Source: a virus. Taken from it: DNA of 41,023 nucleotides. Location: IMG/VR virus record IMGVR_UViG_3300011126_000165, positions 1 to 41,023 of that record; one strand, given 5' to 3'. This document shows positions 1 to 41,023 of this stretch, in pieces. Every line of letters begins with the position of its first letter. Positions within the stretch are counted from its first letter, which is position 1. The translations under genes were made by a program, and so were the position numbers. A model generated the notes under the pieces. That model was not told the origin of the DNA. It did not search any database and saw only the letters and a list, made by a program, of their open reading frames with translations.

Positions 1-25
1 ATTAAGTCGTGTGGTCTTCCGATCT
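1..25. other. Sequencing adapter remnant (not phage DNA)
   Basis: Bases 11-25 read GTGGTCTTCCGATCT, one mismatch from the end of an Illumina TruSeq adapter. Bases 6-25 match the reverse complement of the indexed adapter at 18 of 20 positions. Phage sequence therefore starts at base 26. The first few bases are unassigned low-quality sequence. Confidence 0.9.
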
Positions 26-37
26 GTTCGAACTATT
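26..37. other. Left genome terminus, 12-bp cos-type repeat
   Basis: GTTCGAACTATT directly follows the left adapter and is repeated exactly at 40836-40847, directly before the right adapter. A 12-bp duplication at both adapter-ligated ends is expected if a 12-nt 5' cohesive overhang was filled in during library end repair. Lambda's overhang is also 12 nt and the terminase here is gpA-like. The sequence holds the 8-bp palindrome GTTCGAAC. Confidence 0.75.
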
Positions 38-62
38 CACGTAGGCACGATATAGCCGAAAG

Positions 63-97
63 AACCTAAGTTATTTTAGGTTAATAAAGCGGTTAAT
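63..97. promoter_or_regulatory. cos-proximal hairpin and GTTAAT repeats (left)
   Basis: AACCTAA (63-69) and TTAGGTT (76-82) form a 7-bp inverted repeat with a 6-nt loop. GTTAAT occurs at 80-85 and 92-97, 12 bp apart. A similar GTTAAT pair, 11 bp apart, lies at 40681-40697 on the other side of the joined cos. Near-helical spacing fits a protein-binding site, such as terminase small subunit or a host bending protein, but this is inference. The hairpin has no T-run, so it is not an obvious terminator. Confidence 0.35.
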
Positions 98-149
98 TTT
101 CCTACTTATTCTAAATTTATTTATTTGTTGTTAAATTTATACAAAACTC

Positions 150-178
150 TTGACTTTAATTTAAATATATGTAATAAT
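150..178 (+). promoter_or_regulatory. Early rightward promoter
   Basis: TTGACT (150-155), a 17-bp spacer and AATAAT (173-178, within TAATAAT) form a sigma70-type promoter. It lies just upstream of the first early gene, whose ATG is at 210. The -35 side matches three other promoters in this window, sharing TTGAC followed by TTWATTT. Confidence 0.75.
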
Positions 179-209
179 GTTTCTATCGTTTCACAAGGAG
201 AGTAAGCAA

Positions 210-551
210 ATGAATAGACAAAATTTAAACCAGTTGATTGCTAAAACAATTAAACAAATATTAATAGATAACAAAAAAGTTATTGAACAGTTGGGCATGT
301 CGTCTTATAATTTTTATCAATTTAAGAATGAATACCCTGAACAAATTCTTATAATTAAAAAAGGTTTATTAGTGCAAAATGTTTTTATAGACATAAAAGT
401 GCCTGATGATTTTTTATTTAATACCCCTGATGCTATAAAAGGGGATAATGACAAAATGATTGAATTGTATAAATTGGGTTCATATGCTGAAACTTTGCTT
501 AAAGTTGATATATTTACTGCATTAATTAAACCTGATAATAAAAAAGATTAA
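210..551 (+). CDS. Hypothetical early protein
   Basis: This 113-residue protein is the first gene after the early promoter. I start it at ATG 210, preceded by AAGGAG at a good distance. The in-frame ATG at 177 overlaps the promoter -10 box and is unlikely. The protein is Lys/Ile/Asn-rich and probably soluble, with no signal peptide, membrane segment or motif I recognise. It is followed after 2 bp by the next gene, so the two are likely co-transcribed and co-translated. Function unknown; being first in the early operon suggests takeover or regulation, which is inference only. Confidence 0.7.
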   Translation: MNRQNLNQLIAKTIKQILIDNKKVIEQLGMSSYNFYQFKNEYPEQILIIKKGLLVQNVFIDIKVPDDFLFNTPDAIKGDNDKMIELYKLGSYAETLLKVDIFTALIKPDNKKD

Positions 552-553
552 CT

Positions 554-793
554 ATGAATAATACTCAGCAGCTATTACAATTAAGCAATATCAACTGTGA
601 ACTTCTAGGTATTATTGATTCTTTGCAGAAGCAGTTGATAAAAAGAGATGTGATTATTTCTAATCAAAAAGATAGGATTATAGAGCTTACAGATAAGCGT
701 GATCTATACAAAGAGAATTGTAAGTTTTGGAAACAAAAGAATGATAAACTTTGTAGTGATATTACACAGATGTTGAAAAAGACTTACTTATGA
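554..793 (+). CDS. Hypothetical coiled-coil protein
   Basis: This 79-residue protein is almost entirely predicted helix with heptad-like spacing of Leu and Ile in residues 15-55, and charged residues between. It suggests a small coiled-coil oligomer. It has two Cys (residues 15 and 56 approximately) but no metal motif. The stop overlaps the next start (ATGA at 790). I do not recognise a family. Confidence 0.6.
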   Translation: MNNTQQLLQLSNINCELLGIIDSLQKQLIKRDVIISNQKDRIIELTDKRDLYKENCKFWKQKNDKLCSDITQMLKKTYL

Positions 794-930
794 TTAAAGA
801 GCTATATTATATTTTGTTTCTTTTTCTATTGTTGCTTTTACATGGTTTCTTCTTGTATCTATTGATGCAGAAGCTGTTAAAAGCCAAAAATTCCCTGATA
901 CACATAAAACAAAAAGAGGATAACAAATGA
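790..930 (+). CDS. Small membrane protein
   Basis: This 46-residue ORF is tightly fitted between its neighbours, with ATGA overlaps at both ends (790 and 927), the best evidence that it is real. Residues 5-29 form one very hydrophobic Leu/Phe-rich helix, followed by a basic, Lys-rich tail. It is probably a single-pass inner-membrane peptide with the tail in the cytoplasm. Function unknown. Small membrane proteins in early phage operons sometimes act in superinfection exclusion, but nothing here shows that. Confidence 0.6.
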   Translation: MIKELYYILFLFLLLLLHGFFLYLLMQKLLKAKNSLIHIKQKEDNK

Positions 931-1169
931 CTACTGAAAACCCTAATAAAATTGACTTGAGCAATTATAAAGCAGAGGAAGGAAAAGCAAAGCTTCCTAA
1001 ACTTCTTGATGATATTAAGACTAATATGGATAATTTTTTAACTAAAGAAGAGCAAGATTTCTATATAAAAGAAGTTTCTTTTATGATTACTGGCACTAGA
1101 TATCCAACAGAAGCTATATTGAAAGATATTCAAGATGGTTTGGCTGATATTGATGATTTAGGAAATTAA
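927..1169 (+). CDS. Hypothetical early protein
   Basis: An acidic, soluble protein of 80 residues, starting in an ATGA overlap with the small membrane gene. A GAGGA ribosome site precedes the start. No domain recognised. It ends 1 bp before the next ATG (1171), so translation is probably coupled. Confidence 0.6.
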   Translation: MTTENPNKIDLSNYKAEEGKAKLPKLLDDIKTNMDNFLTKEEQDFYIKEVSFMITGTRYPTEAILKDIQDGLADIDDLGN

Positions 1170-1170
1170 C

Positions 1171-1340
1171 ATGGCTAAAAGAAAACAATTTGCTAAACCT
1201 AATAAAAATGGTTTAAAAATAATAAAAAAAAAAGAAATAAAAATAATAAAAAAAAAAGAAATAGCAATACTAAAAAATCTTTTTTTGTTATGGATAAGAA
1301 TGATTTTGATACGTGGTATGACTATGAAGTGAAAGGATAG
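1171..1340 (+). CDS. Small basic protein, probable -1 frameshift product
   Basis: From ATG 1171 the zero frame runs 53 codons to a TGA at 1330-1332, with an implausible tail. At 1212-1218 lies T TTA AAA in frame, a canonical -1 slippery heptamer. A -1 shift there gives a 56-residue protein: a basic N-terminus, two NNKKKRN-type repeats, then an acidic aromatic end containing FDTWYDYEVKG, stopping at TAG 1338-1340 just before the next gene. The -1 product looks much more protein-like. A single-base error in the nearby A-runs could give the same appearance. Function unknown; the Lys/Arg repeats suggest nucleic-acid contact. Confidence 0.5.
1212..1218 (+). other. Slippery heptamer TTTAAAA (-1 frameshift candidate)
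   Basis: The zero-frame codons read GGT TTA AAA, so the heptamer is T TTA AAA in the right phase for tandem -1 slippage. The downstream -1 frame stays open for 40 codons, to 1338. No strong downstream hairpin is seen, only the A-rich repeat. Confidence 0.45.
1218..1265 (+). repeat. Two 24-bp A-rich tandem units
   Basis: Units 1218-1241 and 1242-1265 are identical except for the last two bases. Each begins AATAAT followed by ten A. Twenty-four bases keep the reading frame and duplicate eight codons of a Lys/Arg/Asn segment. The ten-base A-runs are also error-prone places for sequencing. Confidence 0.85.
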
Positions 1341-1347
1341 TAAAATT

Positions 1348-1560
1348 ATGAGTAATAAAAGAGAATTAGATAATAAATATTTACAAATGCTACAAGATGG
1401 TGTTGATGCTAAAGTTGTAGTTCTTAAAATGACTAAAGTTATTGAATCTAATAAAGTTTATGAAGCAATGACAGATTCTCTGATTGCAGCAATCATTGCA
1501 TCAGATGACATAACTCTTAAAGTTTGGACTGACAACTTTTTAAAAGAGTTACAAAAATAG
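1348..1560 (+). CDS. Hypothetical early protein
   Basis: A helical, soluble 70-residue protein with a GAAAGGATAG ribosome site upstream. Hydrophobic Val/Ile/Leu spacing through residues 20-55 suggests a small helical bundle. No family recognised. It sits 7 bp after the frameshift gene and 2 bp before the HNH gene. Confidence 0.6.
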   Translation: MSNKRELDNKYLQMLQDGVDAKVVVLKMTKVIESNKVYEAMTDSLIAAIIASDDITLKVWTDNFLKELQK

Positions 1561-1562
1561 TT

Positions 1563-1994
1563 ATGGGTGCTTTCAGTAAAGCGAATGGACTAGAAAAAGA
1601 AAAAGTCCCATTTGGTCAAAAGAAAAGCAAAGGCAGTTTTGGCACTAAGCCATCAAGAATAAAGCCTAGAAGTAAGAAGATGATTGCTGAAAAACTGGAT
1701 TCAAACCCATACAATAGTTATCTTCATAATTCTGGTCAAGTTTGCATAGTATGTGGTTATCATAAAATTGAAGTTCATCATATTACAGATATTAAAAGAA
1801 TAAAAGGTAAGCGTAGGTGTTGGAAGAGAGCAGTTACTTTATGTGACGAGCATCATAATAGATTCAATAGTAAGGTTTCTATTCATGCTCTTTCTGATAG
1901 GTTCTACGATGAGATTATGAGCTTTGAAAAGCTTATGTGGCATAGTGATAGACTATGGAATGAATATCAAGAATACTTAAGGAGTAAGATATGA
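1563..1994 (+). CDS. HNH-type endonuclease (DUF968/Ref-like)
   Basis: The 143-residue protein has a Lys-rich N-terminal half and a nuclease core in residues 60-110. The core holds CIVCG, then VHHI, then a conserved-looking LCDEHHNRF, the zinc knuckle and beta-beta-alpha metal pattern of HNH nucleases. The arrangement resembles phage DUF968 and the RecA-dependent nuclease Ref, which cut DNA in recombination. It lies two genes upstream of the single-strand-binding protein, fitting a role in phage recombination. The family assignment within HNH is uncertain. Its ribosome site is weak, and translation may be coupled to the gene 2 bp upstream. Confidence 0.7.
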   Translation: MGAFSKANGLEKEKVPFGQKKSKGSFGTKPSRIKPRSKKMIAEKLDSNPYNSYLHNSGQVCIVCGYHKIEVHHITDIKRIKGKRRCWKRAVTLCDEHHNRFNSKVSIHALSDRFYDEIMSFEKLMWHSDRLWNEYQEYLRSKI

Positions 1995-2263
1995 AAAAAG
2001 AAAACCCTGTTTTAGGAAGTGGAAAATTTAAAGTTAGTGCTTGCAAAGGAGAGAACGCAGTTCGTGGTAAGTTTTATGCTTTAGCTATTACTCCACATAC
2101 TGGCTTACCTCGAAAAGTTGGAGAACCACTTTCAAATGATGAAAAGATACATTTTATTAATGATGTGAGTGATGTTGCAATATATTTCACGAATACTGAA
2201 GCAATAGATGTTGTTATTAATAATTTAAACAAAGTTAAAAATTTTTTACAAGAAGAAGAATAA
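1991..2263 (+). CDS. Hypothetical protein beside ssb
   Basis: Ninety residues, starting in an ATGA overlap with the nuclease gene and ending 1 bp before the SSB start, with GAAGAAG acting as the SSB ribosome site. It is a mixed alpha/beta soluble protein with a short acidic C-terminus. Tight packing between nuclease and SSB suggests a DNA-metabolism role. No domain recognised. Confidence 0.65.
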   Translation: MKKENPVLGSGKFKVSACKGENAVRGKFYALAITPHTGLPRKVGEPLSNDEKIHFINDVSDVAIYFTNTEAIDVVINNLNKVKNFLQEEE

Positions 2264-2264
2264 T

Positions 2265-2753
2265 ATGTACGCACAAATGACAATAATTGGTAATCTTACA
2301 AAACAACCTGAAATAAGATATATACCAAGTGGCACTGCGGTAGCAAAATGCTCTATCGCATATACAGATGGTTTTGGAGACAAAAAAACTTCTCATTTTA
2401 TAGATATTGAACTATGGGGGAAAACAGCTGAAGCTTTTAATCAATACTGTAGAAAAGGCTCAAAGATTATGATTGTTGGTTTTCCAAAATTTGAGCAATG
2501 GACTGCACAAGATGGAAGTAACAGAAATAGACACTCTCTAAGAGTTGAAACTATGAAAATGTTAGATTCAAAAAGTGATGCACAAGGTCAAAATGGATAT
2601 GCAGGTACACCACCTCCACATAATCCACAAGTGGAAAAGCAAGGTGCAAATCCACAGTATAATAACCATAACCATCAAGCTCCTGTAGTTAATGAACATA
2701 CAATACCTGAGATTGATATAGATGAAGATGAAATTCCTTTTAATAATGGTTAA
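2265..2753 (+). CDS. ssb: Single-stranded DNA-binding protein
   Basis: The 162-residue protein has an N-terminal OB-fold (residues 3-105) with the typical SSB opening IGNLTKQPEIRY, the segment IDIELWGKTAE and GSKIMIVG. A Gln/Asn/Pro-rich flexible linker follows from about 110. An acidic tip ends in DEDEIPFNNG, close to the DDIPF tail through which bacterial SSBs recruit repair and replication proteins. Here two residues follow the IPF core, with an extra NG end. It coats single-stranded DNA during replication and recombination. This fits a genome with an HUH initiator, an HNH nuclease and a RusA-like resolvase. Confidence 0.93.
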   Translation: MYAQMTIIGNLTKQPEIRYIPSGTAVAKCSIAYTDGFGDKKTSHFIDIELWGKTAEAFNQYCRKGSKIMIVGFPKFEQWTAQDGSNRNRHSLRVETMKMLDSKSDAQGQNGYAGTPPPHNPQVEKQGANPQYNNHNHQAPVVNEHTIPEIDIDEDEIPFNNG

Positions 2754-2789
2754 ATATACCTATATACAAATATTTAAAATGGAATCATA

Positions 2790-2999
2790 TTGATTGTATA
2801 TTTATTTTTAGATATTCTTTTGGCTAAAAGCACCTCTGGTGAAAGATGTAAACCTGTTATTCAATACGATTCCAATGGTAATTTTATTGCAGAATATATT
2901 TCTTTTAGTTCTGCAAAGAGAATTAATGGTTATTCTATGGAAAGACCTATTAAAAGTGGTAAAACTGACAGAAAAGGTTTTAAATGGAGATATAAATGA
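2790..2999 (+). CDS. Orphan NUMOD1-domain protein
   Basis: Residues 24-69 match the pattern of NUMOD1, the DNA-binding module of homing endonucleases: a QYDSNGNFIAEY opening, a helical SSAKRINGYS part and a closing GFKWRYK. No HNH or GIY-YIG nuclease domain is attached. The start is uncertain: the TTG at 2790 gives 69 residues with an unlikely hydrophobic leader, while a TTG at 2820 would give a cleaner protein. It may be the remnant of a homing endonuclease that entered beside ssb, or a small DNA-binding regulator. The stop overlaps the next start. Confidence 0.5.
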   Translation: MIVYLFLDILLAKSTSGERCKPVIQYDSNGNFIAEYISFSSAKRINGYSMERPIKSGKTDRKGFKWRYK

Positions 3000-3304
3000 G
3001 TATTTTAAAAAATTTACAGAAAAAAAGTCAAAAGAAAAACGATACAGTTTTAAAAGCTGGCATTGTTTTACTTTTAGATACGCAAGAGCAGTTTAACAAA
3101 CTTGCCTCTTGCATGGGATTAGAAGAAGATAATATATCTATTGATGGTGTTTATGTTGCATATATGGATGAATATCCTGCATTACAAGTTGAACCTATTA
3201 CGAACTTTGCAGAAGATATTGAAAATGCTTTAGAAGCTTTTGAGCATAAGAATCTAAAGCCTATTGATATTGATGTTTGGTTTAAACGAAATAAAATAGT
3301 ATAG
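2996..3304 (+). CDS. Hypothetical protein
   Basis: Soluble, 102 residues, with a Lys-rich N-terminus and an acidic middle. It starts in an ATGA overlap with the NUMOD1 gene. The pattern DTQEQFNKLASCMGL suggests a helix-rich domain. No family recognised. An AAAGGA site and the next small gene follow 23 bp later. Confidence 0.6.
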   Translation: MSILKNLQKKSQKKNDTVLKAGIVLLLDTQEQFNKLASCMGLEEDNISIDGVYVAYMDEYPALQVEPITNFAEDIENALEAFEHKNLKPIDIDVWFKRNKIV

Positions 3305-3327
3305 ATAGCTATACTGAAAGGAAAAAG

Positions 3328-3507
3328 ATGAAAGTAAGAGTAAAGATAAGTAATAATGAGGAATATATGTATAGTGGACATGATGCTTCTAAAGTGTCAT
3401 CCCTAAATAAAGGCGATATTGTTTATTGTAAAAATGATGCAGAGAATACCATAAAATATAAATATCTTGACACTAAAACAGATACTATAACACTATCTGT
3501 AATATAA
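3328..3507 (+). CDS. Small hypothetical protein
   Basis: This 59-residue ORF starts at ATG 3328 behind a strong GAAAGGA ribosome site. It is predicted mostly beta, beginning MKVRVKISNNEEYMYSG, with GDIVYCKN in the middle. It looks like a small beta-barrel (SH3-like) fold. It resembles its downstream neighbour in size and opening (MKV), but similarity is too weak to call them paralogues. Function unknown. Confidence 0.55.
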   Translation: MKVRVKISNNEEYMYSGHDASKVSSLNKGDIVYCKNDAENTIKYKYLDTKTDTITLSVI

Positions 3508-3549
3508 AAATAGCATAGTATAAATATACTGTGTTGAAAGGATAAAAAA

Positions 3550-3744
3550 ATGAAAGTATATGTAATAATAAAAGATGATGATGGCAATTTTCATCAAGGT
3601 GCAGTGGATAATTCTAAAGCGATTATAGTCTCTAAATTAGTTCCAGTATTTCCTGCAAATGCTTTTACAAAAGATTTAATTGAAGCAATTCAGATACTAA
3701 ATGAAAACATAAATGAAAATAAAACAATTAACAAAACTATTTAA
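3550..3744 (+). CDS. Small hypothetical protein
   Basis: Sixty-four residues, with GAAAGGA upstream and a start MKVYVIIKDDDGNFHQG. The N-terminal half looks beta, and the end is an Asn/Lys/Ile-rich helix of low complexity. No family recognised. Confidence 0.55.
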   Translation: MKVYVIIKDDDGNFHQGAVDNSKAIIVSKLVPVFPANAFTKDLIEAIQILNENINENKTINKTI

Positions 3745-3766
3745 AGCAAATAAAATTAGGATTAAA

Positions 3767-4108
3767 ATGAAAAGAGAATTTGAAAACAACCCTATGATTA
3801 TCCATCTACCTGATGGTATTGGGATTTTAGAAGATGATTTAGAGATAAATGTTATAAAAATTGATTTTAAATTGATTAAAGAAAAAGTTTTTTTTACTGT
3901 ATGCGTTAATGATTTTTTATTTATCAATAAAGATTATAAATTTATTGACAATGAAGATAAAGCTGCTTATTTTGGTCAAAATTCCCAGCTTAGCAATGGC
4001 AAAACAAAACAATATTCAAGTATTGATGCAAGAGCTGTATCTGTTATTACTGCAATTATTGAAGGCAAAATTAGATTATCTCCTGAAATGAATAATTTTC
4101 AAGAATAA
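3767..4108 (+). CDS. Hypothetical protein, last gene before terminator
   Basis: I choose ATG 3767, which has AGGA upstream, giving 113 residues. The in-frame ATG at 3713 lies inside the previous gene. The protein is alpha/beta with no recognised motif. It is the last cistron before the intrinsic terminator at 4149, closing the first early operon. Confidence 0.55.
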   Translation: MKREFENNPMIIHLPDGIGILEDDLEINVIKIDFKLIKEKVFFTVCVNDFLFINKDYKFIDNEDKAAYFGQNSQLSNGKTKQYSSIDARAVSVITAIIEGKIRLSPEMNNFQE

Positions 4109-4148
4109 TTTAAGTTTGATACTGATATAATTTTCATCAACCCATATC

Positions 4149-4176
4149 AAAAAGAGACTCTTTGGTCTCTTTTTTT
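4149..4176 (+). terminator. Intrinsic terminator of first early operon
   Basis: AAAGAGAC (4151-4158) pairs perfectly with GTCTCTTT (4165-4172) across a 6-nt loop and is followed by a T-run to 4176. It is a classic rightward rho-independent terminator. Confidence 0.9.
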
Positions 4177-4186
4177 ATAGTTTTAC

Positions 4187-4218
4187 AGAGTAATTGTATG
4201 TGAAATTTTTATTACTCT
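4187..4218 (+). other. Inverted repeat upstream of the tRNA
   Basis: AGAGTAAT (4187-4194) and ATTACTCT (4211-4218) form an 8-bp stem with a 16-nt loop. The 9-mer GAGTAATTG at 4188 recurs exactly at 4448 in the second hairpin of the downstream RNA, so the two could exchange pairing partners. No T-run follows. Confidence 0.5.
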
Positions 4219-4279
4219 CTAAAGTTATATATTATGAGTTAAATTATATGATTTTATCTCACATAGCTTTATTTTTTAT

Positions 4280-4373
4280 GGAGAATTGGCTGAGATGGGT
4301 TAAGGCACTATTTTGCTAAAGTAGCGATGTAATTAAAAAGCATCCAAGAGTTCGAATCTCTTATTCTCCTCCA
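4280..4373 (+). tRNA. tRNA-Ser(GCU)
   Basis: The 7-bp acceptor stem GGAGAAT/ATTCTCC pairs fully (4280-4286 with 4363-4369). The anticodon stem CTATT/AGTAG carries a loop with GCT at its centre, reading AGC and AGU. There is a long class II variable arm, as in tRNA-Ser, and a T-arm AAGAG-TTCGAAT-CTCTT. CCA is encoded (4371-4373). The discriminator base is T, where bacterial tRNA-Ser normally has G. It probably supplements translation of AGU/AGC codons in the AT-rich phage. No promoter is obvious directly upstream. Confidence 0.9.
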
Positions 4374-4384
4374 CTAATGTTAAA

Positions 4385-4479
4385 AAAGCTTTTTATAGAG
4401 CAGGTTGTTTCGTCCAGTTTCTCCCTGTTCTATAAAGGGCTTTAGCCGAGTAATTGAAACTGGACACTTCAATTTACTC
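4385..4479 (+). ncRNA. Candidate structured RNA with kissing hairpin loops
   Basis: Hairpin 1: TTTATAGAGCAGG (4392-4404) pairs with CCTGTTCTATAAA (4424-4436), 13 bp with one G-U, extended outside by AAAGC/GCTTT (4385-4389 with 4439-4443). Its 19-nt loop contains GTCCAGTTTC (4412-4421). Hairpin 2: GAGTAATTG (4448-4456) pairs with CAATTTACTC (4470-4479), with one bulged T. Its 13-nt loop contains AAACTGGAC (4457-4465). The loops are complementary over 9 nt, or 10 if the closing G is used. The element starts 11 nt after the tRNA 3' end and finishes 30 nt before the antirepressor gene. It could be a free RNA cut from the tRNA transcript, or a leader controlling the antirepressor. I do not recognise a known class. 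Confidence 0.6.
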
Positions 4480-4509
4480 CCCTTAAATATTATTGTCTGA
4501 AAGTATAAT

Positions 4510-5196
4510 ATGAAAAATCTTATTCAGATTCTACCTGCTTTAATTGGTTCAGAAAATATTAATTCTGTAAATTCACGTGATTTGTATTCGTCTTTAGAGC
4601 TTGGTAAAGGTCAATATTTAAGATGGATAAATAAAAATCTAGTAGATAATGACTTTTTCTATGAGAACAAAGATTACATTAGGGTTCGACAAGATGTCGA
4701 GGGTAATCAAGTAGAATCTTTTGTTGTTTCTCTTGATGTTGCAAAACATTTATCTATGATGTCAAAAACTTCTAAAGCTCACGAATTTAGAAACTACTTT
4801 ATTGAAGTAGAAAAAGAATCTAAACAACCTAAAACAGAGCTAGAACTTATTATTCAATCTGCACAACATATGCAACAAATACAACAAAAACAAATTATAC
4901 AAGATGAAAAACTTTTAATTGTTGAAGATAAAATTGATTTTCTTGAAAATAAAAGCCCTGTATCTTATAATCAATTAAAAGCTTTAGAAGATAAAAGAAA
5001 ATCTAAAACAAGAGAATTAGTAGGATACGATACTTCTAATGCTGTTTCAGTTGAAAACTACAGTAAAACTATTAGGATTTTAACAAAAAAGTTTAAAGAT
5101 AGATTTTGTATTGCTAGATATGCTGATCTTCCTAAAGATAATTTTAGTGATGCAATGAGTTGGCTAAATGATATTAGCTTAGTAGATTTAATTTAA
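4510..5196 (+). CDS. Antirepressor, AntA domain plus ORF6C-like domain
   Basis: This 228-residue protein has an N-terminal AntA/AntB-type domain (residues about 18-100), with VNSRDLYSSLELGKGQYLRW, then KDYIRVRQ, then AKHLSMMSKTSKAHEFRNYF. A Gln-rich coiled coil follows (110-145), and the C-terminal part resembles ORF6C. Phage antirepressors of this build inactivate or replace a repressor and promote lytic growth. A CI-type HTH protein is encoded at 35642-35869, a plausible partner. The ribosome site is weak (GAAAG), and the structured RNA ends 30 nt upstream, so post-transcriptional control is plausible. Confidence 0.85.
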   Translation: MKNLIQILPALIGSENINSVNSRDLYSSLELGKGQYLRWINKNLVDNDFFYENKDYIRVRQDVEGNQVESFVVSLDVAKHLSMMSKTSKAHEFRNYFIEVEKESKQPKTELELIIQSAQHMQQIQQKQIIQDEKLLIVEDKIDFLENKSPVSYNQLKALEDKRKSKTRELVGYDTSNAVSVENYSKTIRILTKKFKDRFCIARYADLPKDNFSDAMSWLNDISLVDLI

Positions 5197-5205
5197 GGAG
5201 AAAAA

Positions 5206-5790
5206 ATGTTTAAAATTTTAGATAAGGTTTGTACACCCACAAAAGGTACAAAATATAGTGCTTGTGTTGATTTGTTTGCAGCTAAAGATGTAGTTGTTGG
5301 TGCTGGTGAAACTGTTTTAGTTCCACTTGGAGTTAAGATTGATTTAGAAAAACTAAAAGAAAACTATATTAAAAATAATAAACTTAGAGATGAAAAAGCA
5401 GGACTTCCGCCTTTAAGTAAAACTTTTGAAAATAAATATTTTAATGAAGAATTTTTAAAATCACACCAACTAAACCTACATATAAGAAGTAGCATGAGTG
5501 CAAAGCATGGACTTATTATTGCAAATGGTACTGGAATTATTGATTTGGATTATCCTGGTGAAATTATGATTTGCTTACACAATCCTATTGTTGGAGCAAC
5601 ATCAAAACAAGTCTCACCCAAAACTGAAAAAATAACTACCTTTAATTGTTGCTCAGGCGACAAAAACAGATACGCTATCAAAAAAGGTCAACCAATAGCA
5701 CAAATAAGCCTAGTAGAACACAAGACTTATTTACTTGGTGTTGGAAGTGAAGAAAAAAGAATAGGTGGTTTTGGTAGCACAAATGTTTAA
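5206..5790 (+). CDS. dut: dUTP diphosphatase (dUTPase)
   Basis: A 194-residue trimeric-type dUTPase with all five motifs visible: SACVDLFA (about 18), IRSSMSAKHGL (about 93), GTGIIDLDYPGEI (about 108), KGQPIAQISL (about 164) and RIGGFGSTN (about 185). Motif 3 carries the catalytic Asp region. It hydrolyses dUTP to dUMP, keeping uracil out of phage DNA and feeding dTMP synthesis, which matters for an AT-rich genome. It is longer than the usual ~150 residues because of a charged insertion around residues 50-90. GGAG precedes the start. It follows the antirepressor by 9 bp. Confidence 0.92.
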   Translation: MFKILDKVCTPTKGTKYSACVDLFAAKDVVVGAGETVLVPLGVKIDLEKLKENYIKNNKLRDEKAGLPPLSKTFENKYFNEEFLKSHQLNLHIRSSMSAKHGLIIANGTGIIDLDYPGEIMICLHNPIVGATSKQVSPKTEKITTFNCCSGDKNRYAIKKGQPIAQISLVEHKTYLLGVGSEEKRIGGFGSTNV

Positions 5791-5854
5791 AAGATATATT
5801 ATCATACTGGTACTCTTGATTGAGTGTCTTGGTGTAGTTGTTTTAAGTGACTAG
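5783..5854 (+). CDS. Possible tiny membrane peptide
   Basis: This 23-codon ORF starts within the last codons of the dUTPase gene. The predicted peptide is one hydrophobic helix (RYIIILVLLIECLGVVVL). The ribosome site is poor, so expression would rely on coupling. It may be chance. Confidence 0.25.
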   Translation: MFKRYIIILVLLIECLGVVVLSD

Positions 5855-5893
5855 ATGCGAAAGCTAACGTATATATTTAAAGGAAAATGAAAA

Positions 5894-6112
5894 ATGAATC
5901 AAGAAATTAAAACAGATACTTTATGCCCTCATTGTGCAGAAGAACTAAATGATACTGATGGTCTTTTTTTTGACAACTATTCAGACACAAAAAAATGTCC
6001 TGCTTGTGAGAACACTGTAACTTATGCAAAACAATTCAAAGAAGATTCAGGGAATCCTTATTGTGATTTTGTTTGGGACAAAACTTACATAGAGTGGAAA
6101 TGTGACAAATAA
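5894..6112 (+). CDS. Zinc-ribbon protein
   Basis: A 72-residue acidic protein with CPHC (residues 12-15) and CPAC (35-38), the four Cys of a typical zinc ribbon. Two more Cys lie near the end (CDF and KCDK). AAAGGA precedes ATG 5894. Such small zinc ribbons in phages often contact nucleic acid or RNA polymerase, but the partner is unknown. Confidence 0.65.
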   Translation: MNQEIKTDTLCPHCAEELNDTDGLFFDNYSDTKKCPACENTVTYAKQFKEDSGNPYCDFVWDKTYIEWKCDK

Positions 6113-6123
6113 ATCTTAATTAG

Positions 6124-6143
6124 GAGCCTATAGTATTAGGCTC
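6124..6143 (+). other. Intergenic stem-loop
   Basis: GAGCCTA (6124-6130) pairs with TAGGCTC (6137-6143) across 6 nt. There is no adjacent T-run, so termination would be weak. It may set mRNA stability between the zinc-ribbon gene and the next gene. Confidence 0.5.
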
Positions 6144-6173
6144 TGTGTTAGGATTTTTAAATAAAGGATGATT

Positions 6174-6554
6174 ATGGATAAAAGAATTAAAAGAACATGG
6201 CTTGTTGACTTAGAAGGCAATGCAAGAGAATTTAAGAGTATGTATTCTGCTGCTGCTTTTCTTGATGTTTCTAAGGGTTCTATTACTTACAATATGGATA
6301 AAAATAAGATGTTAAAAGGTTTTTTGGTTGTTAGCAAATATCCAGCTGACAGTTCTGCTGATTTGCAGACAAAAATTGATGTTTGCAATCAAAAAAAAGA
6401 GTATTTGGATGCAAAACATAGAAAAAAAACTCATTTACTGGAATATTATAAAGAAGAATTAGAAGCTGTTTTTAGAAAACTTGGATACTATGATTTAAAA
6501 AAGTTATCTTCTATAAAAAATGGTTTATCCCTATACGGGACAAAAGTTAACTAA
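6174..6554 (+). CDS. NUMOD1-like N-terminus with helical tail, DNA-binding candidate
   Basis: I choose ATG 6174, five bases after AAAGGA, giving 126 residues. Residues 8-55 resemble a NUMOD1 module: LVDLEGNAREFKSMYSAAAF, then DVSKGSITYNMD, ending in GFLV. The rest is helical and Lys-rich with no nuclease motif. It is the second orphan NUMOD-like protein here (see 2790-2999). It may be a small DNA-binding regulator. The gene ends inside the terminator stem at 6553. Confidence 0.5.
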   Translation: MDKRIKRTWLVDLEGNAREFKSMYSAAAFLDVSKGSITYNMDKNKMLKGFLVVSKYPADSSADLQTKIDVCNQKKEYLDAKHRKKTHLLEYYKEELEAVFRKLGYYDLKKLSSIKNGLSLYGTKVN

Positions 6555-6580
6555 AGTACCTTTTTTAGGTGCTTTTTATT
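6553..6580 (+). terminator. Intrinsic terminator
   Basis: AAAGTACC (6553-6560) pairs with GGTGCTTT (6568-6575), 8 bp with one G-U, followed by a T-rich stretch. It closes the antirepressor-dUTPase operon. Confidence 0.75.
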
Positions 6581-6623
6581 TTGAGATAATTTTATTATTT
6601 AAATTTATTTGAGAATAAAAAAA

Positions 6624-6654
6624 GGGTTAATAGGTGGATGCTACCTATTAACCC
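6624..6654 (-). other. Perfect 12-bp hairpin upstream of the HUH gene
   Basis: GGGTTAATAGGT (6624-6635) and ACCTATTAACCC (6643-6654) are perfectly complementary across a 7-nt loop. On the minus strand seven T follow, which would make it a leftward terminator, yet no leftward gene exists to its right before 10.8 kb. Its place just upstream of an HUH initiator gene makes a replication-origin hairpin an alternative. The rest of 6581-6696 shows no gene. Confidence 0.6.
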
Positions 6655-6810
6655 AAAAAATTGAGAAACGCTAATAAAAATATTAGGAACGGATGAATTA
6701 TAGCTAATTTAATTATAAAAAACAATTCTTTTTATAAAAATCTTACAAAAAAAGATAAAATCTTACAAATTAGAAAAAAACATAATGCAATTCGACATGA
6801 GTATTATACT

Positions 6811-7707
6811 ATGGCTAATAAATATTCCGATTATGATAAATTTATGCTATCTTTTACTATTCCTACTGCCAAGAGAGCCAAAACTATTAAAAATGGTAGA
6901 TATACTAAGCTAAGAGAATTAATTAAAATTAGAGCATATATAGCCAAACTAATATCTAACCATTTTGATGTTAAATATTTTATGAACATTGAACTAGGAA
7001 AAGCATATAGTAATCCTCATATCCATGTTCAATTATGGATTAAAAATACTACCTCAGCAAATACAGCAAATCAAATACTAAATAAAACAGTTTCAAATTT
7101 TAATCTTAACAAAAATAGATGTATTTTAACTGAGCCAGAACAAGCTATACCAGTTTATAATTATGTAATTAAAGATTATGCAAAAGATTTAACAGATGAT
7201 GAATTATGGAACCTAGAAACACAAAAAAAGAGAATGAGGAAACACCTAGGTAGTGCTGTTAGGTTTTATACTAAGAGTACTGATAGGTTTACTAAGCGTA
7301 TATATAGGATTATGTATTACTCTTACGGTGTTGTTAGAGATAAAGCTAACGATTATTTAGATTTTTTTATTAATAATTTCTTTTATTTTAGTAAAAAAAG
7401 AGGTGTAAAAGTTTCTCTTTTTATTTGTTTATTTAGTAAGTTAGGTAATAAGGAACAAGAAAGAAACCTTTTTGATAGTTTTGTTTTTATTGTAGAGGTT
7501 TTTAGTTTTGCACCAGGGCATGATCCACCTAAATTATGCATTTTCCTAACATCGGGAAAATGGTTTTTAGATTGCAAGCAAAAAATTTATTTTAAAGGAG
7601 TTACTATGTATGTGTTTTGTTTTACTAGAGTGTTTTTGTTTAGGAGTTTCTTATTCTTTTATGATTTAAGGATAGGTTCTCCACCTTGTTTTATCGGGTA
7701 TTTGTGA
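6811..7707 (+). CDS. HUH-type rolling-circle replication initiator
   Basis: From ATG 6811 the protein has 298 residues. FMLSFTIP (11-18) is motif-1-like. Motif 2, the HUH metal site, is NPHIHVQLW (68-76) with Glu61 upstream. Motif 3 is around VYNYVIKDYAKD (115-126), with candidate nucleophile Tyr116 or Tyr118 and Lys121. This is the plan of rolling-circle Rep proteins (G2P-like). Coding character extends upstream in the same frame to 6697 (IKNNSFYKNLTKKDK and onward). An AGGA site at 6685 is well placed for an ATT at 6697, so the true protein may be about 336 residues. Beyond residue about 195 the sequence is unusually Phe-rich and may be non-functional read-through. Confidence 0.75.
   Translation: MANKYSDYDKFMLSFTIPTAKRAKTIKNGRYTKLRELIKIRAYIAKLISNHFDVKYFMNIELGKAYSNPHIHVQLWIKNTTSANTANQILNKTVSNFNLNKNRCILTEPEQAIPVYNYVIKDYAKDLTDDELWNLETQKKRMRKHLGSAVRFYTKSTDRFTKRIYRIMYYSYGVVRDKANDYLDFFINNFFYFSKKRGVKVSLFICLFSKLGNKEQERNLFDSFVFIVEVFSFAPGHDPPKLCIFLTSGKWFLDCKQKIYFKGVTMYVFCFTRVFLFRSFLFFYDLRIGSPPCFIGYL
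7539..7562. other. 8-bp hairpin inside the 3' part of the HUH gene
   Basis: CATTTTCC (7539-7546) and GGAAAATG (7555-7562) form a perfect stem with the 8-nt loop TAACATCG. It lies in the Phe-rich, weakly protein-like part of the gene. A nick-site hairpin for the HUH protein is possible but unproven. Confidence 0.45.
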
Positions 7708-7766
7708 TTTATTTGAGAGTTTTGTCTTAAAAATGTTAAGAAATTAAAATATTAGAGGAGTTGAGA

Positions 7767-7889
7767 ATGAGTAAAGATGATATTGGATTTGCGGTTATAT
7801 TGTTGGTGTTAATGAGTGGTTATATAGCAGACAAATATGTGGAATCTAAAATAAATATAGAAAAAAGGATATTTGAATGCAAGAAATAA
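7767..7889 (+). CDS. Small membrane protein
   Basis: This 40-residue ORF has AGAGGAG upstream of ATG 7767. Residues 7-20 are hydrophobic (GFAVILLVLMSGY), followed by a charged tail ending CKK. It is a likely single-pass membrane protein, the first of three small membrane genes after the HUH gene. Confidence 0.55.
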   Translation: MSKDDIGFAVILLVLMSGYIADKYVESKINIEKRIFECKK

Positions 7890-7920
7890 ATGAAATACAA
7901 AAGAACAGGAGTTAGAGTTT

Positions 7921-8091
7921 ATGAAATATAATATCGAAATAATTTTTTTATATGCAATGTTTATATCCTGCTTTGTGTATTTTGGTTTTAGGATAGGTTG
8001 GGATTTTGCATTTGCGATATTAGTTTTCACAAGGGTAAATATATTAATTTTAAAAATATTTGATAAAAAGAAAAAAAGGAAAGGAAAATGA
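7921..8091 (+). CDS. Small membrane protein
   Basis: Fifty-six residues, with AGGAG upstream. Two hydrophobic stretches (residues 6-21 and 26-44) and a very basic end (KKKKRKGK) suggest a two-pass inner-membrane protein with its tail in the cytoplasm. The stop overlaps the next start (ATGA at 8088). Function unknown. Confidence 0.6.
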   Translation: MKYNIEIIFLYAMFISCFVYFGFRIGWDFAFAILVFTRVNILILKIFDKKKKRKGK

Positions 8092-8327
8092 GTCAAGTTA
8101 GATATTTTGGTATAAATAAAAAAGTTAATAGAGCCAATAAAGATTTTAAAAGAATAAATAGACAGTTTTTTAAACTAGAGCGTTTTGCAGTGAATAATAG
8201 TGATAAGGTTGAGAAGTTATTATATATAACTCACGAGAATAAGAAAAGTAGTTATTATAAAGGCGTGTTGTGTGGAAGCATTATAGCTTTAGCTATTGTT
8301 ATTATTGCGATTGAAGTATTAAAATAA
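8088..8327 (+). CDS. Tail-anchored membrane protein
   Basis: Seventy-nine residues, with a basic helical N-terminal part (1-55) and a single C-terminal membrane helix (GVLCGSIIALAIVIIAIEVL). It starts in an ATGA overlap behind AAAGGAAA. It is the last gene before the terminator at 8368. Together the three small membrane proteins recall the small-protein clusters of plasmids and filamentous phages, but no match is recognised. Confidence 0.6.
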   Translation: MSQVRYFGINKKVNRANKDFKRINRQFFKLERFAVNNSDKVEKLLYITHENKKSSYYKGVLCGSIIALAIVIIAIEVLK

Positions 8328-8367
8328 GCAATAATTAAAAAGGAAATAAAATGAGTAATTAAGAACT

Positions 8368-8400
8368 AAAGGCAAAAACAGAATAATATTTTGCCTTTTT
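8368..8400 (+). terminator. Intrinsic terminator after HUH module
   Basis: AAAGGCAAAA (8368-8377) pairs with TTTTGCCTTT (8389-8398), 10 bp, running into a T-run. It separates the HUH module from the next promoter 22 bp later. Confidence 0.9.
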
Positions 8401-8421
8401 CTTAAATATTATAATAAATCC

Positions 8422-8450
8422 TTGACATTTATTTTGTTTTATAATATAAT
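8422..8450 (+). promoter_or_regulatory. Strong sigma70-type promoter
   Basis: TTGACA (8422-8427), a 17-bp spacer and TATAAT (8445-8450) make a consensus promoter, just after a terminator and 29 bp before the winged-helix gene start. It shares the TTGACATTTATTTT core with the promoter at 36131-36159. Confidence 0.9.
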
Positions 8451-8479
8451 TTGGTATTAATTTAAAAAGGATGAATATT

Positions 8480-8890
8480 ATGAAAAGAGTTTTATGTACA
8501 CTTAATTTAACAGAGGATACAGCGACAAAGTTATCAAATACAATTGATAAAGATGGGTATATTTCTAATTTGGTTGAGAGAGATTTAAATAGAATTATAC
8601 ATTTTGACAATGGGTTTAAATATGATATTGAAGTTTCTTCTTTGTATAAAGGATCAGATGAAGAGGTTTTATTTACTAAAACTGAAATGAAGCTATTAAA
8701 GTTACTATTTTCGGCAAACGGTGAAGTTGTTACTATCGATAGTATTGCTGCTAAAGTTTGGACTGGAAAAGAAATGACTAGATTTACTCTTAGAAATAAA
8801 ATAAAATCTCTTAGAGATAAAACCTATTATGAGCTTATAAAGAGTCATTCAAATATTGGATATTCAATTAATTTTCCAAAGGATAAATAA
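8480..8890 (+). CDS. Winged-helix regulator, PhoB/OmpR-type effector domain
   Basis: I start at ATG 8480 (AAGGA upstream), giving 136 residues. Residues 66-134 match the OmpR/PhoB effector domain: LFTKTEMKLLKLLFSANGEV, a recognition-helix region FTLRNKIKSLRDK and a closing GYSINF. No receiver domain precedes it. Residues 1-40 (VLCTLNLTEDTATKLSNTI) look like a short ribbon-helix-helix or dimerisation segment. It is the first gene behind a strong promoter, so it likely controls this or the late operon, or its own synthesis. A receiver-less PhoB-like protein acts independently of phosphorylation. Confidence 0.75.
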   Translation: MKRVLCTLNLTEDTATKLSNTIDKDGYISNLVERDLNRIIHFDNGFKYDIEVSSLYKGSDEEVLFTKTEMKLLKLLFSANGEVVTIDSIAAKVWTGKEMTRFTLRNKIKSLRDKTYYELIKSHSNIGYSINFPKDK

Positions 8891-9126
8891 TGACTCATGA
8901 CCATCAAATTGTAGTACACAAAAATCAAAGCGATATGTTTGATTTTTTGAAAGAAGTGAATAACTTTTGTGAGGGTTGTGCTTTTATTAAAAATTATAGA
9001 TGTATTGCTGGGAATAGTGATTTTTTTAGTGTTGATGTTAGGGAAGAAGAAATAAATTTTTCTTCTTGTCTAGAGCATACTGAAAGAATTTATAAAATTG
9101 ATAATGATACAGGAGTTTTGCAATGA
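8890..9126 (+). CDS. Hypothetical Cys-containing protein
   Basis: Seventy-eight residues, starting in an overlap with the regulator stop. Cys occurs at about 27, 30, 38 and 60 (CEGC, RC, SSC), a possible zinc or iron site. The protein is acidic. No family recognised. Its stop overlaps the next start (ATGA at 9123). Confidence 0.55.
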   Translation: MTHDHQIVVHKNQSDMFDFLKEVNNFCEGCAFIKNYRCIAGNSDFFSVDVREEEINFSSCLEHTERIYKIDNDTGVLQ

Positions 9127-9476
9127 ATAAGATTATTTCTAAAGAATTATTAAGAGAGGTTTTGATTGATAAAATAAAAGAAAAAGATTATTGGTTTTTT
9201 GATATTTTAGATTATTCAATAGACAATACTCATATTTTAATTAATTATAAATGCAAAGATGGTGTCAAAAAAGGATTTTTTATAAATATCCACACGCTAG
9301 AATCTTCAATAATAGACTGGATAGAAGCGCAAGGATATTGGATAAGAAAACCAAGTAAAAACGACTATGATTTATGTTGGGGAAGTGCAGAAGTTTTCAG
9401 AGTATACACAGAAGATAGACATACAGTTCCTTTTATATGTGGACAGGCGATATTAAAAAATAAAAAGGATAAATAG
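9123..9476 (+). CDS. Hypothetical protein, paralogue of the next gene
   Basis: An acidic, Trp-rich protein of 117 residues. It shares with the following gene an opening I(S/T)xxLLxEVL, the segment INIHxLxxxIxDxIxAxGY and a shared end KNKKDK. The two probably arose by duplication and diverged strongly. The pattern (beta-rich first half, aromatic middle) may be a small phage-specific fold. Function unknown. Confidence 0.6.
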   Translation: MNKIISKELLREVLIDKIKEKDYWFFDILDYSIDNTHILINYKCKDGVKKGFFINIHTLESSIIDWIEAQGYWIRKPSKNDYDLCWGSAEVFRVYTEDRHTVPFICGQAILKNKKDK

Positions 9477-9477
9477 G

Positions 9478-9840
9478 ATGGAACAGATTATTACCAGAGC
9501 GCTACTAAATGAGGTTTTAAAAGTTGATATAATAAACATAAATATAAAAAGTAATATAGTTTATTACAATGGGATTCATGATTGTGGTAGTATTAATATC
9601 CACGAATTAGCAATAAAAATAGTAGATAAAATAACTGCACTTGGATATGTAGCAAGTCTTACAAAAATTAAGACACATTGGTGGTGTGAATTTGCTACGG
9701 AAAACTATTATAAGAATAATGGTGACATGAGCCACGGAAATATAAATAGTGATTATGATATTGATACTAAAAGTGATGATGTTTTAAGTTGTGCTGTTAA
9801 AGCTTATGGTTGGATATTAGAAAACAAAAAGGATAAATAA
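9478..9840 (+). CDS. Hypothetical protein, paralogue of the previous gene
   Basis: This 120-residue protein follows its likely paralogue by 1 bp and overlaps the next gene's ATG at 9840. It keeps the SINIHELAIKIVDKITALGY block and the ENKKDK end, but has a different middle (THWWCEF, then a Asp/Asn-rich loop). Function unknown. Confidence 0.6.
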   Translation: MEQIITRALLNEVLKVDIININIKSNIVYYNGIHDCGSINIHELAIKIVDKITALGYVASLTKIKTHWWCEFATENYYKNNGDMSHGNINSDYDIDTKSDDVLSCAVKAYGWILENKKDK

Positions 9841-10016
9841 TGATTTGTATGCCTTATTGCATAGATAGAAACCCACTTATAGGACATGCTAGAATACTTA
9901 CAGCTAAAAAAGAAAAGAATGAAAGTAAAAAATTTAAGAAAAATATTAGTGTGTCTAATACAAAATCATATAAAAAACATAACAAAAATTTCTTTAGAGG
10001 AGTAAAAAATGATTGA
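9840..10016 (+). CDS. Small basic protein
   Basis: Fifty-eight residues, starting in an ATGA overlap and ending inside the start of the next gene. It is Lys/Asn-rich with two Cys near the N-terminus. The strong basic charge suggests RNA or DNA contact. The tight overlaps support it as a real gene. Confidence 0.5.
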   Translation: MICMPYCIDRNPLIGHARILTAKKEKNESKKFKKNISVSNTKSYKKHNKNFFRGVKND

Positions 10017-10653
10017 TTCAGGTTTATTGGTCTCACAAAAATTAAGTTTTGAAAATATTGCAAAAAAATTACATATAAAAGAAAGGTATAGTAAATTACC
10101 TTTAGATGCAGTCGATGAAATAGTTGAACTTTGTGAATGTAAGCATTTTTCAACTACACGCAGCAAGTTGGATATTGTTGTTGCTTATTTTGAACATGCT
10201 ATTACTTGTAAAGTTGTAAAAAAATTTGATTTAACTAATAAACAAAAACAATTATTATTTACCTCTATTCAGTTTTTAGATTTATTTTTAGATGATGCAG
10301 AAAAAAAATATAAAGATGTAAATATGCTTCATGATGTTTTAACTAGAATTGCAACAAGACATCATGAAGATATAGAAACACAAATTACATATGCATATAA
10401 GCAATTTGAAAAGATTACCAAAGGAAAAGATCTTATGTGTAATCATTTGATATTAAGTAGCACTTTGGCTGTTTTTTTTGCTAAAGATGCTGATATTGAT
10501 AAAAAATTAAAAGATAAGATTATTAAACTTGCAAACAAAATCCATGATGATGTTGAAAAAACAGAGGGCAACACAATTATGTACACAAATGCTGCTGCTA
10601 TCTGTGGAGAGTTTTATAAGAATACTGAAATTATAAATATAAAAAAAGGCTAA
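10009..10653 (+). CDS. Hypothetical helical protein, last early gene
   Basis: The protein has 214 residues, AGAGGAG upstream of ATG 10009, and is almost all alpha-helical with a soluble composition. There is a RHHEDIETQITYAYKQFEKI segment near the middle and NKIHDDVEK towards the end. His and Asp are frequent but no catalytic motif is clear. It is the last cistron before the bidirectional terminator. Function unknown. Confidence 0.65.
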   Translation: MIDSGLLVSQKLSFENIAKKLHIKERYSKLPLDAVDEIVELCECKHFSTTRSKLDIVVAYFEHAITCKVVKKFDLTNKQKQLLFTSIQFLDLFLDDAEKKYKDVNMLHDVLTRIATRHHEDIETQITYAYKQFEKITKGKDLMCNHLILSSTLAVFFAKDADIDKKLKDKIIKLANKIHDDVEKTEGNTIMYTNAAAICGEFYKNTEIINIKKG

Positions 10654-10676
10654 GATGAAAACATCTTAACCTTTTT
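10642..10676. terminator. Bidirectional terminator between early and late regions
   Basis: TAAGATG (10651-10657) pairs with CATCTTA (10662-10668) across AAAA, extended by AAAAGG/CCTTTT beyond one mismatch. T-runs follow on both strands: five T rightward, seven T leftward. It stops the early operon and the leftward late transcript from colliding. Confidence 0.85.
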
Positions 10677-10843
10677 GAAGCATATCGAGAGAGAGCCTTC
10701 TCGAATCTTTCCTTGACAAGTTACACGCTGTCTAAAATGACTATCTTAGTGTCAAACGTACATGAAATCCCCCTTTTCACCTTATGCTTTTTTCATAGGC
10801 ATTACTATTACTGCTTATTTTTTGTATTATACAGTTATATTAC
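10677..10843. other. Convergent intergenic spacer
   Basis: This spacer holds a 6-bp inverted repeat, TCGAGA (10685-10690) with TCTCGA (10699-10704). It also holds the 11-mer ACAAGTTACAC (10716-10726), which recurs in the palindrome at 13175-13190. No convincing gene is seen. The T-rich 3' flank of the endolysin gene fills the rest. Confidence 0.5.
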
Positions 10844-11509
10844 TTATATTTTTATTATTCCTGAACCTCTACATTTTTTGCAATCAACAAAACATGAGTG
10901 AGACCCTGCACTTTGTTCAAACTCTCCAATACCTTTGCAATCTGGGCATTTTTCTTCTTCTGTTTTTAAAGAGTTTAAAAAATTTTCATATCCATCTACT
11001 ATTGCAGATGATAATTTTTTTACATTTCTATTTTTTACTGCATCAGTATTTGATATAAAATATGGCTCTATTAAAATACAAGGCGCAGAGGTGTATTTTA
11101 ATATATATCCCCCTCTATCCTCAGAGTCTACTTTTTTTACACCTCTATTTCTAGTATTTAATGATAATACCATTTCTTTATTAACTGCATATGCGAATTT
11201 AAGTGAAGTTTTTGATTTATGATAACATAGTGTTTCAGTTCCATTTACTGTCTTATCTTCTGTTGCGTTATGATGAATCGAAATACAATAATCTAATTGT
11301 TTTTTATTTATATCAGATGGAAGTTTTGCATATCCATTTAATCTATGTATTATTTCTGATGTGATGTTTCTTTTGTCACATTCTGCCTTTACATGTGCCG
11401 CTAATTCTGCGTTTAAACTGTATTCACTTACTCCCAACCCTCTATTATAAGCTCCTTGTGATTTCATACTGTGACCTATCACTATTCCTAACTTTTTATT
11501 TTTTATCAT
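10844..11509 (-). CDS. Endolysin: N-acetylmuramoyl-L-alanine amidase with DnaJ-like zinc tail
   Basis: The 221-residue protein has an Amidase_3 core (residues 7-175). Zinc ligands are visible as IGH (about 11-13), a Glu in GVSEYSLNAEL and His in ISIHHNA (about 78-79). The catalytic Glu is in ILIEPYFIS. The amidase cuts the lactyl-Ala bond of peptidoglycan for host lysis. The C-terminus (about 188-221) carries two CxxCxGxG motifs, CPDCKGIG and CKKCRGSG, as in the DnaJ zinc finger, instead of a usual wall-binding domain. No signal peptide is seen, so release would need the holin. It is the last late gene, before the bidirectional terminator. Confidence 0.9.
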   Translation of the reverse strand: MIKNKKLGIVIGHSMKSQGAYNRGLGVSEYSLNAELAAHVKAECDKRNITSEIIHRLNGYAKLPSDINKKQLDYCISIHHNATEDKTVNGTETLCYHKSKTSLKFAYAVNKEMVLSLNTRNRGVKKVDSEDRGGYILKYTSAPCILIEPYFISNTDAVKNRNVKKLSSAIVDGYENFLNSLKTEEEKCPDCKGIGEFEQSAGSHSCFVDCKKCRGSGIIKI

Positions 11510-11543
11510 TTTCTACTCCTGTTTTATTTTTTTATTGTGATAT

Positions 11544-12191
11544 CTAGTCCATTTTAAATAATAATTGTTCTTGAGCTTTTGTCTTAAATTCTCTCCCCAT
11601 TACAATTGCTGTGAATTTTACAACATCCTTTTCATCTTCTGTATCTACCAGACCAATTATTTTTGCTATACCTGTATTTGTTTTTTCTTCATTTGTTACT
11701 TTATCACGTATTACTGTTTGTTTATTAAAAAATATTTCGTATCTTGCACAGCTTGAGTATTCAATAATTGGATTGATATGGATATCATCTATGAAGCAGT
11801 TTTTTTGTGTTAATTCAAAGTGAAGATCATCTATTTCATCCAAACTTATTCTATAATCAAATTTTGTTTTAAAAACATTTTTGAAATCTACTTTTTTATA
11901 GTCAATATCTGGAAAGTTATCACAGTTCATTTTTGTTTTAGCTCCAAGTCTAATAAACCCAAATCCATCAATTGCTATTTCATCATCTTTATCTGCTATA
12001 TTTGCAAAACCTGCTAAAAGTTTTTTATGTACACACATATCTAAGTTTAGCATTGGTATATTAAAGTGTATTGCTCTTTTTGTGTTGGTTGCATATATTC
12101 CATCTTCTTTTAGATGCGCATAGTTTAAATCTTCTTTTATATTTTTATTATCTATAAAAGCACCTATTAGTTTCAAATCTTGTTTGTTCAT
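11544..12191 (-). CDS. Sliding-clamp-like protein (weak) or unknown
   Basis: The 215-residue protein has an early stretch LKEDGIYATNTKRAIHF followed by alternating beta strands and FPDIDYKKV. This echoes the DnaN-clamp pattern in which a strand-turn 'ATDxxRL' precedes a loop and a 'FPDxxxV' segment. It is much shorter than a full three-domain clamp. It could be one clamp-like domain or an unrelated fold. Its position among lysis-side genes rather than replication genes argues against a core replication role. AAAGGAAAA precedes the start. Confidence 0.4.
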   Translation of the reverse strand: MNKQDLKLIGAFIDNKNIKEDLNYAHLKEDGIYATNTKRAIHFNIPMLNLDMCVHKKLLAGFANIADKDDEIAIDGFGFIRLGAKTKMNCDNFPDIDYKKVDFKNVFKTKFDYRISLDEIDDLHFELTQKNCFIDDIHINPIIEYSSCARYEIFFNKQTVIRDKVTNEEKTNTGIAKIIGLVDTEDEKDVVKFTAIVMGREFKTKAQEQLLFKMD

Positions 12192-12233
12192 ATTATTTTC
12201 CTTTATATTTAAATACTTTATTTTCTTCTACTG

Positions 12234-12383
12234 CTAAGCATACCATTTAAGGCCTTTTGTTATTGATTTTAGTTTTAATATGTTTGTTGATATTCTTTTT
12301 TGCTTAAATAGGCTCATTTTTTCTATTTTTATTATGCTCCACAGTATTAACTGATGGTGGTATATTTTATTTAGATTTATCAT
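12234..12383 (-). CDS. Small basic hypothetical protein
   Basis: A 49-codon ORF beginning in an ATGA overlap with the upstream gene's stop (12380-12383). It is very Lys/Ile-rich and basic. The ribosome site is poor, so it would depend on translational coupling. It fills most of an otherwise empty 190-bp gap. Confidence 0.4.
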   Translation of the reverse strand: MINLNKIYHHQLILWSIIKIEKMSLFKQKRISTNILKLKSITKGLKWYA

Positions 12384-12604
12384 TTTTTTAAAACTTCAAA
12401 TGTTTCATATCCTACATTTTTAAGGGTATCTTCCAAATAAAACATATCTAATTCTAGTAGGTCGCAGTCGTTATCTTTACTTTTTAATGATTTATCTAAT
12501 TTACAGTATGTTTCATTCAAAGGTAGACTTTCATTATCTTCATCTAAAAAACACCAATGTCTGCAGTGCAGACATTTCGCATCTAGCTGTATAGTTACAT
12601 TCAT
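12380..12604 (-). CDS. Small Cys-rich protein
   Basis: I choose ATG 12604, behind AGGAG, giving 74 residues. The motif CLHCRHWCFLDED (from about residue 10), with two later Cys, suggests a zinc or metal site. Acidic C-terminal half. Function unknown. Confidence 0.6.
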   Translation of the reverse strand: MNVTIQLDAKCLHCRHWCFLDEDNESLPLNETYCKLDKSLKSKDNDCDLLELDMFYLEDTLKNVGYETFEVLKK

Positions 12605-12605
12605 A

Positions 12606-12896
12606 TTATTTCTCCTGGTTATTATATATTCCATATTTACTATCTATTTTATAGTTAATAAATATTGCCAAATCTTCTATCGTTTCACATTGCTGAAAAT
12701 CTTTTGTTTTTACATATATATTTAGAACTTTTGCTATTTCTATATGTAGATGTATAAATTCTAAAGTTGTTAGTTTTATTCTTGGTGAACTTAGAAAAGA
12801 TATTGGTGAACTTAGAAAAGATATTGGTGTACTACCTGACACTATCATATTAAAACTATCTTCAAATATATCTTCTATTATTTGTGTTGTTCTCAT
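12606..12896 (-). CDS. Acyl-carrier-protein-like small protein (tentative)
   Basis: This 96-residue protein has a second half, LTTLEFIHLHIEIAKVLNI followed by ETIEDLAIFINYKI, that follows the acyl-carrier-protein helix 2-3-4 pattern (DSLExxxLxxxxExxFxI, then TVxDLxxxI). The Ser that carries phosphopantetheine is replaced by Thr, so if it is an ACP fold it is probably not a working carrier. Residues 24-37 contain an exact duplication of PISFLSS, encoded by a 21-bp tandem repeat. Function unknown. Confidence 0.45.
   Translation of the reverse strand: MRTTQIIEDIFEDSFNMIVSGSTPISFLSSPISFLSSPRIKLTTLEFIHLHIEIAKVLNIYVKTKDFQQCETIEDLAIFINYKIDSKYGIYNNQEK
12784..12825 (-). repeat. Two 21-bp tandem units
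   Basis: GGTGAACTTAGAAAAGATATT is perfectly duplicated (12784-12804 and 12805-12825 on the plus strand). Twenty-one bases keep the frame of the overlying gene and duplicate seven residues. Confidence 0.95.
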
Positions 12897-12899
12897 GGT

Positions 12900-13145
12900 T
12901 TATCCAATTAGCTTATTCAGCTTTTCTCTTACCTCATCAATATGTGCTGCTGTTTCTATGCAGTCAGTATTCTCTATTGCTTTAGATAGCATTTTTGATA
13001 TTTTTGGTAGGTTTTTATCTAAGTTCAAAAGATACGCTTGATACTTTGGTAGTGTTTTTTTAGCTACCACAGCTCTTTCTTTTGTTTCTTGATGTAGTTC
13101 TGGTGTTACTTTTATTCTGTCAGTTGGTTTTTTAGTGATACTCAT
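12900..13145 (-). CDS. Small DNA-binding-like protein (ribbon-helix-helix candidate)
   Basis: I choose ATG 13145, five bases after AAGGA, giving 81 residues. Residues 8-35 (TDRIKVTPELHQETKERAVV) have the short basic strand followed by helices of Arc/MetJ-type ribbon-helix-helix proteins. The rest is helical. A palindrome GTGTAAC-AA-GTTACAC lies 30 bp upstream of the start, fitting autoregulation. The DNA-binding role is inferred. Confidence 0.55.
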   Translation of the reverse strand: MSITKKPTDRIKVTPELHQETKERAVVAKKTLPKYQAYLLNLDKNLPKISKMLSKAIENTDCIETAAHIDEVREKLNKLIG

Positions 13146-13174
13146 AATCATCCTTTTTGTTTGTTATGGTAAAA

Positions 13175-13190
13175 GTGTAACAAGTTACAC
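13175..13190. promoter_or_regulatory. Palindromic operator candidate
   Basis: GTGTAAC (13175-13181) and GTTACAC (13184-13190) are exact 7-bp arms around AA. The site lies in the leader of the ribbon-helix-helix candidate gene. One half (ACAAGTTACAC) is repeated at 10716-10726. The remaining spacer to 13346 shows no convincing gene. Confidence 0.5.
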
Positions 13191-13346
13191 CTTAAAGGAA
13201 GATTTATTTAGTAGATTATCTAAAATATATACATTCTTTATAAGTTAATTTTGATGAGGGTTTTGGTGTTTGATTTATTTTTAGTTTGCAATGCCATTGT
13301 TTATTAGACAAAATTGCTTCTGTGCAGTTATTGGTGCAAATTTTAG

Positions 13347-13610
13347 CTATTGAATTTGGTTTACTTTTAGGCATTTATTATTTCTTTTTACTTGATTTTC
13401 ATAAAATTCAAAACCTTTTTTTAAGTAATCTGCTCGAGCTTGATGAACTGCTAGATCTTGTGGGTGAACTCTTACTTTTATTTGTTTATTGTATGGATAT
13501 AGTTCTTGCTTTGTACATATAATTTCTTTTTCTTTTACTATTTGAGTTTCGAATTTTTTTGAGCATCCACTAAAAAGAAGTAGTGCGATAAATAGAGTTA
13601 TTAATTTCAT
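13347..13610 (-). CDS. o-spanin (Rz1-like outer-membrane lipoprotein)
   Basis: I choose the ATG at 13610, giving 87 residues with a classic lipoprotein signal: KLITLFIALLLFSGC, where the Cys is the lipidation site. Signal peptidase II would cleave before it, and the mature protein would anchor in the outer membrane. The first 41 bp overlap the i-spanin gene in another frame, the usual Rz/Rz1 layout. Together they join inner and outer membranes and disrupt the outer membrane in the last step of lysis. This implies a Gram-negative host. Confidence 0.8.
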   Translation of the reverse strand: MKLITLFIALLLFSGCSKKFETQIVKEKEIICTKQELYPYNKQIKVRVHPQDLAVHQARADYLKKGFEFYENQVKRNNKCLKVNQIQ

Positions 13611-13887
13611 TAAAATTCCTTTTTTGATTTTCTGTTTCAATTTTTTTTACTAAATCTTTTGATATCAAAGAAGATGCTTTGTTTAGTCCTTCATCGTAAG
13701 CTTTTTTTTCTATTGCAATTATTGAATTTTCATAAGCGGATACTATATTTATTTGATTTTGTTTCAGTATCATTGTGTTTTTATTTAAAATTTCATTTTC
13801 ATTTTTTAGATGTTGGATATATGTATAAACACCTAGTATCGTTGATATTCCTATTAGGTATGGGGCTAGTTTTATGAGTATTGGCAT
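13570..13887 (-). CDS. i-spanin (Rz-like)
   Basis: The 105-residue protein has an N-terminal membrane helix (residues 4-24, IKLAPYLIGISTILGVYTYI) and then a long periplasmic coiled coil (28-90), the i-spanin design. It starts 1 bp after the holin candidate and its 3' end overlaps the o-spanin gene out of frame. Identification rests on topology and gene order, since spanins diverge in sequence. Confidence 0.75.
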   Translation of the reverse strand: MPILIKLAPYLIGISTILGVYTYIQHLKNENEILNKNTMILKQNQINIVSAYENSIIAIEKKAYDEGLNKASSLISKDLVKKIETENQKRNFNEINNSIYRTTSF

Positions 13888-13888
13888 A

Positions 13889-14104
13889 TCATTTAGTCCA
13901 TTTTGTTTTTATTGCTTCTGATAAGCTAGAAATTACTTTATTTAGTGTTTCCGAACTTGCTTTTAATAAAGCCCAAGAAATTAAAGCAATAAACCCTGTT
14001 GCTTCAACTAAAGCAATATTTTCTTTACATACTGCATATACAAAACATATTATAAATATAAAAAATGCTGTTGTTGTTTTATAGTTTTTGTATTTATTTT
14101 CCAT
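13889..14104 (-). CDS. Holin candidate
   Basis: Seventy-one residues, with two predicted membrane helices (about 12-27, TAFFIFIICFVYAVC, and 34-50, ATGFIALISWALLKA), a Lys/Tyr-rich N-terminus and a basic C-terminal tail ending KTKWTK. Size, topology and position directly before the spanin genes fit a class II holin that opens the inner membrane for the endolysin. Its start overlaps the preceding gene. Confidence 0.7.
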   Translation of the reverse strand: MENKYKNYKTTTAFFIFIICFVYAVCKENIALVEATGFIALISWALLKASSETLNKVISSLSEAIKTKWTK

Positions 14105-14633
14105 CTTCTGCCTTCAATCTTTTTAGCATTTGTTGCCTTTTGAACTCTGCATATTCTGCTTGTTCCTTATCGGTATACTGTATTTTTTGTAGTTCTTTGA
14201 ATTCATCGTATTTTTGTTGAGCTATATATATTACTAGACCCAATAGACCTGTTGCAATTGATACACCAATTGACCACATGATACCATTTCTCAGTTTTAT
14301 TCCATCAAAATCTTTCATTTTATCTTGTATCGGAGCAATTAGATCTGTAATATGAGTTTTGATACCATCAATTGTTTTTGACTCTTCTTCCATGTGTTTA
14401 TTTAGAGAAAAAGAAAGAGTGTCTAAAGAGTTTAGTATTATTTTATTGTTGGTTTGTGCTTCTGTAGTGTAGTTCATAAGATTGCTAGAGAGTCTTGTTA
14501 TGGCTTTTTCATTTTGCTTTGTCTCAGAAACTATCTGATTAACTTTTGTTTCCAACTTAAAGTGTGAATCCTCCAAGTTTTTATGCTTTTTAATTATTTC
14601 CACTATGACAGGACACTCTTCGCAATTACTCAT
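14094..14633 (-). CDS. Coiled-coil membrane protein, lysis-associated (XhlA-like)
   Basis: The 179-residue protein has CEECP near the N-terminus, a long coiled coil (15-110), one membrane helix (about 120-143, MWSIGVSIATGLLGLVIYIA) and a charged helical tail. This layout resembles XhlA-type haemolysins that accompany phage holins, though it is larger. It overlaps the holin candidate by 11 bp. It might be a second holin component or antiholin; sequence alone does not decide. Confidence 0.55.
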   Translation of the reverse strand: MSNCEECPVIVEIIKKHKNLEDSHFKLETKVNQIVSETKQNEKAITRLSSNLMNYTTEAQTNNKIILNSLDTLSFSLNKHMEEESKTIDGIKTHITDLIAPIQDKMKDFDGIKLRNGIMWSIGVSIATGLLGLVIYIAQQKYDEFKELQKIQYTDKEQAEYAEFKRQQMLKRLKAEDGK

Positions 14634-14696
14634 TTTTCCTACTTTTTTTATTTTATTATAACCAAATGATAATTAATATTTAGCTTATGAGTTTAT

Positions 14697-14966
14697 TTAT
14701 TTTTTATGCTTTTTAAATTCTGTTTCAAAATTTTTAAACCATAACTCTAAACTTTCATTTGCATTTATTTTGTCTATAAAACTATTTTTTTTTGCATAAA
14801 GTTCACAATAGTTTTTAAGCTCATAAAACATTATAGTTTGAATATTTTTTTTTAAACTAAAAATGTTTTTTTTATCAGTTAATTGTACAATTTGGTTTTT
14901 TAAATCAAAAGATACAGCATTATAGTTATTATTCATTATTATATTTACTGTTTTTTTACTTAACAT
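14697..14966 (-). CDS. Hypothetical protein after receptor-binding gene
   Basis: Eighty-nine residues, with GAGGAG overlapping the previous gene's stop and ATG at 14966. It is helical and Lys/Asn-rich, with an aromatic centre (MFYELKNYCELY). Position next to the presumed receptor-binding protein could mean a fibre chaperone, but nothing in the sequence shows it. Confidence 0.55.
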   Translation of the reverse strand: MLSKKTVNIIMNNNYNAVSFDLKNQIVQLTDKKNIFSLKKNIQTIMFYELKNYCELYAKKNSFIDKINANESLELWFKNFETEFKKHKK

Positions 14967-14968
14967 CT

Positions 14969-16432
14969 TTAAAACTCCTCAATTCTTCTTAAATACAGCA
15001 GTACTTCATTTGCGCTTGCACTTGATGCTACTATATGAACCTCTTCACTTGGATATACACTCAAAATAACATCCCCTTTTACCAGGTTGATCCTGTCCCT
15101 ATCTACTTTTGCTAAACCTGTTCCACCTACTATATCTCCTGTAGGGGTAAATGTTGTACCCGTATTGTTGTACTCTGCCACAGAGTTTTGTGAATCTTGG
15201 TCTATCCATACGCCACCTGCTAAAATACCGCTTTTGTAAACATCAAATTCCACAGACTTAGTGCCATCTGATATTGGTGTAAAAGTACCTAGTCTTATTT
15301 TTACATTGTTTTCTCTTCCTTGAAAAGTTGCTTTATTTCTCAAAGATATTACTGGAATGTTTACACCATTGATAGTTTTTTTTGTTTTTACCATGAAAAC
15401 TCTATCTATTAATGAACTTGCACCTATTTTCCCAACTATACCACCTCTCCAAGATGAAGTTTGTAGCTGCATTGCTGTTCCTGTTCCTGCAAGTCTTGAA
15501 ATACAAGCACTTATAGGATTTGTTGGGTTTGGTAAGTGTGGAGTTAATGTTTCGTTTGAACGGTCATAAACGTGAACCAATACAAAGCCTATAGTTTCCC
15601 CACAAAAAATACTTACTTTAATTGGTAGTATTCCATACCATCCATAAGTAATTTTATAAAGATTTTCAGCTTGTGGATTTAAAACATGACCGCTTGGTCC
15701 AGTTCCATCTAGTTTATCTTTATTAAAATTTGCTTGTTTTATATGTATTAATCCATCTTCGATAGTTTGTAAACTTATACCAAAATCTAGGTTTTGATAA
15801 GAAGGTGCAATTACACCATCTGTTGTATCTTGCGTATTCCCGATTCCGATTCTTTGGAAAGTATTTATTTGTGGAATATCAAATATTGCTGTAAATTCAA
15901 CATTTACCTCATGTCCTGTTACGTATCTTACTACTTCTTTACTTCTCAAATATTGTATACCAGTTGCACTTCCTATATTTAATTGTGCCTTTGCATCGGC
16001 ATGTGTAATTGAAGCATCTCCAGTTGTCTGCTGAATTGTGTCATAATTTCCAATATTATATTGAAACATTACATTTACATTGTCCGTACGCTCTGCTGTT
16101 ATTGTTTCACCAACTATACTATTCATAGAGTCGTTTCCTGCAAAATCTGAACCACTTACACTGATACTCTCTGCTGGAATTGAACGCTTTGATATTTTAT
16201 TGTTTTTGTCTATATAAACCCATAATTTATTGATTCCATCACCAATAAATAATTTAGGCTCTTTATTTAAAAACCACATATTATTAATCTCTATTGCTTG
16301 TGTTGGCTCGGAAGATGATTCGATAAAAGATACATCCCTATTTAAAGATTGTATCTCACACTTTTCAGATTCTCCACAAGCTTCAATCCAAATTTTTGAA
16401 TCTGATTGAGTTGATATGCTATTTGTTGCCAT
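14969..16432 (-). CDS. Tail-tip or receptor-binding structural protein (candidate)
   Basis: The 487-residue beta-rich protein has low Cys, many Gly/Thr/Asn turns and no enzymatic motif. Residues 20-90 resemble a small fibre head segment (NMWFLNKEPKLFIGDGINKLWV), and the rest looks like stacked beta-sandwich domains. It is the largest protein at the end of the tail block, behind fibre and fibre-assembly genes, which fits a receptor-binding role. No specific family recognised. Gene start and stop abut the neighbours by 1-2 bp. Confidence 0.6.
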   Translation of the reverse strand: MATNSISTQSDSKIWIEACGESEKCEIQSLNRDVSFIESSSEPTQAIEINNMWFLNKEPKLFIGDGINKLWVYIDKNNKISKRSIPAESISVSGSDFAGNDSMNSIVGETITAERTDNVNVMFQYNIGNYDTIQQTTGDASITHADAKAQLNIGSATGIQYLRSKEVVRYVTGHEVNVEFTAIFDIPQINTFQRIGIGNTQDTTDGVIAPSYQNLDFGISLQTIEDGLIHIKQANFNKDKLDGTGPSGHVLNPQAENLYKITYGWYGILPIKVSIFCGETIGFVLVHVYDRSNETLTPHLPNPTNPISACISRLAGTGTAMQLQTSSWRGGIVGKIGASSLIDRVFMVKTKKTINGVNIPVISLRNKATFQGRENNVKIRLGTFTPISDGTKSVEFDVYKSGILAGGVWIDQDSQNSVAEYNNTGTTFTPTGDIVGGTGLAKVDRDRINLVKGDVILSVYPSEEVHIVASSASANEVLLYLRRIEEF

Positions 16433-16433
16433 T

Positions 16434-17063
16434 TTATCCCCTTAGCAATTTTAGATAATTTTCATTTAATTCTTTTTCTAAATGAGTATTATAAGTTCTT
16501 TCTATTGTTTTTTGAAATTTTAATATTTTTTTTCTATGAATTGCTTTGTCTGCAAAAACATACAAGAGCCTTAACCCTTCATCTGTTCTGATAAACACAC
16601 CTTTGGGTTTTACAAAAGGCTTTATCCCTCTTGCTTTATACTCAGCATCTCCTCTATTTCTTGGTGCTTTTGCAAGAATAGTATCTATACTTAGTGCCTT
16701 TGGAATTTTTTTATTATTTGGCACTCGTGCATGAGTTGCAAAGGTTTTTCCAACTGGAATAGCTAGTTTTTTACCTTTTGGGGTTTCTACTCCTCCAGTT
16801 TGTTGAACTTCTAGCTGCTCTTTAAAATGATAAAGTGTAACTTCTAAATTATTTTTATTTGATTTTTTTATTTTTATTGCTCTTGGATTTGAAAAAGCTT
16901 TATTTCTTGCTTCCATTTTATTGTGCATTTCCATAGAGAAATCCTCTCTTCCATATTTAAAAGCTACATCATTTAAAGATTTTGACACAATAAAATTCAT
17001 AGATGAAGCTAATTTATTAAATTGATCTAGTTGTTTTGTTATGTCAAATTCTATGTTTTTCAC
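16434..17063 (-). CDS. Minor tail/completion-like protein
   Basis: This 209-residue basic protein has a helical N-terminus, then LEVQQTGGVETPKGKKLAIP, which is reminiscent of minor tail protein Z and related tail-completion families, and a GVFIRTDEGLRLLYVF strand near 160. Its place after the fibre genes instead of between head and tail is unusual for such a protein. Assignment is tentative. Confidence 0.45.
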   Translation of the reverse strand: MKNIEFDITKQLDQFNKLASSMNFIVSKSLNDVAFKYGREDFSMEMHNKMEARNKAFSNPRAIKIKKSNKNNLEVTLYHFKEQLEVQQTGGVETPKGKKLAIPVGKTFATHARVPNNKKIPKALSIDTILAKAPRNRGDAEYKARGIKPFVKPKGVFIRTDEGLRLLYVFADKAIHRKKILKFQKTIERTYNTHLEKELNENYLKLLRG

Positions 17064-17065
17064 AC

Positions 17066-17389
17066 TTAGACCTTATATTTTATTTTATGATATATTTTTA
17101 CAGATTTTACCATCGTTTTTGCTACTGCGGATTTTTCAATATCAAAAAGTGTTTTTTCAAAAAGCTCATCTGCAAGCTCATATTGCTCTTTATCACACAA
17201 ATAATCGTGCAACAACACTGCTGGTAAGTATTTTGGCTTAAATGGAGGTACAACCCACCAAAATATGCGTGGCACATCTGCACCATTTGTTTCATATCCT
17301 GCTGGTACAAGTACATTTTCAATTTCATAATTTTCAAGTAAAATGTAGGTATTGTGTGCTGTTGCTTGCACCTTTGGATATTTTACCAT
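17066..17389 (-). CDS. DUF1353 protein
   Basis: The 107-residue protein carries the DUF1353 signature: VPAGYETNGADVPRIFWW, a PPF..KYLPAVLLHDYLCD block and a helical end. DUF1353 proteins are common near phage tail and lysis genes, with unknown function; the conserved His-Asp in LLHDYL hints at a metal or catalytic role. It starts in an overlap with the upstream gene. Confidence 0.8.
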   Translation of the reverse strand: MVKYPKVQATAHNTYILLENYEIENVLVPAGYETNGADVPRIFWWVVPPFKPKYLPAVLLHDYLCDKEQYELADELFEKTLFDIEKSAVAKTMVKSVKIYHKIKYKV

Positions 17390-17898
17390 TGTATTGCATT
17401 AACCTCATCAATTGTTGTTGCTTGCTCAATCAATGCTTCCAATTGGTCTTTTTTCTCAACCTGTGTGCCAATATGTGTTGCACCATCTGCAAGTACACCA
17501 ATTAATTGTGTATTTGTGTGTAAATATTTAACTCTTGCTCCAAGTGTTTCAACACCATCACCATCAACATTTACTTTTTGTGCTTTAAATTCTAAATCTG
17601 CACCAAGATTAATAAGTGAATTTAGTGTTGATTGTTCTGCAATTGTTGAATAATAAAAATGTTTTTCTCCAAGTACACTTGAATAAAAACCACTTACTAT
17701 TGCATTGTCACAAGCTATGTTTATTTCATTTGTTTTTGAAATTTTTACATCTTCTATTTTTGGCAATCTCAATAATGCCAAATCTGCATCTGAAACTACA
17801 ACTAACCCCAACTCTTTAATCTTTACATCTAATATTTCTTTTGATATATCATCATCATAAGAATATATTTCATTGTTTTTATTTTTATAATGTTTCAT
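17383..17898 (-). CDS. DUF4376 protein, tail fibre assembly-like
   Basis: The 171-residue protein opens with KHYKNKNNEIYSYDDD, as tail fibre assembly proteins do. Residues 60-165 match the DUF4376 pattern: ACDNAIVSGFYSSVLGEKHF, then TIAEQSTLNSLI, ending with LEALIEQATTIDEVNAI. It lies directly downstream of the fibre gene, consistent with a fibre chaperone or small fibre-associated protein. Confidence 0.7.
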   Translation of the reverse strand: MKHYKNKNNEIYSYDDDISKEILDVKIKELGLVVVSDADLALLRLPKIEDVKISKTNEINIACDNAIVSGFYSSVLGEKHFYYSTIAEQSTLNSLINLGADLEFKAQKVNVDGDGVETLGARVKYLHTNTQLIGVLADGATHIGTQVEKKDQLEALIEQATTIDEVNAIQW

Positions 17899-17908
17899 TA
17901 TTTCCCTT

Positions 17909-18724
17909 TTATCTTAACTCAAACCACGAAGTAAAACTTAATGCTATACTTTCAAGTCTGTAAGTATCACCATTTGGGACAATGTTGTTAATTACATTAT
18001 TGTTACCTGTTGATGCTCTTGTTCTTATTATTTGAACCCCATTAATTAATAGATTTAAATCTGCGCCATCTCCTGTAGCAATAGATAGTTGAATAGGTTT
18101 ACCTGTACTATTTGTATATGTTGTAGCTAAAGCTCTACTTGATGTTACATCTTGCCAAGTTTGATTTATTCCAATAACTTCTGTTTTATCTGCTTTTACA
18201 CTTAAATCAATACCACTAATTGCACTTGCTAAATTTTTACTATTTACCAACAAATCACAATTAAATCTTCCACTTGCAACATCATAAATTGCAATATAAT
18301 TACTATCTGTTTCCAAAAATCCTGCCGTTAATACTGCACCATCAAAATATAAAGGCTTTGCATCAAGTGTTTTTACTTTTAAAGTTGTTGCACCTGTATT
18401 TGCATTTGCTGGTGTAAACATTACAACCATACCATCAAATAAAACCTCTTCATCAATTCCTGTGTTTGACAACTCAACACTATTCGCTGTACCACTATCT
18501 ATGTAAAATCCAGATAAGGATTGTTTTACAACTGCTTTAGATACTTGACTCGTGTCATCGTCAATTAATGTTTGTCCAGCCTTCTGAACAAGTTCAAACA
18601 AATTTCCGAAATTATCATTTTGAAAGGTGGCTCTTAAAATTGTTCCATCTAGTGCTGCTTGAGATGATGAATCTTGAAAGTCTCCATTTGGAAGGGAATT
18701 GTCTACTACTTTTGCTTTTTGCAT
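17909..18724 (-). CDS. Tail fibre protein
   Basis: The 271-residue beta-rich protein has a Gly/Thr/Asn-rich middle and a C-terminal domain starting NQTWQDVTSSRALATTYTN, then GKPIQLSI, typical of short tail fibres. It follows the gp48 baseplate gene directly, matching the Mu order where the fibre gene comes after gp48. It is much shorter than Mu gpS, suggesting a short fibre or adaptor with the larger downstream protein completing the host contact. Confidence 0.75.
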   Translation of the reverse strand: MQKAKVVDNSLPNGDFQDSSSQAALDGTILRATFQNDNFGNLFELVQKAGQTLIDDDTSQVSKAVVKQSLSGFYIDSGTANSVELSNTGIDEEVLFDGMVVMFTPANANTGATTLKVKTLDAKPLYFDGAVLTAGFLETDSNYIAIYDVASGRFNCDLLVNSKNLASAISGIDLSVKADKTEVIGINQTWQDVTSSRALATTYTNSTGKPIQLSIATGDGADLNLLINGVQIIRTRASTGNNNVINNIVPNGDTYRLESIALSFTSWFELR

Positions 18725-18733
18725 TTTTTCTCC

Positions 18734-19330
18734 TTATGCTAAAATTTGCCCTAATGGGTTTCCAGTCGTATTTCTACCAACTATAAATGGTATATTTTCC
18801 ACGTCATTCGTAGTATTGTATACTACTTGTAGATATGGTGGTTTTAGATATGAAACCAAATTTTTTACTTTTCGTATATTATTTACATCATCTACATTTA
18901 AAAAACGTACATATAAAATCATTCTTGAGTTGTTATATACTGGATCTCCCAGTGCGTTTCCTGTTGTACTTCTTCCTGTCATAAATGGATTTGGAATACC
19001 TCCAAATTCTATAGGTGTTCCAATAAAATTAGCAAAATCTTCAATTACTTGTTTTAAATCATTGTCTTTATTTAAATAATTTACTATTATTCTTTGCAAT
19101 TCTTGTTTCGCATATGTATTTTTAGAAATTAGATAATCTTCTGCATGCTTATCAGCCAATATTGAAGATTGTATTATATTAAAATCTTGGTAAAAACTTT
19201 TTGCAGCTGAATATAATGAGCCAAACTCATCGCTTATTCCTTCATTTATTTTTTTTATATTATTTTGTGCTTCCCAAAATTTGCCTTTAGGAAGAAAACT
19301 ATTTAATATCCTAAAAAATTTTAATTCCAT
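18734..19330 (-). CDS. Baseplate protein, Mu gp48-like (DUF2313)
   Basis: The 198-residue protein opens with LNSFLPKGKFW, as in the DUF2313/gp48 family, followed by a helical part and a C-terminal beta part. The C-terminus has two related blocks, TGRSTTGNALGDPVYNN (about 115) and VGRNTTGNPLGQ (about 185). gp48 connects the baseplate wedge to the fibres. Its start overlaps the gp47-like gene by 10 bp, as in Mu-like operons. Confidence 0.8.
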   Translation of the reverse strand: MELKFFRILNSFLPKGKFWEAQNNIKKINEGISDEFGSLYSAAKSFYQDFNIIQSSILADKHAEDYLISKNTYAKQELQRIIVNYLNKDNDLKQVIEDFANFIGTPIEFGGIPNPFMTGRSTTGNALGDPVYNNSRMILYVRFLNVDDVNNIRKVKNLVSYLKPPYLQVVYNTTNDVENIPFIVGRNTTGNPLGQILA

Positions 19331-20355
19331 GTAATAGTTCCCACATCTAGAACTTCATTTTCTGCTAGTGCTATATCACTTGCTGGGTCAGGGTTGTTGA
19401 GTCTTGCTCCAAAAGTTTGTAGATAATCTCCCAATCCACTAAACTGAAATGTAGTTCCTGGTTTTTGGAATAAATAAATATAATCCCTAATTGCTTGTGA
19501 AACTTCTTTTTGTTTTTCTGGTGTATTTGACACTAAAAGTATTGTAAAATTTTGATTTACAATTATAGGTAGAAAATATTCCACTTCAACGTAAGCAGGA
19601 ATTGCATTGTTGTCTATAAAGTATTGTTCTACTGTATCGATATCAGCCTGCAAAGGGATACCGTTATTGCTTTTTGTTAAAATAGTTAAACCAAAAGTTC
19701 CCACACCATTTTTAACATCTGCAACAAATGAAGCTTTTACGTTTGGAATTTCATTTGCTAGTGACTTATAAAAATTATCATTGTCTATTTGGGTAGGGGC
19801 TGCAAATTTTTGTTTTGTTCTTGTTCTTACGGATTCTATTGTTTCAAGATCTATTGCTCCTGTAAATCCATCAATCGATATGGCTTTATTATCTATGCCT
19901 GCAATTGATACAGTTAGGAACAAATCAATATTCGCTAGTGTGTTATTTATAGAGCCAACTTCAACGCTTTGTGCAACTACATCTGCAAAACCTGCTGCAA
20001 TTGTTGCTTCTTCCGTAGTTTCATACTCTAATTCATTATAAATTAACTTTGTGTTTATGGGAATTATTTCGCCATCATTTCCTGTGAATCTTAAGGTTTG
20101 GCTTGTAGCTTTAGTAGCTTCTTTTTGAGTTATGTTTTTTAGGGGTGCAAAATATGTTAAAACTCTATCTTGCGTACAAGTAGTAAGGAATGAGTCCTTA
20201 ATGATATTATTTAGATATATATATACAAGTTGAAAAGTAGAAGCTAACGAATTTGATAGTTGGTCAAAAAAAGATGCTCTCAGCGGAGTAATCGCATTTT
20301 TAAAACTAGTTATAAAATTTTGATAGATTCTATCTTTCAGCTCTTGTATTGTCAT
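19321..20355 (-). CDS. Baseplate wedge protein, Mu gp47-like (baseplate J)
   Basis: I choose the second ATG (20355), six bases after GGA, giving 344 residues. The protein follows the baseplate J/gp47 plan: a helical N-terminus, a central RFTGNDGEIIPINTKL segment and a C-terminal part with PGTTFQFSGLGDYLQT. It forms the baseplate wedge with the gp46 homologue. A 66-bp gap separates it from the upstream gene and holds a hairpin. Confidence 0.85.
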   Translation of the reverse strand: MTIQELKDRIYQNFITSFKNAITPLRASFFDQLSNSLASTFQLVYIYLNNIIKDSFLTTCTQDRVLTYFAPLKNITQKEATKATSQTLRFTGNDGEIIPINTKLIYNELEYETTEEATIAAGFADVVAQSVEVGSINNTLANIDLFLTVSIAGIDNKAISIDGFTGAIDLETIESVRTRTKQKFAAPTQIDNDNFYKSLANEIPNVKASFVADVKNGVGTFGLTILTKSNNGIPLQADIDTVEQYFIDNNAIPAYVEVEYFLPIIVNQNFTILLVSNTPEKQKEVSQAIRDYIYLFQKPGTTFQFSGLGDYLQTFGARLNNPDPASDIALAENEVLDVGTITWN

Positions 20356-20379
20356 TGTCATTCCGTTTTTTTGTTTTGT

Positions 20380-20398
20380 AGAATACTTCTCGTATTCT
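20380..20398 (-). other. Stem-loop between gp46 and gp47 genes
   Basis: AGAATAC (20380-20386) and GTATTCT (20392-20398) form a 7-bp stem with a 5-nt loop. There is no T-run in the late direction. It may be an mRNA processing or stability element. Confidence 0.45.
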
Positions 20399-20421
20399 TT
20401 ATGTGTTATATTATATCATAA

Positions 20422-20829
20422 TTAAGCCAAAATTTCTAAGTTTTCATCTAAAGAGTAAATTAAGTTATCCTCATTTTCCGTATCTGTTTTAAATGTAATT
20501 ATTATCTTTAAAAGATTTCCTATTTTTTCAGTTTCAATTGTGATTGATATAACTATACTATCATCAATCAACCATTGTAAAGCTGCAAGAATTCCTTCCT
20601 CATATGCTTTTATATTTACAGCACTTAACTTATCTAAGTTGTATTCTGTATTCCCTACGGTCTTGCCATCAATTTGAGTGCCTATTTGCTTTTTGCTTGC
20701 ATCAGTAAAAATTGACATTAAAGAAGCTGTTATATAGGTATTATCTATTAATAAATCGTTATTTGATACAACTGCATCAAAAAAAATATCTGTCTCTAGG
20801 TCTTGTTTTTTTATATAAATATCTGCCAT
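20422..20829 (-). CDS. Baseplate protein, Mu gp46-like (gpW/gp25 family)
   Basis: The 135-residue acidic protein has IYIKKQDLETDIFFD at the start and a middle YEEGILAALQWLIDDSIV followed by beta strands, as in Mu gp46 (phage GP46 family). It is a component of the baseplate wedge. Position between the spike and the gp47-like gene matches the Mu order exactly. Confidence 0.8.
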   Translation of the reverse strand: MADIYIKKQDLETDIFFDAVVSNNDLLIDNTYITASLMSIFTDASKKQIGTQIDGKTVGNTEYNLDKLSAVNIKAYEEGILAALQWLIDDSIVISITIETEKIGNLLKIIITFKTDTENEDNLIYSLDENLEILA

Positions 20830-20838
20830 ATATATTCC

Positions 20839-21483
20839 TTAATTTGGTTCTGATACATTTCCGCTCCCTGCTGGATCAGTCCATGTGTATGCATGAGTGT
20901 GATTAACTAAACTTATTCCACTTGCTTGCACATCTGCTGTTGTTTCCAAGTTTACGTTGGTTGTCATAGCAGAACCACTAAGTCCGCTATAACCACTAGC
21001 GGACAACAAGCCTAATACATTTACATTAGCGCTAAATTCACTAATTGGGCTATTTACTGTAAATTTAGAAGTTGCATTTACTGTAGTGTTTGTGCTATTT
21101 ACTGTGTAATTAGTACAGTTACTTATAATATTTGTAGCACTACACGTAATAGTTCCATTTTCAACTTTTATAAAATCCCCGTCTTGATTATACATAATAC
21201 TGTTTCCAGTTGATATATCTATTATTGAAGCCAAATGCTCATTTGCTATTACAATATTTTCATTCCCAATTTTTGCAACAACTGCACGACTATCTTTGGG
21301 AGCTTTTGAATTAAAACCAAAATTTGACATTTTAAGAGCTTCTTCTACATTTCGTACAGATTTTATTTGAACATCCTGAAGCTTTCCATTTGATCCAGTT
21401 GCTCTAGTATATGATGCAAATTTTAAAAGATTCTCTATCCTCTCAGTTGTTGGCTTTATCCATTCAATAAACTGGTCTAACAT
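20839..21483 (-). CDS. Tail spike, Mu gp45-like
   Basis: The 214-residue protein has an N-terminal OB-like part (residues 15-110) typical of gp45/gpV: LKFASYTRATGSNGKLQDVQ and VVAKIGNENIVIANE. It is followed by a Ser/Thr/Asn-rich repetitive beta-helix (115-175), and ends in NHTHAYTWTDPAGSGNVSEP. The NHTHxY..P motif is close to the iron-binding tip (HxH) of contractile-tail spikes. The trimer pierces the outer membrane. Confidence 0.88.
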   Translation of the reverse strand: MLDQFIEWIKPTTERIENLLKFASYTRATGSNGKLQDVQIKSVRNVEEALKMSNFGFNSKAPKDSRAVVAKIGNENIVIANEHLASIIDISTGNSIMYNQDGDFIKVENGTITCSATNIISNCTNYTVNSTNTTVNATSKFTVNSPISEFSANVNVLGLLSASGYSGLSGSAMTTNVNLETTADVQASGISLVNHTHAYTWTDPAGSGNVSEPN

Positions 21484-21498
21484 TCAGCACCACTCATA

Positions 21499-22425
21499 TT
21501 AATTTTCCTTAAATAAGTTTTTATCTACAAAAGTTATATCTGATATTGTACCATTATTATTTTTTATATATTCAATATCTTTAATAAGATAACTTTCTTT
21601 TACTAGCTCAGTATCTAATTTTTTTATTGTATTTATTTCTTCATTCCACCCTAAAACAGAACCTGATAATGATATTGATTTTGATATATCATTGCTCTTT
21701 TTCCAATTTGCCATATCGATATTGGTTTTATCTTCATTATTATTTCCAACAAATGGTCTAAACCTTTCTACTTCCACATCTTGAACTATCCCATCTACTG
21801 CTTGAATAATTGCTGTTTCTTTTTTATATGTATATTTTTTGAATCTATTTGAATATCTTTTTTGTAATTTTAGAGATTTGAAGTCTTCATCTTTTAAAGT
21901 ATTTGAACTTATATTGTTTGCATTTTTTATTATTACGATATTTCCTAAATTGTCTGAAATAGGAAGAGTGTTAGTTTGTTTGCACAATCTATTTATTGCA
22001 TTAAAATATGTTTCACCTGTTTTTGTGTTAAATTTTTCTATTACAGATAAAGACAATGAAGTTGACACCTTTATATCAAAGGGAGCTATCAAGTCTGCTA
22101 TAATTTGCAAAATATTTATATTGTTATACTGCTTATTATCTTCAATGTTGCAATCTACTAAGTCCATTGCCCTTGATCTTCCAGATATTTGAAGTGGTTT
22201 TTTTGTTGATGAAATATCTAAATTATAACTATCCAAATATCCAGTAAAAAAAATTTTGCCATTTACTAGAATTTCAAGCAAATCATTATTTGTTATTTGA
22301 ACTTGGTCACCCTTGAAGATTTCCATTGAAAAAGTATGTGCTATGCTCTGCATGGATTTTTTTATCCTAACAGATTCCCACCCTTGATAAAGATTATTTT
22401 TTACTTTTAATTGTATTTTATCCAT
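21499..22425 (-). CDS. Baseplate hub protein, Mu gp44-like
   Basis: The 308-residue protein shows the Mu gp44/gpP pattern: WESVRIKKSMQSIAHTFSM, then LLEILVNGKIFFTGYLDSY, ISGRSRAMDLVDC and ETYFNAINRLCKQ. It forms the central hub joining tail tube and spike. It overlaps the gpN-like gene by 1 bp. Confidence 0.88.
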   Translation of the reverse strand: MDKIQLKVKNNLYQGWESVRIKKSMQSIAHTFSMEIFKGDQVQITNNDLLEILVNGKIFFTGYLDSYNLDISSTKKPLQISGRSRAMDLVDCNIEDNKQYNNINILQIIADLIAPFDIKVSTSLSLSVIEKFNTKTGETYFNAINRLCKQTNTLPISDNLGNIVIIKNANNISSNTLKDEDFKSLKLQKRYSNRFKKYTYKKETAIIQAVDGIVQDVEVERFRPFVGNNNEDKTNIDMANWKKSNDISKSISLSGSVLGWNEEINTIKKLDTELVKESYLIKDIEYIKNNNGTISDITFVDKNLFKEN

Positions 22426-23639
22426 TACCTATCCAATAACTTTAAGTCACCATTTATAAAAATAGGATCTACTATATCATTATTATCTATTACCTCATCA
22501 ATTCTAGTAATATCTCCATATCTTTCCATCGTCAAACTAAGTACATCAGTTGTAGCCACAACCTCAACATCTTTTAGTGATTGCAATCCTGAATATTTTT
22601 GAGTATAAAATTTTACAAATTCTTTCTTCGATTGATGATAAGCATTTAATAAATTTTGTCTCGATTGAATATTTAAAATTTCATCATCTGCATTTGAAAC
22701 TATTTCACTTTCCAAAATATCAAACATTGTTAAAAAGTCATCTTTCACACCTCCAAGCTCATCACCTGTAGAAAAATCAATTGTTTCTAGTTTTTTTATT
22801 GCTGTTTGCATCAATATAGAATTTAGTGTAAGAGTATATTCTTTTGTTTGTTTTGCTGCTGTTTTTTGTATTTCATTTTCAAAGGTTGATCTAGTTGCAT
22901 TTTCTAATGTTGTTCTCAGTTGATTTGTAAATGCTTTTTGATCTTTTGCACCAAAGCTATCTAGGTCTAACACATCATCAAATGATGTTGCTATTTCTAA
23001 TATCTCTGCTGATAAATTTTTTACTTGCAGTACTGTTGATTTTATACGTGATATTGCTTTCCCAATTGTAGATTTTACATTATTTACAAAATCTCTTGCA
23101 CCTTCTAGAAACTTTACTATATTTTCTACTTGCTCTAGTACTTGCGTTATTTGTAATGCGACTTCATTCATTACATCAAGTCCTAATGTAGCTAAATATG
23201 ATATTTCAAAGTTTTCTATTGCTTCTGGTGTTATATCTTGAGTATATATTAACAGTGTTTGTTTCTGTAGTTTGTTTTCAGCTTTCTTAAATGTTATATC
23301 TATTGTTACTTGTCCAAACTTTGTTGTTTCTTCTTTAAATACAAAGCTATCTACATATACATTTTTTTTACCCCAAAACTTGTCTATTAATATACCTACT
23401 GTTGCCATCTCAAAAGCATTTTTTAGATTCTCTTTTTCTTCTAAATAGTTTTCTCCACCCAAATATGCTTTTATTTTAAATGTATTGTTTTTTAAACCAT
23501 TTGTTTCTGTTTTTGCACCAGAGTTTATGAATGTATGGTCTGTAAGTCTTTGACCACCTGAAAGGTCTGTTGATGCAGTATAAAAAGACACACCTCTAAA
23601 AGATGATTGATTTAGTTTTGAAGTATCGAAATTTGACAT
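22425..23639 (-). CDS. Mu gpN-like tail/DNA circulation protein
   Basis: The 404-residue protein has a DNA-circulation N-terminal domain (DNA_circ_N): SSFRGVSFYTASTDLSGGQR, a KNNTFKIKAYLGGENYLEE segment and VQVTIDITFKKAE-like end. A long helical part follows (residues 140-380). Mu gpN is a distal tail component. The gene starts 506 bp downstream of the tape-measure gene's end, because a rightward gene and a structured leader lie between. Confidence 0.85.
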   Translation of the reverse strand: MSNFDTSKLNQSSFRGVSFYTASTDLSGGQRLTDHTFINSGAKTETNGLKNNTFKIKAYLGGENYLEEKENLKNAFEMATVGILIDKFWGKKNVYVDSFVFKEETTKFGQVTIDITFKKAENKLQKQTLLIYTQDITPEAIENFEISYLATLGLDVMNEVALQITQVLEQVENIVKFLEGARDFVNNVKSTIGKAISRIKSTVLQVKNLSAEILEIATSFDDVLDLDSFGAKDQKAFTNQLRTTLENATRSTFENEIQKTAAKQTKEYTLTLNSILMQTAIKKLETIDFSTGDELGGVKDDFLTMFDILESEIVSNADDEILNIQSRQNLLNAYHQSKKEFVKFYTQKYSGLQSLKDVEVVATTDVLSLTMERYGDITRIDEVIDNNDIVDPIFINGDLKLLDR

Positions 23640-23673
23640 TTAAAATACCTTGATTGTTTATACAACTTTAGAT

Positions 23674-23732
23674 TATAGAACATATTCCAGTATCAGGAAT
23701 TTTTAAACGTCGTACTCTTCGTGTGTTCTATA
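23674..23732 (-). other. Structured leader of the gpN-like gene (candidate)
   Basis: On the minus strand TATAGAACA and TGTTCTATA (23724-23732 and 23674-23682) close a 9-bp stem. Inside it, ATTCC and GGAAT (23684-23700) form a 5-bp hairpin with a 7-nt loop, and a 23-nt strand remains open. The element ends 35 nt before the ATG at 23639. The rest of the gap (23733-23880) contains no gene. It could be an RNA regulator or an operator region for restarting late transcription. Confidence 0.45.
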
Positions 23733-23880
23733 TTATATATACCAAAAACCATTTTATTTCCTAATATCGAGAGTTTTCATCCCTTAAATAATACAAGCTA
23801 TTCATTTAGGTGGTTTTAGTTCTGTTATTATAACATAAAAATATAAATTTGTTAATTTATCTTTGTTTTCAATAAAACTA

Positions 23881-23909
23881 TTGACTTTTATTTAAATGTG
23901 TACTATAAT
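23881..23909 (+). promoter_or_regulatory. Rightward promoter inside the tail operon
   Basis: TTGACT (23881-23886), a 17-bp spacer and TATAAT (23904-23909) form a near-consensus promoter 30 bp before the isolated rightward gene. Its -35 flank TTGACTTTTATTTAAAT closely matches the early promoter at 150. Confidence 0.9.
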
Positions 23910-23938
23910 TACTACATATAAAGACAAAGGGGTTTAAT

Positions 23939-24118
23939 ATGACATATATCAAAGAAGTAAACGGATTTAAAATAGAAGTTCCAAGAGGGCTTTGTTCTGT
24001 TGTTGATAGAATTATTCCAAACACAGTTGAAGTTAGAAGAGGTACATTACTTGCATTATATACACAAGGTAACGGTCAAAGTAATTGTTCTTTTAAAATT
24101 ATAACTGACAAAAAATAA
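23939..24118 (+). CDS. Isolated rightward small gene (moron-like)
   Basis: A 59-residue ORF with a strong AAAGGGG ribosome site and its own consensus promoter, running opposite to every neighbouring tail gene. The protein is soluble and mixed alpha/beta, beginning TYIKEVNGFKIEVPRG, with Cys at 19 and 50. I recognise no family. A separately promoted, inverted small gene between conserved late genes is the usual picture of a moron, an accessory gene expressed in lysogeny or early infection that often affects the host or rival phages. That role is inferred from context only. Confidence 0.75.
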   Translation: MTYIKEVNGFKIEVPRGLCSVVDRIIPNTVEVRRGTLLALYTQGNGQSNCSFKIITDKK

Positions 24119-24122
24119 AAGT

Positions 24123-24147
24123 AAAACCCTCGGGCTTTATTTTTTTA
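24123..24147 (+). terminator. Weak intrinsic terminator after the isolated gene
   Basis: AAAACCC-TC-GGGCTTT followed by a seven-T run resembles a terminator, but the stem has an A-C mismatch and the tight loop costs a pair. It sits between convergent genes. Confidence 0.45.
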
Positions 24148-25980
24148 TAGTTGCTCTCCACTATTTACGACTACATTTGACTTGAAGTCTCCTGATGTGT
24201 CAATTGATTTTACTTTTCCATCTTGCACATTTACTGTTATATTTGCTTGATTATTATTTACATTTTGGTTGTTTATTTGTTGCATAGCTTGTGCTGGGAT
24301 TAGGTTTTGGTTATTTGTTTGTGCTTGTGCTGGGATTAGGTTTTGCGTTGCTGTTATATCTGGACTGCTTCCAAATATTTTATCTAAACCTATAAATTTA
24401 GAAATAGATTTAAAACCATTTAATAATTTATCAAATGAAAAGTTAAAAATTAGGTCTTTGAAAGCTTGGAATGATTCTATAACTTTATCCCAATGCTTCA
24501 CTAATAATATTGCTCCTGTTACTACAGCTGCTATTGCTATTATTATTGCGCCTATTGGATTTGCACTAACTACGAAGTTAAAAGCTATCATTACAAGTTT
24601 TGCACCTGCAATTGCTAGTTTTAGAGCTGTTATTGCTGGACTTGCTAACCACATTCCAGCAGCAAATGCTAAAGATGCTGCTTTAGCTGTTAGAAGAACA
24701 CCTGCAAATATTCCTGCAACTTTTATCATTGATTCATTTTCTTCTAAAAATGTTTGTGATGGTCCTGATAGCCCTGCTATTGCTTGTGCTATATTTCTTA
24801 GTGCTGGTGCTAAAAAAGAGCCGAATGTAATTGCTAACCCTTCAACTGCTGACATAAGTTGAGTAATACTTCCTTGAGTTGATTCCATTCTTATTCTTGC
24901 CATTTTTGCGGCTGCACCTTCTGCGTTTTCTAAATTTTGTAACATTTTTGCAAAGTCACCTGAATTAATGGCTTTTTCTAGGTTGATTGCACCAGCCATT
25001 GCTTCTTTTCCAAAAATTCCTGAAAATACTTTTATTTGTTTTGCTTGAGAAAGTGTTCTTGCTCCTTTCCCAAGATTAAACATAATATCTTGGAGTGGCA
25101 ACATTTGTCCACTTGCATCTTCTACTTTTATCCCTAACTCTTTAAGTATCTTTGCACCATTCGCCGCTGGACTTGCTAAATTTGTTAAGGCATTTTTTAA
25201 AGCTGTTCCTGCATTTGAGCCTTTAATACCTACATTTCCAAGCAATGCAGTAGCTGAAACCATGGATTCCATACTTTGACCTGCTGCCACACCAATTGGG
25301 GCTGCAACTTTTAAAGTTTCAAAAAGTGTTTCCATATCAACATTAGCAGACGATGTTGCAGCGGCTAATACATCTGCTAATCTACCTGTCTCATCTGCTT
25401 TCATGCCAAAAGCACCTAATAAATCCGATGTAATATCTGATGCTCGACCTAAATCAGTTTGTGATGCTGATGCTAAATCTAAAAGTGGTTTCATTGCTGA
25501 TAATATTTCATTTGTTTTAAAACCTGCTTTTGCCAAAAACAATTGCCCTTCTGCTGCTTGTGTAGCGGAAAATGAAGTTGATGCGCCCAATTGTTTTGCT
25601 TGGTCGGATAACAATTTCATCTGACCAGTTACATCTATTGTAGCATCTGCTGTTCCAAATGCTACTGCTTCAAGGTTTTTCATTGATTGTTCAAATTTGA
25701 TTGCTGGATTTAGTGCATTTTTAAAAGATAGTGCTAGTGCTGCAACTCCTACAGCTTGACCTGCGATTCCTTGTGCATTTCTATTTATATTTGCTTGGGT
25801 TCTCCCTAGTCTGTTTTGTGCTTGTTGCAGCCCATTTATTGCCTTTTGAGTTCCACTTAAATCTTCATTTGCTTTTTTTGAAGTGCTTCCCATGTTTGCA
25901 AAAGCTTTTGCGATTGATCTTAATGGCTTAGTAGCCTTATCAACTATTGATACTGTACCTCTTGCACCTTTTAAAGACAT
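24145..25980 (-). CDS. Tail tape measure protein (TP901 family)
   Basis: The 611-residue protein has a helical N-terminus (to about 95) and a TP901-type core: LGASTSFSATQAAEGQLFLA, then NVGIKGSNAGTALKNALTNL. It has hydrophobic helices around 420-500 (VVTGAILLV at the end) and a Gln/Asn-rich C-terminal tail with a repeated NLIPAQA motif. Tape measures set tail length and line the tube; the common rule of about 0.15 nm per residue predicts a tail of about 90 nm. It follows the frameshifting chaperone gene, the conserved order. Confidence 0.92.
   Translation of the reverse strand: MSLKGARGTVSIVDKATKPLRSIAKAFANMGSTSKKANEDLSGTQKAINGLQQAQNRLGRTQANINRNAQGIAGQAVGVAALALSFKNALNPAIKFEQSMKNLEAVAFGTADATIDVTGQMKLLSDQAKQLGASTSFSATQAAEGQLFLAKAGFKTNEILSAMKPLLDLASASQTDLGRASDITSDLLGAFGMKADETGRLADVLAAATSSANVDMETLFETLKVAAPIGVAAGQSMESMVSATALLGNVGIKGSNAGTALKNALTNLASPAANGAKILKELGIKVEDASGQMLPLQDIMFNLGKGARTLSQAKQIKVFSGIFGKEAMAGAINLEKAINSGDFAKMLQNLENAEGAAAKMARIRMESTQGSITQLMSAVEGLAITFGSFLAPALRNIAQAIAGLSGPSQTFLEENESMIKVAGIFAGVLLTAKAASLAFAAGMWLASPAITALKLAIAGAKLVMIAFNFVVSANPIGAIIIAIAAVVTGAILLVKHWDKVIESFQAFKDLIFNFSFDKLLNGFKSISKFIGLDKIFGSSPDITATQNLIPAQAQTNNQNLIPAQAMQQINNQNVNNNQANITVNVQDGKVKSIDTSGDFKSNVVVNSGEQL
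24287..24344 (-). repeat. 22-bp direct repeat, 36-bp period, in tape measure gene
   Basis: A 22-bp block starting GCTTGTGCTGGGATTAGG occurs at 24287-24308 and 24323-24344. The 36-bp period is twelve codons and duplicates NLIPAQA in the C-terminal tail. Confidence 0.9.
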
Positions 25981-26006
25981 TTTTTATCCTTCTTTATTTA
26001 TTTTAC

Positions 26007-26030
26007 AAGAGCATTTTTCCAAATGCTCTT
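26007..26030 (-). other. Perfect 10-bp hairpin before tape measure gene
   Basis: AAGAGCATTT (26007-26016) and AAATGCTCTT (26021-26030) pair perfectly around a 4-nt loop, read GGAA (a GNRA-type loop) on the late strand. No T-run follows, so it is probably an mRNA processing or stability element rather than a terminator. Confidence 0.6.
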
Positions 26031-26045
26031 TAAGAATAAATATTT

Positions 26046-26446
26046 TTATTTTGCTGGTGGCTTTGTAATTTCCAAAGCCATTTTGTACAGATTATTTATT
26101 ATTCTTGTGTTTTTCAAATCACTCAAAGGCGTGTGAAACACCTTCAATACCACTGCTATCTTCCCTTGATATTCAGCAATTAAAGGAAATACTTTCCCAC
26201 TTCGCCCGTTAAGCCCATATAGTCTTTTACATGCATTTGAGCTACTTGTGCAGAAGTTAACCCGCAAAGGTTACAAATTACTGGTTCAAATGCTTTAAGT
26301 GGAATACTTGCATTTTCATTTGTTGGCATTTCTACATCATAAAAATCAGAAGCTGAAATTTTATCTTCATCTTTAATTGTAATTTCTGTAATATCATTTA
26401 CACCAGCAGCATCTTTAATTGGTCTTATTAGTTTAATTTTTTTCAT
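26046..26446 (-). CDS. Tail assembly chaperone, long -1 frameshift product
   Basis: Ribosomes that slip -1 at GGGAAAG (26192-26198) leave the short chaperone frame after 85 codons and read 48 more to the TAA at 26046, giving about 133 residues. The added part (VFPLIAEYQGKIAVVLKVFH onward) is open only in this frame and has no start of its own. Paired short and long chaperones made by -1 slippage before the tape-measure gene are known from lambda G/GT, P2 E/E' and Mu gp41/gp42. The long form usually binds the tape measure and recruits tube subunits. Confidence 0.8.
26180..26446 (-). CDS. Tail assembly chaperone, short form
   Basis: From ATG 26446 (behind GAGGGTG) this is 88 residues: KKIKLIRPIKDAAGVNDITE at the start, FEPVICNLCGLTSAQVAQM in the middle and a short end after the slippery site. 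The pattern fits Mu gp41/P2 gpE-type tail chaperones that keep the tape measure soluble. It lies between the tube and tape-measure genes as expected. An upstream in-frame GTG/ATG inside the tube gene is not used. Confidence 0.82.
   Translation of the reverse strand: MKKIKLIRPIKDAAGVNDITEITIKDEDKISASDFYDVEMPTNENASIPLKAFEPVICNLCGLTSAQVAQMHVKDYMGLTGEVGKYFL
26192..26198 (-). other. Slippery heptamer GGGAAAG
   Basis: The zero-frame codons are GTG GGA AAG, so the heptamer is G GGA AAG, the same sequence used in lambda G/GT. It lies 3 codons before the short-form stop, and the -1 frame stays open to 26046. Confidence 0.88.
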
Positions 26447-26465
26447 ACACCCTCTTTTTTGTTTT

Positions 26466-26828
26466 TTATCTACTAACTTTAAAATCGCCTGAAAACATAT
26501 ATTCAACCACCCCATCTGCGGCTGTAACTGCATTATCTTCTGTTTGAGTAACATTTACACCAACAATTGTTTTTCCATCAAGCAATTCTAACACTACATC
26601 TGCATCTTCAAGAGTTCTTAGCTTATCTGTATCTGCATTATTCAAAGTTGAAAGTGAAGCTTTTACATATCCAGCTGAATTTTCTTGTGTATAAAACATC
26701 ACGTTTCCAGAACCATCATCAAGGACAGGTGTTTTTGCTGCCCCTGATGGTTTATATTCTGCTGTTGCTGTTTTAGTTTGAAAAGTTTCATTATTTATAA
26801 TTAATCTTTTAATACCTACTGTTGCCAT
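26466..26828 (-). CDS. Tail tube protein, Mu gpM-like
   Basis: The 120-residue protein fits the Mu-type tail tube family: VGIKRLIINNETFQTKTAT, then AGYVKASLSTLNNADTDKLR and a final beta strand EYMFSGDFKV. Its subunits stack into the inner tube within the sheath. Position directly after the sheath gene matches contractile-tail operons. Confidence 0.88.
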   Translation of the reverse strand: MATVGIKRLIINNETFQTKTATAEYKPSGAAKTPVLDDGSGNVMFYTQENSAGYVKASLSTLNNADTDKLRTLEDADVVLELLDGKTIVGVNVTQTEDNAVTAADGVVEYMFSGDFKVSR

Positions 26829-26830
26829 TT

Positions 26831-28273
26831 TTACACCTCATATTTAATTTGCATTGCTTGTTGTAATAAAACATTTATCACATTTATTTGAAATTGAGAA
26901 TCTAATCTATTTCCAGCTCTTTGAACAATAATTGAGTCTTCAAAACCTGCTTGATCTTCACAAACTGCATCTGAAACTAATTGTTGATAATTTAGAATTA
27001 AATTCTGTCGATATAAATTAGGTGTCATGATTCTTACACCAGCCCCGAACCTATCATCATCTCCACCAAGTTTATATCCTTGATATTGAGACATTCTAAC
27101 AACAAATGTGTATCTAACATAAGATATAGTTAAAAATACTCTTAAGTCTGTATCATCTACATCTGTAGGAATATTATTAGCATCTTTTTGTAGAGTTGTT
27201 ACTGTTCTTTCCATAAGGAGATTTGTTCCCTGAACTTTAAAAGTAGCTACACCGCCACCTGCTAAAACATTTCTTTCAGTTCTTATTCTTTGTTCTAATG
27301 GTAAAATTCCAGCTAAAACTCTATTTAAATATCCTGACCCTGGTGAACTTTGACCAACATCTGCAATCTGTCCTATTGCTGCTGCTGCCTGTTCTAGTCC
27401 CGTTGAAAATGCTGAGTTATTATCACATGTTGTAATAAATGCAGTATTTAAAATATCTGTTTTAGTAGTTAAGTTTGTAACAGTATCATCTACACCAACT
27501 ACACAAAACGAATCTAGCATTTCAGTTGCTTTAAAATTATCTGTTAAAGCATCATCAATTAGAGTTAAATTTGCATTATCTATATAAGGTTGTGCAATTA
27601 AATTAAATTGATTTTCTTCTAATATAGAAACAATACCTGTAGTTTCTAAGTCTGGATCACCTGCTCCACCACTCATTGCAACAATTGGTGCTGTTATTCC
27701 TGCTGGAAATTCATCATCATTGTTGTAATTTACTTTAATCTTTAAAGTATTTCCATAAGTACCTTTATGAACTGCTGTAAGTGTTACAACTCCAAGCGTT
27801 GCTGTTGCTGTTACCTGCGAATTTAAATCTTCTGTAATTTTTGTAGCTAAAAGTGTTGCAATATCTGTTGCTGTATCTGCAATTGCTACAGCAATTCTAT
27901 ATGCTCTACCATTTATATATGCCGCAAAAGTTCCATTTGAATTAGCTGTACCTGTAACTGTAATAGTCCCAGTTGCTTGGATTCCTGTTACTTCATCATC
28001 TAAAGCGATTACTTTTAATTTTACACCTTTGTTGTTGTCAAACCATCTTTTTGCTGCATGAGCTAACATTGAAGTTCTTCCAAATTTTCCTTGGGCTTCT
28101 GCTTCTGAAAAAATATCTAATACTATATTTGAATTAGCTGTTCCTGCCGCTGTTTTTTGACCAAAAATTAAAGCTGTATATTCTTGCTTAATAGTACCAG
28201 TCAAAGAAGGGGCCTTTACAAGTTCAGCTTGTACAAATGGAATATTACTATTAACTATTTCTTGAAAATCCAT
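26831..28273 (-). CDS. Tail sheath protein, Mu gpL-like
   Basis: The 480-residue protein carries sheath signatures: an N-terminal strand region (IPFVQAELVKAPSLTGTIKQ), a variable Thr/Ala-rich inserted domain (about 100-200, GTITVTGTANSNGTFAAYI), and the conserved C-terminal core with GYLNRVLAGILPLEQRIRTE. A C-terminal VINVLLQQAMQIKYEV strand would link neighbouring subunits. Its contraction drives the tube through the envelope. It defines the phage as a myovirus. ATG follows the upstream stop directly. Confidence 0.92.
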   Translation of the reverse strand: MDFQEIVNSNIPFVQAELVKAPSLTGTIKQEYTALIFGQKTAAGTANSNIVLDIFSEAEAQGKFGRTSMLAHAAKRWFDNNKGVKLKVIALDDEVTGIQATGTITVTGTANSNGTFAAYINGRAYRIAVAIADTATDIATLLATKITEDLNSQVTATATLGVVTLTAVHKGTYGNTLKIKVNYNNDDEFPAGITAPIVAMSGGAGDPDLETTGIVSILEENQFNLIAQPYIDNANLTLIDDALTDNFKATEMLDSFCVVGVDDTVTNLTTKTDILNTAFITTCDNNSAFSTGLEQAAAAIGQIADVGQSSPGSGYLNRVLAGILPLEQRIRTERNVLAGGGVATFKVQGTNLLMERTVTTLQKDANNIPTDVDDTDLRVFLTISYVRYTFVVRMSQYQGYKLGGDDDRFGAGVRIMTPNLYRQNLILNYQQLVSDAVCEDQAGFEDSIIVQRAGNRLDSQFQINVINVLLQQAMQIKYEV

Positions 28274-28450
28274 CTATTTACCTTTTTTTTCAGTTTCTTT
28301 TTTGATTTCTACATCACCATCATTGATTCTATTTTTCCAATATGAATCAATTTTTCTAATATTTACACCTTCAACTGGTATTTTTTTACCTGTTACGGGA
28401 TCAATTACTTTTTTATTTTTTGCTTCTTCCGTTAAAACTAAATTAAACAT
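28274..28450 (-). CDS. DUF2635 protein (Mu gp38-like)
   Basis: I choose ATG 28450, behind CAGGAG, giving 58 residues. It carries the DUF2635 pattern: KKVIDPVTGKKIPVEG, then DSYWKNRINDGDVEI. Small DUF2635 proteins regularly precede the sheath gene in Mu-like phages, with unknown function. Confidence 0.8.
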   Translation of the reverse strand: MFNLVLTEEAKNKKVIDPVTGKKIPVEGVNIRKIDSYWKNRINDGDVEIKKETEKKGK

Positions 28451-28991
28451 TTTCTGGAACTCCTGCATTTAAAATTTGTATATTTGCTATACTTCCTGCT
28501 AAATCAAAATCTTCTAAAGTCAAAGGAACAATTGGTTCTTCATAATTAAATGTAACTTTATAAGATAAAACTGCTGACCCTGTATCATTTCCCGAACTAT
28601 TGTCTGTTGTAATTTGCGAACTTTCAAAAACAATATCTTCAAAAAGTCTATAATTATCAGCAGCTATCGGAACATATGCACTTGGAATAGTTACAAGTTT
28701 ACTCATTTGTTCTTCAATTTTAAACATAGCATTTTCTACTATTTCATCAAAATCCAAAGTAGAATCTTGATTTGTTCTAACCACGACACTTATAAGAAGA
28801 TCCATCTCTCTTTCACTATGAGATGTAAATTCTTCTGTTTTTCCTTGACTTTTTGCAAAAACTGTTGCATATGGGTAAGAATCTTTTTTTGAAATAGGGT
28901 TTATTCTACCACCATAAATATTTTGAAAAAATGGTGTAGTTGCTTTTAAATATTCTATAAAATATTGTCTAATAATTGTAGGTTTATACAT
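28443..28991 (-). CDS. Tail terminator/completion-like protein
   Basis: I prefer ATG 28991, with AAAGGA at good distance, over GTG 28997. It gives 182 residues: KPTIIRQYFIEYLKATTPFF at the start, a beta-rich middle SEREMDLLISVVVRTNQDST, and VLSYKVTFNYEEPIVPL. This resembles tail terminators and neck proteins that cap the tube. Position between head-tail connector and sheath supports it. The exact family is not certain. Confidence 0.65.
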   Translation of the reverse strand: MYKPTIIRQYFIEYLKATTPFFQNIYGGRINPISKKDSYPYATVFAKSQGKTEEFTSHSEREMDLLISVVVRTNQDSTLDFDEIVENAMFKIEEQMSKLVTIPSAYVPIAADNYRLFEDIVFESSQITTDNSSGNDTGSAVLSYKVTFNYEEPIVPLTLEDFDLAGSIANIQILNAGVPENV

Positions 28992-29325
28992 TTGCACTAT
29001 CCTTTAAATAAATATCTATGCCACCTATACCATCATTTCTAACATCTCTAACTAGATAGTTTTTACCTTCAATAGTTAAAATATCATCTTGTTCTATTTC
29101 AGTATCCAATAAGTTTCCTAAGGAATCCTTGTGTTTCAAAGAGGTATTAAACATAGGTTTATCCTCTATAATAGGAAGTCCTCCTTCGTCAACTAATATA
29201 AACGCATCTGTTTTGATGATGTCAAAAGTTTGGCTATTTGAAGTATTTAAACATGCAACTCCAAACTCTTTATTTGTCAGCATTCCTAAGTGGTCTACTT
29301 CCAAAACATCATCAAAACTTAGCAT
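28984..29325 (-). CDS. Head-tail connector-like protein
   Basis: The 113-residue beta-rich protein has FDIIKTDAFILVDEG and a final DDILTIEGKNYLVRDVRNDG, the pattern of phage head-tail attachment proteins (lambda gpFII-like). It would seal the portal and receive the tail. Its end overlaps the next gene. Confidence 0.65.
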   Translation of the reverse strand: MLSFDDVLEVDHLGMLTNKEFGVACLNTSNSQTFDIIKTDAFILVDEGGLPIIEDKPMFNTSLKHKDSLGNLLDTEIEQDDILTIEGKNYLVRDVRNDGIGGIDIYLKDSANV

Positions 29326-29643
29326 CTATTTTTTACCCAAAAGATCAGTTTCTTTAGAAGCACTTTCTTTATTATCTTCTGGTTCTTTTAAAGATAAAAT
29401 TTCAACTTTTAATGCTTCATTTTCAACTTTTAATGCTTCATTTTCAGATTCTGATTTTGATAATTTTTCTTTTAAAGAATCTAGTTCCTTATTATCTACA
29501 ACTATAGGTGATTTACCATCTGAGATAATACCTCTAGTCAATAAATCTTTTTTTTGTTCGGGTGAAACATCTATAGTTTCACCAGCTTTTTTAAAACCTT
29601 GACCTTTAATCTTTGTAGTTTTTAATAAAATTACTTTTGGCAT
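29326..29643 (-). CDS. Coiled-coil head protein, hypothetical
   Basis: The 105-residue protein has a small N-terminal domain (KTTKIKGQGFKKAGETIDVS) and a coiled coil (52-90) with an exact duplication of ENEALKV. In position it corresponds to lambda FI, but no sequence match is evident. The stop abuts the next start. Confidence 0.6.
   Translation of the reverse strand: MPKVILLKTTKIKGQGFKKAGETIDVSPEQKKDLLTRGIISDGKSPIVVDNKELDSLKEKLSKSESENEALKVENEALKVEILSLKEPEDNKESASKETDLLGKK
29401..29442 (-). repeat. Two 21-bp tandem units in the coiled-coil gene
   Basis: TTCAACTTTTAATGCTTCATT is duplicated exactly (29401-29421 and 29422-29442). It adds one heptad to the coiled coil in frame. Confidence 0.95.
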
Positions 29644-29652
29644 ATTTTATCC

Positions 29653-30699
29653 TTATGCTAATACAGTTGCAACAACTGTTGAATCTGGATCAAGTAGCAT
29701 AGGACAAGAAGTTTGAATCCCATGAATTAATGCATCTGATGGTTCGTCTGTAACTTCAACTTTAGTAATAAAGTTAGTAGCATCAATTGAAACACCTTCT
29801 TTTCTCATGGCAACTGCAACATCATGAGCATAACCCTGAATTGTACCATTTTGTGAAACTTGCGACATAAATGCAACTTTCTTTTCAGGAACTGCTTTTT
29901 GTGTATTTCCATCTTCATCTGTATAGATACCTGAGTATCCCCATAGTTGAATATTTTTATAAGTACCATAATAGATTGCACCAATTTCTGCTGCTCTACT
30001 TTCAAATGCTAAATTACCATTTTCAACTCTTCTATTATCTAATTGATCTTTAATTTCTTGATTAGATGTTAATTTTTGCATTACATTTGGTCTAGCAATA
30101 GCATGTGTTAAAACGTGACCGCTCTCACCTGCAACTGTAATAAATTCATCAAAATCTGCAACTGGATCACCACCTGCTTCATCCCAATAGTTCCCAGCAC
30201 CCAAATCAATAGTATTACCAGCAGTTCTTTCAAAATCTAATGATCTATTTTCACCTTCACCAACTATTGCTAAAGTACCATTAAATACTTGCTCCGCTGC
30301 TGAAACTTCATCTCTAGTTGATGAATTATCTCTTAAATCTGTTACAGCTGTATCCATTAAGGCTAAAGCTTTTGTTTGTAACGACTGTTGCTGAGTATAT
30401 GGAGTAGTTCCAAATAATTTTTTTGATAAATCTTCACTTGTGATGATGTATTTATCTTTTTTAGTTGGTAAAATAAATGATTTTACATCAAAGCCCTTCA
30501 TATTTCTAGGTTTAGATTTATGATTTGGGTTTACATATGAAGCAATATTTGCACCATTTCTTTTAAAATCTAGTTCAATAATTCTTTCACCAAGTGTTTC
30601 AATAACTGGGAAGAATGACATAAATAAGCCAATCTTTGGGCTTGTGTTCATTACTGCTGAAACTGCAGCTCTTGATAGTGTTGCACTAATTGTTGCCAT
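29653..30699 (-). CDS. Major capsid protein, lambda gpE-like
   Basis: I choose ATG 30699, in a TAATG overlap with the upstream gene and behind GGAG, giving 348 residues (lambda gpE has 341). Features of the gpE family: VVEKLGER-like LGERIIELDFKRNGANIASY, then a KDKYIITSEDLSKKLFG loop, a central domain with VADFDEFI and a C-terminal VGVSIDATNFITKVEV-like segment (KEGVSIDATNFITKVEV). It forms the HK97-fold shell and is stabilised by the D-like protein. Confidence 0.9.
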   Translation of the reverse strand: MATISATLSRAAVSAVMNTSPKIGLFMSFFPVIETLGERIIELDFKRNGANIASYVNPNHKSKPRNMKGFDVKSFILPTKKDKYIITSEDLSKKLFGTTPYTQQQSLQTKALALMDTAVTDLRDNSSTRDEVSAAEQVFNGTLAIVGEGENRSLDFERTAGNTIDLGAGNYWDEAGGDPVADFDEFITVAGESGHVLTHAIARPNVMQKLTSNQEIKDQLDNRRVENGNLAFESRAAEIGAIYYGTYKNIQLWGYSGIYTDEDGNTQKAVPEKKVAFMSQVSQNGTIQGYAHDVAVAMRKEGVSIDATNFITKVEVTDEPSDALIHGIQTSCPMLLDPDSTVVATVLA

Positions 30700-31076
30700 T
30701 ATTCTACACTCCAATCTACTAAGATAATATTTTTTGCCTGTAGCGTACCTTTTACATCTGCTTCAACTTGTGGAGCTAAATATGCAATTGATGCTCTATT
30801 AAATTCACCTGTATAACCTACTGTTGTCATGTCTGCAGCTGTTGCATCTACATCTTCACTTAAAACATAAATCTTTTGTTCACTAAAAGGTAATTGCGTA
30901 CCTGCTGGTGTATCTTCTGGATTCATAATTAAATCATTTCTATATTTACCATCATTTCCTAAAACTACAATCATACCTTGTGTATAAACTGTAGCATCTG
31001 TTGCTAAAACAATTGATTCAGTTTCATCTTTTTTAACTAAAAAATCGTTATATTTAACACTTGCAATAGTTGACAT
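30699..31076 (-). CDS. Head decoration protein, lambda gpD-like
   Basis: The 125-residue protein has the HDPD-family layout: a flexible N-terminus, then VYTQGMIVVLGNDGKYRN, EQKIYVLSEDVDATAADM and GYTGEFNRASIAYL. Lambda gpD trimers lock the expanded capsid and let it hold full-length DNA. It lies between protease and capsid genes as in lambda. Confidence 0.88.
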   Translation of the reverse strand: MSTIASVKYNDFLVKKDETESIVLATDATVYTQGMIVVLGNDGKYRNDLIMNPEDTPAGTQLPFSEQKIYVLSEDVDATAADMTTVGYTGEFNRASIAYLAPQVEADVKGTLQAKNIILVDWSVE

Positions 31077-32092
31077 TATTTATCTCCTTCTTTCTTATAT
31101 TGTGCTTTTTCTGCATCTTTCCATGCCTGATCTTCTTCACTTAACTCTTCTTGACTCGAACCAGTTGTAACATCTGCAACATCTTGTGCTGCTTCTTCAA
31201 AATTTGTAGCTGCTACTATTACTGCCTGATTTAATTTAATAGCACAATCCCCTGCACTTAAACCCTCTTTGACAGCATCTGCTTTTGTTTTATCATCACC
31301 ATGTAATGCTAAAATTTGAGATACTCTTTTTCTTTCAGTTGCTATTGCATCTGTTTTTGCTGTCTTTAAAGCTTCGGCATGTGTGTTTGCTTGAGCTTCA
31401 AAATTTGCTTTAGTGTATTCCACACTTTCTCCTTTATTTGAATTTTCGATTTTTGCCGAAGCTGGGTTTACTCCCGTATCAACTTTTAATATTGCTGCTA
31501 CTTGCTCATATTCTTCTGGCTTTGTATTTTTAGATATATTGCCAATACAAGCAGTAAAGCTTTCTTTAGCTAGAGTTCTTGCATTTGCTTCATCTAGTTC
31601 TCCATCTGTTGAGATTAATTCATCTACAAATCCATTGTCTAAAATCTCTTGACCAAAATAAAAAGTTTCAATATCCATTGCATCTTGCATTTCAATATCT
31701 GTTTTACCAGTTTGTGACACATATGCTTTTTTTAAAATATTTGACATACTTTGTAAAATTTTTGCCCTTGAAGTCATTTCTCTATAATCGCCCCATGCAA
31801 AACCTGATGCATTATGGATCATATAGATAGCATTATCATATGACTTTTTTACATCTCCTGCGAGTGCAATATATGAAGCCATTGAAGCAGCTAATCCAAT
31901 ATTTATAGTTGTTACTGTTCCTTTATTGTATTCTTTTATTGCGTTAAAAATTGCGATTCCTTCAATCACGCTTCCACCAGGAGAATTAATTTCAACTGTA
32001 ATATCTCCAGTAGCTACTGATAGTTGATCTTTAATTTCTCGTGCTGAAATTCCCCAGAATCCAATTTCATCATCTATTTTAATTATTGTCAT
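31076..32092 (-). CDS. Prohead protease of ClpP (S14) type fused to scaffold-like tail
   Basis: The 338-residue protein has a ClpP-like domain (1-175): EINSPGGSVIEG, the nucleophile in IGLAASMASYIAL, the His in MIHNASGFAWG and a later Asp in IETFYFGQEILDNGFVDE. A helical C-terminal part (220-338) with RVSQILAL and KEGLSAGDCAIKLNQ resembles the scaffold region of lambda gpC/Nu3-type proteins. It cleaves head proteins during maturation. The start overlaps the portal gene by 14 bp. Confidence 0.87.
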   Translation of the reverse strand: MTIIKIDDEIGFWGISAREIKDQLSVATGDITVEINSPGGSVIEGIAIFNAIKEYNKGTVTTINIGLAASMASYIALAGDVKKSYDNAIYMIHNASGFAWGDYREMTSRAKILQSMSNILKKAYVSQTGKTDIEMQDAMDIETFYFGQEILDNGFVDELISTDGELDEANARTLAKESFTACIGNISKNTKPEEYEQVAAILKVDTGVNPASAKIENSNKGESVEYTKANFEAQANTHAEALKTAKTDAIATERKRVSQILALHGDDKTKADAVKEGLSAGDCAIKLNQAVIVAATNFEEAAQDVADVTTGSSQEELSEEDQAWKDAEKAQYKKEGDK

Positions 32093-33551
32093 CTTGCACT
32101 TCTCCTATTTTATTTAATTCTGCCACTGTCTTAAGTTCTTCTTTTAGAGTTTGTGCATTTGCTTCAAAATCTCCATAACCAAGTTCGGTAGTAGCTTCTT
32201 CATATGTTTTTAATTTTGCATCTATTGCTTTAGTAAATGCAGTAATATCTTTACCAGGATCTACGGACCCCATTGCTTCACCAATCCATTTAGCGTTTAA
32301 AAGTTTAGTCCCATATGTTGCAAATTCTGGAATATTTAATTGACCTGAAAGAATAGCCCAAGTTAAAACCTGATTCCGAATAGGGTTGCAGTATGAAGTT
32401 ATAAACATTTGTCTTTCTGGCTTAACAAACTTCATCATTTGTAACATTGCAGCTCTTGAAGCTGAATAACTAGAAACAAACTGAGTTAAAATTATTTCTA
32501 AAGGAATTCTAGTCTTTGATGAAGTTTTCAATAAACACGTTTTAATAAATTTATCAAAATTTGGGTTGTCCCTATCTTGAGTATGAATTTTTAATTCATC
32601 ACCAGGCTGCAATTGTGTTATACTGTTTTCTTTTACTGTATTTTGTGTAGTTTGTTTTTGCTGCCCTGGTTTACTTAGAAGATCTGTTTGATTTCCAAAT
32701 GTTGCATCTTTTGCAGCGGTTGTAATACTTCCAAAAAATATTGCAGCAAGTTTTGAAGCTGTAAGCTCATATTGCATAAGGTCATTGATATATACAATAT
32801 CCCTTGTAACTGAATTTAAAAAAGGTAAACCTCTTAATTGTTTTGCTTTTTTTCTTTTAAAAACATGCAAAACATTTTTTTTACCATTTTTAAATGCATT
32901 TACTATTTTATAAGTATTATCTTCTTGCAATATAGAATATTGAAGTGGCATTTTTTCTCTAGATGTTCTAATCCCTTGCATAAAATTCAAATCTGTACTT
33001 TGAATATACTGCCCGTCTATTTGATTTACTTGTAAAACTTTTTGATCTCTTATTTTTGTAAGTGGTAATAAAGTAAAAGAATCGCCATCGATTTTATACG
33101 ACTCATAGGCTAATCTTTGTAATTCATAAAAATTATCTTTTGCAGTTATATCACAGATTGTGCTTTCAGCCCATTGCTTAAAATAATTATCTAAAGCTCT
33201 TTCAATTTCCTTTATTCTAGCTTCTGAAATACTAGGAACTTGACTTTTCAATATAGTTGATTTTGGCTTTAACCCAGAACCAATAACATGGTCTGTAGCT
33301 GAATTTATTATACCTTCATAAAAACCATTGTTATTAAAATATTTTCTTGCAGTCGCTCTAGCTTCTTGTAAAGGTACAATATCATCATTTGCGGTATTGT
33401 CAAATACTTCAATATTATAATGCGGTGCTGGTGTAGTAGAATCATACTCTGTACCAAATCCACCAATTAAAGCGGTAGCATTTCTAAGCTGCTGCCTTCT
33501 AAATCCAGCTTCAGGACTGAAAAAACCAATAGTTTTATCCAAAAAGTTCAT
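32079..33551 (-). CDS. Portal protein, lambda gpB-like
   Basis: The 490-residue protein follows the lambda portal family: an N-terminal GGFGTEYDSTTPAPHYN, RKYFNNNGFYEGIINSATDH, VGSGLKP, then VNQIDGQYIQSTD and a late SYSASRAAMLQMMKFVKPER. The dodecamer is the DNA entry port and joins terminase and tail. Overlaps on both sides are 14-17 bp. Confidence 0.92.
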   Translation of the reverse strand: MNFLDKTIGFFSPEAGFRRQQLRNATALIGGFGTEYDSTTPAPHYNIEVFDNTANDDIVPLQEARATARKYFNNNGFYEGIINSATDHVIGSGLKPKSTILKSQVPSISEARIKEIERALDNYFKQWAESTICDITAKDNFYELQRLAYESYKIDGDSFTLLPLTKIRDQKVLQVNQIDGQYIQSTDLNFMQGIRTSREKMPLQYSILQEDNTYKIVNAFKNGKKNVLHVFKRKKAKQLRGLPFLNSVTRDIVYINDLMQYELTASKLAAIFFGSITTAAKDATFGNQTDLLSKPGQQKQTTQNTVKENSITQLQPGDELKIHTQDRDNPNFDKFIKTCLLKTSSKTRIPLEIILTQFVSSYSASRAAMLQMMKFVKPERQMFITSYCNPIRNQVLTWAILSGQLNIPEFATYGTKLLNAKWIGEAMGSVDPGKDITAFTKAIDAKLKTYEEATTELGYGDFEANAQTLKEELKTVAELNKIGEVQDDNN

Positions 33552-33846
33552 GATTTTTTCCTACAGTATAAATAGTGTTGATTTTTGGAGCATTAATTGA
33601 GCAGCCTTGAAGTCTATTCCATTCGTTTTCCCAAAAATTTAACATTTTTGTTACTTCATCTGCATCTGCTCTAGTAAGTTTTCTTTTTGAATTTTGACCA
33701 TTTGAAATTTCATATTCTTTATTTAGCGAAAGGGCTTGATTGGCATCGTACCACATTTGATAAGTTTCTAAAGCTAAATCTAAAGCAGTTTTACCATTGT
33801 TTAGTTTATCAGCTAAAGCATCAAGAATATTTTTGTTTGCAGCCAT
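33535..33846 (-). CDS. Head-tail joining protein, gpW-like
   Basis: The 103-residue helical protein has ISNGQNSKRKLTRADADEVT followed by KMLNFWENEW, close to the gpW pattern (EFxxxxLxDLxxYIxxLE). It is larger than lambda gpW (68 residues). Position immediately upstream of the portal gene matches lambda's A-W-B order. gpW seals the portal after packaging and is needed for tail joining. Confidence 0.65.
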   Translation of the reverse strand: MAANKNILDALADKLNNGKTALDLALETYQMWYDANQALSLNKEYEISNGQNSKRKLTRADADEVTKMLNFWENEWNRLQGCSINAPKINTIYTVGKNHELFG

Positions 33847-33972
33847 AAGGTAATTCCGTATTTTGGGGTAGAGTTTTTAAATCCTCTTATTGCTGTAATT
33901 CTATCTAATTTAAACTTTATTGTCAACTTGTTGTGTTACCTCATCGACTATTTGTTTTTCTAACTTTTTATT
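33847..33972 (-). other. Gap with vestigial reading frames
   Basis: Just after the 29-codon membrane ORF, the same frame continues open past its TAA (KKLEKQIVDEVTQQVDNK). A second possible 36-codon ORF begins at a TTG near 33922 (FKLDRITAIRGFKNSTPKYG). Neither has a good start and ribosome site, so both may be decayed or rely on unusual starts. Confidence 0.35.
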
Positions 33973-34062
33973 TTACATAACTTGTTTTATATATACAAAC
34001 ATCATTCCTATTGTTATAATACTTGCAGATATCAAAGCGTAATCTATTAATTCTAAATTCAT
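33973..34062 (-). CDS. Tiny membrane peptide
   Basis: A 29-codon ORF behind a good AGAGGTAA ribosome site. It is one hydrophobic helix (YALISASIITIGMMFVYI) with short ends. The frame stays open beyond the TAA for another 20 codons of charged sequence, so this may be the truncated remainder of a slightly larger membrane-anchored protein. Confidence 0.45.
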   Translation of the reverse strand: MNLELIDYALISASIITIGMMFVYIKQVM

Positions 34063-34066
34063 ATTT

Positions 34067-34240
34067 TTACCTCTTGCCTTTCTTTTTACATATCTTTATA
34101 TCTGATAAAGGTACTGTAATGACGTTTCCATATTTACTGATAAGTTCTATTGTAAAATCATTCATATTAGGCTCTGAATAGATATTTAATTTTTTCTTTT
34201 TATACTTTGCTTTCAATATCCCTGCTCTTTCTAAACTCAT
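34067..34240 (-). CDS. Small basic hypothetical protein
   Basis: A 57-residue ORF starting in an ATGA overlap (34237-34240). The first half is basic (LERAGILKAKYKKKK) and the second is beta-like (IELISKYGNVITVPLSDI). It looks like a small SH3-type or nucleic-acid-binding fold. The overlap and coding character support it. Confidence 0.55.
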   Translation of the reverse strand: MSLERAGILKAKYKKKKLNIYSEPNMNDFTIELISKYGNVITVPLSDIKICKKKGKR

Positions 34241-34782
34241 CTTTTTACCTCTATTAAAAATATATTGTCTTCCATTGACGGGTTTTCGGATAATGTTTTA
34301 AGATGCTTTCTTATTCCTATGCTGATATTTGTTGCATAAGAAAACTTATCTTTAAAAAAACTTTTATCTTTTTCTAATATTTTTTCTGCATCTACTATTG
34401 TTAGATCTCCTACTCTAGCAACTCTAACATCAATACATTTAATATTCTTGTGTCTTGATTGATGTTCTTGCATCTGTGAAGCTGGTTTCCAAGGTGTATC
34501 TATTGGTTCATAATCTGTATCCACACAGTCTTCGATTTCTCCTTCAGCTCTATAGTAAATCATTTCCGAATCAATGTCATCAACATCTTCTAATAATTCT
34601 GCAAATTCCTCTTTAATAAAAAACTCATCACCTTTTTGGATTGGTGCAAATACTTCAATAAAAGCCAAATCTCTATTCTTTAGCCATGCTTGAGTATCTT
34701 TACTTATTGGTATCATAAACATAGTAGCGCCATTCTCAAACGCTTTTACTTGACTACTTGTAAACTCTATACCTTTTTTCAT
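34237..34782 (-). CDS. ASCH-like phage protein
   Basis: The 181-residue protein follows a phage family seen with ASCH-type (PUA-like) folds. It opens GIEFTSSQVKAFENGAT, corresponding to the usual 'SxxMVxAIxxGxKTxTRR'; the middle has GDEFFIKEEFAE, and WKPASQMQEHQSRHKNIKCIDV corresponds to 'WRPxxxMPxxASRxxLxV', followed by VRVARVGDLTIVDAEKIL. Notably, the strongly conserved TxTRR is replaced by TMFMIP, so substrate handling may differ. Such proteins are thought to bind modified nucleic acids. AAAGGATAAGAA precedes the start. Confidence 0.65.
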   Translation of the reverse strand: MKKGIEFTSSQVKAFENGATMFMIPISKDTQAWLKNRDLAFIEVFAPIQKGDEFFIKEEFAELLEDVDDIDSEMIYYRAEGEIEDCVDTDYEPIDTPWKPASQMQEHQSRHKNIKCIDVRVARVGDLTIVDAEKILEKDKSFFKDKFSYATNISIGIRKHLKTLSENPSMEDNIFLIEVKR

Positions 34783-34812
34783 TTCTTATCCTTTTAACTT
34801 ATGTTATTTTTT

Positions 34813-35139
34813 CTAATCTTTTTCATACATATATTCTATTTTTCCATATTTTTTATCTAGCGCTTGCTTTTCATTATAGTATATATCAAAGTGCTTATAT
34901 ACTCCTCGAATAAGTTCTGCATCATATGGATTGTTTTTATTACATTCTGTTTCTATCCATGACATATTAGTTACTAGTCTTGTTATTATTACATGAGCTA
35001 GTGGATATTCTTTGTTTTCTATTAGCTCATTATATATTGGTGCTTGTTGTCCTATTTTTTTTGCTAGTCTTTCACATGGTTTTGTCATATTAGCATTTAG
35101 TGAAAGTATTAGTGCTAGTAGTATTGTTATTGTTTTCAT
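34813..35139 (-). CDS. Secreted or periplasmic small protein
   Basis: I choose ATG 35139, in an ATGA overlap, giving 108 residues with a signal peptide (KTITILLALILSLNANM, cleavage probably after Ala-Asn). The mature part is charged and helical with two Cys (about 22 and 69) that could form a disulphide in the periplasm. Function unknown; a late-expressed secreted protein could act in lysis or exclusion. Confidence 0.6.
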   Translation of the reverse strand: MKTITILLALILSLNANMTKPCERLAKKIGQQAPIYNELIENKEYPLAHVIITRLVTNMSWIETECNKNNPYDAELIRGVYKHFDIYYNEKQALDKKYGKIEYMYEKD

Positions 35140-35645
35140 TTCATTATCCAATCTGTTTTTATTTTTGCTATTGATTTACGAAGTGTTATATCTTCATAAC
35201 CTTTTATTTTATAGTCTTTTGCTAATACAAAGTACCACTTTATACTATTTTTTCTTCTTGGGGATATCCTAGTATAAGTTTCATTTATTAAACTATGTAA
35301 CGCAAGATTCTTTTTAAACCCTACTTTTTCTATTTGAACATTTGTATAAAATAAATATGTTTCTTCATTTGAGTTATTAAAAGCTACTACTGGATTATCT
35401 AGTGCCTCGCCTGTCATTTCTCTTTTACATGGTAAGTTGTATTCTTTTCTTACTCTTACTACTGCTTTTTCTATAGCAGAAAGAGATTTATAACCTAAAT
35501 CCTCTGCTATTTTTTTTAGGTGTTCCCCTTTTATAAAATATCTTTGGTATATTGCTCTTTCTCTTAGCTTTGCAGTTGCATCACGGTTTTTTATATATTT
35601 TGTTTCTCTTATCGCTTGAAATCTCTTAGGATTACTACACATCAT
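35136..35645 (-). CDS. Helix-turn-helix DNA-binding protein (candidate)
   Basis: The 169-residue basic protein has a stretch from 32 to 70 (FIKGEHLKKIAEDLGYKSLS, followed by AIEKAVVRVRKEY) that reads as a sigma-like HTH. The C-terminal half is basic and aromatic. It starts in an overlap with the CI-like gene, behind GAGGG. It could control late transcription, but the role is inferred. Confidence 0.5.
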   Translation of the reverse strand: MMCSNPKRFQAIRETKYIKNRDATAKLRERAIYQRYFIKGEHLKKIAEDLGYKSLSAIEKAVVRVRKEYNLPCKREMTGEALDNPVVAFNNSNEETYLFYTNVQIEKVGFKKNLALHSLINETYTRISPRRKNSIKWYFVLAKDYKIKGYEDITLRKSIAKIKTDWIMK

Positions 35646-35869
35646 TTTCCCTCAAACAACATATTATTAATGTTTATATTTCTTTTTTCACAAAAAATAC
35701 ATATTTCTTCAATTGGGATAGATCCTCTAGATTTTCTAACTCTCAAATTGGTTGCGGTTAATCCTAAAGCTTTTGCTACATCTACATCAAACACAGGACC
35801 TTTTTTTTGATGACAAATTTTATCTTTTATTACTTCTATTATTTCATCTAGCGTTTTCATTCTCTTCAT
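35642..35869 (-). CDS. CI-type repressor HTH domain, stand-alone
   Basis: The 75-residue protein consists only of a Bacteriophage CI repressor-type HTH: GPVFDVDVAKALGLTATNLR, then KSRGSIPIEEICIFCEKRNI and NINNMLF. It lacks the C-terminal peptidase and dimerisation domain of full CI proteins, so it cannot be RecA-cleaved; an antirepressor (4510-5196) could be its off-switch. It lies downstream of the 36131-36159 promoter, within the late-direction block. AAAGGATAAAT precedes ATG 35869. Confidence 0.75.
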   Translation of the reverse strand: MKRMKTLDEIIEVIKDKICHQKKGPVFDVDVAKALGLTATNLRVRKSRGSIPIEEICIFCEKRNININNMLFEGK

Positions 35870-35901
35870 ATTTATCCTTTGTTTCTCATTTTTTGTTTGT
35901 T

Positions 35902-36105
35902 TTAATTTTCTATTATTTTTAAAAGTTTATATCTTTTTTTCTCTAGAATATTGGATTGTATTCCATTGTCCCAAACTATTACACCATTTTTAAAAACGCC
36001 CTTTGTCCCTACTGGAAGTTTTAAAGATGATGTTCCAAAGTCACATTTAACTCTTTTAACTCTCGTGTTTTCTTTTATTTCTATTCCGTTTACATCCGTT
36101 ATCAT
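35902..36105 (-). CDS. Small SH3/KOW-like protein
   Basis: I choose ATG 36105, five bases behind AAGGA, giving 67 residues. The pattern DVNGIEIKENTRVKRVKCDF followed by LPVGTKGVFKNGVIVWDNG is beta-barrel-like, with a KOW-type GxKGxVxxI core. Such folds often bind RNA or protein. It is the first gene behind its own promoter. Confidence 0.6.
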   Translation of the reverse strand: MITDVNGIEIKENTRVKRVKCDFGTSSLKLPVGTKGVFKNGVIVWDNGIQSNILEKKRYKLLKIIEN

Positions 36106-36130
36106 ATTCATCCTTTGTTTATATGAGATT

Positions 36131-36159
36131 ATTTTAACATACTTTAAAATAAATGTCAA
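36131..36159 (-). promoter_or_regulatory. Leftward promoter downstream of terL
   Basis: On the minus strand TTGACA (36154-36159), a 17-bp spacer and TAAAAT (36131-36136) form a near-consensus promoter. The TTGACATTTATTTT core equals that of the promoter at 8422. It lies between terL and the small cassette that encodes the CI-like protein. Confidence 0.85.
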
Positions 36160-36169
36160 GACTTTTATT

Positions 36170-38083
36170 TTAATCTTCTTGAATTTGTAAATTTAACCCT
36201 GTTTCGCTTTGTATTACTCTTATTGCTGCTAGTTGATAGCCTATAAGGTCTAGGGCTTCATTTCTTGTGGATGTAGTGTTTTTTACATATGTTCCTTCTA
36301 GTATTCCACGTTTATTTATTTTAAAAACTTTTTTTTCTGATGTGATTTGCTCAAACCATTCTAGGTCAAAAGATTTATTATGATGAATGAAACCATTCTC
36401 ATGCGGCTGTTTAGCTAGTCTCTCAAACACTGTATCTTTTGCTTTTGTAGTTGCCACCCATAGAATCTTATCTTTTTCATTTTGTGTTGTTTTAATTTGT
36501 CCTATTGGTCTTGCATCATTTGTTTTTACTTCTTTATCATCTCCTTTTAGCATTAAAAAATCTTGTGGATTTGCCCTTACAAATTTTTTAACATAATCTG
36601 TTCTTTGCCCTGCCATATCTATAAACCCTCTAAAAATATAAACAGCCCTATTTGAACTTGTGTATAATTCTGTATTTTTTATTTTAAGCAGTTCATCCCA
36701 TACAAACTTATTTTCTGGATCACCCATAATCTTCCCTGCTTTAATATTATACGATGTTTCGCCCTCACACCATGCAGTTATAAGGTATTCTAGTCTGTCA
36801 TTTTGTGTATCTACTGTCATCAATAACACTTTTGCATTTTCTGGCACATGTTGATACTCTTCTGCTGCATCCATTAGAGTATTGGTATCTAATTTGATAT
36901 TTTCTTCTTCAAATGTTTGTCCCAACCATGTATTATAAAAGGCTTTCATTTTTCGTGAATTACCTATTGCCTTAACAAATGTATCAGACATATTAGCCCA
37001 TGTTGTTGTAGGTTGATATGACAAACCAGCCCATATATAATATCCTCTTTTTTTTCTACCATTTCTATTATATTCAGCTGTTTTATTACAAGTTTTACAT
37101 AGAGCTTCACCGTTTTTAGAATCTGTAATATCATCTTTATTGTAATACCAGCTTCTATTATCTGTTGGTTTTTGCCACTCACCACAACAATAAAAGGGCG
37201 CAGTTTGATACCATCTCCCAGCCTTATCAAGTTTCTTTTTTTCTTTATGCGGGATTCTAGTTTCGCAGTTTTCACATAACATATAAGCAGTATTTGTTAA
37301 GTGAACCTTTACACCTTCCCTATATTCTTTATCCCACCTAATATGCTTAAAAAAATCTAGTGCTTGCTCGTATTGGCAATGTGGACATTTCCAATATCTA
37401 AATCGTTGATCAGTTTCATTAAATCTTATCTCTGTAAGGTCCTGACCTTTAATCGTAGGAGTTGATCCTATTACTACTTGACCATTCCAATACGACTCAG
37501 TTCTTTTTTTTCCTAGTTCATATGGATCACCTTCTCCATCAACATCATGAGGAAATCGTGAAAACTCATCAAAGATAACATCTTTTGCAGTTGCAGAAGC
37601 ATAATTATTTGCAGACACTCCACCACGGGAAGAAATATATCCACCAATAAAAGATTTTTTATTTAAAGTGTCCGATTCTCTATCTCTAATAATCTTGTCA
37701 TTTACGCACTTCATATCCCTCACAAGAGGTTTAAACTCATCTTTCGACCAATCAGTCGCTTTCTTATCGTTTGGATGAAATATAAGCGTTGTGGCTGGGT
37801 TTTCTGCTATATTATATGCAACCTTGAAGTTTATCATTTTAGTATAACCAATACGAGTTGATTTTAAAAATACAATCAATTCTATCTCATCATCTGTTAA
37901 TGCAATAAGTGGTTCTTCTTGATATGCGAAAGGTACAAATCTTCCAGTAACCGCTGAACCTTCTGGTGATAGATAACCTTCTACTTTTGCAAACTCCAAT
38001 CCGTTTATTTTTGGTTTTGGTTTTAGTTCACTAAGTATAAGACTATATATAGATAGTTGTTTTTTATTTAGTTCTGCTGACAT
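36170..38083 (-). CDS. Terminase large subunit, lambda gpA-like
   Basis: The 637-residue protein (lambda gpA has 641) has the ATPase part with the deviant Walker A KSTRIGYTK (74-82) as in gpA, Walker B DVIFDEFSRF (168-177), and a zinc-binding insertion with CPHC (about 236), CENC, a CCG and CKTC pairs. The nuclease part opens at VLLMTVDTQNDRLEYLI (about 420). It cuts concatemers at cos and drives packaging. gpA-type terminases make staggered cos cuts, agreeing with the 12-bp terminal repeat. Confidence 0.95.
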   Translation of the reverse strand: MSAELNKKQLSIYSLILSELKPKPKINGLEFAKVEGYLSPEGSAVTGRFVPFAYQEEPLIALTDDEIELIVFLKSTRIGYTKMINFKVAYNIAENPATTLIFHPNDKKATDWSKDEFKPLVRDMKCVNDKIIRDRESDTLNKKSFIGGYISSRGGVSANNYASATAKDVIFDEFSRFPHDVDGEGDPYELGKKRTESYWNGQVVIGSTPTIKGQDLTEIRFNETDQRFRYWKCPHCQYEQALDFFKHIRWDKEYREGVKVHLTNTAYMLCENCETRIPHKEKKKLDKAGRWYQTAPFYCCGEWQKPTDNRSWYYNKDDITDSKNGEALCKTCNKTAEYNRNGRKKRGYYIWAGLSYQPTTTWANMSDTFVKAIGNSRKMKAFYNTWLGQTFEEENIKLDTNTLMDAAEEYQHVPENAKVLLMTVDTQNDRLEYLITAWCEGETSYNIKAGKIMGDPENKFVWDELLKIKNTELYTSSNRAVYIFRGFIDMAGQRTDYVKKFVRANPQDFLMLKGDDKEVKTNDARPIGQIKTTQNEKDKILWVATTKAKDTVFERLAKQPHENGFIHHNKSFDLEWFEQITSEKKVFKINKRGILEGTYVKNTTSTRNEALDLIGYQLAAIRVIQSETGLNLQIQED

Positions 38084-38541
38084 ATTTCAAACTTACCCAA
38101 TGCTAGTCTATTTCTTCGTGAAATACACAAATCATTTTCATCTTTTCTGTTCAACTCCAGCAACGCTTGGTCACATTCTTTTTGATCTAAATAGTTGTAT
38201 TTATTATAAAAGTTATCTGCACCTCTTATTTTATCTTGCAAATCTACCAATGTGTAACATTGAGTATCTTCTTCATATTCAATTGGTCTATTTCCATTAT
38301 CTGCTTCATAATCTCTTAGACATTTTAAATAGTCTTTTGTGTCAAAGTAATCTTCAAAATCATTGCACTCATCTTGGACACTATAATAAAACTCAACTGA
38401 TTTTCTTAAACCCTTATCATATTCACAACATGCCTCATAAGATTCGTCTACTGTATATATTCTGCTACATACTAAGTATCTATTATCTCTTGCCATAATA
38501 TTAAATGTTTCTTTTGTATCTTCAAAAACAATTGTATTCAT
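38068..38541 (-). CDS. Hypothetical Cys-rich acidic protein
   Basis: The 157-residue protein is strongly acidic with eight or more Cys and many Tyr, and a repeated D/E-rich helical character (ECNDFEDYFDTKDYLKCLRD). No signal peptide. It lies between the RusA-like and terL genes and overlaps terL by 16 bp. No family recognised. Confidence 0.6.
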   Translation of the reverse strand: MNTIVFEDTKETFNIMARDNRYLVCSRIYTVDESYEACCEYDKGLRKSVEFYYSVQDECNDFEDYFDTKDYLKCLRDYEADNGNRPIEYEEDTQCYTLVDLQDKIRGADNFYNKYNYLDQKECDQALLELNRKDENDLCISRRNRLALGKFEICQQN

Positions 38542-38542
38542 C

Positions 38543-38917
38543 CTAAAATCCTTTTCTTATCTCAATTTCTACTCTTGGATTATTTTTATCATATCCATAG
38601 TCATAACTTCCTGATATATATTTATCGTTCAAGGGAGCAGTAAAGATAGCATCATTTATACCTTTGGCTACGTTATCAGTATCTCCATGAGTCTTATCTT
38701 TATAGTATGCTTTTACGTTTACATAATACTTTTTATTTTTTGCTAGTAACTGATAAGGATATTTATTAAAACTTTTTATAAACTCTGTAATTATTAATTC
38801 TTTCCATTGTAAATACCTGTGATAATCTACATCTTTAAACTTTTGTTTTTGAGTTGTTCTTTTGTATGGGATAGGGTTATGTCCATCACAATATACTGTT
38901 AGCTTTAAACTATTCAT
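38543..38917 (-). CDS. RusA-like Holliday junction resolvase
   Basis: The 124-residue protein fits the RusA family: an N-terminal strand LKLTVYCDGHNPIPYKR, a central VKAYYKDKTHGDTDNVAKG with the catalytic Asp pair of 'DxDN', then NDAIFTAPLNDKYISG carrying a further Asp. It resolves Holliday junctions and branches in replicating DNA so that terminase gets linear concatemers. Being next to terL fits that role. It overlaps its upstream neighbour by 8 bp. Confidence 0.85.
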   Translation of the reverse strand: MNSLKLTVYCDGHNPIPYKRTTQKQKFKDVDYHRYLQWKELIITEFIKSFNKYPYQLLAKNKKYYVNVKAYYKDKTHGDTDNVAKGINDAIFTAPLNDKYISGSYDYGYDKNNPRVEIEIRKGF

Positions 38918-39317
38918 TTATCAACTCATTTAATTCTCTTTGATAATCTTGGGCTTTTATTCTATCCTGCTCATCTGAACCTTTATCACGTAATTTATAT
39001 TTTAAAATATTACCTTTTAGAAATCCAATGTATTCTTCTTTTGATAAAATTTCTTTCATTAAATCTATAGTTTGAAAATCTCCCCATAATCTATATCTCT
39101 TATCTGCTTCTTTATTTTTTGCTTGGTTAGTCTTTAATATCTCTCCTTTTATGATTTTAAAATAATCACTAGGATATGTGTCATTGTGGCCGCTATCATT
39201 TTCAACCTCATAATATGTTTTCCCCTCAGACAATATATCTTTTACTACTTTATATATTTTTCCTACTGTTATCTGAGAGAATATACCTGTTTTTATACAT
39301 TTTATTTCTTTACTCAA
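38910..39317 (-). CDS. DUF3310-like protein
   Basis: The 135-residue protein has a small beta N-terminus (GIFSQITVGKIYKVVKD) and a C-terminal part like DUF3310: RYRLWGDFQTIDLMKEILSK, EEYIGFLKGNILKYKLR and AQDYQRELNEL. DUF3310 proteins are common phage proteins, sometimes annotated as nucleotide kinase-like. No kinase P-loop is seen here. Confidence 0.65.
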   Translation of the reverse strand: MSKEIKCIKTGIFSQITVGKIYKVVKDILSEGKTYYEVENDSGHNDTYPSDYFKIIKGEILKTNQAKNKEADKRYRLWGDFQTIDLMKEILSKEEYIGFLKGNILKYKLRDKGSDEQDRIKAQDYQRELNELINE

Positions 39318-39963
39318 ATTGTTCTCCTGTTGATTGTATTTGTTCTAATAGCTTATTTATATCATCCGTAACATAATCCTTTATTTGTTTCTGTGACATA
39401 CCTTCTAAGTTGACTGCGTAATTGTTTGACATATTAATAAAAGTGTTTCTAACTTGATTTGCTAGCGCTGATAATATTTTAATTACATCTTCCTTTTCAA
39501 ATAGATTATCTTGCTCTTTGATATATTTAATTTCTTCACGTTTTCCTGCGAAGTATTCTTTTACCAAAGATGCTTTTGATTTCAATCCATTAAGCTGTAC
39601 TGTTTTTAAATTTGAATTTGGATCTTTTATAATATCTTCTATTTGCTGCAACAGTGTTTGCATTTCAGTATCTTCATCATTCCCTGTGTCGACATCCGAG
39701 GGAAATGATTTTATATCTTGTTTTTTTATGTCTTTTTTTTCTAGAAATTTTTCTTCTGGTTGCTTTTGAATAAGTGATTTTATTGAATCACCTGGATTAT
39801 CTGGATCTTTTCCTAAAAACTCAGCAGACTTTCTATAATAAAACTTCTTACCATAAATACACTTAGCTTCTTTTAGCCTTTTTTTATTTTTAGTAATATA
39901 TGGGGCAGATACTTTTAAACGCTTTGCAAGTTCTGCACCTGTTATTAGTTCATCTTTTTTCAC
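39310..39963 (-). CDS. Terminase small subunit-like (Nu1-type winged helix)
   Basis: The 217-residue protein has an N-terminal winged-helix pattern (residues 5-45, LITGAELAKRLKVSAPYITK), as in lambda Nu1, a linker and then a helical oligomerisation part (100-190), LKSKASLVKEYFAGKREE included. It starts at GTG 39963 overlapping the upstream stop (GTGA). It would bind near cos and recruit gpA. Unlike lambda, three genes separate it from terL. Confidence 0.7.
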   Translation of the reverse strand: MKKDELITGAELAKRLKVSAPYITKNKKRLKEAKCIYGKKFYYRKSAEFLGKDPDNPGDSIKSLIQKQPEEKFLEKKDIKKQDIKSFPSDVDTGNDEDTEMQTLLQQIEDIIKDPNSNLKTVQLNGLKSKASLVKEYFAGKREEIKYIKEQDNLFEKEDVIKILSALANQVRNTFINMSNNYAVNLEGMSQKQIKDYVTDDINKLLEQIQSTGEQFE

Positions 39964-40151
39964 GCTTTAAATCCTATTGCTTTTGCAATACTTAAAAATA
40001 ATTTTTTTGTTCTTTTTCTCAATTCCCACCTTTGAAATTCATATGAATTTTCTATTATTTCTTCTATTCTTTTATCTATTTTAGTATCTACTAAACCATG
40101 TTTTTTAATAAAATCTGTTTCTAATAAAAATTCGTTTATTTTTTCATTCAT
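39960..40151 (-). CDS. Small basic hypothetical protein
   Basis: Sixty-three residues with AAGGATATTT upstream. It is helical and basic (RWELRKRTKKLFLSIAKAIG) and overlaps the TerS-like start. No family recognised. Confidence 0.5.
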   Translation of the reverse strand: MNEKINEFLLETDFIKKHGLVDTKIDKRIEEIIENSYEFQRWELRKRTKKLFLSIAKAIGFKA

Positions 40152-40205
40152 TTTTTAAATATCCTTTTTTTATTAACTTCTATACCTGTTATTAGTCCAC
40201 CTTTT

Positions 40206-40310
40206 TTATTGTTCATAATATTCATACGTTATTTTTATATTTTTTATTGTTGGCATAAAAAAATCATTTATTTCAAAAAATACATGCCTTAAACTATTTT
40301 CATATTTCAA
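40206..40310 (-). CDS. Possible small ORF
   Basis: A 34-codon ORF from TTG 40310, protein-like in composition (NSLRHVFFEINDFFMPTIKN), without a clear ribosome site. The frame is open to the left of an A-rich repeat, so the real start may be hidden by a base error there. Confidence 0.3.
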   Translation of the reverse strand: MKYENSLRHVFFEINDFFMPTIKNIKITYEYYEQ

Positions 40311-40324
40311 TATTTCTTTTTTAT

Positions 40325-40615
40325 TTATTGTTTTTTTATTTTATTTATTGTTTTATCAAAAAATATTTTTGATGTTTTTTTGATTTTTTTTATATTGTTT
40401 GTGACTCCAATGATAAGACCTTTTGAATACAATATCTTTTCAGCTTCGGCTCTCATATAATTTGATTTGCAGTACCTATCCAAAGCTTCACAGTTATTAA
40501 AAATTTGTTTTTCTTTAAAATCTTTACTATAAAACCATATTATTTCATCTTCTTTTAGTATCGGTTCTATTCCTTTTACAAAATCTAAATATTTTTTATT
40601 TAAATTACTTTCCAC
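40325..40615 (-). CDS. Hypothetical protein, first late gene
   Basis: Ninety-six residues starting at GTG 40615 behind AAAAAGGATAAATC. It is charged at the start (LKEDEIIWFYSKDFKE) and Lys-rich at the end, soluble. As the gene nearest the right cos end it may be first in the late transcript. Function unknown. Confidence 0.55.
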   Translation of the reverse strand: MESNLNKKYLDFVKGIEPILKEDEIIWFYSKDFKEKQIFNNCEALDRYCKSNYMRAEAEKILYSKGLIIGVTNNIKKIKKTSKIFFDKTINKIKKQ

Positions 40616-40835
40616 GATTTATCCTTTTTTATTAACTTATATAAAATCATATCATATATAAAATTAACTTCCTTTTAGTAGTTAATAAATAGTTAATTTT
40701 TATATGATTTAAATTGTATTCAAACCCTTATACATTCGATTGTTCTTTAAATCTGTAAATTCGCTGTAAACCTCAACAATAAAGGGGCAAAACTTAACCA
40801 AATTTAAAAAAAACCAGAATGAGTGGAAAAGCGAG
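40616..40835. promoter_or_regulatory. cos-proximal noncoding region (right)
   Basis: This AT-rich stretch between the last gene and the right terminus holds GTTAAT at 40681-40686 and 40692-40697, 11 bp apart, plus related TTAACT inverted copies at 40632 and 40664. It is the likely cosB-type terminase-binding region because it lies between cos and the TerS-like gene. A late promoter is expected here, but none is convincing. Confidence 0.4.
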
Positions 40836-40847
40836 GTTCGAACTATT
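40836..40847. other. Right genome terminus, 12-bp cos-type repeat
   Basis: GTTCGAACTATT, identical to 26-37, is followed immediately by the ligation A and the adapter. It marks the physical right end of the packaged molecule. The circular unit length implied is 40,810 bp (40,822 minus one 12-bp copy). Confidence 0.75.
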
Positions 40848-40911
40848 AGATCGGAAGAGCACACGTCTGAACTCCAGTCACCGATGTATCTCGTATGCCG
40901 TCTTCTGCTTG
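40848..40911 (+). other. Illumina TruSeq indexed adapter (contaminant)
   Basis: The full 64-base adapter begins AGATCGGAAGAGCACACGTC and carries index CGATGT (40882-40887, TruSeq index 2). It is not biological. Reverse translation yields a well-known spurious Arg/Ser-rich peptide (RRRHTRYIGDWSSDVCSSDL). Confidence 0.98.
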
Positions 40912-41023
40912 AAAAAAAAAAATAAAAAAAAAAAGACACAGAACAATAAAGAATAAACACAAAAAAAGAGAACATCATAAAACTACAATGATCCTATCAC
41001 AACTATATAAAACACTGGTCTCA
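40912..41023. other. Run-off sequence after the adapter
   Basis: A-rich, low-complexity bases after the adapter end, as produced when a read continues past its template. No gene or repeat relation to the phage is seen. Confidence 0.85.

Follow-up and report, generated by a model that had tools for sequence, protein, structure and literature searches.

A two-hairpin element upstream of a phage antirepressor gene that looks like part of an undescribed RNA family

The stretch of phage DNA that separates a tRNA-Ser gene from an antirepressor gene was predicted to hold an RNA of two hairpins that are joined through their loops. Is this fold more than a chance pairing in AT-rich DNA, is it shared by other phages, and what would it do to the gene that it precedes? 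The window (the whole stretch of DNA that was analysed) is a 41,023-base viral record of a tailed phage. Its host probably belongs to the Campylobacterota, as suggested by the relatives of its antirepressor and dUTPase and by its AT-rich DNA. The large terminase (36170–38083, minus strand) shares only about 29% identity with the terminases of known phages, for example the Vibrio VHML group, and terminase comparison did not reveal a close relative of the window phage.

Two complementary hairpins behind a tRNA gene

On the plus strand of the window, an intrinsic-terminator-like hairpin (4149–4174) ends the upstream operon and is followed by a complete tRNA-Ser (GCT) gene with an encoded CCA (4280–4373). 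The antirepressor gene (4510–5196, plus strand), which encodes the domains AntA and ORF6C, is preceded by a weak ribosome-binding site, GAAAG (4499–4503), that is present in most relatives. The element is located between these two genes on the same strand, 11 nt from the tRNA and 30 nt from the antirepressor gene. Both spacings agree with the original prediction, and the latter corresponds to the position of a C4-type RNA.

The first hairpin, H1 (4385–4443, plus strand), is supported by its fold, its homologues and compensatory changes, and is a candidate C4-like antisense RNA. Its loop of 19 nt (4405–4423) is as predicted, but the stem is formed by 20 continuous base pairs including three G–U pairs rather than by 13 bp with an outer extension of 5 bp. 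The second hairpin, H2 (4448–4479, plus strand), is the candidate target and is supported by its fold and homologues. It has a stem of 6 + 5 pairs with one bulge and a 9 nt loop (4459–4467), and it follows H1 after a linker of only 4 nt, not 20 nt as had been proposed. Segment b in the H1 loop (GTCCAGTTTC, 4412–4421) is exactly complementary to segment b′ (GAAACTGGAC, 4456–4465), which extends from directly beneath the H2 loop into it. The complementarity expected of a kissing loop is present: seven of the ten pairs would run from loop to loop, and the remaining three would open the top of H2.

The two hairpins and their loop–loop complementarity are real and go beyond chance. The element has a minimum free energy of −34.8 kcal/mol (z = −5.33), and none of 200 shuffles is equally stable. 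For the pairing between the H1 and H2 loops in the window, the computed energy is −11.3 kcal/mol. A descriptor scan of both strands finds this architecture once in the window, and it is absent from all 600 dinucleotide-shuffled windows when a 13 bp first stem, a 7 nt loop–loop match and a 5 bp second stem are required. The folding z-score and the shuffled windows bear out the earlier view that three such helices are unlikely to arise by chance.

Comparison with Rfam 15, which had been suggested as a check, returned the tRNA as the only match at the gathering score, both in the window and in the relatives described below, and in the window lax thresholds gave nothing beyond chance-level matches. 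The statement that the element matches no known class of RNA therefore holds for covariance models. It does not hold for the layout, which the element has in common with C4, the antisense RNA known from phages P1 and P7. The suggestion of a switch controlling lytic entry fits an element on the leader of an antirepressor.

Homologues, compensatory changes and loop specificity

BLAST searches with the element against phages and plasmids and against 104 Arcobacteraceae genomes gave only short noise. The terminase and dUTPase, used as guides to related phages, led to no close relative carrying the element, and a search with the exact stem pattern found no match. As BLAST was without result, a covariance model (R3) was built from the window element alone and searched in 56 of the viral loci encoding related antirepressors. 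Strong matches were obtained for L165 (E = 4e-12), L183 (E = 1.5e-10), L163, L164, L161, L188 (twice) and L156. Further elements were found with R3 in L237, L240 and L244, and a pattern scan added L236 (113.7 bits), L240 and L241. The covariance-model search that had been advised thus recovered homologues from a single sequence with E-values down to 4e-12. In 399 Campylobacterales genomes, R3 found nothing at E = 0.05 with strict filters.

These homologues, which lie in viral contigs, are mostly placed directly upstream of AntA-type antirepressors. A pattern derived solely from the ribosome site and the sequence that follows H2 matched seven contigs, six of which have H1 upstream, and contributed L252 (36.9 bits) as its sole new member. 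The seventh, L251 (a contig of 235 kb), is without the element and was taken as a chance match.

The closest homologue, L236, is identical to the window at 94 of 107 positions, and eight of the 13 differences constitute four two-sided compensatory changes. Two of these are in H1 (C–G to T–A and G–C to A–T), one is in H2 (T–A to A–T) and one is in the loop–loop helix (T–A to G–C), so that compensation is seen in all three helices in which it was sought. Two of the other differences are one-sided and retain the pair, one breaks a pair in H1 and two are at unpaired positions. The L236 record (IMGVR_UViG_3300042271_000342), whose contig ends 2 nt before H1 and which may be incomplete, has no match to the large terminase of the window, and together with the near-identity of the element this suggests that the module moves between phages. 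Elements are also found in front of genes that are not recognised as antirepressors, in L240 and L241 (a 148-residue protein), L163 and L164 (a 187-residue protein), L252, L237 and L244. The 148- and 187-residue proteins have no match to a Pfam or PHROG family.

Next, the specificity of the loop pairing was analysed with 13 sequences in 11 groups, scoring each H1 interior against each H2 loop in every combination, with loops aligned by rule and by eye. Each cognate pair scores higher than any non-cognate one (mean 10.8 versus 5.6), and none of 20,000 permutations reaches the observed sum. This and the other permutation tests assume independence of the 11 groups, an assumption that holds only approximately for related members. 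Examples of b/b′ pairs are GTCCAGGTTCT/AGAACCTGGAC in L236, GTCTAGGCTCT/AGAGCCTAGAC in L165, GTCACGTCT/AGACGTGAC in L240, TCCCAAGC/GCTTGGGA in L156 and TGCCTAT/ATAGGCA in L188a. Three phages carry two elements with different b loops: L188 (1344–1462 and 2294–2408), L240 (2472–2580 and 4763–4878) and L237 (4230–4345 and 8397–8506). This comparison of members shows H1 and H2 as conserved hairpins in which b and b′ are kept complementary and specific to each other.

The members occur in a short and a fuller form. In the fuller relatives (L163, L183, L188, L156, L240a and L241), inspection by eye reveals a small hairpin inside the H1 stem with b in its loop, followed by a second segment, a, while its complement a′ precedes b′. 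The nested order is thus b, a, a′, b′, and 611 of 20,000 permutations match the a/a′ pairing. In the short form, represented by the window, L236, L165 and one of the L240 elements, a and a′ are both absent and only b/b′ is left, with b lengthened to 10 nt in the window.

A second subfamily was found among the leaders of related antirepressors, at loci L013, L043, L046, L065, L069, L071, L073, L074, L075, L148 and L153. These belong to three Campylobacterales genomes, one of which is a Candidatus Thiovulum, with several copies per genome that mostly lie upstream of antirepressors. Segment b (UUACCAGU or UUACCAAGU) is in the loop of a small hairpin and b′ (GAAACUGGUAAC or GAAACUUGGUAAC) is in a target hairpin. 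The segments a and a′ are hypervariable yet complementary, with a different pair in each copy, and copies or part-copies of b are found near the start codon. This subfamily is not in Rfam. Two models built from it, R1 and R2, do not match the window element, and R3 matches the subfamily weakly (L043, E = 0.025). The b′ strings of the window and the second subfamily resemble each other weakly, 43 of 3000 shuffles being as good, and L183 appears by eye to be intermediate between the two groups. A common origin looks likely.

The ribosome site, the 5′ edge and the proposed mechanism

The H2 loop has a second candidate partner, d′ (TGTCTG, 4494–4499, plus strand), suggested by covariation and energy. 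In the window, UGGACA of the H2 loop (4461–4466) can form a pseudoknot with UGUCUG directly next to GAAAG, a weak pairing with two G–U pairs and −5.2 kcal/mol. Among the members this pairing covaries (0 of 20,000 permutations), and in the relatives the two sides vary jointly: UUGACA/UGUCAG, UUCGACA/UGUCGGA, UUGGGA/UCCCGA, UAGGCA/UGCCUA and UGGACA/UGUCCA. Across the members, the H2 loop retains its complementarity to d′, which lies shortly before the ribosome site.

On balance, we favour a role of H1 as a C4-like antisense RNA that would keep the antirepressor mRNA from forming a pseudoknot by which its translation is controlled. Its target would consist of H2 and the next 30 nt in the antirepressor leader. 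In the free mRNA the H2 loop would pair with d′, and the resulting pseudoknot beside the ribosome site would let ribosomes start, as in the rep leaders of IncI-type plasmids. The H1 loop would compete for the H2 loop such that the pseudoknot does not form, the antirepressor stays off and the prophage repressor holds. The different loops among phages, and within one phage, would then define distinct immunity types, like those of P1 and P7. The weak d/d′ pairing in the window, the negative promoter scan for the tRNA and the elements in front of genes other than recognised antirepressors count against this reading.

The same pairing could also be read with the opposite sign, with d/d′ hiding the ribosome site and H1 freeing it upon binding to the H2 loop, which would make H1 an activator of the antirepressor. 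In most members d′ extends up to GAAAG or includes its first base, where pairing could block the site. In both L188a and L188b, however, d′ is well upstream of the ribosome site (AAAGG), which pairing would leave uncovered, and the known C4 and IncI-type antisense RNAs repress. An activating H1 is thus improbable in our opinion.

In phage P4, CI RNA acts by transcription attenuation through pairing with the nascent leader. H1 could in principle do likewise and cause early termination before the antirepressor, as it occupies a same-strand leader position from which it could pair in antisense with the growing transcript. However, a terminator scan finds no terminator-like hairpin between H2 and the antirepressor gene, and the loop's other covarying partner is located at the ribosome site, an indication of translational control. 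We therefore consider attenuation very unlikely.

A more serious competitor to the antisense reading, although still an unlikely one, is a leader switch that acts purely in cis. Pairing of H1 with H2, or refolding within one transcript, would set translation without any free RNA and would perhaps be gated by tRNA processing. H1 and the gene are on one strand with no terminator between them, and the minimum-energy fold of both L236 and L244 is a long b/b′ hairpin in cis. A further refolding is offered by AAGGG in the 3′ arm of H1 (c, 4435–4439, plus strand) and CCCTT after H2 (c′, 4480–4484, plus strand), which pair in the folded window sequence when the 5′ arm of H1 is removed. The covariation of c/c′ is nevertheless only modest (293 of 20,000 permutations), the trans-acting C4 has the same layout, and the diversification of loops between close relatives and within one phage suits specificity in trans.

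How would a free H1 be made? The original prediction placed the RNA in connection with the tRNA, but as a defining trait this link does not stand, as most relatives have no tRNA nearby. The exceptions are L161, L163 and L164, where a tRNA of a different type is located about 100 nt upstream. The family does not depend on the tRNA. In L183, both L188 elements, L240a and L241, a TATAAT-like −10 box (six of six matching positions, or five of six in L240a) ends within about 2 nt of the start of the element, so that the transcript would start at the base of H1. The window has the 3′ end of the tRNA in place of this box, and no −10/−35 promoter for tRNA-Ser passed the scan. With only 11 nt between tRNA and H1, H1 is most simply made within the tRNA transcript. 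The tRNA-Ser is a probable 5′ processing handle: H1 would be freed from the tRNA precursor by tRNA 3′ processing, which in the window appears to replace the promoter of several relatives in setting the 5′ end of H1.

Inverted repeats that interleave next to a tRNA gene could also indicate a DNA element, either an attachment site in the tRNA gene or a hairpin for replication or recombination. The tRNA gene is complete, and 104 Arcobacteraceae genomes contain no match to it at E = 1e-6, which argues against an attachment site; with the tRNA missing near most relatives, the attachment site was rejected. The three G–U pairs in H1 and the covariation of the pairing with the ribosome site further disfavour a function as DNA, which we regard as barely credible.

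An H2-like inverted repeat (GAGTAATTG...TTACTCTC) is observed between the terminator and the tRNA (4185–4222, plus strand) and has the 9-mer GAGTAATTG in common with H2. Model R1 matches it with 12.2 bits, which is at chance level. The repeat may be the remnant of a target or may belong to the promoter region of the tRNA; in P1, too, a putative second target of C4 precedes C4.

Relation to known systems

Taken together, the loci look like an undescribed RNA family acting as locks on the awakening of phages, with a fit that is kept by matching mutations. A joint reading, which we advance tentatively and with slightly less than even confidence, is that of an undescribed superfamily of phage immunity RNAs in which a C4-like antisense hairpin on the same strand and a ribosome-site pseudoknot of IncI-like kind compete for one hypervariable loop. 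The loops would give rise to many immunity types, the module would move between unrelated phages and precede further kinds of gene besides antirepressors, and the window phage would have adopted a tRNA as a processing handle. Detailed work on C4-type immunity RNAs has, to our knowledge, centred on P1, P7 and N15, and we know of no C4 with a pseudoknot switch at the ribosome site. The covariation shows a separate family, absent from Rfam 15 and carried by phages probably of Campylobacterota, for which such a switch is a candidate. The loop sequence alone predicts which phages should cross-react, and the members can seed a model for annotating antirepressor leaders that are now read as empty DNA.

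GOLLD and ROOL are tRNA-associated phage RNAs of many hundred nucleotides that may lie near phage tRNA genes and contain loop–loop contacts. The element shares with them the proximity to a tRNA and the loop–loop contact, but in the window it is short and has no Rfam match.

The antisense RNA C4, which is processed by RNase P, acts on the immunity operon of the phage and controls ant (PMC5320573). In the P1 annotation, C4 (48343–48419) is followed by its targets a2 (48423–48429) and b2 (48452–48459). Like C4 of P1 and P7 (RF01695), the element is a short RNA structure that directly precedes an antirepressor operon on its own strand, with a loop segment that is antisense to the leader and a few loop bases that carry the specificity. 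The fuller relatives resemble P1 C4 further in having two segments with their targets in the same nested order. Unlike C4, the window has one hairpin and one pairing segment in place of two segments and the three-stem body (stems P1, P2 and P3), of which the relatives show stems P1 and P2. The target loop of the family is also paired to the ribosome-site region, and a tRNA or promoter is present at the 5′ edge where C4 has its RNase P site. A further difference from C4 concerns the icd-like coupled leader frame, which is not convincingly found in the window and is not conserved in the second subfamily. RF01695 has no match in the window even at a lax threshold and none in the relatives; in 150 Campylobacterales genomes nothing exceeds its cut-off, and the two best weak matches are in tRNA clusters. 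The element is thus outside the Rfam C4 family, yet by analogy it appears to work like C4.

According to the account of Ravin et al. (1999) that is cited in PMC4488713, the antirepressor AntA of phage N15 is controlled by a small processed RNA. The likeness to our element lies in a small RNA that would control an AntA-type phage antirepressor, and the N15 operon contains icd, unlike the window.

The closest counterpart of the second pairing is found in IncI-type plasmids, where a single loop is the antisense target as well as one half of a ribosome-site pseudoknot (PMC8383071, PMC10724649). Translation of repZ requires this pseudoknot, and the antisense RNA blocks it (PMC8383071). By gene and strand the element is not an IncI-type system: the plasmid antisense RNA is transcribed from the strand opposite to its target and controls a replication gene, whereas in the window b is upstream on the same strand and the gene is an antirepressor. 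As in the rep leaders of IncI-alpha, IncB and IncK (Inc RNA, ColIb-P9 repZ), the loop that is the kissing target also pairs upstream of the ribosome site, and the two pairings that compete for the loop in IncI-type leaders are arranged in the same way in the family, with a weak d/d′ in the window.
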